Assembly: GCA_013821985.1 (NCBI GenBank) | Contig: PNJQ01000001.1 | Coordinates: forward strand, 1 to 64,000 | Length of the DNA stretch: 64,000 bases | Direction of reading: 5' to 3' | Source: Opitutus sp. | GTDB lineage: Bacteria; Verrucomicrobiota; Verrucomicrobiia; Opitutales; Opitutaceae | Part shown: positions 1-64,000 of the stretch, piece after piece | Numbering within the stretch: position 1 is the stretch's first letter | Layout of the letters: every line of letters starts with the position of its first letter | Program-made: the position numbers and the translations under genes | Notes under the pieces: generated by a model | The model's database searches: none | Told to the model about the DNA's origin: nothing | Seen by the model: only the letters and a program-made list of their open reading frames with translations

Positions 1-69
1 GCTGGAGCCGGTGTCCTTCTCGTGGGTTTTGAACTGGGCAATAACTTCTGACTTAACGGGTTGTGACAT
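1..69 (-). CDS. rpsO: 30S ribosomal protein S15, N-terminal 23 residues (cut by window edge)
   Basis: Only the first 23 codons lie in the window, reading from an ATG at 69. The peptide begins MSQPVKSEVIAQF and continues KTHEKDTGSS, which matches the conserved S15 start (helix, then the H-x-x-D-T-G-S segment that precedes EVQVALLT in the family). S15 binds a three-way junction of 16S rRNA early in small-subunit assembly. It lies downstream of the DUF721 gene and a small secreted-protein gene. No clear Shine-Dalgarno sequence precedes the ATG. The structured leader upstream is listed separately. Confidence 0.88.
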   Translation of the reverse strand, partial: MSQPVKSEVIAQFKTHEKDTGSS

Positions 70-246
70 GGTTTATATTGTTGATGACGCGGTCGTTTGG
101 GAGCTTTCGCTCCGTGTCGCCCGCTTTTGGAGGGCCGGCGACCCGTTAGTGTCCGGTTGCCCGGACTGACCGTGGTGGGAGCCTGCGACCAGCAGACTCT
201 CACTAACGCAAGCCGTCATTAACCAAAGCGGCCGGGCGGCGTGCAA
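70..246 (-). promoter_or_regulatory. rpsO promoter and structured leader, candidate S15 autoregulatory three-way junction
   Basis: On the minus strand a possible -35 box TTGCAC (241-246) and -10 box TTAATG (217-222), 18 bases apart, place a transcript start near 209-211. The RNA then opens at once into a closing helix CGUUAGU/ACUAACG (202-208 with 144-150). This helix encloses two hairpins: an 8-bp stem with one G-U pair (179-186/192-199) and a 6-bp stem capped by a GCAA tetraloop (151-156/161-166). A further hairpin with a GAAA loop lies at 100-113. S15 is known to repress its own mRNA in several phyla by binding leader junctions that mimic its rRNA site. The pairing is visible; the function is inferred. 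Confidence 0.5.
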
Positions 247-249
247 GAG

Positions 250-729
250 CTAATTTTCGGGTAGGCTGGGCGCCTCTTGGACGTAAATTTCCGGGTCGTT
301 CGCGACGACGCGGAAGCGCCGCTGTGATCCGTCATATTTGAGGATGGCCCGGACCAATTTTGTGCGGTCCAACTTTTCCCCCTTTTCGCTCCAGAATTCA
401 GCTGTCCCGGAAATTTCCAGGCGCGTCTCTCCGTTAGTCTGGCGGACCCATGCGCACCGCAACAGTCCTTCGCGGAAGGTTACCCCGTTGGCGTGGGAAT
501 CGAACACTCCAACCGCGAGTCCCGGTAGGATCAGCACGCCGTTACCTTTCGTTGAAATCTCGAACTTCGCCTTAATTGCTGAGGCGTCGTCGACTGCAAT
601 GTGTTTGGTAATCACGTCTCCCTCGTTTGCCGAGGCGACGGTCGCCGAATCGGGCCAGATTTCCTCTGCGGCCAACGTGAGGCAAGGCGCGAGAGCAGTG
701 AAAAAAAGGAGCCGTGCTTTCCTGTTCAT
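250..729 (-). CDS. small secreted protein of unknown function
   Basis: A 159-residue protein with a clear signal peptide: two basic residues, a hydrophobic run LLFFTALAPCLTLA, then cleavage near residues 20-22. The mature part is mostly beta-like, with alternating charged and small residues and a closing segment about a Lys/Arg-rich strand and an acidic tail. I do not recognise a family. Its ATG overlaps the stop of the upstream DUF721 gene by 4 bp (726-729), so the two are probably translated together. Base composition is somewhat less GC-rich than that of its neighbours. Secretion is well supported; function is unknown. Confidence 0.7.
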   Translation of the reverse strand: MNRKARLLFFTALAPCLTLAAEEIWPDSATVASANEGDVITKHIAVDDASAIKAKFEISTKGNGVLILPGLAVGVFDSHANGVTFREGLLRCAWVRQTNGETRLEISGTAEFWSEKGEKLDRTKLVRAILKYDGSQRRFRVVANDPEIYVQEAPSLPEN

Positions 730-1106
730 CCCGATCGCAACGTGATTCCCCTAATCCCACCGCAACCCGGCAACTTCCGCAGCTTGTCGAGGATTGGCAG
801 GCGGTGGTGGAAAAGCTCGTTTCGGACGACCGCGTGCGAACAGAGCACGAGCAACTGCCCGCGTTCGACGACCACGGGATGCGAGTAGGTGGCGTTGGCG
901 ACGCCGACGAGCTCAGGCCATTTTTCGCGGATCGAGTGTTCGAGCGAGTCGTGGCTGATGCGGTATTTGACGAGGAGTTCGTCAATCAGCTTGCCCACGT
1001 CCTGCGTCGGACGCTTTCGCGAGCGGCTCGTGTCCTCCGGCACCTCCCGGAAGCCGGCGATGAGATTCTCAATCTCGCGGCTGAACTGTTTCGGGTCGTC
1101 GGCCAT
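726..1106 (-). CDS. DUF721 protein (DciA-like)
   Basis: A 126-residue cytoplasmic protein. Residues about 35-115 carry the DUF721 pattern: a helix leading into W-P-E-L-V-G (near residue 64), a strand G-Q-L-L-V-L-C-S (near residue 83) and a basic C-terminus. DUF721 includes DciA, which helps recruit or load the DnaB replicative helicase in bacteria lacking DnaC; whether this member does so is inferred. It is first in a short minus-strand operon with a secreted protein and probably rpsO, and overlaps the next gene by 4 bp. Confidence 0.75.
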   Translation of the reverse strand: MADDPKQFSREIENLIAGFREVPEDTSRSRKRPTQDVGKLIDELLVKYRISHDSLEHSIREKWPELVGVANATYSHPVVVERGQLLVLCSHAVVRNELFHHRLPILDKLRKLPGCGGIRGITLRSG

Positions 1107-1127
1107 GATTAAGGGACGAACCAGTTA

Positions 1128-1205
1128 GCCACGAAAAACGCGAAGAGCACAAAAACTTCCGAGCAAGGTGCGTTCCCTTTTTGCGTTTCTCGTGTTTTTT
1201 GTGGC
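1128..1205. repeat. inverted pair of CCACGAAAAACACG-type repeats
   Basis: Two imperfect copies of an A-rich sequence (GCCACGAAAAACGCGAAG... at 1128-1155 and its inverted partner at 1178-1205) sit between the DUF721 gene and the glycosyltransferase gene. Similar ACACGAAA runs recur at 17389-17417 and 26573-26599. On RNA the pair would form a long hairpin with a loop of about 22 bases, so it may act as a terminator or be a remnant mobile repeat. Confidence 0.55.
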
Positions 1206-1218
1206 CATGCTTGTTTGG

Positions 1219-2025
1219 TCAGGCCTGCGGTGGCGTCGCGCGATGCTCGTGCTCGTAGAGTCGGCTGTAGCGCACGAACGCACCGAACGCCGTCGCCCAC
1301 GCGATATAGAAACCGGGAAAGCCGTCGAGAAAACCGAACCGCAACACATACGCGCGAAAAAACCGCCACGCTGGCCGCAACACCGCCGCGCCGACCGAGA
1401 AACGCCCACCCTTCGCCTGCTGCTGTTGCACGAAGAGATCGGCGAACGGGTTGATCTTCGCCACGTGACTGCTGAGCGTCGGAAACGAGTAATGGTGCAG
1501 GTCGCCGCGCAACGTCGCCGTCGGACCATCGACCTGCATGTGCTCGTGCACGAATTGATCGCCGCCCCATCGGCAATGCGCGCGGTTTACGAGGCGCGTG
1601 TTGTGGTCGGGATACCAGTCGCCGTGCGTGATCCAGCGGTCGATAAACCAAACCTTCCGCGGAAACCGCGCGGCGTGAAATTTCCGGTCGTTGCCGCGCG
1701 CGAAGAACGCCACGATCTCTTCGCGCAACGCGGGCGAAACTTCCTCGTCCGCGTCGAGGCACAACGCCCAAGGCTGCGTGCAATGGTCGAGCGCCCAGTT
1801 CTTCGCGTCGCGGTAGCCGAGCCACTCGGTCTCGTGCACCACGGCGCCGTGTTCGCGCGCGATGTCGGCGGTGTCGTCGGTGCAATTGTTGATCACAATC
1901 ACCATGTCCGTCACCCAGCCGCGCACGCTCGCGAGGCAGCGCGGGAGATTGTGCGCCTCGTTGCGGGCGATGATCGAAACAGAAATGGGCAGCGGCTGGG
2001 ACACGACGCGCGCAGTCGGACACAT
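1219..2025 (-). CDS. family 2 glycosyltransferase (WaaE/KdtX-like)
   Basis: A 268-residue protein with a GT-A fold. The N-terminus reads ISVSIIARNEAHNLPRCL, followed by the nucleotide-sugar segment and the metal-binding LDADEE motif. The WLGYRDAKNWAL segment is typical of the WaaE/KdtX branch, which adds a sugar to the lipopolysaccharide core. The frame stays open to 2190, but that extension runs through two REP palindromes and is Arg-rich, so I place the start at the ATG at 2025, just before the conserved domain. It faces a divergent FkbM gene, and a GT2 and a GT9 gene follow, so an envelope-polysaccharide role is likely. Confidence 0.8.
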   Translation of the reverse strand: MCPTARVVSQPLPISVSIIARNEAHNLPRCLASVRGWVTDMVIVINNCTDDTADIAREHGAVVHETEWLGYRDAKNWALDHCTQPWALCLDADEEVSPALREEIVAFFARGNDRKFHAARFPRKVWFIDRWITHGDWYPDHNTRLVNRAHCRWGGDQFVHEHMQVDGPTATLRGDLHHYSFPTLSSHVAKINPFADLFVQQQQAKGGRFSVGAAVLRPAWRFFRAYVLRFGFLDGFPGFYIAWATAFGAFVRYSRLYEHEHRATPPQA

Positions 2026-2080
2026 CCTTCGCGCCAAGGCAACGCGCTGTTCGCCGGGCCTCCGGCACGAATTGACCCTC

Positions 2081-2157
2081 CGAGGTGGTCGCCGCTGTCC
2101 CCAGCGGCGACGAGTTGCGCCGCGAGCATGGCGTCGCTGGGACAGCGACGCCCACCT
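2081..2157. repeat. inverted pair of REP palindromes
   Basis: Copy one (2083-2110) is AGGTGG followed by a 9-bp stem TCGCCGCTG/CAGCGGCGA with a TCCC loop. Copy two (2131-2157) is the opposite orientation: a 9-bp stem GCGTCGCTG/CAGCGACGC, a 3-base loop, then CCACCT. Both belong to the same family as the REPs around the transposase gene at 9387-9968. The head-to-head pair resembles a BIME. It lies just upstream of the likely start of the GT2 gene. Confidence 0.8.
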
Positions 2158-2239
2158 GCACGGCGGCGAGTGAACATGGCGGCTGGACAAAGAATGAATT
2201 TACAACACGCGGCGCTCCCTAAATCTTCGGCACGCCCGA

Positions 2240-3109
2240 ATGTCCTCCGCCCTGTCTTTCCTCTGGTGGCGCCTCACGCATCCGCAACGCGACGCCGTGC
2301 GCCGCGCCATCATCGTGCACGCCGAGTCGAGCGGACTCGCCGCCCGCGACGCCGAGGTGCGCGAAGCGGTCGAGTTTCTCCGCTCCAATCCGCTGCACCA
2401 TTTTCCCGCCGCGTTCGTGGAAAAATATCGTCCCGCTGATCACCGCGCGCATTGGGATGCCGCGATCGGTCTGCACTACGTCGAACACGCGGGCCACAAA
2501 CTCTACTGGCGCGGCGGTCGCAAAGCTAAACGCATCCCCGGCGATTACACCGCGCTGCTCGCCGAGCAGGACGAGCGTTCGCCGCACCGCTACCTCGTGC
2601 CCGGCTTTGACGTGCAGCCGGGAGACATCGTGGCTGACGTCGGTTGCGCCGAGGGCAACTTCGCGCTCGAGGTCGTCGAGCGCGCCGCGCACGTCTACTT
2701 GTTCGAGGCGGATGGCCGTTGGGCGAAGGCGCTCGAAACGACGTTTGCGCCGTGGAAGCACAAGGTGACGATCAGCCGCTCGCTCGTGGGCAAGCAATCC
2801 GGCGACGGCATGGTGGCGCTCGATGATTTTTTTGCCGGCAAAGCGCCGCCGACGTTTCTCAAACTCGACGTGGAAGGCTACGAAGCCGACGTGCTCAACG
2901 GCGCCCGCGCCACGCTCGCGCGAGCATGCAATGTTCGCGCCGCGGTCTGCACCTATCACCGGCAGGAAGACGAAGCGAATCTCACGGCGCTGTTGCACGA
3001 GCTCGGTTTCACCACCGAGCCGTCGCCGGGTTACATGTTGCTCTACCGCGAGCCCAACTTCGGTCCGCCGTATTTCCGCCGCGCATTGCTGCGGGCGACA
3101 AAAGCATGA
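2240..3109 (+). CDS. FkbM-family SAM-dependent methyltransferase
   Basis: A 289-residue protein. The SAM-binding motif I is DIVADVGCAEGNF (about 129-141), followed by an acidic residue in HVYLFEAD and the FkbM hallmark FLKLDVEGYEADVLNGA (about 210-226). The N-terminal ~100 residues are basic and helical and not assigned. FkbM enzymes methylate hydroxyl groups on sugars or small molecules, and many sit in polysaccharide clusters. Here it lies between two glycosyltransferase genes, so methylation of a surface glycan is a reasonable guess. The start at 2240 has no obvious ribosome-binding site. Confidence 0.82.
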   Translation: MSSALSFLWWRLTHPQRDAVRRAIIVHAESSGLAARDAEVREAVEFLRSNPLHHFPAAFVEKYRPADHRAHWDAAIGLHYVEHAGHKLYWRGGRKAKRIPGDYTALLAEQDERSPHRYLVPGFDVQPGDIVADVGCAEGNFALEVVERAAHVYLFEADGRWAKALETTFAPWKHKVTISRSLVGKQSGDGMVALDDFFAGKAPPTFLKLDVEGYEADVLNGARATLARACNVRAAVCTYHRQEDEANLTALLHELGFTTEPSPGYMLLYREPNFGPPYFRRALLRATKA

Positions 3110-3302
3110 GTGCATCTTCGCATGGAATCGTGGGAGAGGCTTTATGCCCCGACGAACAGGACGCGCCCCGGCGCGACGAAGGCGTGATCGTTCCTCTCTT
3201 AATGTCGCCGTTTTGGGTGGGAGGGGCTTCACGCCCCGACGTTCGTCATTCGTCGCGGCATAAAGCCGCTCCCACCAAAACCGACCGGCGATTCGCGAAC
3301 TG
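3110..3302. repeat. three copies of a 26-bp GGTGGGAGGGGC intergenic repeat
   Basis: The gap between the FkbM and GT2 genes holds related 26-base units: 3129-3154, 3216-3241, and an inverted copy at 3251-3276. The consensus starts GGTGGGAGGGGCTTTA and ends GCCCCGACG. The second and third form a hairpin with a 9-base loop. The same element occurs as an inverted pair at 11723-11788. No gene fits here. Confidence 0.75.
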
Positions 3303-4229
3303 ATGAACGTCGCCCTCGTCATCCCGGTGCTCAACCAGCTCGCCTACACCCAAGGCTGCGTGCGTTGCCTGCAGCCCGATCTCGCGGCCGGGGTGCGCGT
3401 CATCATCGTCGATAACGGCTCGACCGACGGCACGAAGGAATGGCTCGCGGCGCAGGTCGCGTCAGCACTCGCGGCCGGGCTGTCGCTCACCGCGCTGCGT
3501 AACGACGTAAATCGCGGCTGCGCTTCCGCCTGGAACCAAAGTGTGCGCGCCGCTGGATTGTTGCTTAATAGCCCCATCAGCCATGGAACTGCCCCGAGCG
3601 ACCTCGCGGCCGATGGGGCTAATAAGCAACAAACGCCCAACGCGCCCGACTGGGTGGTGGTGTTGAACAACGACGTGCTGCTGCCCGAGGGCTGGCTCGC
3701 GGCGTTGCTGGGTGCGGCGGAGCGGCATGGGCTCGACGTCGTGTGCCCGGCGATGCGCGAGCGGGATCAGAACTACGAGTTCGAGAGCTACGCGCGCGAC
3801 TTCACCGCGAAACTCGGCGGCGCCGTGCGGCGCGGCGGCGCGCATGGCGTGTGCTTCGCGGTGCGGCGAGAGGTGTTCGAGCGAATTGGCGGATTCGACG
3901 AGGCGTTTCGCATTGGGCAGTTCGAAGACGCGGATTTTTTCCGGCGCGCCCGGCTGGCAGGTTTTCACACCGGCGTGGTCGGGGCGTGTTTTCTGCACCA
4001 CTTTGGATCGGTGACGCAGGATGCGCTGAGCAACACCAAGAAGCAGCGGCCCTACGAGGCGGAGAATCGCGCGCACTTTCGGAAGAAATGGAAACTTGGC
4101 TGGGCGCGACGACGTTGGGAGAAAATGACCGACGGCCTCCGGGTGTGGTGGTGGCGGACGACAGAGCGCGCGCGCTTCGGGCATACGCTGCACGAGAAGT
4201 GGGACGGCGAGCGGCTGCGGTATTATTAA
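3303..4229 (+). CDS. family 2 glycosyltransferase with an in-frame palindromic insertion
   Basis: A 308-residue rhamnosyltransferase-like GT2 enzyme. Visible motifs are VALVIPVLNQ (3-11), VIIVDNGSTDGT (33-44), the R-N-x-x-N-R-G-C-A segment (66-74) and VVVLNNDVLLPEGW (118-131), the DxD equivalent. A GGFDEAF stretch and a basic helical C-terminus follow. Residues 86-110 are encoded by a palindromic element (3560-3630), inserted in frame between two conserved segments that normally lie close together. It probably acts with the neighbouring GT2 and GT9 enzymes on a surface glycan. Confidence 0.82.
   Translation: MNVALVIPVLNQLAYTQGCVRCLQPDLAAGVRVIIVDNGSTDGTKEWLAAQVASALAAGLSLTALRNDVNRGCASAWNQSVRAAGLLLNSPISHGTAPSDLAADGANKQQTPNAPDWVVVLNNDVLLPEGWLAALLGAAERHGLDVVCPAMRERDQNYEFESYARDFTAKLGGAVRRGGAHGVCFAVRREVFERIGGFDEAFRIGQFEDADFFRRARLAGFHTGVVGACFLHHFGSVTQDALSNTKKQRPYEAENRAHFRKKWKLGWARRRWEKMTDGLRVWWWRTTERARFGHTLHEKWDGERLRYY
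3560..3630. repeat. palindromic element inside a coding sequence
   Basis: A 19-base left arm GTTGCTTAATAGCCCCATC (3560-3578) and a right arm (3612-3630) that is its reverse complement but for one base flank a GC-rich 33-base centre. The whole lies in frame in the GT2 gene and adds about 24 residues. It is more AT-rich at its ends than the surrounding gene. It resembles the principle of palindromic elements known to insert in frame within Rickettsia genes, though the sequence is different. Confidence 0.8.
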
Positions 4230-4429
4230 GTAGGACCGGTTTCTGCCGATCTAGAACTGGCAGGCAGCTCCGATCCGGCTCACGAGTGCAGGGGAATATT
4301 CGCTGTGGAAGTCTTTTTCTCCAGTCGGAGACCGGGGCTACGTGCAGCCGCGCCGCTTTCGGCGCGGAGGAACGTGCCAACGCGGCGTCGGCCGCGAGGG
4401 TGCCCCGATTGGTCCGGCTGAAGCCGGAC
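4230..4429. repeat. intergenic region with GGTCCGGC palindrome
   Basis: These 200 bases separate two convergent glycosyltransferase genes. A perfect palindrome GGTCCGGCTGAAGCCGGACC (4411-4430) abuts the stop codon of the minus-strand GT9 gene. A related but less perfect copy abuts the stop of another minus-strand gene near 45577-45597. No T-run follows on either strand, so it is not a standard terminator. Nothing else is recognisable. Confidence 0.6.
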
Positions 4430-5443
4430 CTACTTCAAGGCCTCACGCAATGCCGCGAGCACGCGAACGGGCGTGAGATTGCGGACGCAGTGGTTGTGAT
4501 ACGAATCGCCCGGCGTGCACTGGCCGGGTGACACGCAATTCACGCACGGCAACGGCGGTTGCAATGTCTTGTGACCGTTGCCGACCGGCATCCAGATGTT
4601 CATCGGCTGCGAGCCGAACAATGCCACGACGCGTGTGCCCACCGCGGCGGCGACGTGCATCGGACCGCTGTCGTGACAGAGCAGCACCGGCGTCGCTGCG
4701 AAGAGGCCGGCAAGTTGCGGCACGCTGAGGCGTTGGTCGATCCGCACCGCCGGCGCGCGCAGCGCGCGAAAGAGGGCATCGACCGTGGCTTGTTCGCCGG
4801 GGCCGGCGATCAGTGCGGTCGAGATTCCCGTTTCGGCGTGCAGCGTATCGATCACGCGCGCGAAATTTTCCGGCGGCCACACGCGCCACGCGCTGCGCGA
4901 ACCGGGATGCACGAGCAGGCGCGCGCCCTGCAAGAGCGCGCGGCCCGCGGCGACGTCTTCCGCGCGCGCGACCAGGCGAGTCTCGCGCGTGACGGCCGGC
5001 ACGTTGAGTTTTTCGAGCGGGCGCAGGTAAAGGTCGGTGATGTGGCGTGCGCCGAGAAACTCGAGCGGCAGCACTTCGCTCGACGTGTAGAACGAGGGAA
5101 AGTGAATCGGTTCGACGTGCCGTTGCGTGACGCGCACCGGCGCGCCAGTCGCGCGCGTGAGCAGCGCGGTCTTGTCGCGATTGTCCAGATCGATGACGTG
5201 CGTGAAGCCAGCGCGGCGCAAACGCCAGAGCAGCCGCGGCCACTCGGCGACCGACTGCGGGAACAGCCACTGTTCGTCCACGTCGGGATTCAGGTCGAGG
5301 ATTCCGGCGTAAGCGGGTTCGCACAGCACGCCAAGGCGGCCCGTGGGCCAGTGGAGTTTCAGGTTTCGCAGCAGCGAGCCGAGCAACACGATGTCGCCGA
5401 GGTAGCGGCGACGGATGACGAGGATGTGCGGGGCGGAGACCAC
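4430..5443 (-). CDS. family 9 glycosyltransferase (heptosyltransferase-like)
   Basis: A 337-residue GT-B enzyme. It begins with ILVIRRRYLGDIVLLGSLL, the GT9 N-terminal pattern, and has LLVHPGSRSAWRVWPPENF in mid-protein and CHDSGPMHVAAAVGTRVVALFG near the C-terminus (the ADP-heptose-binding site of WaaC/WaaF). An unusual Cys-rich tail, PCVNCVSPGQC, precedes the end. Members transfer heptose or related sugars to the lipopolysaccharide inner core. It neighbours an MsbA-like exporter, fitting lipid A-core assembly. Confidence 0.85.
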   Translation of the reverse strand: MVSAPHILVIRRRYLGDIVLLGSLLRNLKLHWPTGRLGVLCEPAYAGILDLNPDVDEQWLFPQSVAEWPRLLWRLRRAGFTHVIDLDNRDKTALLTRATGAPVRVTQRHVEPIHFPSFYTSSEVLPLEFLGARHITDLYLRPLEKLNVPAVTRETRLVARAEDVAAGRALLQGARLLVHPGSRSAWRVWPPENFARVIDTLHAETGISTALIAGPGEQATVDALFRALRAPAVRIDQRLSVPQLAGLFAATPVLLCHDSGPMHVAAAVGTRVVALFGSQPMNIWMPVGNGHKTLQPPLPCVNCVSPGQCTPGDSYHNHCVRNLTPVRVLAALREALK

Positions 5444-5594
5444 GAAGTCGGAGCAGAAAAGCGGGCTCGATCAGATTTGGCCACAAAAAGGCACAATGCT
5501 CTGTGCCGAAGGTAGCCGAGGTGAAGCGCCTATAGGCGCACGCGAAGGCCGACCGAAGCGATGGATTTTTGCGCCTCGTCGTGGCCCAACAAAT

Positions 5595-7340
5595 TCAGTT
5601 CCCGCCCTGCTGGCGGTCGTAGAGCGATTTATAGAGCGCGTTGCCGGCGTAGAGCGAGGCGTGGTCGCCTTGCGCGACGACGCGCCCTCGGTCGAACACG
5701 AGGATCATCGAGGCGTCGCGGATTGTGCTGAAGCGGTGCGCAATGATGAACACCGTCTTGCCGACGACAAGGTGGCGCAACGCGTCCTGGACAGCGGCTT
5801 CGCTGTCGGAGTCGAGGGCGCTGGTCGCTTCGTCGAGGATGAGGATCGGGGCATTGCGCAGGAACGCGCGCGCGATGGCGAGGCGCTGTTTCTGTCCGCC
5901 GGAGAGCAGCGCGCCGCGCTCGCCGACCACGGTGTCGTAGCCGTGCGGTTGCTGCGCGATGAAGTCGTGGGCGTGCGCCGCCTGCGCCGCGGCGATCACT
6001 TCCTCACGCGTCGCGCCCTCGCGGCCAAGGAGGAGATTGTTGAAAATCGTATCGTTGAAGAGCACCGGCTCCTGCGAAACGAGGGCGATGTTGCGGCGCA
6101 GATCGGCGAGGCGCATCGCACGGACGTCGGTGCCGTCGATCGTCACGCTTCCGCTCGCGACCTCGTAGAAACGTGGGACGAGATTCGCGAACGTTGTCTT
6201 GCCCGCGCCGCTCGGGCCGACGAGCGCGCAGACAGTGCCGGCCGGGATGCGCGCGGTAACCTGGGTGAGCGCGGAATTATCGCCGTAGGCAAAGGAGACG
6301 TCTTCGAACGCGAGTTCGCCGCGCAGGCGGCCGATCGCGACCGGCGCCGCGGGATCGGCGATGGTGATCGGTTCGTGCAACACGACTTCGAGGCGATCGA
6401 GCGAGGCCTCGCCGCGTTTCAATTCGTTGTTCAGCGCGCCGAGTTTCTTGATCGGTTCGTAGCAGAGATAGAGCGCTGTGATGACGGCGAGGAAGTCGTC
6501 CTTGCTGATGCCGGCTTTGAACGCGTAGAGCAGCGTGCCGGCGATGCCGAGCGACGCGACGACTTCGATCGCGGGGCTGAGCGCCTGTGCGTATTTCGCG
6601 ATCTTGAGTTGGAGCCCGAGCAATTTCTGGCTGTGCGTCTCGAAGCGCCGGGTCTCGCGCTGCTCGAGGCTGAAGGCGCGCACTTCGCGGGCGGCGGAGA
6701 GATTTTCCGCGAAATGTCCCGTGATGGCGCCGAGCTGGTGCTGCAATTGTTCGGCGCGCTTCAGGAGTTTTTTTCCGACGTAGCGGATCGGCAGCACGGT
6801 CAGGGGCACGATGCCGAGGTAGACGAGCATCATGCCGATGTTCTGCGTCTCGGAGATTTTGAAGGCGAGGTAACCGAGCGCGAAGAGCAGCGTGCCCGGC
6901 TGCTTGATGCCGTCGTTGGCGAGACTCGTGAGCGTGGTCTGTAGTTGCGCCGTATCGGCGATGCCGCGCGAGAGGAGATCGCCCGCCTGCCGGCCTTGGA
7001 CAAACGATAGCGGCAGGAGCTGAAGCTGCTGGAAGTAATCCACGCGCAGGCGTTCGAGAATTTTTGTGCCGGCGAGTTGGACGTAGTAGCCGTTGAGGTA
7101 ACCGAACACACCGCGCAGAAGAAAAATCAGCGGAATGTAGGCCGCGACGAGCAACACGACGTCGAATGATGGCCGCGCGCCTTCCGTGTCAAAGATGACC
7201 GGAAAGACGTAATTGATCATCGCCGGCAGGCCCGCGCCCGTTGCTGCACTGTAGAGCAGCCCTGCCACGATGGCCGAAATGATCGCGCCGCGGACGGTGC
7301 GCAGGTAGCGGAAGTAGGGGCGGAAACGACGAAGACTCAT
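5595..7340 (-). CDS. MsbA-like ABC exporter (fused permease-ATPase)
   Basis: A 581-residue half-transporter. Six membrane helices span about residues 15-310. The ATPase follows, with Walker A GPSGAGKTT (375-383), Q-loop in VSQEP, signature LSGGQ (479-483), Walker B ILILDEATS (499-507) and a switch His in IIAHR. Order and length match MsbA, which flips lipid A-core or related lipids across the inner membrane as a homodimer. The next gene upstream in the genome is a heptosyltransferase-like gene, supporting a lipid substrate. Multidrug export is an alternative. Confidence 0.85.
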   Translation of the reverse strand: MSLRRFRPYFRYLRTVRGAIISAIVAGLLYSAATGAGLPAMINYVFPVIFDTEGARPSFDVVLLVAAYIPLIFLLRGVFGYLNGYYVQLAGTKILERLRVDYFQQLQLLPLSFVQGRQAGDLLSRGIADTAQLQTTLTSLANDGIKQPGTLLFALGYLAFKISETQNIGMMLVYLGIVPLTVLPIRYVGKKLLKRAEQLQHQLGAITGHFAENLSAAREVRAFSLEQRETRRFETHSQKLLGLQLKIAKYAQALSPAIEVVASLGIAGTLLYAFKAGISKDDFLAVITALYLCYEPIKKLGALNNELKRGEASLDRLEVVLHEPITIADPAAPVAIGRLRGELAFEDVSFAYGDNSALTQVTARIPAGTVCALVGPSGAGKTTFANLVPRFYEVASGSVTIDGTDVRAMRLADLRRNIALVSQEPVLFNDTIFNNLLLGREGATREEVIAAAQAAHAHDFIAQQPHGYDTVVGERGALLSGGQKQRLAIARAFLRNAPILILDEATSALDSDSEAAVQDALRHLVVGKTVFIIAHRFSTIRDASMILVFDRGRVVAQGDHASLYAGNALYKSLYDRQQGGN

Positions 7341-7430
7341 GGGCGCGGCAGAGCGAAGCGGAGAACAGATGACAGAGGACCAACGATTGAGGCCAGAGGG
7401 AAATGACCGCCGCGGCGCGCCGCGGTTCGT

Positions 7431-8327
7431 TCAGTCCTTCGCTGCCCGCACGTCGAGCGCGTCCCGCAAACCATCACCGAGGAAGTTGAGCGAAAACAGC
7501 GTGAGCGAGAACACGCCGCCGGGAAACACGAGCAACCACCAGTATTCCTCCATCTTTTCCGCGCCGTCCTTGATCAACGTGCCCCACGAACTCATCGGCG
7601 GCTGCACGCCGAGGCCGAGAAAGCTGAGAAACGCCTCGAGCAACATCACGGCGGGAATCGTCAGCGTCGTATAGACGATGATCGGCCCGAGGATGTTTGG
7701 GATCATATGGCGGAGCACGATGCGCGGTGTGCCATACCCGAGCGAACGGGCGGCTTCGATGAATTCCATTTTCTTCAACGCCATCACCTGGCCGCGGACG
7801 ATGCGCGCCATCGTTAACCACTCGACGGCACCGATGGCGACGAAGAGCAGGATGATGTTCCGTCCGAAGATCACCATGAGCAGGATGACGAAAATCGTGA
7901 ACGGGAGCGCGTAGAGGATATCGACGAGGCGCATCATCACCGCATCGGTCTTGCCGCCGTGATAGCCCGCCGCCGCGCCGTAGAGCACGCCGATTGTCAG
8001 GGCGACAAGCGTGGCGCTGAGTCCGACGCCGAGCGAGATGCGGCCGCCGTAGAGCATGCGCACGAGCAAGTCGCGCCCGAGCGTGTCGGTGCCGAGCCAG
8101 TGGTCGGCGGACGGGGGGGACGCTCCGAGATCGAGGTTTTGATCCTGATAGGAGACCTGGAGGAAGAACGGCCCGAACACGCACGCCAGCGTGAGCACGA
8201 GCAGCGTGATGCCGCCGAAGACGGCGAGGCGGTTCTTTTTAAGTCGATGCCACGCGTCCGCGCCGAGCGAGTGACCGGAGTCGATGGCGGGCGCGGACAC
8301 CACGGGACTGGTGGACGGCGCGCTCAT
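7431..8327 (-). CDS. oppC: oligopeptide ABC transporter permease OppC
   Basis: A 298-residue inner-membrane protein. The cytoplasmic N-terminus (about 25 residues) leads into HRLKKNRLAVFGGI, the OppC N-terminal domain, and the LGTDTLGRDLLVRMLYGGRIS segment. About five further helices follow, with the EAA loop EAARSLGYGTPRIVLRHMIP that contacts the ATPase. The start is the ATG at 8327, which overlaps the oppB stop by 4 bp. No OppD or OppF ATPase gene occurs in this window, so those must be elsewhere. Confidence 0.9.
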   Translation of the reverse strand: MSAPSTSPVVSAPAIDSGHSLGADAWHRLKKNRLAVFGGITLLVLTLACVFGPFFLQVSYQDQNLDLGASPPSADHWLGTDTLGRDLLVRMLYGGRISLGVGLSATLVALTIGVLYGAAAGYHGGKTDAVMMRLVDILYALPFTIFVILLMVIFGRNIILLFVAIGAVEWLTMARIVRGQVMALKKMEFIEAARSLGYGTPRIVLRHMIPNILGPIIVYTTLTIPAVMLLEAFLSFLGLGVQPPMSSWGTLIKDGAEKMEEYWWLLVFPGGVFSLTLFSLNFLGDGLRDALDVRAAKD

Positions 8328-9241
8328 TCGAATTTCAGGCGCGGATTCAGCCACACCTGGACGATGTCCACCACAAGGTTGAGCACGACGATGAGTGCGG
8401 CGTAGAGGATGACGGTGCCGAGCACGACGGTGTAGTCGCGGCTGAAGGCACTCGTGACGAATTGCCGGCCGAGGCCGGGTATCTGGAAAATCGTCTCGAT
8501 CACAAACGAGCCGGTGAGAATGCCCGCGATCGCCGGGCCAAGAAACGACACGACGGGCAACAGTCCGCCGCGCAACGCGTGTTTGAAGATGATGCGCGCC
8601 TCGGAGGCGCCCTTGGCGCGCGCGGTGCGAATGAAATCCTGATGCAGCACCTCGAGCATGCCGCCGCGCGTGAGTCGCATGATGTAGGCCGCGTAAACGA
8701 ATCCGAGCGTGAGACCCGGCAGGATGCGATCGGTCGGCCCATACCAGCCGGAGACATTGACCCACTGCAAATAAATGCCGAATGACAGCGCCAGCAGCGG
8801 TCCGAGCACGAACGTCGGCACGCAAATGCCGATCATGCCGATGGCACTGCAGACGTAATCGAGCGTGGAGTTGCGCTTCACGGCGGCTGCGATGCCGAGC
8901 GGGAGACCGAGCGTGAGCGCGACGAGCAGGGCCCAGGCACCGAGCTCCAGCGAAACGGGAAAACTATCCGCGATGATTTCGTTGACCGAGCGGTTGACGT
9001 ATTTAAACGACGGACCGAGGTCGCCCTGCACGAGTTTGCCAAGATAGAGCGCGTATTGTTTCCAGAGCGGCTGATCGAGGCCGTAGTGCGCCTCGAGGTT
9101 GCGCAGAATTTCCGGCGGGATGGCTTTCTCGCCGGTAAACGGCCCGCCCGGCACGAAGCGCACCATGAAGAACGTCGCCGTGATGATGCAGAACATCACG
9201 GGAATCGTTTGCAACAGGCGGCGGAAGGCGAAGCGGAGCAT
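8324..9241 (-). CDS. oppB: oligopeptide ABC transporter permease OppB
   Basis: A 305-residue inner-membrane protein starting MLRFAFRRLLQTIPV, the typical OppB/DppB N-terminus. The periplasmic LGLDQPLWKQY-type segment (here YGLDQPLWKQY), six helices and the EAA loop RTARAKGASEARIIFKHALRG are present. I chose the ATG at 9241 because it opens the conserved domain; the frame extends to 9385 but reads into a REP palindrome. It pairs with OppC to form the membrane channel. Upstream, across a transposase insertion, are two peptidases and two peptide-binding lipoproteins. Confidence 0.9.
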   Translation of the reverse strand: MLRFAFRRLLQTIPVMFCIITATFFMVRFVPGGPFTGEKAIPPEILRNLEAHYGLDQPLWKQYALYLGKLVQGDLGPSFKYVNRSVNEIIADSFPVSLELGAWALLVALTLGLPLGIAAAVKRNSTLDYVCSAIGMIGICVPTFVLGPLLALSFGIYLQWVNVSGWYGPTDRILPGLTLGFVYAAYIMRLTRGGMLEVLHQDFIRTARAKGASEARIIFKHALRGGLLPVVSFLGPAIAGILTGSFVIETIFQIPGLGRQFVTSAFSRDYTVVLGTVILYAALIVVLNLVVDIVQVWLNPRLKFE

Positions 9242-9359
9242 GCGTCGGAGCGAGAACGGCGGAGAACAGCTGACAGCGGACGGAAGACCGAGGCCAGACG
9301 GAAAAGGCGCGGAAGGACGACGTGGATCGGTGTTCCGGTTGAGAGCGCACAGGAGAGTC

Positions 9360-9970
9360 TCGTCGCTGGGGACAGCGACGACCACCTTACTGGCTTGGGG
9401 TGGGCGCCGCTGTCCCTAGCGGCGCTTCGAGCACGGCTGAATCGATGACCCACGGCCAATCTTCCGGACGCGTGCAGAGTCCTTTCGCGACGGGATTGTT
9501 GCGGATGTAGGCAGCCTTCAGCTGGAACTCGGCTTCGTCGCGAATGCGGTGATCGAAGTAGTTCGTCTGCCAGACAACGGCTTGATTGCGCGCGTGCCAT
9601 TTCTTCCAATCGCCGATCACCTGGCTCATCGCACGATCCGGGGGAAAGCTGAGCAGCGCGTGCGTGTGATCGGGCATCAGCAGAAACAGATGGCAATGCC
9701 ACGCGCCGCGGCGGTGATAGTGCGCCACGGAATCGAGCAGTCGTTGGGCGCGGCTGGGCGGCGCGATGAGCGAGTGCTGGCACGCCCACTCGCGTTCAGT
9801 GCGGATGCGAATGTGGAAAACAGCGCTGCCTGCGATCCACGGAGGAATCGCGTGGTGCAGGCGGCGCGTGGAGTCGGTGGCCGTGGTGCGGATGACGTGG
9901 ACGACGCTCGTGGTCGTCGAGGTGTGGCGTGGCCCGCGCCTGTCGCCGCTGGGGACAGCGGCGACCACCT
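9360..9970. mobile_element. REPtron: RAYT transposase gene between inverted REP palindromes
   Basis: The element holds the RAYT gene with REPs at 9360-9387 (stem CGTCGCTG/CAGCGACG, loop GGGA), 9399-9425 (opposite orientation) and 9942-9970 (same orientation as the first). The copies at 9399-9425 and 9942-9970 bracket the gene as inverted repeats, each with the GGTGG/CCACC side motif pointing outward. RAYTs are known to recognise and process REP hairpins as single-stranded DNA. The unit lies between the peptidase gene and oppB of an otherwise continuous minus-strand cluster. Confidence 0.8.
9387..9968 (-). CDS. REP-associated tyrosine transposase (RAYT, IS200-like Y1 family)
   Basis: The protein carries the Y1/HUH signature: the metal-binding MPDHTHALLSF (H-x-H) in a strand context HCHLFLLMPDH, a W-K-K-W-H basic stretch, and the catalytic Tyr in AAYIRNNPVAKGL followed by a W-P-W motif. 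RAYTs make single-strand cuts at REP hairpins and are usually single-copy chromosomal genes. The start is uncertain: a GTG at 9968 lies inside the upstream REP, and the last residues are read through the downstream REP. The conserved domain itself spans about 9430-9880. Confidence 0.85.
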   Translation of the reverse strand: MVAAVPSGDRRGPRHTSTTTSVVHVIRTTATDSTRRLHHAIPPWIAGSAVFHIRIRTEREWACQHSLIAPPSRAQRLLDSVAHYHRRGAWHCHLFLLMPDHTHALLSFPPDRAMSQVIGDWKKWHARNQAVVWQTNYFDHRIRDEAEFQLKAAYIRNNPVAKGLCTRPEDWPWVIDSAVLEAPLGTAAPTPSQ

Positions 9971-9985
9971 CGGAGACAGTTGCGA

Positions 9986-11677
9986 TTATTTCGACGCCGC
10001 TTTCGCCTTCATCATCGCGTCGCGCTTGGGTTTGAATTCGTTGCCTTCGCGCCATTGCGGCCAGGTGTCGCCGTTGGCGATGCGCAGGCCGAGCTCCATG
10101 AGGAACGCGGCGTCCTGCGCGGCGCCTTCAAAGGTCCAGTCGGGCTGCACCTCGTCGGTCACCTTGTGATAGCGGTTCGCGATGTAGTCGTTGATCATCC
10201 GGTCCGCGAAATCGTCGGGCATGCCGATGAACTTGCGGCCGGAGCGACCGTAGAACGCGGGCACGCCGACCTTCGCGAACTCGAAATGGTCGCTGCGATA
10301 ATAGCTGCCGAACTCCGGGCGCGGGTCGCCGCTGATCGTGCGGCCTTGTTGGGCGGCGATCTCCGCGGCGAGGTCGTCGATCGTGGTGGCATTATGGCCG
10401 ACGACCACGAGGTCAGCGGTCGGGCCGTATTGGTTCGCTCCGTCCATGTTGATGTTCGCGAGCGTGCGATCGAGCGGGTAGAGCGGATTCTCCGCGTAGT
10501 ATTTCGCGCCGAGCAGGCCCTTTTCCTCGGCGGTGACGGAGAGGAACAGCACGCTGCGTTTCGGCCGCTGCTCGGGCGGGAGGGCCATCATGCCCTGTGC
10601 GATTTCGAGCATCACCGCGACGCCGGCGGCGTTGTCGGCGGCGCCGTTGTAGATTTGGTCGCCTTGTAACTTCGGTTCGCGACCGAGGTGGTCCCAATGC
10701 GCGGTGTAAATGACGTATTCGTCGCGGAGCTTCGGGTCGGAACCGGGCAGCAGGCCGACGGCGTTGCGCGAGGCGACGTTGCGGAGCTGGTTCTCGACGA
10801 CGAACGACGCCTTCGTGCCGAGCGTCATCGGGGTGAACTCGCGGGTCGCGGCGGCTTTCTTCGCGACATCGTAATCCTTGCCGCATGACGAGAAGAGGCG
10901 GCGCGCGGCATCGACCGTGAGCCAGCCTTGCATGGCGACATTGCTCATATTCTGGTCGAGGCGGCTGATTTCAAAATTCTCGCGCGCGAAGCTCGCGGTG
11001 ACGACGGCGAAGGGATACGACGCCGGTCCGGTTTCGTGCACGATGAGGCAGGCGATCGCGCCTTTCGCGGCGGCGATTTCGTATTTGTAGGTCCAGCGGC
11101 CGTAGTAGGTCATCGCGCGCCCGCCGAACATCTTCGGGTCGAGCTGGCCCGTGGCGGGATCCATGATCGGCGGATCATTGATGAGCATCACCACGGTTTT
11201 GCCGCGGACATCGACGCCCTTGTAATCGTCCCAGCCAAACTCCGGCGCGACGACGCCGTAGCCGACGAAGACCACGTCGCTGTCCTTCGCTGCGACGCGC
11301 GGCACGAGGCGGCTCGACGGCCCCACGAAGTCAGCAATGTTGTCGAGCTTGAGCGTGACGCCGTCGCGTTCGAACGAGAGTGTCGGTTCGGACGTGATGC
11401 CGACGAGCGTGGCGTTTTGCAGATAACCACCCTCCGGGTTGCCCGGCTGCAGGCCGATCTTCTGAAACTCGCTGACGAGGTAGGCGATGGTTTTGTCCTC
11501 GCCGGGCGTCCCGGGCGCGCGGCCCTCGAATTCGTCGGACGAGAGAACTTTCACGCGTTCGAGAATGCGCGGCGCGGAGGTGGCGTGCAGCGGAGCGGAC
11601 GCGGCGGGTTGGGCGAAGGCGGTCGCGGTGATGAACGCGAGGCCGAGGGTGAGGACGACGGGGCTGAGGGGTGGCAT
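9986..11677 (-). CDS. secreted M28-family zinc metallopeptidase (first copy)
   Basis: A 563-residue protein with a signal peptide (about residues 1-22, ending AFA). An N-terminal segment with EFEGRAPGTPGED is shared with its paralogue. A protease-associated (PA) domain is inserted at about 90-290. Zinc ligands fit M28: His327 (TAHWDH), Asp348 (GAADNAAG), Glu384/385, Asp412 (NINMDGAN) and His504 (RYHKVTDE). It probably trims peptides in the periplasm, feeding the OppA/OppBC system. The stop lies just upstream of the RAYT element. Confidence 0.88.
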   Translation of the reverse strand: MPPLSPVVLTLGLAFITATAFAQPAASAPLHATSAPRILERVKVLSSDEFEGRAPGTPGEDKTIAYLVSEFQKIGLQPGNPEGGYLQNATLVGITSEPTLSFERDGVTLKLDNIADFVGPSSRLVPRVAAKDSDVVFVGYGVVAPEFGWDDYKGVDVRGKTVVMLINDPPIMDPATGQLDPKMFGGRAMTYYGRWTYKYEIAAAKGAIACLIVHETGPASYPFAVVTASFARENFEISRLDQNMSNVAMQGWLTVDAARRLFSSCGKDYDVAKKAAATREFTPMTLGTKASFVVENQLRNVASRNAVGLLPGSDPKLRDEYVIYTAHWDHLGREPKLQGDQIYNGAADNAAGVAVMLEIAQGMMALPPEQRPKRSVLFLSVTAEEKGLLGAKYYAENPLYPLDRTLANINMDGANQYGPTADLVVVGHNATTIDDLAAEIAAQQGRTISGDPRPEFGSYYRSDHFEFAKVGVPAFYGRSGRKFIGMPDDFADRMINDYIANRYHKVTDEVQPDWTFEGAAQDAAFLMELGLRIANGDTWPQWREGNEFKPKRDAMMKAKAASK

Positions 11678-11722
11678 GAGTGAGGTTGAGAGTTAAAGGG
11701 TGAAAGCGGACGCGATTGTCTG

Positions 11723-11788
11723 GGTGGGAGGGGCTTTACGCCCCGACGCATTGTGCGCGCAACGTCGGGGCATAAAGCCCCTCCCACC
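11723..11788. repeat. 26-bp inverted repeat between the two peptidase genes
   Basis: Left arm 11723-11748 and right arm 11763-11788 match as reverse complements over 26 bases with one mismatch, around a 14-base loop. The unit is the same GGTGGGAGGGGC element seen three times at 3129-3276. The hairpin lies 14 bases beyond the stop of the upstream peptidase gene at 11803, so it may stop or stabilise the transcript. Confidence 0.82.
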
Positions 11789-11802
11789 GACTTCCGTTGG
11801 CA

Positions 11803-13491
11803 TCAGGGAGACTTGATTTTGGTTTTCGTATTGCCGGCGAGGCTCGCGTCGCGCGCGGCTTTGAATTCCGTGCCGGGCTTCCATTCGGGCATTGCATCGG
11901 CGTTCGCCGCGCGCAGGCCGACGGCGAGGATGAATCGTGCGTCGTGCGCGGCGCCTTCAAGCGTCCAGTCCGGTTTCACCTCGTCGGTGATCTTGTGATA
12001 GTCGTTCACGAGATACTGCTGGCGCAGCTTCACGCCGGTGCCGGCGGGTTGGTCGATGAAATCGACGCCGGAGCGCACGAAGAACGCCGGCACACCTACT
12101 TTCGCGAACTCGAAGTGATCGCTGCGGTAATAGTAACCTTTCTCCGCCTCCGAGTCGGCGCGCAGCACGCGGCCCTGTTCGCGTGCGACCTCCGCGGCGT
12201 AGTCGTCGAGGGTCGAAGGGTTGCGGCCGACGATCTCGAGATCGCGTGTCGGACCATACGCGAGGTTCGCGTCGAGCGGCTCGAGGTTGAGATTCGCGAT
12301 GGTGCGCGCGAGCGGGTGCAGCGGATTCTCGGCGTAGAACTTCGAGCCGAGGATTCCTTTCTCCTCGTAGGTTGGAGAAAAGAACAGCAGGGAGCGGCGC
12401 GGGCGCTCGGCGGGCGGCAGCGCCGCGGTCACCTGCGCGAACTCGACCAGCATCGCGACCGCGATCGCATTGTCGGCGGCGCCGTTGAGGATCTGATCGC
12501 CGGTGCGGCTTGGGTCGCGCCCGTAGGCGTCCCAATGCGCGGAGAAGAGGACGAACTCGTCGTGCAGCTTCGAATCGGAGCCGGGCAGCAAGGCGACGAC
12601 GTTGCGCGACACGACATCGCGCACCTGGTTCGCGATCGCGAAATTTGCCTTCGCGCCGAGTGGCACCGGGCGGAAATCGCGTTTCGCCGCGGTGGCTTTC
12701 AGCGCCGCGAAATCCTTTCCGGCCCCGGCGAACAGCTGCTTGGCGGTCTCAAGCGTGATCCAGCCTTCGACCGCGACGCGCTGCAGACTGCTCTCGACCG
12801 AGCCGACGTCGAAGGTCTCGCGACCGGAGCCGGCGGCGATGACCGCGAACGGATAGCCGGCAGGGCCGGTCTCGTGGACGATCAGCACGGCGGCTGCGCC
12901 GCGCGCGGACGCGCTTTCGAATTTGTAGGTCCAGCGACCGTAATAGGTCATCGCGTTGCCGCCGAAGACCGCGTCGTCGAGTTTCGCGCCACTGGCGTCG
13001 AAGATCGGCGGGTCGTTGATCACCATCACGACGGTTTTGCCGCGCACATCGAAGTCCTTGAAATCGTCCCAGTCGAACTCCGGCGCGGTGATGCCGTAGC
13101 CGACGAAGACGACATCGCTGTCCGGCAGGGCGACGTGCGGCTGGCGGCGCCGCGAGAGCGCGATGAAATCCAAGCCGACCTTCGGTTCGAGCTTGGCGGC
13201 GCCCGCCGTAAACGTGAGCGACGCTTGCGACGTGAGGCCGATCGCCGGCACGGCTTGAACGTAGGTGCCGTCGGGGTTGCCCGGCTGCAGGCCGAGTTTT
13301 TTAAACTCGGCGGTGAGATAGGCGATGGTCTTGTCCTCGCCCGCAGTGCCGGGCGCGCGACCTTCGAATTCGTCGGACGCGAGGATCTTCGTGCGCTCGA
13401 GGAGGCGGGCGGCGGAGATATCGGCGAGAGGATCAGCGGCTTGCGCGCTGAGCCCGCAACTGACGAGAGCGACCAGCAGTCGGGTCTTCAT
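11803..13491 (-). CDS. secreted M28-family metallopeptidase (second copy)
   Basis: A 562-residue paralogue of the gene downstream, almost equal in length and collinear throughout. Signal peptide residues 1-18 end AQA. It has the EFEGRAPGTAGED segment, a PA domain and an M28 core with SAHWDAYG, NGAADNA, EEKG and YHKITDE. Two changes are notable: the HWDHLG loop is HWDAYG, and the Asp ligand of NINMDG is replaced by Glu in NLNLEPLD. The start is the ATG at 13491; this overlaps the 3' end of the upstream binding-protein gene by 59 bp, unusually long for this region. Confidence 0.86.
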   Translation of the reverse strand: MKTRLLVALVSCGLSAQAADPLADISAARLLERTKILASDEFEGRAPGTAGEDKTIAYLTAEFKKLGLQPGNPDGTYVQAVPAIGLTSQASLTFTAGAAKLEPKVGLDFIALSRRRQPHVALPDSDVVFVGYGITAPEFDWDDFKDFDVRGKTVVMVINDPPIFDASGAKLDDAVFGGNAMTYYGRWTYKFESASARGAAAVLIVHETGPAGYPFAVIAAGSGRETFDVGSVESSLQRVAVEGWITLETAKQLFAGAGKDFAALKATAAKRDFRPVPLGAKANFAIANQVRDVVSRNVVALLPGSDSKLHDEFVLFSAHWDAYGRDPSRTGDQILNGAADNAIAVAMLVEFAQVTAALPPAERPRRSLLFFSPTYEEKGILGSKFYAENPLHPLARTIANLNLEPLDANLAYGPTRDLEIVGRNPSTLDDYAAEVAREQGRVLRADSEAEKGYYYRSDHFEFAKVGVPAFFVRSGVDFIDQPAGTGVKLRQQYLVNDYHKITDEVKPDWTLEGAAHDARFILAVGLRAANADAMPEWKPGTEFKAARDASLAGNTKTKIKSP

Positions 13492-15163
13492 TTTGGAGAG
13501 TGACGTCGAGGTAGAACCGGTTCCAGAGCGCATCCTGCCGCCAGCCGCGCACGCGTGGGGCGACGAGGTAATCCTGCGAATTGAAATACAGCGGCACGAC
13601 GGGAAGTTCCGCGAGGAGAATTTCCTCGGCGGCGCGGTAAAGCTCGTTGCGACGTGGCGTGTCAGTGGTGCGGCCAGCTTCGCGCACGAGCTGGTCAAAC
13701 TGGGCATTGCTCCAGCGCGAGAAATTTCCCGTCGCGCCGGTCAGCCAATCGTTGAAGAGGGCGGACGCGTCGTCGAAATCCGGAATCGCCGGGAGAAACG
13801 CGATCGCGAAATCGCCGGAGAGAACTGCGGCCATGTGCACTTTGCCTTCGCGCTGCACGATGGACGTCTCGATGCCGAGCTCGCGGCGCCACATCTGCTG
13901 GATGGCTTCGAGCGTGATCGGGTTGATCGCCCACGCGGAAAGTTCGAGACGCGGGAAACCCTTTCCCTCGGGAAATCCGGCCGCGGCGAGGAGCCGGCGC
14001 GCTTCGGCGGCGTCCTCGCGCAGGCGCGGTTCGCCGGTGTAGCCGCCGAGGCCCGGCGGAACGAAATTCAGTGCGGGTTGCTGGCCACCGCGGAGGACGC
14101 TGGTGACGAGCGCGGTGCGGTCGAGGGCGAGCGAGAGCGCCTGCCGCACGCGCTGATCGTTGAGCGGCGGGCGCGTGGCGTTGAGCGCGAGGAAGCGAGT
14201 TTCGTGGAGCGGCTGACGGCGCAGCATCGGGTGCGCGTAGTTTTCGAGTTTCGACGACGGCACGGACAGGGTGACGTCAACCTGGCCGCCGCGAAAGGCG
14301 CGCTCTTCGGTGTCGCCGCTGTCGTAGATTTGAAAGCGCAGCGCACCGACCCCAATGCGTGACGCGGTGTGATAGTGCGGATTCGGAATCGCGGTGAGGT
14401 GCTGATTGGGGCGCCACTCGGTCAGGACAAATGGGCCGTTGCCGACGAAGTTGCCCGGGCGTGTCCAGGTGCCGTCGCGGGTTGTCGCGCCGCCGAATTT
14501 TTCCAACGTTGCGCGGTGCACGGGCAGCCAGGCGCCGCTCGCGGCCAGCGCGGGAAGGGAGGCGGCGGGTTCCTCGAGTTCGACGATTAACGTGTGATCG
14601 TCGGGCGCGGAGAAACCGACTTGGGCGAAATCGTTCAACTCGCCGCGGTAGAAGCGGGCGGCGTTCTTCACGATGAAGAAAAGCTGCGCCTTCGGGGCGG
14701 CGATCGCGGGCGTGAGTGCGCGCTGAAACGAGAAGATAAAATCGCGCGCGGTGACCGGCTCGCCATTGGACCACGCGGCGTCGCGCCGGAGCTTAAAGGT
14801 GTGGCGGCGGCCGTCGGGCGACGCGCTCCACGTTTCGGCGACGCCGGGCAGCGGCGGACCTTCGATGAAGTTCGGCGTCGTGAGACCCTCGCTGAGCGCG
14901 CGCAGGATGAAGAATTCGTCCGGCAGCGTGGCGAGGTGCGGGTCGAGCGTGGCGGGTTCGTTGCGTTGGCTGAGGCGGAGGAGCGCGTCTTCGGGTTGCG
15001 GGCCTTTTTTGCCGCAGGCGGGGAGGAAGAGAAGCGCGCCGAAGGAGAAGGCGAGCGCTGCGATGACTACGGAAGACACCCGCGCCCGGAGGTCGCGGGC
15101 CACCTTGATGATGCCGCGTGCGGTCGCGGGGCCCCTTGCGGCCTCACGGCGCCAGCGAAACAT
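13433..15163 (-). CDS. OppA-type peptide-binding lipoprotein (second in cluster)
   Basis: A 576-residue family 5 solute-binding protein. The signal anchor ends with lipobox LPAC (Cys50), so the mature protein is lipid-anchored. The core includes EPATLDPHLATLPDEF, WSNGEPVTARDFIFSFQRAL and NDQRVRQALSLALDRTALV, all standard in OppA. It captures oligopeptides for OppB/OppC. The gene overlaps the preceding binding-protein gene by 20 bp and the following peptidase by 59 bp, so the block is probably one transcript. The very basic tail may be a late-stop extension. Confidence 0.88.
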   Translation of the reverse strand: MFRWRREAARGPATARGIIKVARDLRARVSSVVIAALAFSFGALLFLPACGKKGPQPEDALLRLSQRNEPATLDPHLATLPDEFFILRALSEGLTTPNFIEGPPLPGVAETWSASPDGRRHTFKLRRDAAWSNGEPVTARDFIFSFQRALTPAIAAPKAQLFFIVKNAARFYRGELNDFAQVGFSAPDDHTLIVELEEPAASLPALAASGAWLPVHRATLEKFGGATTRDGTWTRPGNFVGNGPFVLTEWRPNQHLTAIPNPHYHTASRIGVGALRFQIYDSGDTEERAFRGGQVDVTLSVPSSKLENYAHPMLRRQPLHETRFLALNATRPPLNDQRVRQALSLALDRTALVTSVLRGGQQPALNFVPPGLGGYTGEPRLREDAAEARRLLAAAGFPEGKGFPRLELSAWAINPITLEAIQQMWRRELGIETSIVQREGKVHMAAVLSGDFAIAFLPAIPDFDDASALFNDWLTGATGNFSRWSNAQFDQLVREAGRTTDTPRRNELYRAAEEILLAELPVVPLYFNSQDYLVAPRVRGWRQDALWNRFYLDVTLQNEDPTAGRSRQLRAQRASR

Positions 15164-16886
15164 GGCGGTAGTCGATGTGGTCCATCGGGCTGGGTTTCCA
15201 ACCGCGGACGGACGGGCTGAGCAGATAGACGTGCGTGTTGAAATAAATCGGCGCGATCGGTGCGGCGTCGAGCATCAGCGTCTCGGCCTGTTGAAGGAGC
15301 GCGGCGCGCTGCGCGGGATCGACGGTGGCCTTCGCGCGGTTCATCAGTGCGTCGTAGTCGGCGCTGCTCCATCCGGTGTGGTTGTTGCCGGAATCGCTGC
15401 GCCAGAGATCGAGGAAGGTGGTCGGATCGAGGTAATCGGCCACCCAATCGCCGAGGAGAATCTGGTAGCTGCCGGTGCGACGGTTGGCGAAGACGACTTT
15501 GTATTCCTGATTCACGAGGGTCGCCGTGATGCCGAGGTCACGACGCCACATTTCCTGAATCGCCTCGGCGACGATGCGGTTGATCTCGGAGTTGTTGTAG
15601 AGGATCTCGAGCGGCGGCAGGCCCTTGCCGTCCGCGTAGCCGGCTTCAGCGAGGAGGCGGCGGGCGGCGGCGAGATCGCGCACGGGGCGCATGGGTGGCG
15701 TGTAACCCGGGATGTTCGGCGGTGTGAACGAGGCGGCGGGCTTCTGGCCGCCCTTGAGGATTTTTTCGGTGATGATCTCGCGGTCGATGGCGAGTGAGAG
15801 CGCGCGGCGCAGCGCGGGATTATCGAGCGGAGCTTTGCGGGTGTTGAAGCGGAAGAGGAACGTGTTGACGTAATCGTCGATGCGCAGGCTCGCGGCTTGG
15901 TCGCGGCGGTAAGTGGTGAGTTTCGAGAGTGAAACGCTGTAGGTGACGTGCAACTGGCCGGCGCGGAACGCGCGCTCCTCGGCATCGACGCTGTCGGTCG
16001 GGTAGAACGCGAGGCCCGGGAGCTGCACGTTCGCGGCGTCCCAGTAGGTCGGGGATTTTTCGACGCGGATGTGCTGGTGCGGCGTCCACTCGCGGAGGCG
16101 GAACGGCCCGCTCGTCACGATGTTTTCCGGACGGGTCCAACGCGTGCCGCGTTGAAAGGCCTCGCCGACGCGCGCGATGGCGCGGACGTTCACCGGGCGC
16201 CACGGGGAGTTGAGGAGGATCTGCAGGAAATACGGCGTCGGGTGCGTGAGCGTGACAACGAGCGTGCGAGAGTCGGGCGCGACGAGGCCGACGCCGCTGA
16301 AGTTTTTCGCGCGGCCCTTGTGGAAATCCTCCGCGCCGCGGATGACGTAGAAGAAATACGCGTAGTCGGCCGCGAGCGACGGCGTGAGCACGCGTTGCCA
16401 CGAGTCGATCACGTCCTGCGCGACGAGAGGTTCGCCGTTCGACCATTGGGTCTCACGCAGGTGAAACGTATAAGTGAGGCCGTCGTCGGAAACGTCCCAG
16501 CGTTCGGCGAGGCCGGGCGTGGGCGCGAGTGTGTCGGGATCGAAGTTGACCAGGGCCTCGAAGAGCGTCGGCAGAATGCGCGCTTCGGACAGACTGGTGA
16601 CGACGTGGGGGTCGAGATCGGTCGGCTCGGAGCCGACGCTGACGTGGAGGAGGCCGTCGGTGGTGCCGCGGGCGGAGGAGCCAGCGCCTGTGGCGGTGTC
16701 GCGCTTGCCGCAGGAGGCGAGGAGGAGAGCCGCGAGGATGCCGATGGACAGGCACGCGAGAGCCCGCAGGGCCGTAGGGGCGCTGCTCGACTGCGTCCGG
16801 GTGATGCGGCGCGCGGGCCGCAGGCGCGGACGAGCCGCGCCCCTCCAAAGACATAATGGCAGAAGCGGACGCATAGTTTCGTTCAA
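15144..16886 (-). CDS. OppA-type peptide-binding lipoprotein (first in cluster)
   Basis: A 580-residue solute-binding protein with lipobox LASC (Cys59) after a long basic leader. The leader suggests the real start could be further in, for example Met5. Core motifs are SEPTDLDPHVVTSLSEARIL, WSNGEPLVAQDVIDSWQRVL and NPALRRALSLAIDREIIT. It is similar in order to the next gene, but the mature sequences are clearly divergent, suggesting different peptide ranges. Its ATG overlaps the ispF stop by 4 bp, linking peptide uptake to an isoprenoid gene in one transcript. Confidence 0.88.
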   Translation of the reverse strand: MNETMRPLLPLCLWRGAARPRLRPARRITRTQSSSAPTALRALACLSIGILAALLLASCGKRDTATGAGSSARGTTDGLLHVSVGSEPTDLDPHVVTSLSEARILPTLFEALVNFDPDTLAPTPGLAERWDVSDDGLTYTFHLRETQWSNGEPLVAQDVIDSWQRVLTPSLAADYAYFFYVIRGAEDFHKGRAKNFSGVGLVAPDSRTLVVTLTHPTPYFLQILLNSPWRPVNVRAIARVGEAFQRGTRWTRPENIVTSGPFRLREWTPHQHIRVEKSPTYWDAANVQLPGLAFYPTDSVDAEERAFRAGQLHVTYSVSLSKLTTYRRDQAASLRIDDYVNTFLFRFNTRKAPLDNPALRRALSLAIDREIITEKILKGGQKPAASFTPPNIPGYTPPMRPVRDLAAARRLLAEAGYADGKGLPPLEILYNNSEINRIVAEAIQEMWRRDLGITATLVNQEYKVVFANRRTGSYQILLGDWVADYLDPTTFLDLWRSDSGNNHTGWSSADYDALMNRAKATVDPAQRAALLQQAETLMLDAAPIAPIYFNTHVYLLSPSVRGWKPSPMDHIDYRHVSLAP

Positions 16887-17362
16887 ACGCGTTCGATCAG
16901 CGCGACGGCATGCGCGGCGATCGCGAGGCCGCGACCGATGTCATCGCTGCCTTCGTTAGTTGTGGCCTTGAGACCGATCGCGTCGATGGAAAGTCCTGTC
17001 GATTTTGCGAGCGCCGCTTTCATCTCGGTGAGGCGCGGGGCAATCTTGGGACGCTCGGCAATGAGTGAGGCGTCGATGTTCGCGGGTCTCCAACCGCGTT
17101 CGCGGAGCGCGGCGACGACGTGTTCGAGGAGGACTTGCGAGTCGGCGTTTTTCCAGCGCGCATCGGTGTTGGGAAAAAAGTGGCCGATGTCGGGCAACGC
17201 TGCGGCGCCGAGGAGCGCGTCGCAGATCGCGTGCGTGAGGCAGTCGGCGTCAGAGTGGCCATCCAGACCGAAGTCGCAGTCAAAAGTCACACCGCCGAGC
17301 ACGAGCGGGCGGCCGGGGATGGTGCGGTGGATGTCGTAGCCGTGGCCGATGCGGAAGTTCAT
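16883..17362 (-). CDS. ispF: 2-C-methyl-D-erythritol 2,4-cyclodiphosphate synthase
   Basis: A 159-residue enzyme of the MEP isoprenoid pathway, converting CDP-ME 2-phosphate to the cyclic diphosphate with release of CMP. Metal ligands are Asp10 and His12 (GHGYDIHR) and His44 (in DADCLTHAICDALLGA). The loop DIGHFFPNTD and the C-terminal KATTNEGSDDIGRG match the family, and length is normal. It lies downstream of ispD, separated by an unrelated gene, and overlaps the following OppA gene by 4 bp. Confidence 0.96.
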   Translation of the reverse strand: MNFRIGHGYDIHRTIPGRPLVLGGVTFDCDFGLDGHSDADCLTHAICDALLGAAALPDIGHFFPNTDARWKNADSQVLLEHVVAALRERGWRPANIDASLIAERPKIAPRLTEMKAALAKSTGLSIDAIGLKATTNEGSDDIGRGLAIAAHAVALIERV

Positions 17363-17388
17363 GCGCGGGGTCAGGGAGTCAGAGGGTC

Positions 17389-17417
17389 ACCACGAAAGAC
17401 ACGAAACACACGAAAGG
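17389..17417. repeat. short ACACGAAA repeat cluster
   Basis: Three near-tandem units of the form CACGAAAGACACGAAACACACG lie in the gap upstream of ispF. The same motif appears at 1128-1205 and 26573-26599, always between genes. No protein or promoter signal was seen in the gap. Confidence 0.5.
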
Positions 17418-17432
17418 AAAGCCCAGTTGGTG

Positions 17433-18266
17433 TTAGTTCCGCGACGCACGGCGCCGCTTAATTTCGTCGGCGACTTCCGCCAGGCGCTCCGCCTCGGATC
17501 CCAATGATTCTACGTTATTCGGTTTAGAAAATGAGATCTGCGGTAGGCGCTGTTCCGTGAGCATCGTTTCGAGGTCGGTGCTCGTCTTTGGGGATCCGAC
17601 GATTTTGTAGCTCGTGGCCAATACGTCAGCGATTCGAAGCAAGTCTTTCGTTGGGACGAGAAATACTTGGGAAACTCCAGCATGCTTATCGTAGAGGTCG
17701 ATCATGCCGGAGCCTTGACGGCTATAGATGAACATTCCCAACAAATCGCTCTCGAAAAACCGCACTTCGGAGTCGGCTGGAAATGTCAGCGCTTTAAAAG
17801 TAAGCAGCGTGGCTTCACGAACCACTTTGGTGCGACCCCAGCGCAGTCCGTCGATCAATGTGAATGGCATTGTCGCTAAGGCACGTTTCTTTAGGTCGAA
17901 CATAGTGTCGGCCTGAATGCCGAAAGCCCGTGTCTGTTTGATCAAGAGGCCCACGTCTGCGTCGCTTTCAGGAACCGGTGGACAAAAAGTTACCTGCGGC
18001 TGTTTGTCCGCGGCTACAAGGCAGATAAACATCGAATCCTCCACGCGCTGCAGTTCGCCGGAGATATCGGAGGGGAGGCTGCACACAGCGTAGCCAAGAT
18101 CCATCACACGCTCCTCGCTAGATCTGGTGCTCGGATACCATGCAGTCGCATGTAGATTGGCGCCCGAAAGGTTCGCGACGCCGGCAAGCAAGCTGTTCAG
18201 GTGATAAGCGTAGGCTGCGATGATTGCCGCCACGAGAAGCGTCGCAATGACGACAATCTTTTTCAC
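17433..18266 (-). CDS. membrane-anchored protein of unknown function, atypical base composition
   Basis: A 277-residue protein. The N-terminal MKKIVVIATLLVAAIIAAYAY is a signal anchor, and the rest is predicted to lie outside the membrane and ends in a basic helix EIKRRRASRN. No family is recognised. The gene is visibly richer in A and T and uses codons such as ATA, TTA and AGA that are rare in neighbours, suggesting recent acquisition. It sits one base beyond the ispD stop and about 70 bases before ispF, splitting a pair that is often adjacent or fused. Confidence 0.75.
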   Translation of the reverse strand: MKKIVVIATLLVAAIIAAYAYHLNSLLAGVANLSGANLHATAWYPSTRSSEERVMDLGYAVCSLPSDISGELQRVEDSMFICLVAADKQPQVTFCPPVPESDADVGLLIKQTRAFGIQADTMFDLKKRALATMPFTLIDGLRWGRTKVVREATLLTFKALTFPADSEVRFFESDLLGMFIYSRQGSGMIDLYDKHAGVSQVFLVPTKDLLRIADVLATSYKIVGSPKTSTDLETMLTEQRLPQISFSKPNNVESLGSEAERLAEVADEIKRRRASRN

Positions 18267-18267
18267 T

Positions 18268-18951
18268 TCATTCGTCTGTCGACTGCGACATTAGGAACTC
18301 CGCGTAGGCGAGATCGGCGGGCGTGGTGAGCTTCGGGTTCGGGTGCGGGTTTTCGAGGAGCGCGACCGGGTGCTTGAGCAATTCGACCGCGGCGGCGTCG
18401 TCGGTAAGGCGCTTGCCGGCTTTCATCGCCTTGGCGTAGCCGCGGCAGATGAGTTCGCGCGCGAACACTTGCGGCGTCTCCATCGCCCAGAGCGCGTCGC
18501 GGTTGAGGTTCCGCAACATGCCTTCGCCGCGGTGCTCCTTGATCGTGTCGGTGACACGATGGGCGAGCACGACGGCGTTTTCGCGGCGGACGATTTTGTG
18601 CAGGCCGACGAGTTGTTCGGCGTGCACGAGCGGACGGGCGCAGTCGTGGATGAAAACGTATTTCACGTCGTCCGGCAGCTCGGCGAGCGCGGCGGCAACA
18701 GAATCCTGCCGCTCGGCGCCGCCGGGCACAAAAAGCGTGGGCGTGGGCGCGTAGGCGGAGAGTTCGACCATCTGGCGCTGGTCGCGGTAGGTGACGATGA
18801 AGAAGTCAACCACGCCGCTGCGGAAGAAAGTCGCGGCGGAGTGCGCGAAGACGGGTTTGCCGGCGAGCGGAGCGAGGATCTTATCGTTGACGGCTCCGGC
18901 CATGCGGCGACTGCTGCCGGCGGCAAGGAGGATGGCGGCGGTGCGGCTCAT
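18268..18951 (-). CDS. ispD: 2-C-methyl-D-erythritol 4-phosphate cytidylyltransferase
   Basis: A 227-residue MEP-pathway enzyme joining MEP with CTP to give CDP-ME. The nucleotide-binding LLAAGSSRRM is at 8-17, a Lys follows in NDKILAPLAGKPV, and the central VFIHDCARPLV and the later ALWAMETPQVF and LTDDAAAVE segments fit. Length is normal. It heads a minus-strand run with the orphan gene, ispF and the peptide-uptake genes. Confidence 0.95.
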   Translation of the reverse strand: MSRTAAILLAAGSSRRMAGAVNDKILAPLAGKPVFAHSAATFFRSGVVDFFIVTYRDQRQMVELSAYAPTPTLFVPGGAERQDSVAAALAELPDDVKYVFIHDCARPLVHAEQLVGLHKIVRRENAVVLAHRVTDTIKEHRGEGMLRNLNRDALWAMETPQVFARELICRGYAKAMKAGKRLTDDAAAVELLKHPVALLENPHPNPKLTTPADLAYAEFLMSQSTDE

Positions 18952-19126
18952 GAGGAAAGGCTAAAGGACTGAAAGGCTGAAGGCCTGAACTTGATGCGCG
19001 GCGATGTGCGGTGGGGCATGGGGAGTGCGCTCTTGGACACGGGTGGCGGCGAAAAGTATTGCGGCAAGATGGCGAGTGAGAGTTAGGCGAAAGCTTCGGG
19101 CCTTCAGCCTTCAGTTTTTCAGTTCT
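18952..19126. repeat. inverted GGCTGAAGG-type repeats between pyrF and ispD
   Basis: The gap holds an A/G-rich left arm (about 18953-18988: repeats of AAGGCTGAAGG/GACTGAAAGGC) and an inverted right arm (about 19098-19140, running into the pyrF stop). The two would pair imperfectly around a loop of about 110 bases. No gene is visible between them. Confidence 0.55.
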
Positions 19127-19831
19127 TCAGCCTTTCGCCGATTCGAGTTCGGCGAGAATCGCACGCGCGGCGGCGGCGGGGTCGGCGGCTTTCAAAATCG
19201 GGCGGCCCACGACGATGTAGCTCGAGCCGGCGCGCGCGGCGTCGGCGGGCGTCATGACGCGTTTCTGGTCGTCGGAGCCTTGTTCGCTCGCGGGGCGGAT
19301 GCCCGGCGTGACGAGCTGCAGGTCGGCCGGCAGCGCGCGGCGGAGCAGCGCGACCTCAAGCGGCGAGCAAACGAGTCCGCGCATGCCGGACGCGGCGGCG
19401 AGGCGGCCGAGGCGTTCGACTTGTTGTTCGGCGGCGCCGGCGACGCCGATTTCGTTGAGCCCGGCGGTGTCCATCGACGTGAGGACGGTGACGCCGAGGA
19501 GGAGCAGGTTGGGATTGGTTTTCTGCTGCGCGGCCACGGCGGCGCGCATCATCTCGCTGCCGCCGGCGGTGTGCAGCGTGAGCATCTTGATCGGGAGAGG
19601 GCCGAGCGACTCGACGGCCTTGCCGACGGTGTTGGGGATGTCGTGCAGCTTCAGGTCGAGGAAGACATCGAAGCCCATGCCGGCGACCTCGCGCACGTAG
19701 TTCGGCCCGTAGGCGGTGAACATCTGGAGGCCGACCTTGACCCAGCGGAGCTGGCCGCGCAGTTGGCGGAGGATCGGGGCGGCTTCTTCGCGCGAGGGGA
19801 CGTCGAGGGCAAGGATCAGGTCGCAGGGCAT
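19127..19831 (-). CDS. pyrF: orotidine 5'-phosphate decarboxylase
   Basis: A 234-residue enzyme making UMP from OMP, the last pyrimidine step. It has the catalytic D-x-K-x-x-D in FLDLKLHDIPNTV (Asp59, Lys61, Asp64) and the phosphate-binding VTPGIRP and YIVVGRPI segments. The start is the ATG at 19831, giving MPCDLILALDVPSREEA; longer forms in the same frame lack conservation and overlap the divergent ispE promoter region. The 141-base gap to ispE must carry both promoters. Confidence 0.95.
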   Translation of the reverse strand: MPCDLILALDVPSREEAAPILRQLRGQLRWVKVGLQMFTAYGPNYVREVAGMGFDVFLDLKLHDIPNTVGKAVESLGPLPIKMLTLHTAGGSEMMRAAVAAQQKTNPNLLLLGVTVLTSMDTAGLNEIGVAGAAEQQVERLGRLAAASGMRGLVCSPLEVALLRRALPADLQLVTPGIRPASEQGSDDQKRVMTPADAARAGSSYIVVGRPILKAADPAAAARAILAELESAKG

Positions 19832-19972
19832 GCGGGGGCGGAACGGGAGAATCACTAATGAACACGAATGCGTCCGATTCAAAGCGAGAATTCGCGGCAC
19901 GGCATCAGGAAACGGCCGGATAATTTGGACTAGGACGCGCGGGCCGAAACGTGCATTAGTGTTCGGCGATTC

Positions 19973-20884
19973 ATGCGCGTCACGGTTTTCAGCCCCGCCA
20001 AGATCAATCTGTTCCTCGCGATCACGGGACGCCGCGCGGACGGATTTCACGACCTCGTCTCCGTTGCGGCGCCGTTGGAGTTCGGCGACGAACTGGTCGC
20101 GGAAGGAGCGGCATTGGGAGGCGCGGATGCCGCAGCGAAGGAAGAAGCCAGCCGATTTACGCTCGCATGCGAGCTGCCCGAGGTGCCGCGGGACGAAACG
20201 AATCTGATCCTGCGGGCCGCGAAACTATTCGCGCGGGCGACGGGCTGGGGTGGCGGGGCGAAATTTCAGCTCACGAAACGCATCCCGCTGGGCGCCGGGC
20301 TGGGTGGAGGCAGCAGCAATGCCGTGGCCGCGTTGCGCGCGCTGAACCAGCTCGCGGGTGGACGCGCGAGCGAGACCGATCTCGCGGCGATGGCAGCGCA
20401 GCTCGGGTCGGACTGCGCGTTGTTTCTGCAAAATGCGCCGGTCGTGATGCGCGGGCGGGGCGAGCGCGTGGAGACGCTGCCGGAGGCGGGCCGTGCGCGG
20501 CTGAGCGGGCGGCGCGTGATCGTGTTCAAGCCCGCGTTTGGCATCGCCACGCCGTGGGCCTACGCGCGGATGGTGGCGCGCGGCGGAGATTATCTGCCGG
20601 TGGCCGAGGCCGAGGGTCGGCTGGCGTCGTGGCTCGCGGGCGACGCGGCGGTGGAGAAAATTCTGTTCAACAACATGGAGCCGGCGGCATTCGAGAAATA
20701 CCTCGCGCTGCCGGTGCTGCTCGCCCGGCTCACGCACGCCTTCGGACTCGCGCCGCGCATGAGCGGCAGCGGCAGCGCGTGCTTCGCCTTGCTCGATGAG
20801 GCGGCACCGACCGATGAAGTGACGCGGGTGATTCGCGAGTCTTGGGGTCCGGCGGCTGACGTGATCGTGACACGGTTGACCTAG
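19973..20884 (+). CDS. ispE: 4-diphosphocytidyl-2-C-methyl-D-erythritol kinase
   Basis: A 303-residue GHMP kinase phosphorylating CDP-ME. It begins with FSPAKINLFL (Lys10), has the ATP loop PLGAGLGGGSSNA in the middle and the GSDCALFL segment with the catalytic Asp; the C-terminal glycine-rich MSGSGSACFALL is also present. A slightly extended loop about residues 40-60 (GAALGGADAAAKEEA) is unusual. It is in the same neighbourhood as ispD and ispF but on the opposite strand. Confidence 0.95.
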   Translation: MRVTVFSPAKINLFLAITGRRADGFHDLVSVAAPLEFGDELVAEGAALGGADAAAKEEASRFTLACELPEVPRDETNLILRAAKLFARATGWGGGAKFQLTKRIPLGAGLGGGSSNAVAALRALNQLAGGRASETDLAAMAAQLGSDCALFLQNAPVVMRGRGERVETLPEAGRARLSGRRVIVFKPAFGIATPWAYARMVARGGDYLPVAEAEGRLASWLAGDAAVEKILFNNMEPAAFEKYLALPVLLARLTHAFGLAPRMSGSGSACFALLDEAAPTDEVTRVIRESWGPAADVIVTRLT

Positions 20885-20933
20885 TTCCGCATTGACCGGC
20901 CGGTGCGCCGGGAAGTTAATCGTCCTCCGACCC

Positions 20934-22697
20934 ATGGACCTCCGCGGCACAACCGAGACCGTCATCCGGGGCATCGCCGCATCGCGTGGCATCGCTTACG
21001 GGCAGGTGTTTCTCTACCTGCAGAACGAGCTCGAGATCCCGCGTTACACCGTCGAGCCCGCGAAGCGCATGGCCGAAATCGCGCGCTTCGAACAGGCGCT
21101 CGTCACCACCCGCCAGCAAATCGCGAAAATTCGCCAGCAGGTTTCGAAGAATCTCAGCGAGGACGAGGCGCTCATCTTCGACGCGCACCAGATGGTGCTC
21201 GAGGACCAGGCGCTCATCAGCGAGACGATCCGCGAATTCGAGACGACGGGGCTGAACATCGAGACGTGCTTCAACACGATCGCGCAGCGCTACATTGCGG
21301 CGTTCGCCGAGATCGACGACGAGTATCTCCGCGAGCGCGCGGCCGACATCAAGGACGTCACGCGCCGCCTGCTGCACACGCTGCTCGGCCAGACGGCAAT
21401 GCAGCTCACGGAGCTCGTCGAAAAACGCATCATCGTTGCGCAGGACGTGTCGCCCTCGGAGGCGGCGGGGATTGATCGCAGCGCCGCGCTCGGCATCGTC
21501 ACCGATGCTGGCAGTCGCACGAGTCACGCGGTGATCGTCGCGCGGTCGATGAAGATTCCGTCGGTCGTCGGGACGCGCGATCTGACGCAGCGGGTGAAGG
21601 ACGGTGACTGGCTGATCGTGGACGGCTACGAGGGGGTGGTGGTCGTCAATCCGACTCAGGCGACGCTTTTCCGTTACGGAAAAATCCAGAAGGAGAAGAG
21701 TTCGTTCGAATCGCGGCTGATGACCGCCAACGAGCTGCCGTCGGAGACGATCGATGGCGTGCATGTCACGCTCCGCGCCAACATCGAGAAAGCCGACGAG
21801 GTCGCGCTCGTGAAGCAATACCGCGGGGACGGTGTGGGGCTTTACCGCACCGAATACCTTTATCTCAGCTCGACCCGCATGCCGACGGAGGAGCAGCAGT
21901 ATGCGAACTATCGCGCCATCGTCGAAGGGCTTGCGCCCGCGCCGGTGACGATCCGCACGCTCGACATCGGGGGCGACAAGCCGCTCCCCGGCAACCCGCA
22001 GCTCATCGGCCCCGAGGCGAATCCGTTTCTCGGTTTCCGCGCGATCCGCCTCTGCCTCGAGCATCCGGAGCTGTTCAAGGAGCAGCTGCGCGCCATCCTT
22101 CGCGCCAGCGCGCACGGCAAGGTCGAAGTGATGTATCCGATGATCGGCTGCGCCGAGGAACTCGCGGCGGCGAACCAGCTGCTCGAGCAAGCGAAGGCCG
22201 AGGTGCGCGCCCGCGGGCAGGCCTTCGACGAAAAAATCCGCATCGGCACGATGATCGAGATCCCGAGTGCGGCGATCGCCGCCGATATTCTCGCGCCGCA
22301 CTGCCAGTTCTTCAGCATCGGGACGAACGATCTCATCCAATACCTGCTCGCGATCGACCGGGGCAACAATCGCATCGCGCATCTCTATGACCCCGCTCAC
22401 CCGGCGGTGCTGCGCGTGTTGAAGCAGGTGATTGACGCCGCGCACCACGCGCGGATCAAGGTGAGCGTCTGCGGCGAAATGGCCGGCGATCCGATTTTCG
22501 CCCCCCTGCTCATCGGCCTGGGCGTGGACGAACTCAGCATGACTCCCCCGCTGATCCCGGCGGTGAAGTTCGTCATCCGCGCGATGAAGTTCAGCGATGC
22601 CGAAAAACTCGCCTCCGACGCCCTCGCCCAGACCGATTCGAAGAAAACGGCGGCGCTGGTCGAAGCGTTCTATCAGCGGCATGTGGCGGTGGAGTGA
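20934..22697 (+). CDS. ptsI: phosphotransferase system enzyme I
   Basis: A 587-residue enzyme that takes phosphate from phosphoenolpyruvate and passes it to HPr. The phosphorylated His is His198 in DAGSRTSHAVIVARS. The PEP-binding half has LYRTEYLYL, TLDIGGDK, NPFLGFRAIR, GTNDLIQYLLAIDRGN and the catalytic Cys in SVCGEMAGDP. The start is set at the ATG at 20934 because the conserved TVIRGIAASRGIAYG follows at once. No HPr or sugar-specific EII gene is in the window, so the system may be regulatory or have distant partners. A phosphofructokinase follows. Confidence 0.95.
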   Translation: MDLRGTTETVIRGIAASRGIAYGQVFLYLQNELEIPRYTVEPAKRMAEIARFEQALVTTRQQIAKIRQQVSKNLSEDEALIFDAHQMVLEDQALISETIREFETTGLNIETCFNTIAQRYIAAFAEIDDEYLRERAADIKDVTRRLLHTLLGQTAMQLTELVEKRIIVAQDVSPSEAAGIDRSAALGIVTDAGSRTSHAVIVARSMKIPSVVGTRDLTQRVKDGDWLIVDGYEGVVVVNPTQATLFRYGKIQKEKSSFESRLMTANELPSETIDGVHVTLRANIEKADEVALVKQYRGDGVGLYRTEYLYLSSTRMPTEEQQYANYRAIVEGLAPAPVTIRTLDIGGDKPLPGNPQLIGPEANPFLGFRAIRLCLEHPELFKEQLRAILRASAHGKVEVMYPMIGCAEELAAANQLLEQAKAEVRARGQAFDEKIRIGTMIEIPSAAIAADILAPHCQFFSIGTNDLIQYLLAIDRGNNRIAHLYDPAHPAVLRVLKQVIDAAHHARIKVSVCGEMAGDPIFAPLLIGLGVDELSMTPPLIPAVKFVIRAMKFSDAEKLASDALAQTDSKKTAALVEAFYQRHVAVE

Positions 22698-22930
22698 GCG
22701 GGCGCGGGCGTTGTGAGCTGCGCCGCGGGGAGGTGGGGCGCGACCCGCAGGCGCGTTTCGTTCTGCGTGATGTTAGCGGGCTTGCTGCGGAAGTTTTCCC
22801 GCGCTGCTGACCGCCGGCGGCGATTCAGGCTGATTGAAGAAGGCGCTGCGAACTGCTAGCTACGTCGTGCGCCCGTCCTCTGGGGCGGTGCGCGGCGCGC
22901 CGCAGCGACGCGCGCAGGAGATTTTTTCAC

Positions 22931-24130
22931 ATGAGCAACATTCCCTCGAAAGGTGTCATCGGCATTCTCACGGGCGGCGGCGACGTCCCCGGACTCAACC
23001 CGGCGATCCGCGCCGTCACGATCCGCGCGTTGCGCGAAGGTTACAAGGTCGTCGGCATCCGCAAGGGTTGGAACGGACTCGTCTCGATGGTGCGCGAGAA
23101 GGATCACGACAACAGCGAGTATTTCGTCCACCTCACCGAGGAGATCGTCAATCGCGCGGGCCGCACCGGCGGCACGTTTCTCCACAGTTCGCGCACGCGC
23201 CCGAGCCACGTGCCGAAGGCCAGCGTCCCCGAGCACCTGCGCAGCACTTACAACAAGGACATCAACGACCTCACCCCCGAGGTGCTCAAGAATCTCGAGT
23301 GGCTCGGCATCGATTACATGATTCCGATCGGCGGCGACGACACGCTGAGCTACGGGGTGCATCTTTTTCAGAAGGGCGTGAAGGTGATCGCGATTCCGAA
23401 GACGATGGACAATGACGTCCCCGGCACGGACTACTGCATCGGTTTCAGCACGTGCGTGTCGCGCACGATCAGCCTGATCAACACGCTCCGCACCTCCGCC
23501 GGTTCACACGAGCGCTTCCTCGTCGTCGAAGTCTTTGGGCGCTACGCCGGGTTCACCGCGATGCTGCCCACGATGGCCGGCGCGGCGAACCGCTGCGTGA
23601 TTCCCGAGTGGAAATTCAACATCGAGCGCCTGACGGAGCTGCTCGTCGCCGATCGGATGAAGAATCCGAGCAAGTATTCCATCGTGCTCGTGTCCGAGGG
23701 CGCGCAGTTCGAGGGCGAGGAAATGGTGTATGAAAGCGCCGAGAAGGACATGTTCGGGCACGCCAAGCTCGGCGGCATCGGTGACATGGTGGCGTCGCGG
23801 CTGAAGGACCTTTCGCCGCAATTCAACCAGGGCAAGCGGATCGACTGCATCAACCAGCGGCTCGGCTATCTCGTGCGTGGCGGCGATCCGGACGCGATCG
23901 ATTCCGTCGTGCCGATGGCCTACGGCAATCTCGCGCTCGACCTCATCATGCAGGGCATTCACGGCCGGCTCGTCGCGTTGAAGAACGGCCGCTACGACAA
24001 TCTGCCGATCGAGATCATCGCCTCGACCAAGAAGCTCGTGAACGTGAACAAGGACTACAACATCGACCGTCTGCGTCCGCAGTATCGCAGCTTTGAGATG
24101 CGCCCGCTGTTCATCATGACGAGCGAGTGA
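22931..24130 (+). CDS. pfp: 6-phosphofructokinase, pyrophosphate-dependent type
   Basis: A 399-residue PFK. The start has a good Shine-Dalgarno AGGAG at 22916-22920. The phosphoryl-donor site reads PIGGDDTLS, with Asp137 where ATP-dependent enzymes have Gly, and PKTMDND with Lys157 where ATP enzymes have Gly; both are marks of pyrophosphate use. The catalytic Asp is Asp160. Fructose 6-phosphate segments include GRYAGFTA and GYLVRGGDPDAIDS. The enzyme would run glycolysis, or its reverse, using PPi. It lies 233 bases beyond ptsI. Confidence 0.88.
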   Translation: MSNIPSKGVIGILTGGGDVPGLNPAIRAVTIRALREGYKVVGIRKGWNGLVSMVREKDHDNSEYFVHLTEEIVNRAGRTGGTFLHSSRTRPSHVPKASVPEHLRSTYNKDINDLTPEVLKNLEWLGIDYMIPIGGDDTLSYGVHLFQKGVKVIAIPKTMDNDVPGTDYCIGFSTCVSRTISLINTLRTSAGSHERFLVVEVFGRYAGFTAMLPTMAGAANRCVIPEWKFNIERLTELLVADRMKNPSKYSIVLVSEGAQFEGEEMVYESAEKDMFGHAKLGGIGDMVASRLKDLSPQFNQGKRIDCINQRLGYLVRGGDPDAIDSVVPMAYGNLALDLIMQGIHGRLVALKNGRYDNLPIEIIASTKKLVNVNKDYNIDRLRPQYRSFEMRPLFIMTSE

Positions 24131-24211
24131 GGCGAGGAACGGTGCGCGGGAAAAGGGGCGCTCGGGGCCGCCGTGATGGGCGGCGCCAACCCTGAGGCGA
24201 GCGAGGGAGGC

Positions 24212-24811
24212 TCACGGCATCCGCCGCGGTCGCGTCACGATCGTGATTTCGAGTTCGATCAGATCGCCGACGAATAGCGGGTCGATGCTATGTTTCCACA
24301 CCATGCCAAAATCACGGCGATCGATCGTCGCGCGGGCGATGAAACCGAGCGTCTCGAGCTTTCCTTTTTCGTCTGCCTTTTCCGAGCGGCCGGTGACGGC
24401 AAACGGGACGTCGATCTCTTTGGTGACGTCGCGGATCGTCAGTTTGCCGTGAGCGATATAGCCACCCGGGGCTGCCTCGATTTTCGTGCTTTCGAAGACC
24501 GCTTCGGGGAATGTCGCGACCATGAAGAAATCATCTCCGCGGAGGTGTTCGTCACGATCGGTGATGCCGGTATCGATCGACGCCGGCTTGATCACCGCGC
24601 GGATTTCGGAGTCGGCCAAATCGGCGGCATTGAATTTCAGCTCCACCGTGAAATCGGTGAACTTGCCATGCACTTTCGAAAGTCCGCCCAAGATGGGCGC
24701 GGCGAACCCGAGGTTCGAGTGATTGCGATCCACCCTGTATTCGGCGGCAGAGGACGAGAACGCCCCGACGAGGGTGAGCGAAGCGAGGAGCCAGCGGCGC
24801 AAGGGAAGCAT
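24212..24811 (-). CDS. YceI-family periplasmic lipid-binding protein
   Basis: A 199-residue protein with a signal peptide (residues 1-23, ending SSSAA). The mature part shows the YceI lipocalin-like pattern: YRVDRNHSNLGFAAPILGG, SEIRAVIKPASIDTG, RDEHLRGDDFFMVATFPEAVF and a C-terminal FGMVWKHSIDP. YceI proteins bind isoprenoid chains in a beta barrel. The start is the ATG at 24811, because the upstream extension is rich in Arg and Ser and not conserved in type. Confidence 0.88.
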   Translation of the reverse strand: MLPLRRWLLASLTLVGAFSSSAAEYRVDRNHSNLGFAAPILGGLSKVHGKFTDFTVELKFNAADLADSEIRAVIKPASIDTGITDRDEHLRGDDFFMVATFPEAVFESTKIEAAPGGYIAHGKLTIRDVTKEIDVPFAVTGRSEKADEKGKLETLGFIARATIDRRDFGMVWKHSIDPLFVGDLIELEITIVTRPRRMP

Positions 24812-25011
24812 GGGTGTGGTTAGCCGAATGCTGCGTCGCGGGGCCGCGAATTGCGATATCTTGCTAGCGAACCGGGACGAAGCGCGTGAGCGCACGGCGG
24901 CGACACGCCTTGCGAGCAGCGCCTCAAGGAGAAGTTCGTTTTCCTCTCGAGCGACGGCGCGATGCGAATCGCGCGGCTTGTGACTGGCCGGATTGATTGT
25001 AGGCTCGTCGC

Positions 25012-25767
25012 GTGTGGCTCCTGCTCAATCTCGGCGGTAAGGTCGCGGCGCTCCTGCTCGCCGATTCCGCTTGGGCCGTCGCGGTGGCCTGCTGGTTCGT
25101 GCCCGATGCGATTCTCGCCTATCACGTCTTCATGCCGCACGCGCAGGGCACCTTGCGCGCGCCGCGGCGCTTCATCACGGCCGGCCGCGAAGTGTGGCTG
25201 ACGATTGATGATGGCCCGGACGCCGAGGATACGCCCCGGATCCTGCAATTGCTCGCGGAGCATCAGGCGCGGGCGACCTTTTTCCTCATCGGGCAAAAAG
25301 CGGCCGCGCATCCGGCGCTCGTTCACGCCATCGTGGCGGGCGGGCACGAGATCGCTCACCACACGCACACGCATCCGATCGGGACTTTCTGGTGCGCGAC
25401 GCCGGGAAGAGTGCGCCGCGAGCTCGACGCGGCCACGGACATTTTTTGCCGCCTCGGGATTTCGGCCACGCGGTTCCGGACTCCGGGCAATCAAAAGAGT
25501 CCGTGGCTGCAGAGCGTATTGAAATCCCGTAGGCTTGCGCCGATCGATTGGACCGCGCGCGGCTTGGAGGGCTGGAGCACGTCACCCGGCGCGGTCGCGG
25601 ATCGGGTGCTGCGTCATCTGGCGCCGGGTAATATCCTGCTGTTGCACGAAGGACCGGGCGTGCCCGTGGGCATCCGGGTCGAGGGTGTGCGCGAAGTGCT
25701 TGGGCGGCTGACGCGCGCTGGCTACAAGTGTGTCGTGCCGACGGCAGCGCAGCTCGCGTCGAGTTGA
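25012..25767 (+). CDS. polysaccharide deacetylase (CE4 family)
   Basis: A 251-residue protein starting with GTG. One or two hydrophobic N-terminal segments (residues 1-42) suggest membrane anchoring. The NodB domain has TIDDGPD (Asp66, Asp67), the metal site in GHEIAHHTHTHP (His117, His121), and RTPGNQKSPW in place of the usual R-x-P-Y-G. These enzymes remove N- or O-acetyl groups from chitin, peptidoglycan or surface polymers. Its 3' end overlaps the convergent PAP2 gene by 46 bp. Confidence 0.87.
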   Translation: MWLLLNLGGKVAALLLADSAWAVAVACWFVPDAILAYHVFMPHAQGTLRAPRRFITAGREVWLTIDDGPDAEDTPRILQLLAEHQARATFFLIGQKAAAHPALVHAIVAGGHEIAHHTHTHPIGTFWCATPGRVRRELDAATDIFCRLGISATRFRTPGNQKSPWLQSVLKSRRLAPIDWTARGLEGWSTSPGAVADRVLRHLAPGNILLLHEGPGVPVGIRVEGVREVLGRLTRAGYKCVVPTAAQLASS

Positions 25768-26477
25768 TTTGCGCGGGTGCGCAGGCAACGGACATGCGCC
25801 GCGGCCACGACGCCGCCCAGCGCCGCGCCACTCAAGACGTCGAGCAAGACGTGTTGCCGCGTGGCAAGCGTCGAATAGACGATCGCGCCGCACCAAAGTT
25901 GATTGAGGAGGAGCGCGGTCCGGCCGGCGTCCATTTGCCGCAGAACGCGGTGAAGCCAGACGGCCGCCAACTGGGCGAAGGCCACGTGCAGGGACGGACA
26001 CGCGTTGCCGGCGGCGTCGATTTCCTGCAGAAACGACCACGACGGATGCAACGACCAATCGGCGGTGCGCGCCGGCACGACGGTGGGCCAAAGCAGAAAA
26101 ACGCTGAAGCCAGCGACGCTCAGGACGACGGCTGCGAGCCCATGCGAAGCGAGTTCACGGCGCGTATTCAGCAGCGCGACAGGCAGGGAAATGTAGAACC
26201 AGAGCGAAAAGTAGAACGGCAACAGCGCCGGCTGAAAGGGGATCGCGTCATCCCCCGGCAGCAGCGGCATGACCGTGACCGGTCGGATGGGATGGCGCAG
26301 CAACCAGAAGTAAATGCAGAAAAACACCGCGATGCCGCCCGTCGTGCCGATCATCTTGATCAACCAGTGCAGACGGAGGCGGCTTCCCCATTGCTGCATC
26401 GAGCCAAGGGCCGACGGAGAAGGTGGCGTCGGGGTCGGCACGGACGGGAGTAGGTCCGGCTCCTGCATCGCCGGCAA
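25722..26477 (-). CDS. PAP2-family membrane phosphatase
   Basis: A 251-residue protein with about six membrane helices after a Pro-rich N-terminus. The phosphatase motifs are NACPSLHVAFAQLA (central) and STLATRQHVLLDVLSG near the C-terminus; a K-x6-R-P motif is not obvious. The family removes phosphate from lipid phosphates or isoprenyl diphosphates, or moves phosphoinositol groups. Genes for a deacetylase and a YceI protein are neighbours, suggesting an envelope role. Confidence 0.82.
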   Translation of the reverse strand: MPAMQEPDLLPSVPTPTPPSPSALGSMQQWGSRLRLHWLIKMIGTTGGIAVFFCIYFWLLRHPIRPVTVMPLLPGDDAIPFQPALLPFYFSLWFYISLPVALLNTRRELASHGLAAVVLSVAGFSVFLLWPTVVPARTADWSLHPSWSFLQEIDAAGNACPSLHVAFAQLAAVWLHRVLRQMDAGRTALLLNQLWCGAIVYSTLATRQHVLLDVLSGAALGGVVAAAHVRCLRTRANQLDASCAAVGTTHL

Positions 26478-26836
26478 GCGTCATGCGGGTGCAAGCACCG
26501 GTGAAATTCGCGGCATGGCGCGGGCACTTCGCGGTAGGACGGGTTGTCCCAGACCAGTTCAATCCGTTTGGTCCACGAAACACACGAATCACACGAAAGC
26601 GCGGTCATCCGCGGCCAGGGACCGTCGCGTAGAAGAACGGCGGCTCCCACAACCTGCCGAAACGTGATCATTGCCGCGACCGAGAAGCTCGTGAAGGTGA
26701 ACTGGACCAAAGCGACCGCATGCGCTCGCAAGATCGCCGATGCGAGATGGCCCGCGATTCATCGTGGCGAGGGAGTGATTTCCGGCGTCCGCCCGCGGGC
26801 GACTTTCGGCCGACGAAGGCAAAGCTCCGGCGAAAA
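26478..26836. other. 359-base gap with one short repeat, no gene seen
   Basis: No frame with a credible start or conserved protein was found. The only recognisable item is a run of ACACGAAA-type units at 26573-26599 (CCACGAAACACACGAATC and on), the same family as at 1128 and 17389. The region upstream of the PAP2 start may hold its promoter. Confidence 0.5.
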
Positions 26837-29413
26837 CTAGCGGGTGAAAGTCGCGCGCACGCGTTGGGATTTCAGGAAATACGGAATCCAGATTGCCGCG
26901 GCCACGAGGCTTTGCAGGAGACTCTTGATCATCTCCGGGTCCGGCTTTTGTCCGGAAATCACCAAGGCGGTGCCGAGCATGTCGAGCGCCAGGAGCACCG
27001 GTTGGTAGGACAGCAGCGCGATGTAAAGGGCCGGAGCCTGTTGCTTGCGCCGAAAGAAAAAGAACCCCGTGAGGAACACCAGCATGAGCAACGTGGAATT
27101 GCCCACGAGTTCGCAGGCAACGAGCACGGCCACGGCAGGCTGGTAGGTCTCCAGGCCGGCGGTGGTCAGCGCGGCCCATGTGCGCTCGTCGAAATAGACC
27201 GTCGCGGAGGAACTCAATTGAGTGACGATGAGGACCGGCCGGAAAATGAGGCCGATGGCGGGCAACAGGAGCCAACCACTGATACCGGCGAAGCGCCCCG
27301 CTTCGTTCAACAAGGGTGGCTGAGCGGCGCGCGCGTTGAGCCAGCGGCCGAACACCACGAAGCCGACAAGGACGGCGAGCACGAGTGCGGTGGTGCGCCG
27401 ATTCAGCGAGAATTCCTGCGGGGCGGCGGCCGCCGTCGGAGCCGCCGCGGTGTTCCACGCGAGCGTGTAGCCCGTGGTCTTGCGGATCTCAGCGAGCTTG
27501 GCGATGTGGGTCTGCATGCCGGATGCGGGCACATGGTCGGAACGCGAGCGCCACGCGTAGTCTAGCGTCAGCTTCTGCGCGGCGTAGCGAATGCGGGAGG
27601 TGAAGGCATACCAATCGGTGGAGATCTCGCGGTCGGTGTCGCGGAGTTCCCACTCACCGAGAAGTGTGACTTCGATGCGGACCGTTTGCGTGGTCGGGTG
27701 ATCGAGGGCGAGCGGAGAACGACGCGTGATGTTGTCGGGGTGGGCGATGAAATTTTGCAGGGTCCACGGATAGAATGAAGCTTCGCGAGCCGTTGGGTTC
27801 GCGGGATCAATCGTCCACAGGCTGGGCACCGTGCAATCGAGCTCGATTTCGATCTCGTTGCGTTCCGGATCGTCGCGGCTGCGGAGCGGTGCGGCGGCGG
27901 CGAGCGCCGCATGGTTGCGCGCATGACGGTCGATCAGGTCGCGGACGATTTCGCTCCTGGAATTATTTGCGAGATAGGAGCGCGCGCTGTTGGCCCCGGC
28001 GCCAAAATAGCGGTAGGTCAGCCGCAACGTGCCCGGTTGATCGATGTCCGTGTAGGAATAGGACTCAACGACCTCGCGGCGGTAGGTTGCTTCCGGGCGG
28101 CTGGGGATGATCTCGAGCCCCGCCGGCGCATCAGCGCGAATCACGAGCCCCTTACTCTCGTAGATGGCGTCGCGGGCGCGGAGATTGCCGCGTTGGTAGG
28201 ATTGCGTCGGATCAAGCCAGTAACGTTCGCCGTCCAGCTCAACGAGCGCGATGACGTGGTTGAACGCGTAAGGGCTCGGCAGACGTTCATCGAGTTTGCG
28301 CTCCCGATAGGTGTGCACGAGCACCGGATGCGCGGTGACGCCGACCTCGGCGAGGAGGGCGCGGAAGAGCATGACCTTGTCCTTGCAGTCACCGAAGCGT
28401 TGCTGGAACACCTGCGTGGGCGCGTGGGGACGGTGGGAGTTGGCGCCGAGTTCAAATCCGAGATAGCGCACGTCGCGCTGGACGAAGTCGAGCAGCGCAA
28501 GGATTTTTGCCTCGGCGGTGCGTGCGGGCGCGGTGAGCGCCTGGGCCTTGGCGCGGATCGCAGGATCGCTCGCGGGAAGTTCGTAAAGCGGCTGCGCCCA
28601 CTCCCGCACGGCGAGCCAGTCGGCATACTCGCTGAATTCGAGATAACCATATTGGACGTGCCAGCTGGGCGTGTCGGCATCGGACGTCAGCGCGGAAAGG
28701 TCGCGCAAGTTCCACGTGTGCTCCGTTGTGCCGTCGGGCAGTCGCCGCGTCGCGGCGGTGACGGGCGTCTCGCCATGTTGCCGCACATACAAGGTGCGAC
28801 CGGGCGGAACGAGGATGCGGGTTTGCTGAAAACGGGTAGGCGACGACCAGTCGGTGTTGGTGGCGTCAATGAATTTTCCCGCGAAGACCGGATTGGCTCC
28901 CCGCGTGGTGAGCGAGTATTCGACGATGTCGCCGACCTGCACGTCGGCGAGGACGACGATAGCGGAGAGCTGGCCGTTGAACATCTGGCGCTCGAGATCG
29001 CGCTCCTGCTGGATGACTTTAATCTCGGCGCCGGCGAGTCGGTCCTGTGCCGCCCCGTCGCGCCAAAGTCGGATCGAGTGAAACTCGAGGGCTTCGTAGC
29101 TTGGATCGAAGCTGCGGGAGATTTGCGCGCCGTCGCTCAGGCCGGATTGCGACGTGATGCGGTAAACCGTGTGGAACGTGCGCGTCTGCCTGGCGAGGTT
29201 CGTTTGCTCGTCGAAGTGGAGGAAGTCGCGTCCGGTGCCCGACTCGACAATCGGCGCGCGGCTCTCGGCGGCGAGATCGGCTTGGAGCAGAACGTTGACC
29301 CACTCGGGCGGCGGGCCGATCTGCGGTCGCGCGGGGTCGGCGGCGCGAACGAAGCTGCCGAGAAGCGAAAGTGAAACGAGAAGGACGGAGAGGAAGCGAT
29401 GCCGGAGGATCAT
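26837..29413 (-). CDS. secreted DUF3857/transglutaminase-like protein with C-terminal membrane domain
   Basis: An 858-residue protein. Signal peptide residues 1-24 end VRA. A DUF3857 domain spans about 60-240, followed by a transglutaminase-like fold with Cys343 (FGDCKDKVMLFRALL), His386 (AFNHVIALVEL) and Asp401 (YWLDPT), a complete triad. A beta-rich region of about 230 residues comes next. The C-terminal ~150 residues form several helices, starting ISGWLLLPAIGLIFRP, consistent with DUF2569. The start is the ATG at 29413. Such proteins are common in Bacteroidetes and Verrucomicrobia, but their reaction is not established. Confidence 0.82.
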   Translation of the reverse strand: MILRHRFLSVLLVSLSLLGSFVRAADPARPQIGPPPEWVNVLLQADLAAESRAPIVESGTGRDFLHFDEQTNLARQTRTFHTVYRITSQSGLSDGAQISRSFDPSYEALEFHSIRLWRDGAAQDRLAGAEIKVIQQERDLERQMFNGQLSAIVVLADVQVGDIVEYSLTTRGANPVFAGKFIDATNTDWSSPTRFQQTRILVPPGRTLYVRQHGETPVTAATRRLPDGTTEHTWNLRDLSALTSDADTPSWHVQYGYLEFSEYADWLAVREWAQPLYELPASDPAIRAKAQALTAPARTAEAKILALLDFVQRDVRYLGFELGANSHRPHAPTQVFQQRFGDCKDKVMLFRALLAEVGVTAHPVLVHTYRERKLDERLPSPYAFNHVIALVELDGERYWLDPTQSYQRGNLRARDAIYESKGLVIRADAPAGLEIIPSRPEATYRREVVESYSYTDIDQPGTLRLTYRYFGAGANSARSYLANNSRSEIVRDLIDRHARNHAALAAAAPLRSRDDPERNEIEIELDCTVPSLWTIDPANPTAREASFYPWTLQNFIAHPDNITRRSPLALDHPTTQTVRIEVTLLGEWELRDTDREISTDWYAFTSRIRYAAQKLTLDYAWRSRSDHVPASGMQTHIAKLAEIRKTTGYTLAWNTAAAPTAAAAPQEFSLNRRTTALVLAVLVGFVVFGRWLNARAAQPPLLNEAGRFAGISGWLLLPAIGLIFRPVLIVTQLSSSATVYFDERTWAALTTAGLETYQPAVAVLVACELVGNSTLLMLVFLTGFFFFRRKQQAPALYIALLSYQPVLLALDMLGTALVISGQKPDPEMIKSLLQSLVAAAIWIPYFLKSQRVRATFTR

Positions 29414-29497
29414 CAAAGGCCCGCAAAAAATTCGCCGGGGCTCGGGGAGGCGGCAATGCAATTCAATCGCTCCCGATCGTCTCGCCGCGAATCGCGT

Positions 29498-30436
29498 TCA
29501 GCGAGCGGACTTGAGGCCGCTCGCGAGCAGCGTTTCGAAGAATGGCTCGTTTTCCTCGCGGGCGACGGCGGTGACTTCGACTTTTTGGAAGCCGGATTTT
29601 TTCAGGAAACTGTGCAGCGCGCTCTCCTTGAAGCCGAGCCAGAGGTCGCCGTAGAGCTCGCGGGCTTTTTCGAAATTATGCTCGCGCAAATCGAGCACGA
29701 GCAGCTGTCCGCCGGGTTTGAGAATGCGGAATGCTTCGTCCACTGCGGTCTGCGGGTGCGCGGCGTGGTGCAGTGCCTGCGAAAGGATGGCGAGATCGAC
29801 GGACCTATCCGCGAGCGGCACTTGTTCGATGTCGCCAAGCTTGTAGGAGAGATTGGCGAGGCCGTTTTTCTTCGCGAGTTCGGTGCCCACCTCGACCATC
29901 TTCGGCGAACTGTCGATGCACCAAACGCGCTCGGCGCGGTGGGCGAGCAGTTGCGAGACGAGGCCCTCACCGGCTCCGAGGTCAGCGACCGTGATCGCGG
30001 GCACGAGTCGCAGCGCGAGGTGGCCGAGCGCTTCCCACGAGCGGCCGGGGCAGTAGCCTTTGCCGAGGCGGCCAGCGATGAGATTGAAATACTGTTCCGA
30101 GACGCGGCGGCGTTTTTGGAGAATGCGATCGAGGTTGTCGCGGTCTTCCTTCGACTCGGGCAGATCGGCGACGGATTCGCAGGCGGCCTTGAGCAGCGCG
30201 TGTTGCTTCGGGGCGAGCGTGGCGCGCAGGGAGTAGAAGGCTTTTTTGCCTTCGCGGCGGTCGGAGACAAAGCCCGCCTGGCGGAGCAATGCGAGTTGCG
30301 ACGAGATGCGCGACTGCGCCATGCCGAGGATTTCCTGCAGTTCGGCGACCGAGAGTTCCTCTTTGAACAGCAGCGCGAGGAGACGCAGGCGCGTCGAGTC
30401 GGAGAGGATCTTCAAGCTGTCCCAGGAAGTGTTCAC
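29498..30436 (-). CDS. ArsR-type regulator fused to a methyltransferase domain (SahR-like)
   Basis: A 312-residue protein starting GTG at 30436. Residues 5-70 form an ArsR winged helix (LSDSTRLRLLALL, then MAQSRISSQLALLRQAGFV). The usual ArsR metal-site Cys pair is absent. Residues about 130-300 are a class I SAM methyltransferase with ITVADLGAGEGLV and HAAHPQTAVDEAFRILKPGG. This order matches the SahR type, a regulator responding to S-adenosylhomocysteine and controlling methionine-cycle genes; that role is inferred. Longer in-frame starts run through an Arg/Cys-rich stretch and are not favoured. Confidence 0.8.
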   Translation of the reverse strand: MNTSWDSLKILSDSTRLRLLALLFKEELSVAELQEILGMAQSRISSQLALLRQAGFVSDRREGKKAFYSLRATLAPKQHALLKAACESVADLPESKEDRDNLDRILQKRRRVSEQYFNLIAGRLGKGYCPGRSWEALGHLALRLVPAITVADLGAGEGLVSQLLAHRAERVWCIDSSPKMVEVGTELAKKNGLANLSYKLGDIEQVPLADRSVDLAILSQALHHAAHPQTAVDEAFRILKPGGQLLVLDLREHNFEKARELYGDLWLGFKESALHSFLKKSGFQKVEVTAVAREENEPFFETLLASGLKSAR

Positions 30437-30557
30437 AAAGCGGCGCAACGTGTAGGCGGCGCGCCGCGGCGAGGCGAGGAATCTCTTTTTGCGGGCCGGA
30501 GCGGTGCATTGACCGCGGGCTCGACGCACGTCACAACAGAGGCACACCCTCGATTCC

Positions 30558-30932
30558 ATGGACGCCACCAATCCTCCTCCTGTCGCGACTCCGGTCGCTG
30601 TTGCTGAAGACAAAACGGTCGCGATCGTCAGCTACCTCACCATCATCGGCTGGATCGTCGCGCTCGTCATCCACGGAAACAAGAAGACGCGGCTTGGTTC
30701 CTACCACCTGCGCCAGGCGCTCGGCATTTACCTGTCCTTCGTGCTCGCGGGAGTGGCGAACTGGGTGCTGGTGCTGATTCCGTTCATCGGCTGGATCGCG
30801 ATTCCCGTCCTGTGGGTCGGCCTTGTCGTGCTGTGGGTCATGGGCCTGGTCGCGGCTGTGGGTGGAGAGATGAAACCCGTGCCGCTGCTGGGCGAACACT
30901 ATCAGAAGTTTCTCGGCACAGCGTTCGACTGA
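30558..30932 (+). CDS. DUF4870-type small membrane protein
   Basis: A 124-residue protein with a short Pro-rich N-terminus and three membrane segments. It has the SYLTIIGWIVALVIHGNKK and SYHLRQALGIYLSF segments typical of DUF4870, and ends with a soluble tail. The function of the family is not known. It is divergent from the ArsR-methyltransferase gene and convergent with the LysE-type gene. Confidence 0.78.
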   Translation: MDATNPPPVATPVAVAEDKTVAIVSYLTIIGWIVALVIHGNKKTRLGSYHLRQALGIYLSFVLAGVANWVLVLIPFIGWIAIPVLWVGLVVLWVMGLVAAVGGEMKPVPLLGEHYQKFLGTAFD

Positions 30933-30997
30933 ATTCGCCACGCCCCGGCGTGATCCTGCCTCGAGCCCGCCCGCCGGATGCGCGCGGGTCCTGGGCG

Positions 30998-31633
30998 TCA
31001 GCCCAGCAAGGTGCGCATCGCGAGGCTGAGTTGCCAGCCGCCGAGCGCGGTGATGCACAATCCCGAAATCACATGCATCACGTGCAGCGTGTTCGCATGA
31101 AGACGGTCGCGCAGGATTCCGGCGCCGAGACTCAGCGCCAGCCACCATAATGCCGACCCGGTGAAAACGCCGCCGACGAGTTCCAAAGCGTGCAGGTGGC
31201 TATCGACCCCCGCGCCGAGCCCGAGGCCGGCAAAAATGGCGAGGAACGCCAGCACGGTCGCCGGGCTGGTGATCGTCAGCGCGAGCGTGGAAAGATACGC
31301 CGCGTGCCAGCTGCGTTGCTTCGGCGGGGGCGGGGCGCAGGCCGGGTCGGCAACAATGGGCGCCCGGGCGAACGCGGTCTTGAGACCGAGCGCGACGAGA
31401 AAGAGCCCGCCGCCGAGCTGCAGCCACATTTCCATGCGGATGAGAAACGACGAAATGGCGGTCAGCCCGAGCGCCGCGACGAGCCCGTAGAAGGCGTCGG
31501 CCGTGGCCGCGCCGAGACCGGAAACGAAGCCCGTTACCCGGCCATAGACGAGCGTGCGCCGCAGACACAGGAACCCGATGGGGCCGACCGGGACGGCGAT
31601 CGCGAAACCGATGAGCAGGCCTTTGAAAAACAT
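30998..31633 (-). CDS. LysE/RhtB-family exporter
   Basis: A 211-residue inner-membrane protein with about six helices. The start MFFKGLLIGFAIAVPVGPIG matches the LysE N-terminus, where the Gly-Pro-Ile-Gly motif follows the first helix. The segment ATADAFYGLVAALGL and the LTITSPATVLAFLAIF helix also fit. The family exports amino acids and related small molecules. The ATG at 31633 is chosen; the upstream frame to 31921 is Arg/Ser-rich and not conserved. Confidence 0.82.
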   Translation of the reverse strand: MFFKGLLIGFAIAVPVGPIGFLCLRRTLVYGRVTGFVSGLGAATADAFYGLVAALGLTAISSFLIRMEMWLQLGGGLFLVALGLKTAFARAPIVADPACAPPPPKQRSWHAAYLSTLALTITSPATVLAFLAIFAGLGLGAGVDSHLHALELVGGVFTGSALWWLALSLGAGILRDRLHANTLHVMHVISGLCITALGGWQLSLAMRTLLG

Positions 31634-31917
31634 GCCGGCAGTGGGTCCGCCGAGCTTCGGCGAACCGCAGAGGGTGACAAATAAAAAGCCGTTTGGCGCT
31701 GGGGTGTGCAGCGTAGGGGACGAACGACGAGCAGCGTTCGGCGAGTCCGATGAAGAAGGTGAAGATTGAAATCTTGTGCCCGGGGGCCCCCACCCCGGCG
31801 AGGTTCGCAAGCAGCGAGCGCCTTCGCGGTGAAACATTGAGCGCAGCAAGGGCCGCCGCGTTCCTAGTTTTGCCGCGGCGTGCGGCGCGGACCTGCGCTC
31901 AACCCTGGCTATGGCCA
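31634..31917. other. gap between the LysE-type gene and the greA terminator
   Basis: About 280 bases with no credible gene. A GC-rich stretch CCCGGGGGCCCCCACCCCGG lies near 31778-31797. It probably holds the promoter for the minus-strand LysE-type gene. Nothing else is recognisable. Confidence 0.4.
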
Positions 31918-31947
31918 ACAAAAAGCCCGCCGGGGTGCGGCGGGCGG
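31918..31947 (-). terminator. Rho-independent terminator of greA
   Basis: On the minus strand a 7-bp stem GCCCGCC/GGCGGGC (31925-31945) is followed by TTTTTGTT. It lies about 40 bases beyond the greA stop and faces the right way. Confidence 0.8.
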
Positions 31948-31988
31948 AAGTTGTTTTCGCCGGTCGGAGACCAGCGCTGGCGGTTTGG

Positions 31989-33839
31989 TCAGGCCTTCGC
32001 TTCGGCGTAGCGGCTGATGCCGGCGACTTGATATTCGTGGTTTGCGCCGGCGATCTTGAGCTTCACGTGCTCGCCGACCTTCTTGCCGAGCAGCGCTTGG
32101 CCGAGCGGGGTCTTGTAGGCGATGACGTGATTGTCCGGATCGGAATCCCACGCGCCGAGGACGGTGTAGCGGACGGCCTTGCCGTTCGAGACGTCGCGGA
32201 GATCGACGATCGTGCCGACGGAAATCTGGTCGGTCGTCGCGTCGGCGAAATCGGTGATGCGCGCGCGGGCGAGGTCGCGCTCGAGCTGCGCTTTTTGCGC
32301 CATGAGCACGGACTGGTCCTGCTTCGCCATCTTGAACTCGGAATTTTCGCGCAAGTCCCCGTGTTCACGGGCGGTGGCGATGGCCTTCGAGTTGTCGGGG
32401 ATGCGCTTCGAGACGATCTCCTCGTATTCGACGCGTTTCTTCTCGTAGCTGCTGCGCGAGACGAGGAGCTGTTCGTCCTTCGCCTCGGCGTCGCCGGCGA
32501 CGAGCGCCTGGAGCGAGGGGAACAGCTTGATGAAGCGTGCGAGGAGCGACTTCTTCGTCAGTTCCTCGAAGCCTTGGTTGAGGAGCAACGTGTTCGCGAG
32601 GTCGCGCGCGGTCTCGGTGTCGGCGGTGGCGAGCAGGTCGGAGATGAGGTCCGGATCGTCGCTCAATGCCTCGGCCAGCGGGATGCGGCGTGTGCCGGCG
32701 GACTGCAGCGCCTCGTAATCGATCGCGAAGAAAATCGCGGAGAGCAGGCGCGGCGTGATGAGGTTGTTGAGCAGCTTGGCGAACTTCTTCGAGTGACGAT
32801 TCTTGATCACCCAGAGGAGCACCGGCGCGCGGAGATTTTGCTCCGTCTTCCAGCGCACGAGCGTCGTGGCGAGTTCGTCGGACTGGCCGTGCTCGACGAG
32901 GAAGTTGATGCACTCGGTCGTGAATTTGCCCTGCGAGGTCTTCAGGAGCGCGAAGACGATTTCGCGCCACTCGAGCGGGTGCGTCTCCTTCACGAGGTCG
33001 AGGAAACGGCCTTGGAAGTGAACTGGGATCTTTTCGGCGATGGCGCTGAGGCCGCGGACTTCCTTGATCAGCTCCGCTTGCGGCGGGTTGTGCGAGCTGG
33101 CGTCGTGGCCGAGGATGCGGGAAAGCTCATCGCGCACAAAGGCGCCGTAGAGGCGCTCGGCGGCGTCGATCTGGTTGCTGTCGCGCACGGCCTCGATCAG
33201 CCCGGTCAGGACGCTTTGGAGGGCCGGCTTGGACTCCTCCTTGATCGAGGCGGCGAGGAGATCCTCGGCCAGCGTGATGCGCCGGCGGGCGGAGCGCGTC
33301 GCGCCGAAGGCTTCGAGGATCTCGTCCTCGGCGGAAACCGGCTCGTCGCGCACGACATAGACTTCGGTCTTCTTGGCCGGGACGCCGACGCGCGGGTCCT
33401 TGATGAGCTGCTTCTTCACGTTGGCGAACCAGCGCTTGAATTTTTCCTCGCCGATCACCTGCGCAAGGGTCGATTCGAGCTCGACGGCGGAGGCGGCTTG
33501 GTTCGGGTAGGCGGAAAGGGTATCGATGACGAGCTGGACGGGGTTCTCCTCGATCAGCTGCTTGACCTTGGCCGGCTCGGTCTCGTTGCGAGCGAGGATG
33601 TGCTTGGCCGGCAGGACCTCCATCGTGTTGACGCAGAACGCCGGGTCCATCGCGTGGGACTTCTTGCCCTTGAAGTCGATGAGCAGGCGGTTGGCCGACT
33701 CGTCGTAGCTCTTGATCTGCCCGAAGCCCCAGCTTCGGTGCATCACGTAGGAACCGGGCTCCATCGCCTCCAGTTTCGCTTTCGACGCTTTAAGGGCGGG
33801 ATTTTTGGAGATGATAGCAGTAACAGCCTCGGAATTCAT
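31989..33839 (-). CDS. greA: transcript cleavage factor GreA with a ~460-residue N-terminal extension
   Basis: A 616-residue protein. The last ~150 residues are GreA: a coiled coil with the catalytic acidic tip AREHGDLRENSEF (Asp495, Glu498), then the globular domain from about 525. GreA is usually about 158 residues and reactivates stalled RNA polymerase. The first ~460 residues are mostly helical, with possible HEAT/TPR-like character, and include GSYVMHRSWGFGQIKSYD (29-46), a strand-rich segment like a CarD/SH3 RNA-polymerase-interacting module. Long GreA forms are known in chlamydiae and relatives. It is divergent from rsmB, with only a 41-base gap. Confidence 0.9.
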   Translation of the reverse strand: MNSEAVTAIISKNPALKASKAKLEAMEPGSYVMHRSWGFGQIKSYDESANRLLIDFKGKKSHAMDPAFCVNTMEVLPAKHILARNETEPAKVKQLIEENPVQLVIDTLSAYPNQAASAVELESTLAQVIGEEKFKRWFANVKKQLIKDPRVGVPAKKTEVYVVRDEPVSAEDEILEAFGATRSARRRITLAEDLLAASIKEESKPALQSVLTGLIEAVRDSNQIDAAERLYGAFVRDELSRILGHDASSHNPPQAELIKEVRGLSAIAEKIPVHFQGRFLDLVKETHPLEWREIVFALLKTSQGKFTTECINFLVEHGQSDELATTLVRWKTEQNLRAPVLLWVIKNRHSKKFAKLLNNLITPRLLSAIFFAIDYEALQSAGTRRIPLAEALSDDPDLISDLLATADTETARDLANTLLLNQGFEELTKKSLLARFIKLFPSLQALVAGDAEAKDEQLLVSRSSYEKKRVEYEEIVSKRIPDNSKAIATAREHGDLRENSEFKMAKQDQSVLMAQKAQLERDLARARITDFADATTDQISVGTIVDLRDVSNGKAVRYTVLGAWDSDPDNHVIAYKTPLGQALLGKKVGEHVKLKIAGANHEYQVAGISRYAEAKA

Positions 33840-33880
33840 ATTTGCGTAGCGAGTCGGTGAACCGATTAGTTGAGGCCGTA

Positions 33881-35173
33881 ATGCCCAAACCTGTCAAACA
33901 GGGTTTTCTCAAGCCCCGTCCACGTCCTCTCAAACCCGGTTCCGATGGTTGGGAAACCGCCGTCCTGCTCACCGAGCGCTGGCTCGCGACCCAGGAGCGC
34001 GTGGATGTTTTGTTGGAACAACTTACGCCTGGTCTGGCGCCGCAGGAACGCGCCCGCGCGCAGCACCTATTCTATGGTGTCGTGCGATGGGCGGACCGCC
34101 TCGATTCCGCGCTGGCCGGGCTCATGGCCCACGCGCCCCGGACGAAAGTGCGAGCTCTGCTTTTCGTCGCCGGGTTCGAAATGCTCGAAGGCGGCGCCGA
34201 AACCGCGCAGGTCGTCCACCACGCGGTCGAAAAGGCCAAAACCGTCGCCAGCCAAAAGGAAGCCGGACTGGTCAACGCCGTGGCGCGCAAGCTCGCCCCC
34301 CGTCTGGCCGAAAGGCCCGCTGAGCTGGCGACCGCCTACGCACACCCGGCCTGGCTGGTGACCCGGTGGGAAAAGGAATTCGGCGCCGAACCGACGCGCA
34401 CCTTGCTGGAATGGAACCAGCAACCCGCACCGGTTTACGCGCGCTGGCGCCTGCCCGAAATGGCGCCGCCCGAATTTCTCGCGCCGACCAAGTGGCCGGG
34501 CTACTTCGAAGTAAAAGGCGGACACTGGGAAGAAGTGCGTGACCTCGCCCGCCAGGGCGCGCTTTACCTGCAGGACCCCTCGACCCGCCTCTGCATCGAG
34601 CTCCTCGCGCCGCAACCCAACGAGACGATCCTCGACGCCTGCGCCGCGCCCGGGGGCAAGAGCCTCGCCATCGCCGACGTCATGCAAACCGGCCGGCTCA
34701 CCGCCCTCGACGAGCCCGGCCCGCGCCTCGATCGCCTGAAGGAAAACCTCACGCGCGTCGCGCCCGGCGTCCAAGTCGCGCTCATGCCCGGCGACCTGCT
34801 CGAAGCCGGCCCGCGCTTTTTCCGCGAATACAATCTGCCCGAGATCTACGACGCCGTGTTGCTCGACGCGCCGTGCAGCAACACCGGCGTGATGCGCCAC
34901 CGCATCGACGTGAAGTGGCGCCTGCGCGAAACGGATTTCGGCCAGCACGCGAAACAGCAGCTCGCGTTCCTCCGCGCCGCCGCGCGCCTCGTCCGCGAAG
35001 GCGGCCGGTTGGTTTACAGCACGTGCAGCCTTGAGATCGAAGAGAACGAAGCCGTGGTGCAGGAGTTCATTCACCACGCGCGCACGCCCTGGACGCTGGA
35101 GCGCCACGTGCTCGCCTACCCGTGGATCGACGGCCACGACGGCGCAGGCGCGTTTCTGCTTAGAAAGCGATAG
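33881..35173 (+). CDS. rsmB: 16S rRNA (cytosine-5) methyltransferase, RsmB type
   Basis: A 430-residue protein. An N-terminal NusB-like helical domain (about 25-150) precedes the NOL1/NOP2/sun methyltransferase domain. Motif I is DACAAPGGKSLAIAD (252-266). The two catalytic cysteines are Cys332 (DAPCSNTGVMRHRIDVKWR) and Cys382 (YSTCSLEIEENE). RsmB methylates C967 of 16S rRNA. The ATG at 33881 is preferred over the in-frame start at 33842, which would overlap the greA promoter side. The neighbouring greA gives a transcription/translation theme. Confidence 0.93.
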   Translation: MPKPVKQGFLKPRPRPLKPGSDGWETAVLLTERWLATQERVDVLLEQLTPGLAPQERARAQHLFYGVVRWADRLDSALAGLMAHAPRTKVRALLFVAGFEMLEGGAETAQVVHHAVEKAKTVASQKEAGLVNAVARKLAPRLAERPAELATAYAHPAWLVTRWEKEFGAEPTRTLLEWNQQPAPVYARWRLPEMAPPEFLAPTKWPGYFEVKGGHWEEVRDLARQGALYLQDPSTRLCIELLAPQPNETILDACAAPGGKSLAIADVMQTGRLTALDEPGPRLDRLKENLTRVAPGVQVALMPGDLLEAGPRFFREYNLPEIYDAVLLDAPCSNTGVMRHRIDVKWRLRETDFGQHAKQQLAFLRAAARLVREGGRLVYSTCSLEIEENEAVVQEFIHHARTPWTLERHVLAYPWIDGHDGAGAFLLRKR

Positions 35174-35254
35174 GCGGTAAGCTTTAGGCGGAAAGCTTCG
35201 GACTCGGAATGGCGGGGTTTTTAAGCCTATCGCTTAAAGCTTATCGCTTACCGC
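35167..35254. repeat. imperfect inverted repeat between convergent genes
   Basis: Arms at 35167-35198 and 35223-35254 pair over about 32 bases with some seven mismatches, containing GGTAAGCTTTAGGC-like and TCGCTTAAAGCTTATCG units. It lies between the convergent rsmB and aspartyl-protease genes and could act as a bidirectional stop. Confidence 0.6.
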
Positions 35255-35275
35255 GCGCCGCTTCGCGGCGCTGCG

Positions 35276-36487
35276 CTACGGCACCAAATCGAACACCGGG
35301 ATCTCGCGGTCGAATTCGCGCGTGCCGGCGAGGAACGTGAAGGTCACTTTCGCAGCCGAGGCGAGCAGCTTCGCGAAGCGTTCGTAGGTCCATTGATCCA
35401 CCGGTTCGCCGTTGATGCGGACGACAAGTTCACCGGGCTGCACACCGAGCTGGCTCGTCGGCGTGTCGGGCACGACCGTGAGCACGCGCCAGTAGATCGG
35501 CGAACGCGCCAGTGCGAGGCCGGTGCTGCGGCGTGACTCCATCACCACGGCGCCTTCGGCTTCCCGGGCGAGAGTCACGTAGTTGCGCCGCTGGTCGAAC
35601 GTCACGGTGAAATGACGCAACAGCTCGCCGCCGATGGCGGACACGTGATGCGTCAAATCGACGATCGGCCGCGCGATCGTGTGCCCGCCGATCAGCACGT
35701 CCTGTTCGAGCCGGCCGACGAGCTGCTCACGGTCGCCGGCGAGCGAAGAGACGACGGTGCCCGTCCGTGGACCGAATTGAAAACGCGGGTGCAGGCCCGT
35801 GGCATTGAGGCTCAGCGCGCCGTCGCTGCCGGTGTCGATCAGCACGACGAACGATTCATTGCCCATCTGCACGGGGATGAACGGCACCCGCTGTTCGTTG
35901 TTGAAGGCCAGCGTCGTCACGCGTGGATCGGTCTTGATCACTGGCGCGGCCGCCACGGGTTGCGGGGCGATGACGAGGCGCGCGTTCGGATAGTCGAAGG
36001 TGACGAGATGGTCGCGAAACACGGGAAACGCGATCAGCCCGTCGATCTTCACGCCCAGATGCGTGGAGAGTTCCGTGAAATCGAACACCGCCGCCGGCAC
36101 CCGTTCGAACGTCACGCCGTCGAGTTGGAGCCGGCGCAGCGTGGCGGCCGGCAGTGTCATGAATCCGCCATTGGCGGACTCGACGCGCACGGTGCGACCA
36201 GGGCGTTCGCGCAGCGCGATGGCTCTTGCGAGTTCGGCGGATACGTAGCTGACCGACGAACCCGTATCGACCATGAAGCGGCGCACGCGTCCGTCCGCCT
36301 GGCGCGACTCAATCAGGAAAAAATTCGAGACGAGCTGCGCGGGCAGAGTTTCGGTTTTGTCCGTCGGCGAGAAAACGGTCCCGCGGTCGCCACTGGAACC
36401 CGCCGGTCGTGTTACGCAGCCCGCCGCCAGCAGCAACCAGACGCCGGCCGCGAGCAGCGCACTCAGGCGGCGAAAGGGGCGGGACAT
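35276..36487 (-). CDS. lipoprotein with two aspartyl-protease motifs and a PDZ domain
   Basis: A 403-residue protein with lipobox LAAGC (Cys24). Two retropepsin-type repeats follow, each with D-T-G: FMVDTGSSVSYVS (Asp74) and VLIDTGSDGALSL (Asp218). The two could pair within one chain, like pepsin-type rather than dimeric retroviral proteases. Residues about 310-395 are a PDZ-like domain with QLGVQPGELVVRINGEPV. It is probably a periplasmic protease on the outer membrane. The start is the ATG at 36487, 14 bases after the MFS stop. Confidence 0.82.
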   Translation of the reverse strand: MSRPFRRLSALLAAGVWLLLAAGCVTRPAGSSGDRGTVFSPTDKTETLPAQLVSNFFLIESRQADGRVRRFMVDTGSSVSYVSAELARAIALRERPGRTVRVESANGGFMTLPAATLRRLQLDGVTFERVPAAVFDFTELSTHLGVKIDGLIAFPVFRDHLVTFDYPNARLVIAPQPVAAAPVIKTDPRVTTLAFNNEQRVPFIPVQMGNESFVVLIDTGSDGALSLNATGLHPRFQFGPRTGTVVSSLAGDREQLVGRLEQDVLIGGHTIARPIVDLTHHVSAIGGELLRHFTVTFDQRRNYVTLAREAEGAVVMESRRSTGLALARSPIYWRVLTVVPDTPTSQLGVQPGELVVRINGEPVDQWTYERFAKLLASAAKVTFTFLAGTREFDREIPVFDLVP

Positions 36488-36501
36488 GGCGGAGACAAAA
36501 C

Positions 36502-37833
36502 TCACTTGTGCGGCTGCGGCAGCGACAGACCAAGCGACAGTGGCACGCAGAGCAGTGCGCCCGCAATGGCGAACGTCACCGTGCCGCCGAACTGGAAAAA
36601 CAACACCCCGGCCACCGCCGGACTGGCGGCGCGCGCGAGGAAACCGAGGGAACGAAAAATGCCCGTGACCTTGCCCTGTTCCTCGGCCGAGGCGTAGAGC
36701 GAAATCAGCGACGACAGGCCGACGTTGGCGAAGCCCGAGCCGACCGCGCAAAACGCCAGCGCCACATACATCAACGGCACCGAGCGCGCGAGGCCGACGC
36801 TCAGCCCGATGCCGGCGAGGCCCGCCGCGACCAGAGCAATGCCAAGCAGGGCCGCGCGTTTTTCGCCCATGGCCGGCACGGCGCGGCGCACGAGGAAACC
36901 CTGCGTGATGATCGAGATGATGCCGTTGAACACGAACACGCCCACGAGATCGCGCGGCGAATAGCCGAAGCGGTCGGCCGTGAAGAACGTGATCAGCGTT
37001 TCAAAAAAGCTGAAACCAAAAACGAGCAGGAAGCCCACGACGTTGGCGCGGCGGATGGCGCGGTCCGGCAGCGTGAGGAGCGCGCGGAGCGGATTGCGCT
37101 CGCGCAGCGTCGTGGTGCCGCCGCGTTTGTCGAGCGGGAGCGTCTCGTGAAACCGCACCGCGACCCACACCAGGTTGATCACACACAGCGCGAGCCCGAT
37201 GAGCGCGGCGACGCTGAACGGATGCACGCCGAACCGCGCGAGGCCGGGATGAGCTTCGAGCAGATTCCAGCCGGCAGTGAGGCCGCCGATCGCCGGACCG
37301 GTGAGAAAGCCAAGGGCGAACGCCGCGCCGACGATACCCATGCCCTTGGCGCGGTTTTCGCGCGTCGTGACATCGGCCACCGCAGCGATGGCCACCGCGA
37401 GGTTGCCGCCCATGATGCCGCTCGCGATGCGACTGATCAGGAAGACGGTGAACGAGCCGCTGAAAACCAAGAGGAGAAAACTTGCCGCATTGCCCGCCAC
37501 CGTCAGCAGCAGCACGGGTCGCCGGCCGATCCGATCCGACCGCGCCCCCCACCACGGCGAAAACAAAAACTGCATGAACGAATACACGGAGGCGAGCAGC
37601 CCACCGAAAAGTGCGGCCGTGGCCATCTCCGGCAGATGCCCGGTGGTGGCGATCGCCTGCAGTTGGGCGAACAGCGCCGCGAAAAGTCCACCCTGCGGCT
37701 CATGCGCAAGGTAATAACGCAACAGCTCCGGTCCGAGCGGGAAGAACAGCGAGAAGCCGATCAGGTCGATGTAGAGCGTCAGGAAGATGACGCCGAGCGA
37801 GAGCGGCTTGGGCGAAGTGGCAGGCGTGGACAC
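36502..37833 (-). CDS. MFS transporter, TetA/drug-efflux type
   Basis: A 443-residue protein with about 12 membrane helices. The A-type loop between helices 2 and 3 reads SPWWGARSDRIGRRPVLLL, and the helix 5 motif C-like stretch GFLTGPAIGGLTAG is present; both are typical of TetA-like efflux pumps. The insertion EPQGGLFAALFAQLQAIATTG in the first loop is longer than in TetA. The substrate cannot be told from sequence. It is cotranscribed with the aspartyl-protease lipoprotein gene. Confidence 0.83.
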   Translation of the reverse strand: MSTPATSPKPLSLGVIFLTLYIDLIGFSLFFPLGPELLRYYLAHEPQGGLFAALFAQLQAIATTGHLPEMATAALFGGLLASVYSFMQFLFSPWWGARSDRIGRRPVLLLTVAGNAASFLLLVFSGSFTVFLISRIASGIMGGNLAVAIAAVADVTTRENRAKGMGIVGAAFALGFLTGPAIGGLTAGWNLLEAHPGLARFGVHPFSVAALIGLALCVINLVWVAVRFHETLPLDKRGGTTTLRERNPLRALLTLPDRAIRRANVVGFLLVFGFSFFETLITFFTADRFGYSPRDLVGVFVFNGIISIITQGFLVRRAVPAMGEKRAALLGIALVAAGLAGIGLSVGLARSVPLMYVALAFCAVGSGFANVGLSSLISLYASAEEQGKVTGIFRSLGFLARAASPAVAGVLFFQFGGTVTFAIAGALLCVPLSLGLSLPQPHK

Positions 37834-37929
37834 GGGAGCGGGTCAAGTTGGAGAAAAGACGCCGCCGCGCAAAGACTGTTTCACGGGGCGGTGTGTTTAG
37901 CACCGTGCCCCCGGCGGTCGCAGCCTTGG

Positions 37930-38008
37930 ACCGGAGCCTGCGGGCAGGCGATTCTGCAAGAACTCCCGCGTCGGCGGGCGCGCCTGGCGCCTGCAAGCAG
38001 GCTCCGGT
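37930..38008. repeat. inverted repeat with ACCGGAGCCTGC arms
   Basis: Arms at 37930-37948 and 37990-38008 are reverse complements over 19 bases with two mismatches. They lie in the gap upstream of the MFS gene, beyond the stop of the histidine kinase gene, and would form a hairpin with a loop of about 40 bases. Confidence 0.65.
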
Positions 38009-38047
38009 AAATCGAACCGGTTGCGTGGCCGGGACGTGTGGCGCACG

Positions 38048-40810
38048 TCACTTCAGGTGCTCGCCGATCAACTTGAGCAGCGAGGCGAGTTCGAACGGCT
38101 TTTGCACGAACGCCACGGCGCCGAGCTGCTGACAGCGTCGCGTCGCCTCGTTGGCACTGTAGCCGCTCATCAAAATGACCTTTTGCGTCACGCCTTGCAT
38201 GCGCATCCGGCGCAGCGTTTCCTCGCCGGAGAGGTTGGGCATCGTCAGGTCGAGCAGCACCAGATCGATCATCTCGGGATGATCACGACACAGCGCGAGC
38301 GCGGCAAAGCCGTCCGCTGCCTCCATCACGTCGAGCCCGGCGTGGCGGAGCGCCATGCCACCCATTTCGCGCACGGAGTTTTCGTCGTCCACGATGAGCA
38401 CCGTGCCTTTCAAGGTCGGCAACGCGGCTGCGCCACTCGCGCCGGACTCGCCGACGGCGAGTGCTGCCGCGGTCAGTTCGCCGCTGGCCGCGGGCAACAA
38501 GAGTCGGAAACGCGTGCCCGCGCCGACCTCGGATTCGACGAACAGCGCGCCGCGGTGACTGCGGACGATGCCGAGCACGGCGGACAGGCCGAGCCCGCGG
38601 CCGGAAAATTTTGTGGTGAAAAACGGTTCGAACATCCGCGCGAGCGTCTGCGGCGGGATGCCGCTGCCATTATCGCGCACCTCGAGCCCAACATAGGTGC
38701 CGCCCGGCAACTCCGGGCACTGCACCGCGTGTCGCAACTCCGCCGCCGTGATCGCCTGGGAAAAGGTCGAGACCGTGATGGCGCCGGCGCGGTCGCCGAT
38801 TGCCTCGGCGGCGTTGATCACGAGGTTCATGACGATCTGGCGGAGCTGCGTGGAATCCGCCTGCACGGCGGGCAACTGCACCGGCAGGTGGAGGTGCAGC
38901 CGCGTGCCCTTGCCAATGGAAACCTCGAGGAGCGCGGCGGTGTCGCGCACCAGCGCGGACAGATCGACGCGGCTCGGCGCGAGCGTGCCGCGGCCGGCGT
39001 AGGCGAGCATTTGCGCGCACAAATCCGCGGCGCGCCGCGCCGCGATTTCGATCTGCTCGAGCTGCGGCTTGATCGGCGCGTTCGCGGGCAGCTGGAGCTT
39101 GGCGAGCGCGGCGTTGCCGAGGACGGCAGTGAGGATGTTGTTGAAGTCGTGGGCGATTCCACCGGCGAGCACACCGAGGCTTTCGAGCTTTTGCGTCTCG
39201 AGCAGCTGGCGGTCGAATTCGCGGGCGCGCGATTCCGCGGCTTTGCGCGCGGTCGCATCGACCACAAGCCCCTCGATGAATTGCGCACTGCCGTCCTCGC
39301 GATAGACGCCGTGGCCGCGTTCCCAGACGTGGCGGGTCTGGCCGTCGCGGTGGCGCAGGCGGTATTCGAGCTCGTAGGATTCGTGGCGCTCGACGGCGGC
39401 CGTGATGCGTCGCAGGCATTCCGGCGCATCCTCGCCGTGGACGAGCTCGGCCCACTTGCGGTCACCGACGATGAAGTCGCGCGCCGCGTAGCCGGTCAAT
39501 TCCTCCACGCCGTCGCTCACGAAATGAACGGAGAACGGCTCGGTTGGCGAACAGCGATACGCGGCGCCGGGCATGTCCGCGAGCAGGCCGGTCAGCTGGC
39601 GCCGGCTTTCGACGAGTTCGGACGTGCGCTGGGCGACCATTCGTTCCGTTTTCGCCGTGCGCGAGAGTAAGGCATGGACGAAGAGGGCGGCGAGCGCCGT
39701 GAGCGCGAGTTCGCCACCGAGGACGAGCTTGGGCAGCAGCGTGCGCTGCCGTTCCTGCCAGACTGCGTTCGGCGTGATGACGATGCGCCAGTCCCGGCCG
39801 CCGAGGCGGAAGGTTTCGCCCGTGGCGCCGGCGCGTTCGCGCAAGGACGGCGGCGCGTCGAAAGGGCGCGGGGCCGCGTCGCCGCTGCCGCTGTATTCGC
39901 GGCCGTCGATGCGCGCATAGAGCAGACGCAGGTGTTCGAACTGGGCGCTGTCGTCGTAATAGGCGAGGTCGAGCGCGTTGTCCGGGATTTCGGCGTGAAC
40001 CTGGGCCAGCAGGCGATCGACGGAAAAGATTGCCTGAATGAAGCCGGAGAATCCATCGGCCGCCGCGGCGGGATCGCCGGGACGAAAAACCGGCTCGATG
40101 AAAATTACGCCCGCGCCGCGGTCGGTGTCGCGACTGCGGATCAGGCGCACCTGCGGGCTGAGCATCAGCGTTTTCTCCGCGCGCGCGCGGTCGAGCATCG
40201 GGCGCGTGACGACACTTTCGTGCAGATCGAAGCCGAGAGACAATTCGTGACCGGCGAGCGGCTCGACCCAAAGAATGGGCCAGTATTCGGGGCGTTCGCG
40301 CGCGCGAATTGCGGGCGTGCCGAGCTGGCCGGAGACCTCGCGCTCCCAGATGCGGAAGTTGGTGTGACCGGCCGCTTCCATCGCTGCCTCCACGGCGGCG
40401 CGACGGTCGTGGGCCACGCGCGGGGCCCACTGGAATGCGCGCGAGGCTGGCAGGCGTTCGAGCAGCAGCTGCACGTAGGCGGAAAATTCCTGCGGCTCGA
40501 CGTCCGTCGAGTTTTCCAGATACGCGCGGATGCCGCGGACGAGTTCCTCGTGCAATTGCAGCCGCTCGCGCGCGAGCCGCAGTTGCACGGCAGCGCGCTT
40601 CTGAAAATCAGCATCGATGCGGCGTGTCTCGCTATTGGCGACGATGGACCAGCCGAGCAGCGAGAGCAAAACTCCTGCGACAATGACCGCACCGACGACG
40701 ATGGCGCGCTGGCGGGCGGCGTTGGCCGGGCGCGCGAGCGCCGGGCCCGGCGAAATCAGCGCGGGAGTCTTGGGCTCGTCACCATCCGCACCGGGGTCGT
40801 TCGCCGTCAC
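38048..40810 (-). CDS. hybrid sensor histidine kinase (CHASE-PAS-HisKA-HATPase-REC)
   Basis: A 920-residue membrane kinase. Transmembrane helix 1 is at about 36-58 and helix 2 at about 360-383; the part between is a periplasmic CHASE-type sensor. A PAS domain follows (about 400-520), then HisKA with His554 ([12 protein letters not shown]), an ATPase with the N-box NLVINAAEA (Asn666) and DNGSGIPP and GRGLGLS. A receiver domain ends the protein, with acidic residues 807-809, phospho-acceptor Asp854 and Lys904. The His-Asp-Phe-Asn-Asn form is typical of HK4-type kinases. Its ATG overlaps the glyA stop by 4 bp. Confidence 0.9.
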
Positions 40811-42075
40811 ACGCGATAGGGCAGCGGGAACCGGCCGGTGAGCGCGACGACCTTGGCTTTCACGTCGGCCAGCGCGGCGGCTTCGCCTTCCGTGCCGATC
40901 GCGACCAGAACGGTGTCGATCAGCGCGGCCACCTGTTCGAATTCGGCCGCGCGGAATCCGCGGGTCGTCATCGCCGGCGAGCCGAGGCGGATGCCCGAGG
41001 CTTGGAACGGCGAACGCGTCTCGAATGGCACGGTGTTCTTGTTGCAGGTGATGTTCGCGCGATCGAGCGTCTCCTGCGCCACCTTGCCGGTGAGATTCGG
41101 GAGCTTGGGGCGGAGATCGACGAGCATGAGGTGATTGTCGGTGCCGCCGGAAACGATCTTGTAGCCTCGCGCGGTCATCGCGGCCGCGAGCGTCTGCGCG
41201 TTCTGCACCACGTGGCCCGAGTAATCCTTGAAGTCGGGCTTGAGCGCCTCACCGAAGCACACGGCCTTGGCCGCGATGACGTGCATCAGCGGGCCGCCCT
41301 GTGTGCCGGGGAACACGGCGGAATCGATGGCCTTCGCGTGCGCGGCCTTGCAGAGGATGAGACCGCCGCGCGGACCGCGGAGGGTTTTGTGCGTCGTCGT
41401 CGTGACGAAATCCGCGTGCGGCACCGGCGACGGGTGATGGCCCGACGCCACGAGACCGGCGATGTGCGCGATGTCGGCAAAGAGATACGCGCCGACGCTC
41501 CGCGCGATTTCACCCATCTTCGCGAAGTCGATGATGCGCGAGTAGGCGGAGGCGCCGACGGTGATCATCTTGGGTTTCTCGCGCTGCGCGACGGCGGCGA
41601 GCTCGTCGTAATCGATCAAGCCGTTGTCCTCGCGCACGCCGTATTGGCAGAAGCTGTAGAGTTTGCCGGAAAAATTCGCGGGGTTGCCATGGGTGAGGTG
41701 GCCGCCGTGACTGAGGTTCATGCCGAGGACCTTGTCGCCCGGCTGGAGAACGGCGGCATAGACGGCGGTGTTGGCCTGCGCGCCGGAGTGCGGCTGGACG
41801 TTGGCGTGCTCGGCGCCGAAGAGTTGCTTCGCACGCTCGATCGCGAGGGTCTCGACCTGATCGACGTATTCGCAGCCGCCATACCAGCGCTTGGCCGGGT
41901 AGCCTTCGGCGTATTTATTCGTGAGCACGCTGCCCTGCGCTTCCATGGCGGCGGGGTAGGTGAAATTTTCCGAGGCGATCAGCTCGATGTGATGCTGTTG
42001 GCGATTGAATTCGCCGGTAATGGCGGCATGCAGAGCGGGATCGAGCTGGGCGAGGGGAGCGGAGTTGAGGGACAT
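40807..42075 (-). CDS. glyA: serine hydroxymethyltransferase
   Basis: A 422-residue PLP enzyme interconverting serine and glycine with tetrahydrofolate. The PLP lysine is Lys230 in [15 protein letters not shown], and [21 protein letters not shown] and [15 protein letters not shown] segments are typical. It is a housekeeping gene translated from an ATG preceded by no clear Shine-Dalgarno sequence. The histidine kinase gene overlaps its stop by 4 bp, and a phosphatase gene lies 67 bases upstream. Confidence 0.96.
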
Positions 42076-42079
42076 GGAA

Positions 42080-42120
42080 GATTTTGGATTTTCGATTGCG
42101 GATTTTGGATTTCCAAAGGG
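42080..42120. repeat. imperfect tandem GATTTTGGATTT repeat
   Basis: Units of GATTTTGGATTT(TC) repeat with small changes between glyA and the phosphatase gene, in a markedly AT-rich island. It could be a promoter-proximal AT element or a degenerate short repeat. Confidence 0.45.
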
Positions 42121-42142
42121 CGAGCGAAAATCCGCGAGTGAC

Positions 42143-42643
42143 TCACTTCGTCGCGGGAGCGGCGGGCGGGACGATGGTCTTGAGGTAGGCGATCAGGCTC
42201 GGGATGGCTTCGACCATCTCGTCGCGACTCTGCTCGTAGTGCTTGAGCGAGCCACCGAACGGGTCGGCGATTTCGCGGGTGGCTCCCTCCGGCAGGAATG
42301 CGCGGAGCAAATGCATGCGCGGGGGCACCGGTGCGGCCTGCAACTCGATCAACCCGCAGTGCGACTGCGTCATGCAGAAAACCGCGAGCGCGTCGTCGAG
42401 CATCTGCTGCGTCAGCGGGCGCGCGCGATGGCCGGAGATGTCGATGCCGACCTTCTTCAGCGCGGTGACGGAGTTGCCGGATACGTATTCGCCGGGGCGT
42501 GCCGCGAGACCGGCGGAGATGACCCGAAGATTTTTCAGCGGTTCGTCCTGGCCCGCCAGCGCGTGCGTCAACAGCCCCTCCGCCATGGGGCTGCGGCAGA
42601 TGTTGGCCGTGCAAACGACAACGATATGTCCGGAATCGGGCAT
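42143..42643 (-). CDS. low-molecular-weight phosphatase, YwlE-like
   Basis: A 166-residue phosphatase. The P-loop is [12 protein letters not shown] (Cys11, Arg17), and the general-acid loop is EIADPFGGS (Asp127) with a later YEQSRDEM; the DPFGGS...Y...RDE pattern is that of the protein-arginine phosphatase YwlE. However, the residue after Asn in the P-loop is Ile15; YwlE has Thr there and tyrosine phosphatases have Ile. The substrate could therefore be phosphotyrosine or phosphoarginine. It lies between glyA and a small secreted-protein gene. Confidence 0.82.
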
Positions 42644-42745
42644 GCGTGACGGGTAAGCGGTAAGCAGTAACCGGGTCGCTGCAAGCCTAAGGGCGGCGGG
42701 GATTTTCCCGGCCCGGCGAAGCCGCCGGGGCGATGCACGCGCGAC

Positions 42746-43399
42746 TCAGGCGTCGCGTGGTTGCAGGGCGGCGAGCGCGCGGTGGAGATGGATGGCGCGC
42801 TGCAGGACGCGGTCGGTCAGCACGGGAGCCTTCTCCGGAGTGACCCTCGCCGGATCGGGCGTGGGCGGGGGCGCCGCGATTGCGTTGCCGTTCTGGAATT
42901 CCTTCACGAGCGAAGCTTCATCGAAGCGTTCCTTTTCGATTTTTCCCGTGACGAGATCCTCGAGCTTCATGCCGCCGTCGAGCGCGTCGTAGGCCCGGCG
43001 GTCAACCTCGGCGGGTTGCATCACCACGACCTGCGGCGCGGGCTTCGAGTCGGCGACGCCGAGGGTCACCGTGCCGCGCGGCAGAGTGGCGAGGGCGGGC
43101 TGGAGGGCTTCGGGTGTGGCCGGGCTGACGAGGATAAGCAAGGGGCTGCGACTGCTGCGCCGGGCAAGCGCGTCGCGCATGACGGACGCGTCTTCGGGCG
43201 CGGTCGTGGCGTAACGCAAATCGAGCACCAGCGCGTGGTCGGCGGTGACATTCGAGGCGATGGCCTTGGCCGACTCGCCGACCGAATGAACGCGCAGGTA
43301 GGCGAGTCTTTCTCCGAGATCGGTGAGTTCTGTGGCGGTCGTGGCCGCGACTGCGGCAAAAAATGCCAGGAACGAAAGGGCAAGCTGGCGAAGCGTCAT
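42746..43399 (-). CDS. secreted protein of unknown function, S41/peptidase-like beta fold not confirmed
   Basis: A 217-residue protein with signal peptide residues 1-19 (ending AVAAT). The mature part has VGESAKAIASNVTADHALVLDLRYATT and PLLILVSPATPEALQPAL, a pattern reminiscent of the ATP/substrate strands in S41-like folds but without the catalytic Ser/Lys. No family is assigned. Its ATG overlaps the purD stop by 4 bp, so it is probably cotranscribed with purD. Confidence 0.65.
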   Translation of the reverse strand: MTLRQLALSFLAFFAAVAATTATELTDLGERLAYLRVHSVGESAKAIASNVTADHALVLDLRYATTAPEDASVMRDALARRSSRSPLLILVSPATPEALQPALATLPRGTVTLGVADSKPAPQVVVMQPAEVDRRAYDALDGGMKLEDLVTGKIEKERFDEASLVKEFQNGNAIAAPPPTPDPARVTPEKAPVLTDRVLQRAIHLHRALAALQPRDA

Positions 43400-44685
43400 G
43401 AGCGGTGGAGTTGGCGCGCGCCGATGTCGCGGCGGAAATACTTGGACGCGCACTCGATCGAATCGCAAGCGGCGTAGGCGCGCGCCGCGGCCTCGCGCAG
43501 AGTCGGCGCGAGCGCGGTCACACCGAGCACGCGCCCGCCGTTCGTGACGATTTCGCCTGCGGAATTGCGGGCGGTCCCGGCGTGAAAGACAACGGTGTCG
43601 GGCGGCAGGGTCGCGGGAATTTTGATGGCATCGCCCTTGGAGAATTTTTCCGGATAGCCCTGCGCCGCCACGACGACGCAGAGCGCGAATTCGGGACGCA
43701 CCTCGAGTTTCATCCCTCCGAGACTGCCCTTGGCTGCGCGCCACAGGAGGGCGAGCACATCAGTGCGAAGGCGCGGCAGCACGACCTGCGTTTCGGGATC
43801 GCCGAAGCGCGTGTTGTATTCGAGCACGCTCGGGCCGGAAGGGGTGAGCATGATGCCGATGAAAAGCGTGCCGCGGAAATCGATGCCCTCGCTCGCAATC
43901 GCCTCAACCGACGGGCGCACGATTTCGCGATCAATGCGTGCGAGCAGCTCGGGTGTGACCACCTCCGCGGGCGAATACGTGCCCATGCCGCCCGTGTTCG
44001 GGCCGGTGTCACCGTCGCCGATGCGCTTGTGATCCTGGGACACGGGCAGGATGACGTAATCGCGGCCGGAGACGACGACGAGCAGCGAGGTCTCCTCGCC
44101 GAACATGCAATCCTCGACGAGAATCTGGCTGCCGGCCGAACCGAATTTGTTGCCCGCCAGCATGTCCAGCACGGCGGCTTCGGCCTCGGCGAGCGATTGC
44201 GCGACGACGACGCCTTTGCCGGCCGCGAGGCCGTCGGCCTTGATCACGATCGGCGCGCCGCGATGGCGGACATAGTCCAGCGCCGGGGCGACCTCGGTAA
44301 AGATGCCGGCGGCGGCGGTTGGGAGGTTATACTTCAACAGAATTTGTTTGGTGAAAACCTTCGACGCCTCGAGGCGCGCGCCGTCGGCTTTCGGTCCGTA
44401 GGCGGGAATGCCGGCGGCGAGCAGCGCATCGACGAGCCCGAGCGAGAGCGGCACTTCCGGGCCGACGACGACGAACTCGATTTTTTCCCGCTGCGCGAGC
44501 GCGACGAGTTCGGCGATATTGTCCGCCGCAACGGCGTAACACGGCACGTCCTGCGCGATACCGGCGTTGCCCGGTGCGCTGACGACGCGCGGCTGCGCCG
44601 GCGACGCGAGCAGCGAGCGGACGAGCGCGTGCTCGCGCCCGCCGGAACCGACAACGAGGACGGATCGAGGAAGTGCGTCTGTCAC
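43396..44685 (-). CDS. purD: phosphoribosylamine-glycine ligase
   Basis: A 429-residue ATP-grasp enzyme of purine synthesis that joins glycine to phosphoribosylamine. It begins VLVVGSGGREHAL, and has PIVIKADGLAAGKGVVVA and NTRFGDPETQVVLPRL, all signatures of PurD. The start is taken as GTG at 44685, which gives MTDALPRSVLVVGSGG; the frame continues upstream without conservation. It heads a two-gene unit with the next secreted-protein gene. Confidence 0.95.
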   Translation of the reverse strand: MTDALPRSVLVVGSGGREHALVRSLLASPAQPRVVSAPGNAGIAQDVPCYAVAADNIAELVALAQREKIEFVVVGPEVPLSLGLVDALLAAGIPAYGPKADGARLEASKVFTKQILLKYNLPTAAAGIFTEVAPALDYVRHRGAPIVIKADGLAAGKGVVVAQSLAEAEAAVLDMLAGNKFGSAGSQILVEDCMFGEETSLLVVVSGRDYVILPVSQDHKRIGDGDTGPNTGGMGTYSPAEVVTPELLARIDREIVRPSVEAIASEGIDFRGTLFIGIMLTPSGPSVLEYNTRFGDPETQVVLPRLRTDVLALLWRAAKGSLGGMKLEVRPEFALCVVVAAQGYPEKFSKGDAIKIPATLPPDTVVFHAGTARNSAGEIVTNGGRVLGVTALAPTLREAAARAYAACDSIECASKYFRRDIGARQLHRS

Positions 44686-44800
44686 AGACGGCGAGAGATG
44701 GAGACAGTTCGGCGTGAGGTAAAGCTGTCGCTGCGGCAAAAAATGGGCGGATCGTCGCAAAGGTCGTGAGCGCGCGCGCGATTCGCTTTTCACGTCCGCC

Positions 44801-45412
44801 ATGATTCGCGGATTCATCCTGCTTCTGAGCCTGGTGGCGGCTGGTGGGGCGGCTCCCGCACTGCCGGTCCCGCGCGCGGCATTGCCCGCCGTCACGATGG
44901 CGACGGACGGACGAATCGCTCCGGGCGAATGGGGCAACGCCAACGTGGGTGTGCTGCCGTGCGGCATGCTGATGCTAAAACAGGTCGGCGGACGCGTGTG
45001 GTTCGCGTTCGTGCCGGACGCGACGCACGCGACTTGCGTTGATTTGTTTCTTCAGGATGCATCGGGCGTCGTGCACAACCTCCACGCTTCGCTCCAGTGG
45101 GGCGAACGCGTGGTGGCGGGCAGCAATTGGACCGACCGTGAGCCCGCGACGCGTTGGGGCGAACCGAAGCACTGGTCGGCCAATCGGATCGCGTGGGCGC
45201 CGGGCGGACGCGAGCAGTCGGAGGCGACGAAGCAAAGTTTTCTGCCCTACGAGGCGCACGAGTTCGCGATCGAGCGCGCGGCGTTCGCGGGGAAGGAATG
45301 GCGCGTGCGGATCGAGCTGCGCGACTTCGCGGGAAAAAACCCGGACGTGGTTTTCCCGGCGGCGTCCACGCGCTACGACGCGAGTGGCTGGGCGGTGTGG
45401 CGGTTGGAGTGA
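44801..45412 (+). CDS. secreted protein with CBM9-like fold
   Basis: A 203-residue protein with a signal peptide (residues 1-18). The mature domain starts MATDGRIAPGEWGNAN, the pattern of carbohydrate-binding family 9-like domains (IDG-x-L-x-x-x-E-W), and continues as alternating strands WFAFVPD, VDLFLQD and WRVRIELRDFAG. It probably binds sugars or another ligand outside the cell, but could be the sugar-binding part of a partner enzyme lost elsewhere. It is divergent from purD. Confidence 0.65.
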   Translation: MIRGFILLLSLVAAGGAAPALPVPRAALPAVTMATDGRIAPGEWGNANVGVLPCGMLMLKQVGGRVWFAFVPDATHATCVDLFLQDASGVVHNLHASLQWGERVVAGSNWTDREPATRWGEPKHWSANRIAWAPGGREQSEATKQSFLPYEAHEFAIERAAFAGKEWRVRIELRDFAGKNPDVVFPAASTRYDASGWAVWRLE

Positions 45413-45600
45413 GGGCAACGACGATGCGCTTTCGGCCTTTTGTAGGGGCGTGGCTTGTCCGCGCCCGTTTCGGGCAACAGTCGCGTTCCGATCGGCAATC
45501 GGTCTGAAGAGCCGCGGCTGCGCCACTCGGTGCGCTTTCGCCGCCCGGGACGGCGGCGACCAGCTCGATCCGCTGAGGGCGGGCTGAAGCCGACCCTGCT
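45413..45600. repeat. intergenic region with degenerate repeats
   Basis: The gap between convergent genes holds a TAGGGGCGTGGCTTGTCCGC unit (near 45441-45460) and, next to the LOG-gene stop, a degenerate copy of the GGTCCGGC palindrome (45577-45597) seen at 4411-4430. No gene is visible. Confidence 0.45.
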
Positions 45601-47514
45601 TTAGAGGACCTGCAGGGTCTTCCGGTAGAAGCGGAGGACTTCGTCGGGGTCTTCGGAGAAGAGGACGTAGTCTTTCATCCACGCGGGGGCGCGTTTCTCG
45701 GCGATGATGACGTCGAGCTGCTCCTTCAGGTCACCCCAGAAACCGGAGCCGAAAAACACATACGGTGTGCGCGGGCGGATGCCGAGTTTCAGGTTGCAGA
45801 GTTCGATGCCGATTTCCTCAAGCGTGCCGACGCCGCCGACGTTGAAGATGCAGAAATCCGCGACTTCGAACCATTTTTGGCGGAAGTGACGCGAGGTTTC
45901 CTGGAACGTGTTGAAGAAATCGACGCCGAGCTCGGGTGGCTGCGCCTCGAGTTCGAGGAAGCAAGCTCCGGTGAGCGCGCCTTTGGCGCGAGCGGTCTCG
46001 GTCGCGAGGCGCATGACGCCGCCGCCGCCGCCGGTGAGCACGCCGATGTTCGGACCGATGAAGCTGCCGAGTTTTTCCACGAGCGACGAAATGCGCGCGG
46101 TGTCATCGGCGTCGAGTTGCACGGCCGAGCCGTAGAACGCGAGGATGGGACTCTCCTGGAATTTTTTCGCCATCTCCTCGCGCACGAAGAAGCCGTGGCC
46201 CTTCTTGTAAGTGTGGAGGTAGAGATCGTTTGTCATCTCGTCGTGCCAATAGACGGGGATGCCGAGTGAGTTGAACGTATCGAGGCGCGCGTGCGCGTTG
46301 GACGAGAGAAAATAGCCATGGGTGCGCGAGGCGCGGCGGAAAATGACGCGCTTGAGCTTCACGTCGCCGAGGCGCGTGATGAGTTCCATGTGCTCGAGCA
46401 GATCCGGGAAATAATCGACGACGAGCGTGTCGGCATCGGCGGGCGCGCTGTCGAGCGCCTCGATCATGGTGTGCGCGCCGAGCGGGCAGGTGCCCCCCTC
46501 GAGGAGTTTTTTGAGCTCGTCGTCGTTGGCGCGGACGAGCACGGCGCGGTTTGTCATCGTGGCGCTTTGGCCGCGGACGGTGATTTTGGTTTTCGGCTTG
46601 GCGCCGCCGGAATCGACCGCCGGGTATTCGTCGAGGCACTTGTAGAGCGTGCTGACCGTCGAGAGGAGACGGGTGCGGCGCTTCATGAGCGTCTTGAACT
46701 CGGTGTCCTCGGCCGGCGGACTGCGGAAGACCTCCATCGAGACCATCGGATTCACGACGGGCTGGTCGCCCTTGTTGTAGATCTCCAGCATGACGTTTGT
46801 GCCGAACGTCTTCACCGGATCGAGCAGCACGGCGCTGGTGTGCAGGCCGAAGTTGCCCTCGCCCGGGTTGAGCACGACGAAGTGCTCCTTCAGATACATC
46901 GAGCAGCTCGTGAGAATGCCCGAGCGCGGCGGGATGGTGAGCGGCGAGGCGTCGTGGCGGATCTGGACCTTGTCGATGAAACTGCGACCGGCGTAGCCGG
47001 AGACGATGTGCTCGAAGTTCAGGCGCTGCAGGCGCGGGTTGAGGGTGTAGCTGACGGCGTGGGGCGTAAAAAACACCCGGCCTTGCGAGTCGATCGACGT
47101 CGTGTTCGGGAGCTTGAGGACGTTTTCCTGGACTGCGGTCCAGATTTCGGTCGAGGACAGTTTCGCCGCCGCCGGGGCGTAGAACAGCCGTCCCGCCGGC
47201 ATGCCCGGACGGAGGAGTTTGCGCCAGTAGGCGGCGTTCGGAAAACTGGTGTCGTAGAGTGAGGTCTCGACCTCGAGCAGGAGCCGGTTGCCCTCCACCG
47301 TGGGCGCGCCGAGCTGGAGCATCTCGATGCCGATGCGGGCGAGCGAGCTGCGCTCGGTGAAACGCAGTTCGGCGAGGCGGGCCTTGAGAAATTCCATTTC
47401 GCCCGGGTGGCGGGGCCAGAAAACAAGCGTCAAGGCGACGACGTCGCCGCCATTGCGGGACTTGATGGTCAGAATCTGGCCGTCGGTGCTATGCCAGAAT
47501 TGGTTTTCGTGCAT
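45601..47514 (-). CDS. LOG-family protein with a ~450-residue unknown N-terminal region
   Basis: A 637-residue protein. The C-terminal ~190 residues form a Rossmann fold with GGGGGVMRLATETARA (from residue 495) and VGGVGTLEEIGIEL (from about 559), the LOG motif of cytokinin-activating phosphoribohydrolases and so-called lysine decarboxylases. The usual PGG is VGG here, so catalysis is uncertain. Residues 1-450 are mostly beta and unrelated to any family I recognise. The start is the ATG at 47514, giving MHENQFWHSTDGQIL. It may bind nucleotide monophosphates. Confidence 0.78.
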   Translation of the reverse strand: MHENQFWHSTDGQILTIKSRNGGDVVALTLVFWPRHPGEMEFLKARLAELRFTERSSLARIGIEMLQLGAPTVEGNRLLLEVETSLYDTSFPNAAYWRKLLRPGMPAGRLFYAPAAAKLSSTEIWTAVQENVLKLPNTTSIDSQGRVFFTPHAVSYTLNPRLQRLNFEHIVSGYAGRSFIDKVQIRHDASPLTIPPRSGILTSCSMYLKEHFVVLNPGEGNFGLHTSAVLLDPVKTFGTNVMLEIYNKGDQPVVNPMVSMEVFRSPPAEDTEFKTLMKRRTRLLSTVSTLYKCLDEYPAVDSGGAKPKTKITVRGQSATMTNRAVLVRANDDELKKLLEGGTCPLGAHTMIEALDSAPADADTLVVDYFPDLLEHMELITRLGDVKLKRVIFRRASRTHGYFLSSNAHARLDTFNSLGIPVYWHDEMTNDLYLHTYKKGHGFFVREEMAKKFQESPILAFYGSAVQLDADDTARISSLVEKLGSFIGPNIGVLTGGGGGVMRLATETARAKGALTGACFLELEAQPPELGVDFFNTFQETSRHFRQKWFEVADFCIFNVGGVGTLEEIGIELCNLKLGIRPRTPYVFFGSGFWGDLKEQLDVIIAEKRAPAWMKDYVLFSEDPDEVLRFYRKTLQVL

Positions 47515-47702
47515 GGGATTGGCGAGACTGAGGCGGGGCCGGCGGCCTGACAAGTCCCGGATGGGCCGGATTCGCCGGCCTTTTGCACCCGGAAAAACTG
47601 GGCTGCCAAAGGGATTGATTTTTCGCCGCCCGCTGCGCAACGTCTCCCTTTTTAACGGCACAAAGTGCCCGGGCCGTTATCCAATCAGGCACCTCCAATC
47701 CA

Positions 47703-48560
47703 ATGAAATTCATCCGTTCCCTTACTGCTGGCGTGTGCGGCGCCGGCTTGCTGGCCGCGGCGATCGCGCAGCAGAACCCCGTCAAATTTGAACTGCCCCA
47801 AGTCGGTTCCGGTGCGCAGGCGCCCACGCAGCAGGCGGCTCCCGCGACCACGACGCCCGGCCAGACGGCGCCCGCAGCGCCCGCGGTGACCTTCACCGAG
47901 GCGCAGATGATGGAGGTTTACGGCTACATGCTCGGCGTTCGCATGAACCTCGCCGATCTCGAGTTCACGCCCGCGCAAATCGACGCGCTGGCCCGCGGCA
48001 TGACAATGGCCGCCACCGGCAAGCAGCCCACCTACGACGCCCAGCAGATCGGGCCGCAGCTCCAGGATCTCCTGCAGAAGAAGCAGCAGACGTTCATGAC
48101 CAAGCTCCGCAACGCCAACCTGGCGGACACCGCGGCGTTCTTCACCAAGCTGAAGGACAACAAGAACGTGAAGGAACTCGGTGGCACCGGCCTGCGCTAT
48201 GAAATTCTCACCGAAGGCAAGGGCGTCCTCGCCAAGGCCGGTCAGGTCGCAAAGATTCACTACACCGGCGCGTTCGTGAACGGCCAGGTGTTCGACACGT
48301 CGCTCCGCGCTCCCGAAGGCCAGAAACCCGAGCCGGTCGAAATCCTCGTCAAGGAAGGCACGATGATCCCGGGCATGCTCGAAGCGCTCGTCAAAATGCC
48401 GGTCGGCTCCAAGTGGCGCCTCTACATCCCGCCGCACCTCGCTTACGGCGACGACGGCGTGCCGCAGGCCGGCATCCCGCCCGCCGCGACGCTGATCTTC
48501 GAAATCGAACTCTTCGAAGTGAACGACGCCCCGCCGCAGCCGGAAGAAGCCAAAAAGTAA
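47703..48560 (+). CDS. FKBP-type peptidyl-prolyl isomerase, periplasmic (Mip-like)
   Basis: A 285-residue protein. Signal peptide residues 1-22 end AIAQ. A Pro/Ala/Gln-rich linker follows, then a dimerisation-like helical domain about 60-160 (MMEVYGYMLGVRMNLADLEF), and an FKBP domain about 165-275 with AKIHYTGAFVNGQVFDTS, EGTMIPGMLEAL and HLAYGDDGVPQAGIPPAATLIFEIEL. It assists folding of secreted proteins. A strong terminator follows immediately. Charged tail PQPEEAKK. Confidence 0.9.
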   Translation: MKFIRSLTAGVCGAGLLAAAIAQQNPVKFELPQVGSGAQAPTQQAAPATTTPGQTAPAAPAVTFTEAQMMEVYGYMLGVRMNLADLEFTPAQIDALARGMTMAATGKQPTYDAQQIGPQLQDLLQKKQQTFMTKLRNANLADTAAFFTKLKDNKNVKELGGTGLRYEILTEGKGVLAKAGQVAKIHYTGAFVNGQVFDTSLRAPEGQKPEPVEILVKEGTMIPGMLEALVKMPVGSKWRLYIPPHLAYGDDGVPQAGIPPAATLIFEIELFEVNDAPPQPEEAKK

Positions 48561-48588
48561 GCGGCGCGAAACGCTTTTTGAAAACGAA

Positions 48589-48617
48589 ACGCCCTCCTGC
48601 AAAGGAGGGCGTTTTTT
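48589..48617 (+). terminator. Rho-independent terminator after the FKBP gene
   Basis: Stem ACGCCCTCC/GGAGGGCGT (about 48589-48597 with 48604-48612) with a TGCAAA loop is followed by TTTTTT. It lies about 28 bases past the stop. Confidence 0.9.
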
Positions 48618-48678
48618 GTCAGTCGAGATTCGGAACGCCTGTGCCGCGCGCGGGCGCGGGCGAAATGCCAAGTGGCTG

Positions 48679-49014
48679 TCAGCGAATGCGCGGCGAGAGC
48701 TTGCGCAGCGCCGATGCGATATCGGTTTCGCCGGTCGCGAGCAGATCTTCGCTCGTGTAAACCGAGACCGGCTGAATGCTGTCGGTGATGCGGCCAACCT
48801 TGGTCACGGTCTGGGGCAGGTGGGAGCCGGTGAGCATGACCTTCTTCTCCTTCTTGTCGCAGGCGCATTTACCCTTCTCGCATTTGCAGTCCTTGCAGTC
48901 GGTGCAGCACTTCTCGTCCTTTTTGTCGGCCGGTTTGGCATTATCGGCAGCGAACAGCGCGGGAGCCAACACGAGCGCCGCGGTCGCGAGGAGCGTGGTC
49001 AGGGTCTTTTTCAT
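48679..49014 (-). CDS. small Cys-rich secreted protein with TonB-plug-like tail
   Basis: A 111-residue protein. Signal peptide residues 1-23 end FAA. A lysine-rich stretch carries seven cysteines at 36, 37, 40, 43, 45, 50 and 52 (CCTDCKDCKCEKGKCAC), a metallothionein-like metal-binding pattern. The tail (60-111) reads LTGSHLPQTVTKVG then SIQPVSVYTSEDLLATGETDIASALRKLSP, which resembles the first part of TonB-receptor plug domains (TGSRIP ... PVxVxxxEDLxxTG ... ALRxL). No beta barrel follows. The start is the ATG at 49014. Confidence 0.72.
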   Translation of the reverse strand: MKKTLTTLLATAALVLAPALFAADNAKPADKKDEKCCTDCKDCKCEKGKCACDKKEKKVMLTGSHLPQTVTKVGRITDSIQPVSVYTSEDLLATGETDIASALRKLSPRIR

Positions 49015-49060
49015 GGGGAGGAATTTGATGGGGAAGTCGGAGTTTCGCAACTCCGGGCAT

Positions 49061-50125
49061 TCATCCGACCGCGAGCGCCGCTCCCAGTTCCGCGAGGAAG
49101 CGGTCGATCGTCTCCGGCCGGGTCGCCCACGAGGTCATTAGCCGGTAGCCTCGCGCGCCGATGAAAAGATGAAAGTGCCAGCCTCGCGCGCGCAGCGCCT
49201 CGACGGCGACCTGTGGCATTTCGACGAACACGCCGTTGGCTTCCGGTTCGACGCAAAGTTTCGTGCCCGGCAGTGCGCGCAATCCGTCGGCGAGTCGCTG
49301 CGCCATCGCATTGGCGTGTGCCGCGTGCCGCAGCCAGGCGCCTCCCTCGAGCATGCCGCACCACTGCGCGCTGGCGAAACGCTGCTTCGAGGCGAGTTGG
49401 GCGCCCTGCTTTACGCGATACTCAAACTCGCGCGCGTGCTCGCGCCGGAAAAACACCACCGCCTCGGTGGTGTTCATGCCGTTCTTCGTGCCGCCGAAAC
49501 TGAGCACGTCCACACCGGCGCGCCAGGTGAAGTCCGCGGGTTTGCCTCCGCGCGGGGCCAGTGCCGCCGCGGCGTTCGCAAAGCGGGCGCCATCCATGTG
49601 CACCGCGAGTCCGCGCGCGTGCGCAAGGTCCGTCAGCGCCCGGATCTCATCCGGCGTGTAGAGCGTGCCCCACTCGGTGCATTGCGTGAGTGAGAGCGCG
49701 CCGGGTTTCGGATAATGCACGCCGCGACCGCGGGCGAACACCGGCTCCACGTCGGCGGGACGCAGCTTGGCGTTCGGGCCATCGAGGGGGATCACCTTGC
49801 CACCGCCGAGAAAAAATTCCGGCGCGCTGCATTCGTCGGTCTCGAGGTGCGAGAGCGTGTGGCAAACGACGCTGTGATAGCTGCGGCAGAATTGCGCGAG
49901 CGCGAGCGAGTTGGCGGCCGTGCCGTTGAAGACGAAGAAGACTTCGCAATCCGTCTCGAACACGTCGCGGATGAGTTGTTTCGCGCGCGGCGTCCACGGA
50001 TCGTTGCCGTAAGAGGGCACGGTGTCGGCGTTGGCGGCGATGAGCGCCTCGAGTGCTTCGGGGGCCAGGCCGGCGGTGTTGTCACTGGCGAACGTGTAAT
50101 CGTCGAACGCGGGCATGCGGCTCAC
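49061..50125 (-). CDS. threonine aldolase-type PLP enzyme
   Basis: A 354-residue PLP-dependent beta-eliminating lyase-family protein. The PLP lysine is Lys214 in DVLSFGGTKNGMNTTEAV, with Asp178 (AVHMDGARFANAAAAL) pairing with the pyridine nitrogen. The N-terminal FASDNTAGLAPEALEAL and the DPWT segment fit low-specificity threonine aldolases, which split threonine to glycine and acetaldehyde. Glycine production here could serve purine or one-carbon metabolism with glyA. Confidence 0.87.
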   Translation of the reverse strand: MSRMPAFDDYTFASDNTAGLAPEALEALIAANADTVPSYGNDPWTPRAKQLIRDVFETDCEVFFVFNGTAANSLALAQFCRSYHSVVCHTLSHLETDECSAPEFFLGGGKVIPLDGPNAKLRPADVEPVFARGRGVHYPKPGALSLTQCTEWGTLYTPDEIRALTDLAHARGLAVHMDGARFANAAAALAPRGGKPADFTWRAGVDVLSFGGTKNGMNTTEAVVFFRREHAREFEYRVKQGAQLASKQRFASAQWCGMLEGGAWLRHAAHANAMAQRLADGLRALPGTKLCVEPEANGVFVEMPQVAVEALRARGWHFHLFIGARGYRLMTSWATRPETIDRFLAELGAALAVG

Positions 50126-50262
50126 GGTTGGCGAATCATCGGGCGTTGCCGAGTGTGAAGTGGGCCGGTGGGCGGTCGCCGCCTTCGGCGGGCGAATGGC
50201 GGGCGGGAAGACACGCAGCGTGCTCTTGCGCCGGGCGAGCGGGCGGTGTTCGGTGACGGCGG

Positions 50263-50808
50263 ATGCACGTGCCCCAGACCAATCTCTATCTCGTCGGCTT
50301 CACCGGCACCGGCAAGAGCACGGTCGGGCGCCACGCGGCGCGCGAGCTGGGTTTCGAATTTGTCGATAGCGACCACGTGATCGAGACGACGCATGGCAAG
50401 CCGGTCGCGCAGATTTTTGCGGAGGATGGCGAAGCGGGGTTTCGCGCGCTCGAACGAAAGTTCATCGAGGCGGGTCATCCGGTGGCCGGTTGCGTCGTGG
50501 CCTGCGGCGGCGGCCTCATCGTGCCGGATGGCATGCTGGAACTCGTGCGGGCGCGCGGCGTGACGATCTGCCTGCATGCGTCGCTCGCGACGATTTTGCA
50601 GCGGACCTCGCGCACCGCGCACCGACCGCTTCTGCAGGTGGAGAATCGCGAGGAGCGGTTGCGGACGCTTTATGCAGCCCGCGAAGCAATTTATCGCCGC
50701 ACCGGCACGATGGTGCTGACCGATGGGCGGCCGATGCGCGAAGTGGTCGCGCACGTGCTGCGCGTCTATCGGGCGGAGGAGCGCGAATGGAGTTTGAAAC
50801 ACGCATGA
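50263..50808 (+). CDS. aroK: shikimate kinase
   Basis: A 181-residue kinase of aromatic amino-acid synthesis. Walker A is GFTGTGKSTVGR (12-23), the shikimate-binding DSDHVIE follows (35-41), the EAGFRALER segment and CVVACGGGLIV also match, and the R-P-L-L in HRPLL is the lid. Length is normal. Its end overlaps the queG start by 22 bp. Confidence 0.95.
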   Translation: MHVPQTNLYLVGFTGTGKSTVGRHAARELGFEFVDSDHVIETTHGKPVAQIFAEDGEAGFRALERKFIEAGHPVAGCVVACGGGLIVPDGMLELVRARGVTICLHASLATILQRTSRTAHRPLLQVENREERLRTLYAAREAIYRRTGTMVLTDGRPMREVVAHVLRVYRAEEREWSLKHA

Positions 50809-51968
50809 GCGGTGGCGGGCTAGGTGTCGTGCGCGGCGCGGCGCGCGAGGCGTTGCGCGCGAGGCTGGCGGCCCTGGGGTTCGACGAAGTTCGGTTCGCC
50901 GCGGCGACGCCGGCCGGCGGCGGGGCGCTGCGGGCGTGGCTCGCGGCGGGAAATCACGCCGACCTCGCGTGGATGGAGCGCACGGCCGAGAAACGCGGCG
51001 ATGCCTCACAGGTGTTGAGCAGCGCGCGCACCGTGATTGTGCTGGGCGTGAATTATTCGGCCGCGACCGCACCGACCGAGCACCGGCCGCGCTGGGCGCA
51101 GTATGCGTTGCACGAGGATTATCACGACACGGTCAAGCCGGGGTTGGTCGCGGCCGGCCGCGTGCTCGAGGAAATGTTCCGCGTGAGCGCGGAGGATTAC
51201 CGCTACTACGTGGATACCGGGCCGGTGCTCGAGCGCGGCTGGGCGGCCCGGTCGGGACTCGGATTTCGCGGAAAGAACGGGATGCTGATTTCGCGTCGTC
51301 ACGGAAACTGGCTTTTTCTCGCGACCCTTCTGACCCGCGTGGCGATCGAGCCGGATGCGCCCCTGCGCGCAGAACTTCCGCGCGCGGACGGCGACGAGCC
51401 GGCGGGGCTGCTCTGCGGCAAGTGCACCCGATGCATCGAGGCGTGTCCGACGGCGGCGATCCCGGCGCCCGGAGTCATCGACGCGCGGCGGTGCATTTCC
51501 TACCAGACGATCGAAAACAAAGGCGTGATCCCGCGCGAACTGCGCGCGGGCATCGGCGATCGCGTTTACGGCTGCGACACGTGTCTGGAAGTGTGTCCGT
51601 GGAATCGTTTCGCGCAGGCAGGCCGCAGCGCCTTGCTCGTGGCGCGGCGCGAGTTGGCGGACCTGAGTGTGCGCGACTTGCTCGAGCTGAATCCGGAAAG
51701 CTTTGCCCGGATTTTCCGGCGGACGCCGATGAAGCGCGTGAAACTCACCGGCCTGCTGCGCAACGCGTGTGTGGTGGCAGGCAATTCCGGGGACCGTGCG
51801 CACCTGCCGCAACTCGCCTGCCTCGCACATCACGCGTCGGCGCTGGTGCGGGCGCACGCCGTGTGGGCCGTGCGGCGGCTCGCGCAGAGCAGGGGGGGAG
51901 CGGACGAATTGCTGGCGGACGCGCGAACCAGCGAAACGGATACAACCGTGCTGGCCGAATATGCCTGA
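50787..51968 (+). CDS. queG: epoxyqueuosine reductase
   Basis: A 393-residue cobalamin-dependent Fe-S enzyme making queuosine in tRNA. It has the VDTGPVLERGWAARSGLGFRG stretch, two 4Fe-4S motifs (CGKCTRCIEACPTAAI and GCDTCLEVCPWN), and a C-terminal HEAT-like end. The ATG at 50787 is chosen because GGAGGAG lies 6 bases before it; an ATG at 50805, which forms an ATGA overlap with the aroK stop, is possible. Cotranscribed with aroK. Confidence 0.92.
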   Translation: MEFETRMSGGGLGVVRGAAREALRARLAALGFDEVRFAAATPAGGGALRAWLAAGNHADLAWMERTAEKRGDASQVLSSARTVIVLGVNYSAATAPTEHRPRWAQYALHEDYHDTVKPGLVAAGRVLEEMFRVSAEDYRYYVDTGPVLERGWAARSGLGFRGKNGMLISRRHGNWLFLATLLTRVAIEPDAPLRAELPRADGDEPAGLLCGKCTRCIEACPTAAIPAPGVIDARRCISYQTIENKGVIPRELRAGIGDRVYGCDTCLEVCPWNRFAQAGRSALLVARRELADLSVRDLLELNPESFARIFRRTPMKRVKLTGLLRNACVVAGNSGDRAHLPQLACLAHHASALVRAHAVWAVRRLAQSRGGADELLADARTSETDTTVLAEYA

Positions 51969-51994
51969 GCGCGCCGACCCGGCTGCACCGGGTC

Positions 51995-52402
51995 TTACTT
52001 GGCTGCGAAGAGTTCGCGCATCTTTTCGGTGAAGATGGCGGGCGGTCGCACGGGCTCGCCTTTGGTGTTGATGAAGCCGTGCACGGTGAATCCCGTAACG
52101 AGCAACTCGTCGCCGCGCTTCACTTCGTAATCGAGGCGGATGCGCAGGAGAGGTTTGTCGGCGAGCGTCGTGATGACGGTGACATTGTCGTCGTAGAGAG
52201 CGGGTCGGAAATATTTTGCGCCCACTTCAATGACCGGCAGGCGGTAGCCCTGGGTTTCGAGGTCGCGGTAAACGACGCCGCACTCGCGGAGGAGCTGGGT
52301 GCGGCCGACTTCAAACCAGTTCAGGTAATTGCCGTGATAGACTACGCCCATCATGTCGGTCTCGGCGTAGCGGACGTTGATTTGGCTGCGGGAAACGAGC
52401 AT
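51995..52402 (-). CDS. acyl-CoA thioesterase, YbgC/FadM type (4HBT hot-dog)
   Basis: A 135-residue single hot-dog domain. The catalytic Asp16 is in RYAETDMMGVVYHGNYLNW, the classical 4HBT motif. Such enzymes hydrolyse acyl-CoA or acyl-ACP. It is followed at 5 bases by a GT4 gene and is next to the acyl-chain cluster on the other strand, so it may release or edit acyl chains there. Confidence 0.9.
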   Translation of the reverse strand: MLVSRSQINVRYAETDMMGVVYHGNYLNWFEVGRTQLLRECGVVYRDLETQGYRLPVIEVGAKYFRPALYDDNVTVITTLADKPLLRIRLDYEVKRGDELLVTGFTVHGFINTKGEPVRPPAIFTEKMRELFAAK

Positions 52403-52407
52403 GGGAA

Positions 52408-53568
52408 TCAGGAAGCGGGGGCGGTCGGCGGTGGTCCGAACAGCGTTTGCGCCGCGTGATCCCAGGTGTGGCGCAGGGCGCGCGCGCGTCCGGCGGCGCC
52501 GAGGCGCTGGCGGAGTTCGGGATCGCCGATGAGGCGCGCGAAAGCGGCGGCGAGCGCCGCCGGATCTTCGGGCGGCACAAGCAGGCCCGTCTCGCCATCG
52601 AGCACGGCTTCGGGGACGCCGCCGATTGCATGCGCGACGACCGGCAGGCCATAGGCGCCGGCTTCAAGGTAAACGAGACCGAAGCCTTCAACGCTCAATT
52701 TGTGCGGCATGCTGGTCATCGCGAAGATGTCCGCTTGCGCGTAGATCGGGCCGAGTTGCTCGTCGGAAATGTCGCCCAGAAATTTGACCGGGAAGCCGGC
52801 GTCGGCTGCGGCGGCGCGCAAAGCGGGCTCGTAGTTTTCCTTTCCGTGTCCGCCGACGAGCCAGTATTCCAGACGGGCCCGGACGGGCGAGGGGAGGGCT
52901 TTGAGCGCTTCGATGACGCGGAGTTGTCCCTTGCGGGGATGGATGCGGGCGACGGTGAGGATGATCAGACGGTCGTTCGCAACTCGCGAAGCGGCCGACT
53001 CGGGCGCCCGGGCGGCAAATTCGGCGCGCAGTGCGCCTGGGGTCAACGCGACCTTGTGCGCCGTGCTCGGAAACAGATCGATGAGCAGGCGTTCCGCGTA
53101 TCGGCTCACGACGCTGATCCGGTCCGCGCGGGCGAACAGCCGCCGGGCGCTCGCCCGGGTGAGCGGTCGCATCGCCAGCCGCAGGATTTCCGAACCGTGC
53201 AGCGTGATGTGCAAGCGCCCCGGTGGGAGGACGTCGAAGAATTGCAGGATGAGCATGGACAGCAGCGGCCCCGGCTCCGGCACGTAGAGAATCGCGTTTT
53301 GCCACTCCTCGCGGTGCGCCAAGAGAAAGCGCGCCATCCGCCACTGGTTGCGCAGGCTGTGCGAGCTATCGAGGTTGAGCCGCTTCACGCTGAACGGCCA
53401 GGTCGGCTCCTGGACTCCCGGCGGCAACCGGGGGGCCCACACTTCCATCGGCCAGCCGGCGCGCGCGCAGGCTGCCGCCATCTCCGCCGTGTAAACCGCA
53501 ATTCCTCCGCGATGCGGGAAGAATTCGTGGGTTACCGCAACGATACGTTGGGCCGGCTCGGAAGACAT
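52408..53568 (-). CDS. family 4 glycosyltransferase (PimB-like)
   Basis: A 386-residue GT-B enzyme. The N-terminus has VAVTHEFFPHRGGIAVYTAEMAAAC, the acceptor-side LHITLHGSEILRL, and the C-terminal half has LTVARIHPRKGQLRVIEAL and a donor loop SVEGFGLVYLEAGAYGLPVVA with Glu-x7-Glu. PimB-type GT4 enzymes mannosylate phosphatidylinositol-like lipids; the acceptor here is not known. It is divergent from the acyl-chain gene run. Confidence 0.87.
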   Translation of the reverse strand: MSSEPAQRIVAVTHEFFPHRGGIAVYTAEMAAACARAGWPMEVWAPRLPPGVQEPTWPFSVKRLNLDSSHSLRNQWRMARFLLAHREEWQNAILYVPEPGPLLSMLILQFFDVLPPGRLHITLHGSEILRLAMRPLTRASARRLFARADRISVVSRYAERLLIDLFPSTAHKVALTPGALRAEFAARAPESAASRVANDRLIILTVARIHPRKGQLRVIEALKALPSPVRARLEYWLVGGHGKENYEPALRAAAADAGFPVKFLGDISDEQLGPIYAQADIFAMTSMPHKLSVEGFGLVYLEAGAYGLPVVAHAIGGVPEAVLDGETGLLVPPEDPAALAAAFARLIGDPELRQRLGAAGRARALRHTWDHAAQTLFGPPPTAPAS

Positions 53569-53692
53569 GGAGGGTCCGTTTAGCCGGGGCGGAACCCCGG
53601 GAGCCAGCGAATTATTTCACCGGAGCTTGACGAACCTTCGTCTCAGGGCGGGGTCTGTGCGAAGTCCCCCATGAACCCTTGGATTTTTAGGG

Positions 53693-53722
53693 TTTACACT
53701 CCTATTCACCGTCACCTATTTA
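53693..53722 (+). promoter_or_regulatory. candidate promoter of the acyl-chain gene run
   Basis: TTTACA (53693-53698) and TATTTA (53717-53722) are 18 bases apart in a locally AT-rich island, contrasting with the GC-rich surroundings. The start of transcription would fall at or near the ATG at 53730, implying a leaderless mRNA; that is inference. Confidence 0.3.
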
Positions 53723-53729
53723 GTTCTAA

Positions 53730-54683
53730 ATGGCACAGGCAGTTAACAATTCTTCGGCACTTCAGCTCAAACCCTTTACGCCCGAAGACGATGCGAATCT
53801 GAGAGAATCGCTTAAGCGCTGCTCGGCGGCAACTTACGAAGCGGCGGCTCAATTTCGCAAGACGGGTAACACGGAGCATCTGCCGGCCATCGTTCTCGGC
53901 ATCATCGAGCGATTCGTCGAACCGGATTTGCGGGCGAAATTGAAGGATGCCGACGACGATCTTCGTATCATCGAGGACCTTGGCATCGATTCACTGACGA
54001 TGATGGAAATCGTCATCCTCGTGGAGGACGTGCTCCAGATGTCGATCAACAACGAGGAGCTTCGCCATCTCCGCACCGTCGGTGACGTCAAGACGTTCAT
54101 CGAGTGCAAGGTTCGCGGCCTGCCATTGCCGAAGCCGACCAAGTTTTTGCCGATCGAGCAAATCGCCTCGATCATGCCGATCCAGCCGCCGTTTCTGTTT
54201 TTGAGCGAAGCGTCGGTGAGCGCGCACGGCGCGAACGCCAAATACAAGATCAGCGGCCAGGAATTTTTCCTGCAAGGCCACTTCAAGGACAATCCCGTGC
54301 TGCCCGCTTCGATCATGCTCGAGGCGCTTGGCCAGCTCGGCGTGCTGTTCCTGCTCGAGGCCCAAATCGGCGAGGCGGGCAAGACGGTCGATCCGAAGAT
54401 GATTTTCTTCACTTCCTGCGAAGGGGTGCGCTGTCACCGCGTGTGCCGTCCCGGAGACGTGCTCAGTCTCTCGATCAAGCCGAAGCGTCTGAAGCTCCCG
54501 CTGGCGACGTTCGAAGGCCAGATTCGCGTCGGTCAGGAGAAGGCCGCGATCGCCGAGGAAATCACGCTCACATTTGCGTTCGCCGAGGAAGTCGCCCAAC
54601 CGGCCGCTCCCGCCGAAACAGCCGAGCCGGCCACGGGCACGGTGGCGGAAAGCGATTCGGAGCGGAAGGCGATCAACGCCTGA
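53730..54683 (+). CDS. acyl carrier protein-FabZ-like dehydratase fusion
   Basis: A 317-residue fusion. Residues about 50-130 are an acyl carrier domain with the phosphopantetheine Ser88 in LGIDSLTMMEIVILVED. Residues about 140-285 are a hot-dog domain like FabZ, with His184 in GHFKDNPVLPASIMLEALGQ and Glu198 in the paired position; the family loop GHFPGNPxxPG is changed to KDNPVLPAS. The tail is Ala/Pro-rich. The dehydratase would act on an acyl chain tethered to its own ACP. It heads a plus-strand run with a ketoacyl synthase, a reductase and glycosyltransferases. Confidence 0.85.
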   Translation: MAQAVNNSSALQLKPFTPEDDANLRESLKRCSAATYEAAAQFRKTGNTEHLPAIVLGIIERFVEPDLRAKLKDADDDLRIIEDLGIDSLTMMEIVILVEDVLQMSINNEELRHLRTVGDVKTFIECKVRGLPLPKPTKFLPIEQIASIMPIQPPFLFLSEASVSAHGANAKYKISGQEFFLQGHFKDNPVLPASIMLEALGQLGVLFLLEAQIGEAGKTVDPKMIFFTSCEGVRCHRVCRPGDVLSLSIKPKRLKLPLATFEGQIRVGQEKAAIAEEITLTFAFAEEVAQPAAPAETAEPATGTVAESDSERKAINA

Positions 54684-54792
54684 GCGCTCTTCCGATGTCC
54701 GGGCGAGGGGCCTGTTGACCGCGTGCGCGAAAACGCTTTCACTGCGTGCGCTTTGTCGCGCGGGCCCGCGCGGCCTCGCAGCCTGACCTAAC

Positions 54793-56052
54793 ATGCGGAA
54801 AGTTTACATCACCGGTGTCGGTTTCATCACCAGCATCGGCAACGACCTCGCTACGGTGACGGAAAGTTTGCGCGATTCGCGGCATGGCATGGTGCTTTAC
54901 CCGCCGTTTCAGCGGCCGGACATCCCGGTGAAGGTCGCCGCGCCAATCAAGGATTTCCAGACCGACACCGTCGATGCGGAGGACTGGAAATTTCCCGCCC
55001 GTTACAGCATCCGCCGCGAATTGCTCCGGGGCATGGCTCCGCACGGCGTTTACGCTTATTGCGCGATGTTGCAGGCGGTGGAGGACGCCAAGCTGAGCGA
55101 AGCGGACTACTCCAACGACGACACCGGGCTCTACGCGGCGTCGGGCGGTTCGCCCTTTCTCCTCGGGCATTACCTGGAAAAGATGCGCAAGCAGGGCGTC
55201 ATGCGCTGCCAGCCGCTCGGCATCGTCGCGTCGATCGCGGGCACGGTGAACTTCAATCTCGTGTCGCACTTCAAGATCAAGGGCGCGTCCACCGGATTTT
55301 CCTCCGCCTGTGCTTCGTCCGCGCACGCCATCGGTTTCGCCTACGACGAGATCAAGCTCGGTCGTCAAGATCGGATGTTCGCGGTCGGCGCCGAGGACGG
55401 AAACGTCGATAGCATCCTGCCTTTCGCCGGCATGCGTGCGCTGTCCGTGCAGACCGATCCAGGCATCGCGTCGCGTCCGTTCGACGTCGCGCGTGACGGC
55501 TTCGTGGGCACCGGTGGCGCGACGGTCGTCGTGCTCGAAAGCGAGGAGGAAGTCGAACGCCGCAACGCGAAGGTTTACTGTGAAATCGCAGGTTGGGGCC
55601 AGGCATCCGACGGGCATAACGTCGCCATCTCGCACCCGGACGGCGCCGGCCTGCGCGTGGCGATGCAAAACGCGCTGCGCTCCGCCGACATCACCGCCGA
55701 TCAGGTCGATTACGTGAACGCCCACGCGACCTCGACGCCGATTGGCGATCTCTCCGAAGCGCGTGCCCTGAAGGCCATCTTCGGCAACAGCCCGACGCGT
55801 CCCGCGATCAGCAGCACGAAGGCCCTCACCGGCCACGGTCTCTCGCTCGCCGGCGCGATGGAAGGGGCATTTTGTGCGGTGGCGATGCGCGAGGGCTTCA
55901 TGCCTGGCTCCGCGCATATCACGAAAATCGATCCCGCCTGCGAGGGGCTCAACATCATCCGCGCCACCTTGCCCAATCGTCCGAATGTCGTGTTGAGCAA
56001 CAGCAGCGGCTTTGGCGGCGCCAACGTTGCGCTTGTGTTCAAGAGCGCTTGA
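54793..56052 (+). CDS. beta-ketoacyl-ACP synthase
   Basis: A 419-residue condensing enzyme of the FabF/KAS type. Catalytic residues are Cys173 (SSACASSAHAIG), His311 (NAHATSTPIGD) and His348 (KALTGHGLSLAG), all in place, with Lys343 nearby. An insertion about 50-90 and the FGGANVALVF end are typical of specialised KAS enzymes in lipid and polyene clusters rather than the core fabF. It would extend chains on the upstream ACP domain. The next gene begins 10 bases after its stop. Confidence 0.9.
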   Translation: MRKVYITGVGFITSIGNDLATVTESLRDSRHGMVLYPPFQRPDIPVKVAAPIKDFQTDTVDAEDWKFPARYSIRRELLRGMAPHGVYAYCAMLQAVEDAKLSEADYSNDDTGLYAASGGSPFLLGHYLEKMRKQGVMRCQPLGIVASIAGTVNFNLVSHFKIKGASTGFSSACASSAHAIGFAYDEIKLGRQDRMFAVGAEDGNVDSILPFAGMRALSVQTDPGIASRPFDVARDGFVGTGGATVVVLESEEEVERRNAKVYCEIAGWGQASDGHNVAISHPDGAGLRVAMQNALRSADITADQVDYVNAHATSTPIGDLSEARALKAIFGNSPTRPAISSTKALTGHGLSLAGAMEGAFCAVAMREGFMPGSAHITKIDPACEGLNIIRATLPNRPNVVLSNSSGFGGANVALVFKSA

Positions 56053-56062
56053 GCGCCCTCCG

Positions 56063-56878
56063 ATGAGCGCCGCGTCCCTTTCGCGCCGATACCGGACCGC
56101 CTTCGTGACGGGCGCAAGCACCGGGCTCGGTCTCGCATTCGTCGAAATGTTGCTGGCGGAGGGCGTCGAAGTTTGGGGCACGGCCCGCAGCGTCGCGCGC
56201 CTCGCGCCGCGCCCGCGCTTCCATCCGGTCGCGCTCGAACTCGGCGATGGTGCCGCCGCCGAGCGCGTCTTCCGCGACGCGGACAGGGCGGCGGGCGGAT
56301 TCGATCTCGTGATCAATAATGCCGGCTTTGGCGCGTTCGGTGATTTCGCCGGCACCGACTTCGAGGTCTGGCAACGGCAGCTGGAGATCATGCTGCTCAA
56401 CACCGCGCGGCTCAGTCACGCGGCGCTGCAAGGCATGCTTGCGCGCGAACGCGGCGCGCTCGTGAACATCTCCTCGCTGGCGGCCGAGTATCCGATGCCT
56501 TTCCAGGCGATCTACAATACCGTGAAGTCCGGACTCTCCGCCCTGAACGAGAGCTTGATGTTCGAGACCGAAGGGACGGGCGTGATCGTGATCGATTTCC
56601 GTCCCGGCGATTATCGCACGAATTTCGAAGGCGCCGTGTCACGCCCCGCCGCCCTGACAGAACGTCAGCAGCGCGTGTGGGACTCGTTCCACCAAATGAT
56701 GGAAAGCGGTCCGGCCCCTGCACACGCCGCCGCGTCACTCCGGCGCGCCCTCGCGCGCGGACGCAGTGGGACGGTTCGCACCGGCCGGATTTTTCAAGCC
56801 GTGATCGCGCCGCTGCTCGCACGCGTCGGCTCGCTCGCATTACGCCGGCGGATCATCGCGCGATATTTCGGCCTCTGA
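56063..56878 (+). CDS. short-chain dehydrogenase/reductase
   Basis: A 271-residue SDR. It has the dinucleotide loop TGASTGLG (16-23), NNAG (85-88), and the catalytic Ser138, Tyr151 and Lys155 in SSLAAEYPMPFQAIYNTVK. The TGxxxGxG start and C-terminal membrane-like ARVGSLALRRRIIARYF fit ketoacyl or 3-ketosphinganine reductases. Within this run it would reduce the keto group made by the condensing enzyme or by the oxoamine synthase. The ATG at 56063 is preferred over a start at 56012 inside the KAS gene. Confidence 0.88.
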   Translation: MSAASLSRRYRTAFVTGASTGLGLAFVEMLLAEGVEVWGTARSVARLAPRPRFHPVALELGDGAAAERVFRDADRAAGGFDLVINNAGFGAFGDFAGTDFEVWQRQLEIMLLNTARLSHAALQGMLARERGALVNISSLAAEYPMPFQAIYNTVKSGLSALNESLMFETEGTGVIVIDFRPGDYRTNFEGAVSRPAALTERQQRVWDSFHQMMESGPAPAHAAASLRRALARGRSGTVRTGRIFQAVIAPLLARVGSLALRRRIIARYFGL

Positions 56879-56879
56879 C

Positions 56880-58097
56880 ATGGCGCGTGTCCGCATCCTC
56901 GTTCTCTCGTCCTCGACCGGCGCCGGCCACGATGCACGCGCGCAGGCGTTCGCCGAGTGGTGTTTCGAACTCTACCGGCACGACGTCGATGTGCGCATCG
57001 AGCAAATGCTGGAGAAGTCCTCGCGGCTCTTCAGTTGGGGCGTCGATTTCTACAACTGGATCCAGAAAAAATCGCCGTGGATGCACAAGGCGTTCTTCCT
57101 CTTCGTCGAGTTGCTGAGCCTGCTCAATCGCCGCTCCGTGCGCTGGGGGCGCCGCTATTACGAGCAGGTGCTGCGCGACTACCGGCCGCATCTGGTGTTC
57201 AGCGTGCACGATTGTCTCAATCGCGGCTATTTTCAGCTGGCCCGAAAAATTCTCGGCGCCGAACAGGTGCGTTGCGCGACTTACTGCGGGGAATTTTCCG
57301 GCGGCTTTGGCTACAGCATCAATTGGGTCGAGCCGTCCGCGGATCTCTACGTCTCGCGCACGCCGACGGCGCGCGACTACGCCGTCAAGCTCGGCATGCC
57401 ACGCGAACGGACGCGCGTGCGCGGCCACCTGATGCGTCCGCGCGCGCACACGGAGGTGCTCAAGAGCGCCAACGCGCGCCACGACTATCTCGTCGAGCAC
57501 CTCGAACTGCAGCCCGAGCTGTTCACAGTCTTCCTCGCCACCGGCGGCAACGGGGCGAACAACCACCTTGAACTCCTGCCGAAGCTCCTGCCCTACGCGG
57601 ATCGCATCCAAGCCGCCGTGATCTGCGGCCGGAACCGCGAGAGCTACAACGAGGTGATGCACTGGCGCAGTGAACATCCGGAACTCCACTGTTTCGTCGA
57701 TGGTTTTTCCGAAGAAGTTCACCTGCTGTTGCAGGTCAGCGACGTCATCGTCACGCGCGGCGGCACCACGACCTGCGCGAAGGCGCTGCATTTCGGCTGC
57801 CCGATTATCTTCAATGCCCTCGGCGGCATCATGCCGCAGGAGGAGCTGACGGTGAAATTTTTCCGCAACGCCCGTGCCGCCGAAATCATCGCCCATGCCG
57901 GCGATTTCGGGGAAACGATCGCGCGCTGGATGGAGAGGCCCCGCAGTTACCGCGAGCTGCGCGACCGCTTCCTGGACCTGCGTTACGACGAAGACCCGAC
58001 AACGGTGATCGAGGAGCTCGTCGGCCTCGGCAGCGAAGCGGCCGGCGTGCGCCTCACGCCGCGGGCATTCCCGCCGGAGCCGCGCCGCCGGGGTTGA
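56880..58097 (+). CDS. MGDG synthase-like glycosyltransferase (GT28)
   Basis: A 405-residue GT-B enzyme. The N-terminus LVLSSSTGAGHDARAQAFAEW is the MGDG-synthase domain, and the C-terminal half has FLATGGNGANNHLELL, FVDGFSEEVHLLLQVSDVIVTRGGTTTCAKALHFGCP and IMPQEE, the donor loop of MurG/MGDG synthases. Members put sugars onto diacylglycerol or similar lipids. It begins one base after the SDR stop, so the lipid and sugar steps are probably coupled in one transcript. Confidence 0.87.
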   Translation: MARVRILVLSSSTGAGHDARAQAFAEWCFELYRHDVDVRIEQMLEKSSRLFSWGVDFYNWIQKKSPWMHKAFFLFVELLSLLNRRSVRWGRRYYEQVLRDYRPHLVFSVHDCLNRGYFQLARKILGAEQVRCATYCGEFSGGFGYSINWVEPSADLYVSRTPTARDYAVKLGMPRERTRVRGHLMRPRAHTEVLKSANARHDYLVEHLELQPELFTVFLATGGNGANNHLELLPKLLPYADRIQAAVICGRNRESYNEVMHWRSEHPELHCFVDGFSEEVHLLLQVSDVIVTRGGTTTCAKALHFGCPIIFNALGGIMPQEELTVKFFRNARAAEIIAHAGDFGETIARWMERPRSYRELRDRFLDLRYDEDPTTVIEELVGLGSEAAGVRLTPRAFPPEPRRRG

Positions 58098-58146
58098 GCA
58101 CGGGGTGACTTTTTTGTGTCCCTTTCGGGGCGCGCCTGACTAATTC

Positions 58147-59370
58147 TTGAGCCGCTTGCCCGCAAAGCCGCTCAGCGTCGCCTTCCTCTTCACGACTTTT
58201 CCGAAAACCTCGGAAACGTTTCTGCAGCGCGACGTCGCGGCGTTAATCGCTCAGGGCCTTGATGTGCGTCTCTATTCGCTCTGGGGCGGCGGAGGGGAGT
58301 TCCAAGGACGCCCGGTGCGTCGCTTTAATCTCTGGAAGCTCGTGCCGCTTTTCCTGTTCACGATCCCGTGGAACTGCGTGCGGCGCCCGCGGATCGTTCG
58401 CGACTTGTTCGAGGGTGTGATCATGCGGGCGCCGCCTTCGTGGCTGAATTGCTGGGAGAACCTGCTCGGAGCCGGTTTCGCCGGGTGTTTTTATCGCGAA
58501 TTCCGCCGGGATCCGCCCGATCTCGTGCATGGCGCGTGGTCGGGCGCTCCGGCGACGGCGGGCTGGCTGCTGTGGCGCATTCTCGGCGTTCCGTTCAGTT
58601 GCGGAGCGCACGCCTACGACCTCTACGAACATGGCGGGGATTGGTGGCTGCTGGAGAAATTGCGGCTCGCCCGCTTCGTGCAGACTTCGACGGAGACGGG
58701 GCGTCAGGGGCTGATCGCCCGCGGGATCCCGGCGGAAAAAATCGTCACGATCCGACGCGGTCTGACGGAATTTCCCGTCTGTAAACCGCTCCGTCATCCG
58801 CGCCGTCCGCTGCGGCTGATTTGCATTGCGCGACTCGTGGAAAAGAAAGGCCTCCATCACCAGATGCGCATCTACGCTGCGCTGCGCGATGCCAAGGTGC
58901 CGTTCGAGGCGCGCATCGTCGGCGAAGGGCCGTTGCGTGCAGAACTCATCGCGCAGGCGATGGAGTTGCATCTGGAGCGATCCGTCCAGTTCCTCGGCGC
59001 CAAGCCGCACGCCGAGGTCTGGGACCAACTCGCCTGGGCGGATGTGCTGCTGCACACCGGCGTTGTGGCGCCGAGCGGCGACCGCGATGGCTTGCCAAAC
59101 GTGATTCCGGAGGCGATGGCCGCCGGCGTGCTCGTGATCAGTTCGCCGGTTTCCGCCACAACCGAAGCCGTCCAAGACGAATGCACGGGCCTCGTGGCGG
59201 ACGTGACGCAGCCGCTGGCCTGGCACGCGGCGCTCACGCGCCTGGCCGCCGACGACGAACTCGCGGAGCGACTGCGCGTCGCGGCCCGCGCTTGGGTGGA
59301 GGAAAACTACGATGCGCGCAGGAATACGGCGCGACTGGCCGAATTGTTCCGCAGCGCGGCGAACTCATGA
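58147..59370 (+). CDS. family 4 glycosyltransferase (WcaL-like)
   Basis: A 407-residue GT-B enzyme with a TTG start. FTTFPKTSETFLQRDVAALIAQG is the WcaL-type N-terminal motif. A membrane-prone stretch LWKLVPLFLFTIPWNCV follows, and the C-terminal half has ICIARLVEKKGLHHQMRIYAAL and DGLPNVIPEAMAAGVLVISS. It probably adds a sugar to a lipid-linked intermediate. Its stop overlaps the next gene by 4 bp. Confidence 0.86.
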   Translation: MSRLPAKPLSVAFLFTTFPKTSETFLQRDVAALIAQGLDVRLYSLWGGGGEFQGRPVRRFNLWKLVPLFLFTIPWNCVRRPRIVRDLFEGVIMRAPPSWLNCWENLLGAGFAGCFYREFRRDPPDLVHGAWSGAPATAGWLLWRILGVPFSCGAHAYDLYEHGGDWWLLEKLRLARFVQTSTETGRQGLIARGIPAEKIVTIRRGLTEFPVCKPLRHPRRPLRLICIARLVEKKGLHHQMRIYAALRDAKVPFEARIVGEGPLRAELIAQAMELHLERSVQFLGAKPHAEVWDQLAWADVLLHTGVVAPSGDRDGLPNVIPEAMAAGVLVISSPVSATTEAVQDECTGLVADVTQPLAWHAALTRLAADDELAERLRVAARAWVEENYDARRNTARLAELFRSAANS

Positions 59371-60410
59371 TCTACTACGACGTCACCAAAATGGGCGCCG
59401 CGCGCCACAAGTCGGGGCTCATGCGCGTCAGCTCGCGCCTGCGCGGCGCGCTGGGCGACGCGCCGAATCCCGTGATATGGAAGAACGGTCACTTCGTCGG
59501 GGAGAACGGGACGCCGGTCGCGTGGCGTCCGGGCGATTGGCTGGTGACGGTGGAATTGTTCAGCGGCGCGGAGCGGCCGGGCTTTCGCGAATTCGTCGCC
59601 GCCCGTCCAAGTCGGCTCGGCGCAGTGTTCGCCGATGCGATTCCGCTGAAGTTCCCGCACATCACCTGGCCGCAGAGCGTGCAGCGCCATCCGGACTACA
59701 TGAAAATTCTCGCGGGCTTCGACCGCGTGTGGGCGATCTCGGATTTTGTGCAGGAGGAACTCGCCGGATTCTGGGCCTGGCAGGGCGTCGTGCCACGCGC
59801 CCGGCTCGGCCGGATCGAACTCGGGGCGGATTTCGACGACTCACCTCGCGCGCGGACGCCGCCCGCGTTCTCCGGCCGACCGTCGCTGCTGTGCGTTGGT
59901 ATTATTGAGCCGCGGAAGAACCAGACTTTCCTGTTGGAAGTCGCGGACGCATTGTGGCGCGACGGCGTGGACTTCGATCTGCACATCGTCGGACGCGTCA
60001 ATCCTCATTTCGGCGAACCCATTGTCCGCCGGATCAAGGCGGTCGCGAAGCGCGAGCCGCGCCTCCGACTCCATCTTGGGGCCGGCGATGCGAAATTGCG
60101 CGAACTCTACACGTCGGCGCGTGCGGTGGTGTTTCCGACCATTGCGGAAGGTTGCGGGTTGCCCGTGATCGAGGCGCTCTGGCGTGGTGTGCCGTGCGTG
60201 TGCAGCGATTTGCCCGTGCTGCGCGAACTGACGGCGGCGGGCGGTTGCGTCAGCGCCAAGGTGAACGACGCGGCGGATTGGTGCGCGCAACTGGCCCCGC
60301 TGCTGGCCGGAAAAGCGCGGGCGGAAAATCTCGCGCGCGAAGCGGTGTCCCGTCCGCTGCCCACGTGGGCCGAAGCCGGCGCGCAGCTGCGCGCGGAACT
60401 GACCGGGTAA
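59367..60410 (+). CDS. family 4 glycosyltransferase
   Basis: A 347-residue GT-B enzyme. It has IYYDVTKMGAARHKSGLMRVS at the N-terminus and, in the donor half, LLCVGIIEPRKNQTFLLEVADAL, VFPTIAEGCGLPVIEALWRG. The overall order resembles the minus-strand GT4 gene at 61715-62881, suggesting an old duplication. The ATG at 59367 overlaps the stop of the previous GT gene. Confidence 0.84.
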   Translation: MIYYDVTKMGAARHKSGLMRVSSRLRGALGDAPNPVIWKNGHFVGENGTPVAWRPGDWLVTVELFSGAERPGFREFVAARPSRLGAVFADAIPLKFPHITWPQSVQRHPDYMKILAGFDRVWAISDFVQEELAGFWAWQGVVPRARLGRIELGADFDDSPRARTPPAFSGRPSLLCVGIIEPRKNQTFLLEVADALWRDGVDFDLHIVGRVNPHFGEPIVRRIKAVAKREPRLRLHLGAGDAKLRELYTSARAVVFPTIAEGCGLPVIEALWRGVPCVCSDLPVLRELTAAGGCVSAKVNDAADWCAQLAPLLAGKARAENLAREAVSRPLPTWAEAGAQLRAELTG

Positions 60411-60456
60411 GGCGACGAGCTCTGCCGGTCGCGCGGCGACCGCGCCGCGCCGCTAC

Positions 60457-61653
60457 TCAGAGCTGTTTCACCGCGTAGGCCATCGCGGCGTGAATCTTTT
60501 CCAAGTCTTCGTCGCTGTGCAGCGCCGAGACGGCGGTGCGGATCAAGTCCTTACCCGGAGGCACGGCGGGCGCGATCGACATGACAGTGAACACGCCCTT
60601 CTCCAGCAGCGCCTGCCAGAAACGGTAAACGAGTTCCTTCGAACCGAGCACGATCGGCACCGCGGGCGTTTCGCTCTCCCATGTGTCGAGGCCGAGACCC
60701 TTGAGCATTTCACGGTAACGCTTCGTGTTTCGCCAAAGGCGCTCGAGGTGCTGTGGCTCGCTTTGCATGACGTCGAGGGATGCTGACGCCGTGTATGCCA
60801 TGCTGGGGCTGATCGCGGCGCTGAAGAGTGTTTGTTTCGAGTTGGTGCGCAGATATTCGATCATCTCGCGCGAGCCGGCGATGAAGCCGCCCGTGCTCGC
60901 GAGTGATTTCGACATCGAGCCGCAGAGGATGTCCACCTTGTCATTCAACTTGAAGTGATCGACCGTGCCGCGGCCCTGCCGGCCCAGGACGCCGAAGCCG
61001 TGGGCGTCGTCGAGCACGGTGAAACAGCCCGCCTCTTCGCCCAGCTGCGCGATTTCCGGCAGCCGGCAAATGTGGCCTTCCATCGAATAGACGCCTTCGA
61101 CGACGAGCATTTTCGGCATGCTGAAGGGGATGCTTTTCAAAACCTGCCGGAGGTCCTCGGGGTTATTGTGGCTGAAGCGTTCGACCGTGGCCATCGAGAG
61201 ACGCACGCCGTCCCAGAGGCAGGAATGGATGTTCTTGTCGGCCACGATCGTGTCGCCTTTCTGCGCGAAGGTGGCCACCGCCGAGCAGCACGAAATGTAG
61301 CCGGCGACGCTGACGTGACACGCCTCGCGGCCCAGAAACGCCGCGAGTTTTTCCTCCAGATCCGTGTGGTAGGAGCGGGAACCATTCGAGATGCGCGCGC
61401 CCGTCGTGCTGGTGCCCCATTTTTTCGCCGCGGCTCCAGTCGCCTCCATCACTTTCGGGTGAAACGAGAGTCCAAGATAATCGTTGCTCGAAAGCATGAT
61501 CATGTCGCGCCCCTGCAAACGGATGTGCGTGCCCTGCTGCGCCTCCATGGCGTGATAGTAGGGCTTGTATTTGAGGCGCATCTTCGTCGCGTAGTCGTCC
61601 TTCGCGCGCTCGATGATCGCTTTCTTCGTCTTGGTGAACAGGGACAGGGCCAT
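60457..61653 (-). CDS. alpha-oxoamine synthase (serine palmitoyltransferase-like)
   Basis: A 398-residue PLP enzyme. The glycine-rich SSNDYLGLSFHPKVMEA, the aspartate in FTVLDDAHGFGVLG (Asp215) and the lysine in CGSMSKSLASTGGFIAG (Lys249) mark the AONS/KBL/SPT family. The end APAVPPGKDLIRTAVSALHSDEDLEKIHAAM and the IEYLRTNSKQTLFSAAISPS segment are close to SPT-like and quorum autoinducer (CqsA-type) members rather than BioF. Such enzymes join an acyl thioester to an amino acid with loss of CO2. Its place beside acyl-chain and lipid glycosyltransferase genes suggests a sphingoid-base-like product. BioF or glycine acetyltransferase remain possible. Confidence 0.82.
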   Translation of the reverse strand: MALSLFTKTKKAIIERAKDDYATKMRLKYKPYYHAMEAQQGTHIRLQGRDMIMLSSNDYLGLSFHPKVMEATGAAAKKWGTSTTGARISNGSRSYHTDLEEKLAAFLGREACHVSVAGYISCCSAVATFAQKGDTIVADKNIHSCLWDGVRLSMATVERFSHNNPEDLRQVLKSIPFSMPKMLVVEGVYSMEGHICRLPEIAQLGEEAGCFTVLDDAHGFGVLGRQGRGTVDHFKLNDKVDILCGSMSKSLASTGGFIAGSREMIEYLRTNSKQTLFSAAISPSMAYTASASLDVMQSEPQHLERLWRNTKRYREMLKGLGLDTWESETPAVPIVLGSKELVYRFWQALLEKGVFTVMSIAPAVPPGKDLIRTAVSALHSDEDLEKIHAAMAYAVKQL

Positions 61654-61714
61654 GGAAATGTCGAACGCCGACTAGGCGGAGAAACGCCGGTGTTGGCAAC
61701 CGCAAAGGCCTGGC

Positions 61715-62881
61715 TTACGAGCGCCGGGGCAACTCGCGGAGCCAGATGCGCAGCTCTGCGGCGTAGTCGCTCCACGAGCGGAACTTGCGCCCGCGCGCCG
61801 CCGCCGCGAGCGCGGCCAGTTCGCGGGGCTGCTCGAACAATCGCCGCATCGCGCGGGCGAGCGCCGGACCGGTCAGCGCGGGCAAGACCAGCACGCCGCC
61901 GCCGCGGGCCGCCTCGCCCAGCGCTCCTCCCGACGAGCAGATGCACGGGCGCCCATGCTGCAAACTCTCGAAGACCGGCAACCCGAAACCTTCGTAGAGC
62001 GACGGATAAACCGTGAACGCACAACCCGCGTAGGCGGCGTGCAGATTCTCCTCCGTCACCGCGCCGTGAAATATCAGTGGACGCCCCGCCGCTTGCAGCG
62101 CGCGGATTTTTCCCAGTGCAGCTGCCCCCGTATCCGCGCGCGGCATCCCGATCAATTCGAGTTCGAAGCCGACGCCGGCGTTCCAAAGTGACTCTGCGGC
62201 GTCGAGCAGCGCTGCGTGATTTTTCCGCCCCTCGATGGTGGAAACGCAGAGCACTCGCGGTTGCTTCGCTGCCGGCGCGCTGACGTAGGATTGAACCGGC
62301 TCAAGGCCCAGCGGGATCGCCCGCACCGGGGGGGCGTCCTTCAATTCCGTCCACGCCCACCACTCGCGCAGCGCAGAGGCCGAATCCTCTGACACCGCTG
62401 CCACGCCATCGAATCGCGCAAGCTCCCGCAGATACGCCGGCAGGCGCGCGACGGTGGCCGGCGGCGTGAGCTCCGGGAACTTCAATCCGATCGCGTCGTG
62501 AAAAATCGCCAGGCGCGGTCCCCGCACCTCGGCAAACAGCTCGGGTAGGTGGGCGCCGACTTTGGTGGAAAACAACTCGGGGCAAATCAGCGCGTCGCCC
62601 GCCGGTATTCGCGTCCGGCGTCCCGCCAGGCGCTTGGCGCGTCCAAGCAGCTTTTGGGTCAGCGACCATTTTGCGCCCCGCGAACCGGCGGCGGCGCCGC
62701 GCTCGGCGAGCGTGTTGCGCTCGGCGGCGTTCAAGGCCCGCCAGCCGTGCTGGTGCGGGTCGAAACAGACGGCCTGCGTCTCGCCCGACCGGGCGAGTTC
62801 CGCTGCGAGCGCCCGGCACACGCGCTGAATGCCCGTCTGCGCGCGCGTGTGGCTGGTATGCGAAAGGTCGAGGAGGAGCAT
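61715..62881 (-). CDS. family 4 glycosyltransferase
   Basis: A 388-residue GT-B enzyme. It starts MLLLDLSHTSHTRAQTGIQRV. An acceptor half with IFHDAIGLKFPEL and a donor half with VLCVSTIEGRKNHAALLDAAE and PSLYEGFGLPVFESLQHGRPCI follow. The ATG at 62881 gives the conserved start; a longer form (62920) would overlap the next gene. Expressed in the same direction as the oxoamine synthase, it probably shares a transcript with it. Confidence 0.85.
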   Translation of the reverse strand: MLLLDLSHTSHTRAQTGIQRVCRALAAELARSGETQAVCFDPHQHGWRALNAAERNTLAERGAAAGSRGAKWSLTQKLLGRAKRLAGRRTRIPAGDALICPELFSTKVGAHLPELFAEVRGPRLAIFHDAIGLKFPELTPPATVARLPAYLRELARFDGVAAVSEDSASALREWWAWTELKDAPPVRAIPLGLEPVQSYVSAPAAKQPRVLCVSTIEGRKNHAALLDAAESLWNAGVGFELELIGMPRADTGAAALGKIRALQAAGRPLIFHGAVTEENLHAAYAGCAFTVYPSLYEGFGLPVFESLQHGRPCICSSGGALGEAARGGGVLVLPALTGPALARAMRRLFEQPRELAALAAAARGRKFRSWSDYAAELRIWLRELPRRS

Positions 62882-62886
62882 GACAT

Positions 62887-64000
62887 TCAATCGCCCTGCG
62901 AGGGCAGGTTGAGTTGCCAAAGAGACAAGTTTCGCCGCTCAACGAGCTTTACCCAATCCCCCGGGGTTTTTTCCGGAAACGCTTCGATTGGTTCGAAATC
63001 AAAAAAAACGCCGTAAACTGGGAGTCCTGCTTTTTGCGAGGCGGATAGGATACGCGGCCAATTTCCCTCCAGCGTATCCCAACGCACGATGGGATTATTC
63101 ACTCCGTAGAACAGCGCGCCGCTCGTCTGCATGGCAATGATCACCGCATGTGCAGGAATATGCTGGCGCGTAAGTTCGATTGCCTCGGAGTAAATTCGTT
63201 CGTTGCGCCCCACTTGATGGATCTCGAACCGCCGGTTCCAATACCAGCCATTCGCCACCATCGCCACGACGGCCGTGGTCACCATCGCGAGACGCGCAGA
63301 GGCTCGATCGAAGTGCAGCACTAACGATTCGAGAACAAGAAGGGCGGCCAGAATGAGCGAGGGAACCGCCGGAAGGATGAAGCGCAAATACCACCAGGTT
63401 TCATGGGTGTGAAAATACCCGGCGTAGAAACCGCAGACAGTTAAGATCCAGCTCCCGTGGACCAAGGAGGAATGTGCGTGATGCCGTGCCCGCAAGGGCA
63501 AAGCGACTGCGGCGAGAATGAGAGGCGACAAGAGCATCGGCAGCCATTGGGCATAGTGCTGCAATGTCATCCCGACCCACGCGGAGGAAAATAATGTTCC
63601 CACGTCGCCATAGCCGGTGGCGAGGGCTGTGCCGTAGGCCGCACGATTATAGATCACGAGAGCGACGGCGGCTGGCGCTCCTCCGCTGACGAGAGCCACC
63701 CATCGCCGCCAATCCCAGCCAAGCGCAACCAAGAGAGGAAGACCAAGCAGGAGGTTCGATGGTCGAATCAATACGGCCATTCCGGTAGCCATTCCTGCCA
63801 ACACGACCGCGCCGAGCTTGCGACGGCCAGCCAGCCACAACGCCAACGCAGACCAGACCAGAGCCGGCACATCGCTCATGGCTTGGAGAGAGAACATCAG
63901 GTAAAGAGGCGAGATCGCCAGCATCGCGGCCCCGATCGCACCGGACCAGACCGACAGGCCCGCTTGGCGAGCCAAGGCAAAGACCAACCACACGCCCGCG
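62887..64000 (-). CDS. GT39/ArnT-like membrane glycosyltransferase (5' end outside window)
   Basis: At least 368 residues; the gene continues past the window edge. The visible part has about eight membrane helices and short soluble loops. A segment LVFALARQAGLSVWSGAIGAAMLAISPLYLMFS and the DVPALVWSALALWLAGRRK loop match dolichyl-phosphate-mannose or ArnT-like proteins. The C-terminal soluble part ends with a periplasmic region. Base composition is less GC-rich than that of the neighbouring GT4 gene, hinting at different origin. It would use a lipid-linked sugar as donor on the outside of the membrane. Confidence 0.72.
   Translation of the reverse strand, partial: AGVWLVFALARQAGLSVWSGAIGAAMLAISPLYLMFSLQAMSDVPALVWSALALWLAGRRKLGAVVLAGMATGMAVLIRPSNLLLGLPLLVALGWDWRRWVALVSGGAPAAVALVIYNRAAYGTALATGYGDVGTLFSSAWVGMTLQHYAQWLPMLLSPLILAAVALPLRARHHAHSSLVHGSWILTVCGFYAGYFHTHETWWYLRFILPAVPSLILAALLVLESLVLHFDRASARLAMVTTAVVAMVANGWYWNRRFEIHQVGRNERIYSEAIELTRQHIPAHAVIIAMQTSGALFYGVNNPIVRWDTLEGNWPRILSASQKAGLPVYGVFFDFEPIEAFPEKTPGDWVKLVERRNLSLWQLNLPSQGD

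Follow-up and report, generated by a model that had tools for sequence, protein, structure and literature searches.

Within the window, by which we mean the whole 64,000-nucleotide stretch of Opitutus sp. DNA analysed here, ten tightly packed genes at 51995-62920 form a conserved lipid unit which, in the reading to which we assign a probability of about 0.58, would make a glycosylated long-chain-base lipid (a sphingoid glycolipid) without the standard ceramide enzymes. We favour a glycolipid because of the conserved catalytic residues, an alpha-oxoamine synthase (AOS) on the SPT side of its family, a glycosyltransferase (GT28) with an MGD-like fold, the conserved gene order and the joint presence of AOS and GT28, also in genomes in which the two are unlinked. 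The genes are these, the last being a doubtful member:

51995..52402, minus strand: YbgC/FadM-type acyl thioesterase (4HBT); Pfam 4HBT_2 50.4 bits, TIGR00051 71.6 bits (cut-off 68.7)
52408..53568, minus strand: GT4a glycosyltransferase, divergent from the ACP-DH operon; Pfam Glycos_transf_1 127 bits
53730..54683, plus strand: ACP fused to a FabZ-like dehydratase (ACP-DH), 317 aa; Pfam PP-binding and FabA-like domains
54793..56052, plus strand: KAS, beta-ketoacyl-ACP synthase of FabB/FabF type; Pfam, best solved structure 3-oxoacyl-ACP synthase 1 (278 bits)
56063..56878, plus strand: SDR reductase; adh_short 111.5 bits
56880..58097, plus strand: GT28, MGDG-synthase-like glycosyltransferase; Glyco_tran_28_C 27.3 bits (cut-off 22)
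58147..59370, plus strand: GT4b glycosyltransferase; Glycos_transf_1 91 bits
59367..60410, plus strand: GT4c glycosyltransferase; Glycos_transf_1 65.9 bits
60457..61653, minus strand: AOS, SPT-side alpha-oxoamine synthase; Aminotran_1_2 157 bits, tree, active-site residues, fold
61715..62920, minus strand: GT4d glycosyltransferase, on the AOS strand; Glyco_trans_1_4 63.7 bits
62887..64000, minus strand: PMT_2/GT39-like membrane protein, doubtful member; PMT_2 28.4 bits (cut-off 26.1), cut by the window end, the gene running on to 64386 in the contig

The first-pass annotation had described a lipid cluster at 53730-64000, and every gene that it named is present there with an open reading frame. 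It gave the plus-strand genes gaps of 1 to 110 bases; the measured distances are 109 bases (ACP-DH/KAS), 10 (KAS/SDR), 1 (SDR/GT28) and 49 (GT28/GT4b), with an overlap of 4 bases between GT4b and GT4c; GT4c lies 46 bases from the convergent AOS, and AOS 61 bases from GT4d. The limits of the cluster needed adjustment: the plus-strand genes do begin at 53730, but that start omits GT4a and the thioesterase (51995-53568). At the other end, the GT39-like gene exceeds its family cut-off, but only a fraction of the relatives have it and it extends to 64386, and it could, together with some of the GT4 genes, belong instead to a downstream polysaccharide-like locus. Directly downstream of the unit, on the same contig, follow glycosyltransferase and sugar-nucleotide-type genes, as read from their translations only.

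In a 55-row tree the AOS is placed on the SPT side, apart from BioF, KBL and ALAS (split 99/98), and thus does not show the grouping with BioF or KBL that had been named as evidence against the proposal; three AOS rows of the clade were omitted from this tree as near-duplicates, no CqsA row was included, and the known SPT rows are two solved structures and the SPT of genome G021 that passes NCBIfam. The sister of the AOS clade (99/95) is a Rubrobacter AOS whose neighbours are a bCerS-like GNAT protein and a CerR-like protein of the epimerase family. By profile, the AOS reaches none of the three NCBIfam SPT cut-offs (366 of 640, 337 of 500 and 257 of 670 bits), the best SPT score of 366 bits comparing with 332 for a BioF/Kbl-type model and 321 for a bioF model. 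The CqsA-type model gives 220 bits, also below its cut-off, so that the earlier label 'SPT/CqsA-type' is better given as SPT-side. Asn57, His143, Asp215, His218, Lys249, Arg372 and Ala279, whose roles follow the accessible part of PMC9304779, are kept in all 26 AOS clade rows of the alignment. Position 279 is Ala in the two solved SPTs, Asn in KBL rows and Thr in BioF and ALAS rows, with the limit that Ala is not exclusive to SPTs, being found also in B. fragilis and Streptomyces AOS rows, both uncharacterised. SulA of Alistipes, an AOS of SPT-like fold that accepts acyl-ACP, has Lys281 at the corresponding position according to the same accessible text (PMC9304779), and since the cluster AOS has Ala there in 26/26 rows, a sulfonolipid synthase was ruled out. 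The AOS structure model (pLDDT 88.8) finds its best fold in the Sphingobacterium SPT. The partner amino acid is probably L-serine, and the acyl donor could be an ACP thioester, which bacterial SPTs and SulA can use according to the portions available of PMC9386255 and PMC9304779.

The complete Cys-His-His set attributed to the KAS is confirmed, with Cys173, His311 and His348 invariant in 24 aligned rows; equally invariant are Ser88 of the ACP and His184 and Glu198 of the dehydratase (13 rows), and Ser137, Tyr150 and Lys154 of the SDR (19 rows). The ACP-DH is split or separate in some relatives. In G024, G253 and G319 the SDR is grouped with GT28 and AOS at a distance from ACP-DH and KAS, whereas in G014, G044 and G172 it accompanies ACP-DH and KAS and the AOS lies elsewhere; because its partners differ in this way, the SDR may act either as a ketoacyl-ACP reductase or as a 3-ketosphinganine-type reductase. 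Six genomes carry an ACP-DH match without AOS, and since ACP-DH and KAS are present in a few genomes that lack the AOS, part of the module may serve a second use. At E 1e-125 the KAS model has only one other match in G000, 57 percent identical, and the cluster that holds it we take to be of aryl polyene type. Clusters of that type have KAS, ACP and reductive enzymes in common with the one described here, although its ten genes include no second ketosynthase-like protein, AMP ligase, acyltransferase or MMPL protein.

The AlphaFold model of GT28 (pLDDT 91) has Arabidopsis MGD1 as its best PDB fold (E 1.8e-16, the next protein at 3.4e-11; TM 0.72 by query and 0.85 by target; 18 percent identity), and its only two sequence matches among solved structures are MGDG synthase MGD1 and the processive diacylglycerol glucosyltransferase. 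The MGDG-synthase N-terminal Pfam family is absent among its hits at E 0.001. Thus GT28 is similar to these enzymes in fold and sequence, whereas it differs from them in being tied to an AOS. In ten genomes it belongs to another GT28 subfamily, one that comes with an aminotransferase operon, and the sugar step may therefore differ there.

The cluster should not be counted among bacterial sphingolipid clusters of the kind already described, with which the first-pass annotation had drawn a comparison. A search at E 1e-4 with a single Rubrobacter query covered 38 genomes, those of 37 relatives and the one from which the window comes, and gave a bCerS-like gene in just 1 of them; the genome of the window, 79 percent complete, had none. 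A canonical ceramide cluster was rejected on the count of 1 in 38. The single match, in G021, lies in a separate Caulobacter-like ceramide locus that exists besides the cluster, and whose canonical SPT passes NF047599 (597 of 500 bits) and shares 36 percent identity with the AOS of the window. An AMP-binding protein, as expected of an AasR-type acyl-ACP synthetase, is present in that canonical-type locus and absent from the ten cluster genes by Pfam. A CerR-like query matches 31/38 genomes at E 1e-8, the epimerase family being too broad to discriminate. Ten neighbours of the AOS, scanned in seven loci, comprised general genes and glycosyltransferases only, with no shared N-acyltransferase. Ceramide N-acylation, if it happens, would require an enzyme outside those recognised in the cluster.

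From the chemistry known for these families, the sphingoid glycolipid would arise in four steps. First, the dedicated ACP-DH, KAS and reductase would assemble or complete a special acyl chain, carried by an ACP of their own. Second, the AOS would join the acyl-ACP to a small amino acid (L-serine being the likeliest), with loss of CO2, to give a 3-keto long-chain base, the ketone of which, third, an SDR would reduce. Fourth, the first sugar would come from the MGDG-synthase-like GT28, and GT4 enzymes would lengthen the glycan. More tentatively, and as something that we hold possible but would not expect, this could be a second, non-canonical route to bacterial glycosphingolipids, in which a dedicated FAS module of ACP-DH, KAS and SDR feeds an SPT-derived enzyme and GT28 glycosylates the free base directly, the resulting lyso-type lipid, lacking an N-acyl group, being a normal membrane lipid of many Opitutales; since the cluster has no enoyl reductase, its chain would perhaps be unsaturated.

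The gene order was found again in 80 named loci, the best 80 of 286 and so biased towards close kin, on the basis of tblastn neighbourhoods. Counting among these best 80 only loci with enough contig, the minus-strand thioesterase, first in the listed order, is present in 73/73, GT4a lies immediately upstream of ACP-DH in divergent orientation in 75/75, KAS is found in 69/71, GT28 in 59/61, an AOS at 10 kb or less in 24/49, and GT4b in 35 of the 49 having 9.9 kb downstream. The conserved arrangement is more than chance, and the scattering of the genes in relatives that had been allowed for did not appear: order is conserved, and AOS, GT28 and ACP-DH match together in 45/45 genomes. These 45 are the genomes with the AOS clade in a draw of 387 from the phylum, searched by scoring the best 4 first-look candidates per genome (6 for ACP-DH); all 45 have a GT28 of the cluster's family and an ACP-DH match, GT28 occurs without AOS in 1 of 46 GT28 genomes, and 341 have neither gene, counts that are not independent since the genomes share descent. 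G037 (82 percent complete) has an AOS without a GT28 match.

These distributions bear on an unlikely alternative, that two neighbouring systems share the locus and not the product, GT28 and GT4 enzymes making a diacylglycerol glycolipid with help from the dedicated chain, and the AOS making a separate aminoketone or long-chain base. Such a division would fit the nearest fold of GT28, which is that of the diacylglycerol enzyme MGD1, the several genomes with ACP-DH and KAS but no AOS, among them G151 (100 percent complete), which has GT28 too and gives a discordant contrast within f16, and the failure of AOS to lie within 25 kb of GT28 on one contig in 18/45 genomes (19/45 for AOS and ACP-DH). 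However, AOS is never without GT28 in the 45 genomes of the phylum draw, the unlinked ones included, and the two are jointly absent in four contrasts, in each of which near relatives possess the pair: G004 in genus g1, G119 and G290 in g31, g42 against g49 in f17, and G295 against G044 in f21.

Less probable still is that the AOS-derived glycolipid serves as an anchor or primer for a surface polysaccharide, lengthened by GT4 enzymes and the products of the sugar-nucleotide genes downstream. The locus does continue directly into such genes, as far as translations tell, and GT4d accompanies AOS in 13/15 family loci (L032-L046) and in 22 of the 27 loci showing an AOS among the best 80 of 286; yet the genes beyond GT4d differ among relatives while the core is constant. 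Sphingolipids take the place of LPS in Sphingomonas. Here 37/38 genomes, cluster-bearing and cluster-free alike, have a match for the lipid A gene lpxB, and a simple replacement of LPS was rejected on that ground. A CqsA- or KBL-like role for the AOS, in which it would produce a small aminoketone as a diffusible signal or a cofactor, with the other genes coincidental, is very improbable, for although the family includes such enzymes and this one passes no SPT cut-off, it stands away from KBL, BioF and ALAS in a tree without a CqsA row, reaches just 220 bits with the CqsA-type model and co-occurs with GT28 and ACP-DH.

With the canonical Caulobacter pathway (SPT, AcpR, AasR, CerR, bCerS) the proposed sphingoid glycolipid system shares an SPT-side AOS, a dedicated ACP in the locus and a reductase nearby, but it has no AMP-binding or GNAT protein among its ten genes by Pfam, and its ACP forms a fusion with a dehydratase and is accompanied by a ketosynthase. 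It also resembles SgaAB of Pseudomonas fluorescens MYb115, which, according to the accessible part of PMC12134224, is an iterative type I PKS with an AOS that makes sphingolipids, likewise joining a dedicated chain-building system to an SPT-active AOS by a non-canonical route; the cluster differs in having discrete FAS-type enzymes (KAS, ACP-DH, SDR), with no type I PKS among the ten genes, and glycosyltransferases in its conserved set. Spt-like proteins have been reported in 22 Verrucomicrobiota MAGs, the available portion of that paper not describing the gene set of the cluster (PMC11334938), and a lipid comparison of Opitutales, whose strains may or may not carry it, gives phospholipids and no sphingolipid in the text available (PMC13274419). 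No description of the cluster was found in the literature searched, among the matches listed.

If the proposed reading is true, sphingoid lipids would be extended to a group whose lipids are little documented, and GT28 would join the enzymes that may glycosylate such lipids. For cultured Opitutaceae it predicts that deletion of AOS or of GT28 would each cause the loss of one hexosylated amino lipid. The SPT-side enzyme described here is widespread, and its companion is an MGDG-like glycosyltransferase and not a recognised bCerS.

The ten-gene cluster at 51995-62920 is real and conserved; it lies on a contig of 172,194 bases whose first 64,000 make up the window. All ten genes are open, and every assignment is backed by Pfam:

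Left end of the cluster, minus strand: a YbgC-type thioesterase, then a GT4 glycosyltransferase
Divergent from the left pair: an ACP fused to a FabZ-like dehydratase, a FabB/FabF-type ketosynthase (KAS), an SDR, a GT28 glycosyltransferase and two GT4s (GT4b, GT4c)
Right end, convergent on the preceding genes: an alpha-oxoamine synthase (AOS) and a fourth GT4

Residues that we take, from family knowledge, to be the catalytic ones are conserved in the ACP (Ser88) and dehydratase (His184, Glu198; 13 aligned rows), the KAS (Cys173, His311, His348; 24 rows) and the SDR (Ser137, Tyr150, Lys154; 19 rows). The ACP-dehydratase fusion is not universal, because the two domains are adjacent or separate matches at loci L157, L158 and L164 and in genomes G370, G017 and G035. 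At locus L031 4466-20000 (contig 64466-80000) the cluster continues into glycosyltransferase and sugar-nucleotide-type genes which, from their translations alone, look like a polysaccharide locus.

Among the window's own genome and 37 relatives, the gene set around AOS keeps the same arrangement throughout the family and, in part, through the taxonomic order. A GTDB genome scan with the ACP-dehydratase alignment gave 286 loci, the best 80 of which carry titles of Opitutia, Opitutae, Opitutaceae and its genera, or just Verrucomicrobia, Verrucomicrobiia or Verrucomicrobiota. Counting those of the best 80 with enough contig for each gene, the divergent GT4 is found in 75/75, the minus-strand thioesterase in 73/73, KAS in 69/71, GT28 in 59/61, SDR in 36/49, GT4b in 35/49 and AOS within 10 kb in 24/49, and all 27 AOS genes seen lie on the opposite strand. 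In other genomes the cluster is split variously: ACP-dehydratase and KAS stand apart from SDR-GT28-GT4b-GT4c-AOS in G024, G253 and G319, and AOS lies away from the block with ACP-dehydratase and KAS in G014, G166 and G172. The SDR stays with AOS in the first three genomes and with ACP-dehydratase and KAS in G014, G044 and G172; the splits therefore do not discriminate its substrate.

In a draw of 387 genomes from the phylum, scored by the best four (AOS, GT28, KAS) or six (ACP-dehydratase) first-look candidates per genome, AOS scores define a clade of 45 genomes at 583 bits or more and a lower group of 26 at 403 bits or less. GT28 matches occur in 46 genomes and ACP-dehydratase matches in 51 (spanning one domain only in G295 and G190, and separate for the two domains in G160, G258, G322 and G370), and every one of the 45 genomes in the AOS clade carries GT28 and ACP-dehydratase. 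In 18 of these 45, AOS and GT28 do not share a contig at a distance of 25 kb or less, a figure in which contig breaks may mask some links; in G053, G080 and G172 they lie far apart on a single contig. ACP-dehydratase matches occur without AOS in G151, G160, G195, G258, G295 and G370. Among the 38 genomes, where all candidates were scored, AOS is present in 29, GT28 in 29 and ACP-dehydratase in 30, with AOS and GT28 together in 28; of the pair, G037 (82 percent complete) shows just AOS and G022 just a GT28 match that spans half of the model, and G004 (98 percent complete), of the window's genus, lacks all three. Fisher values take no account of common ancestry and cannot be read as probabilities, so we weighed the association by near-relative contrasts: AOS and GT28 are jointly absent in four (genera g1 and g31, families f17 and f21), and one is discordant (G151 in family f16, with GT28 and no AOS).

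The GT28 sequences form two groups with full SH-aLRT support in a 26-row tree, where the second kind occurs in ten genomes. Its operon also encodes a 240-275 residue protein that no Pfam family matches and, in the cases checked, an aminotransferase of class III:

L214 6958-10135, L218 6800-9920 and L212 8746-12023; also L144, L145 and L162: second-kind GT28 operon in genomes with AOS

At the last three loci, from three genomes, this operon shares 20 kb with ACP-dehydratase, KAS, SDR and AOS. The Pfam-less protein occurs in 5/38 genomes, whose GT28 scores (402-468 bits) fall within the second-kind range; the same 38-genome search found no match to it in G033 (GT28 460 bits). In G163, G080 and G190 second-kind or like-scoring GT28 matches each carry one internal stop codon. 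Both kinds are found with AOS, which therefore keeps one or the other GT28 as its partner.

The solved structure nearest to AOS is Sphingobacterium serine palmitoyltransferase (SPT), both by sequence (294 bits; a BioF/KBL enzyme scores 247) and by fold, and in a 55-row tree a split with 99/98 support puts AOS on the SPT side. Its active-site positions agree with SPT, with Ala where KBL rows have Asn and BioF and ALAS rows Thr; the same Ala occurs in two AOS of unknown function, and SulA has Lys there (PMC9304779). As AOS reaches none of the three SPT cut-offs in NCBIfam and BioF-type models score close behind, we class it as SPT-side and not as SPT. Its sister in the tree adjoins proteins resembling bCerS (the GNAT protein) and CerR (the epimerase-family protein), of the canonical ceramide pathway:

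L181 5845-11437, Rubrobacter radiotolerans plasmid 1: genes for an AOS, a GNAT protein and members of the epimerase and LTA-synthase families follow one another on this actinobacterial plasmid and may form a ceramide-type cluster

Plasmid AOS genes were also seen in Bacteroides fragilis (L182 2953-4188; plasmid typed as conjugative, long branch, tree position unsure) and in Streptomyces sp. (L189 2860-6366), where an SDR and a cytochrome P450 follow in what is possibly another small AOS pathway.

A bCerS-like gene was found in one of the 38 genomes, G021 of the Opitutaceae, at the same locus as an NCBIfam-passing SPT, an ACP and an AMP-binding protein, an arrangement like the Caulobacter ceramide locus (PMC9386255, PMC11324152):

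L060 9153-12754 and 17392-19677; L204 (G021:C13): SPT, ACP, AMP-binding, bCerS-like and CerR-like genes

A Pfam search with the bCerS-like protein gave no hit, and by eye two further genes of the locus resemble LptF/LptG. The window-type cluster is also in G021 (L039), so this genome carries two distinct systems. The window's own genome holds another cluster, presumably aryl polyene-like, with a KAS 57 percent identical to that of the window:

L208 (G000:C21:14500-34400): methyltransferase, two ACPs, KAS, acyltransferase, MMPL and AMP-binding genes

Among the literature matches listed, the nearest concern SgaAB (PMC12134224), AcpR/AasR (PMC9386255), SulA (PMC9304779), the location of CerR and bCerS (PMC11087976), and Black Sea Spt-like proteins, 22 Verrucomicrobiota MAGs among them (PMC11334938). 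The ten-gene cluster was not found described in any of these listed matches, subscription papers being mostly outside that scope, and as far as searched it is undescribed.

We propose that a dedicated acyl chain would be carried on the ACP-dehydratase and completed by KAS and reductase, that AOS would condense it with an amino acid, and that an SDR would reduce the ketone. The amino acid would be serine, judging from one residue pattern and the need for a hydroxyl to glycosylate. GT28, whose fold is MGD1-like, would transfer a sugar that the GT4s would extend. The cluster has no enoyl reductase, and the chain could be unsaturated or a housekeeping enzyme could be used. The GT28-AOS link is the best supported part of this scheme. 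Against a sphingoid lipid we count the missed SPT cut-offs, ACP-dehydratase and KAS in genomes without AOS, the exceptions G151 and G037, the shared descent of the genomes counted, and an Opitutales lipid comparison that in its accessible text reports phospholipids only (PMC13274419); fatty acids are given in PMC5303756. Our best reading, at a probability of roughly 0.58, is that the cluster represents a new variation on sphingoid-lipid synthesis in bacteria.
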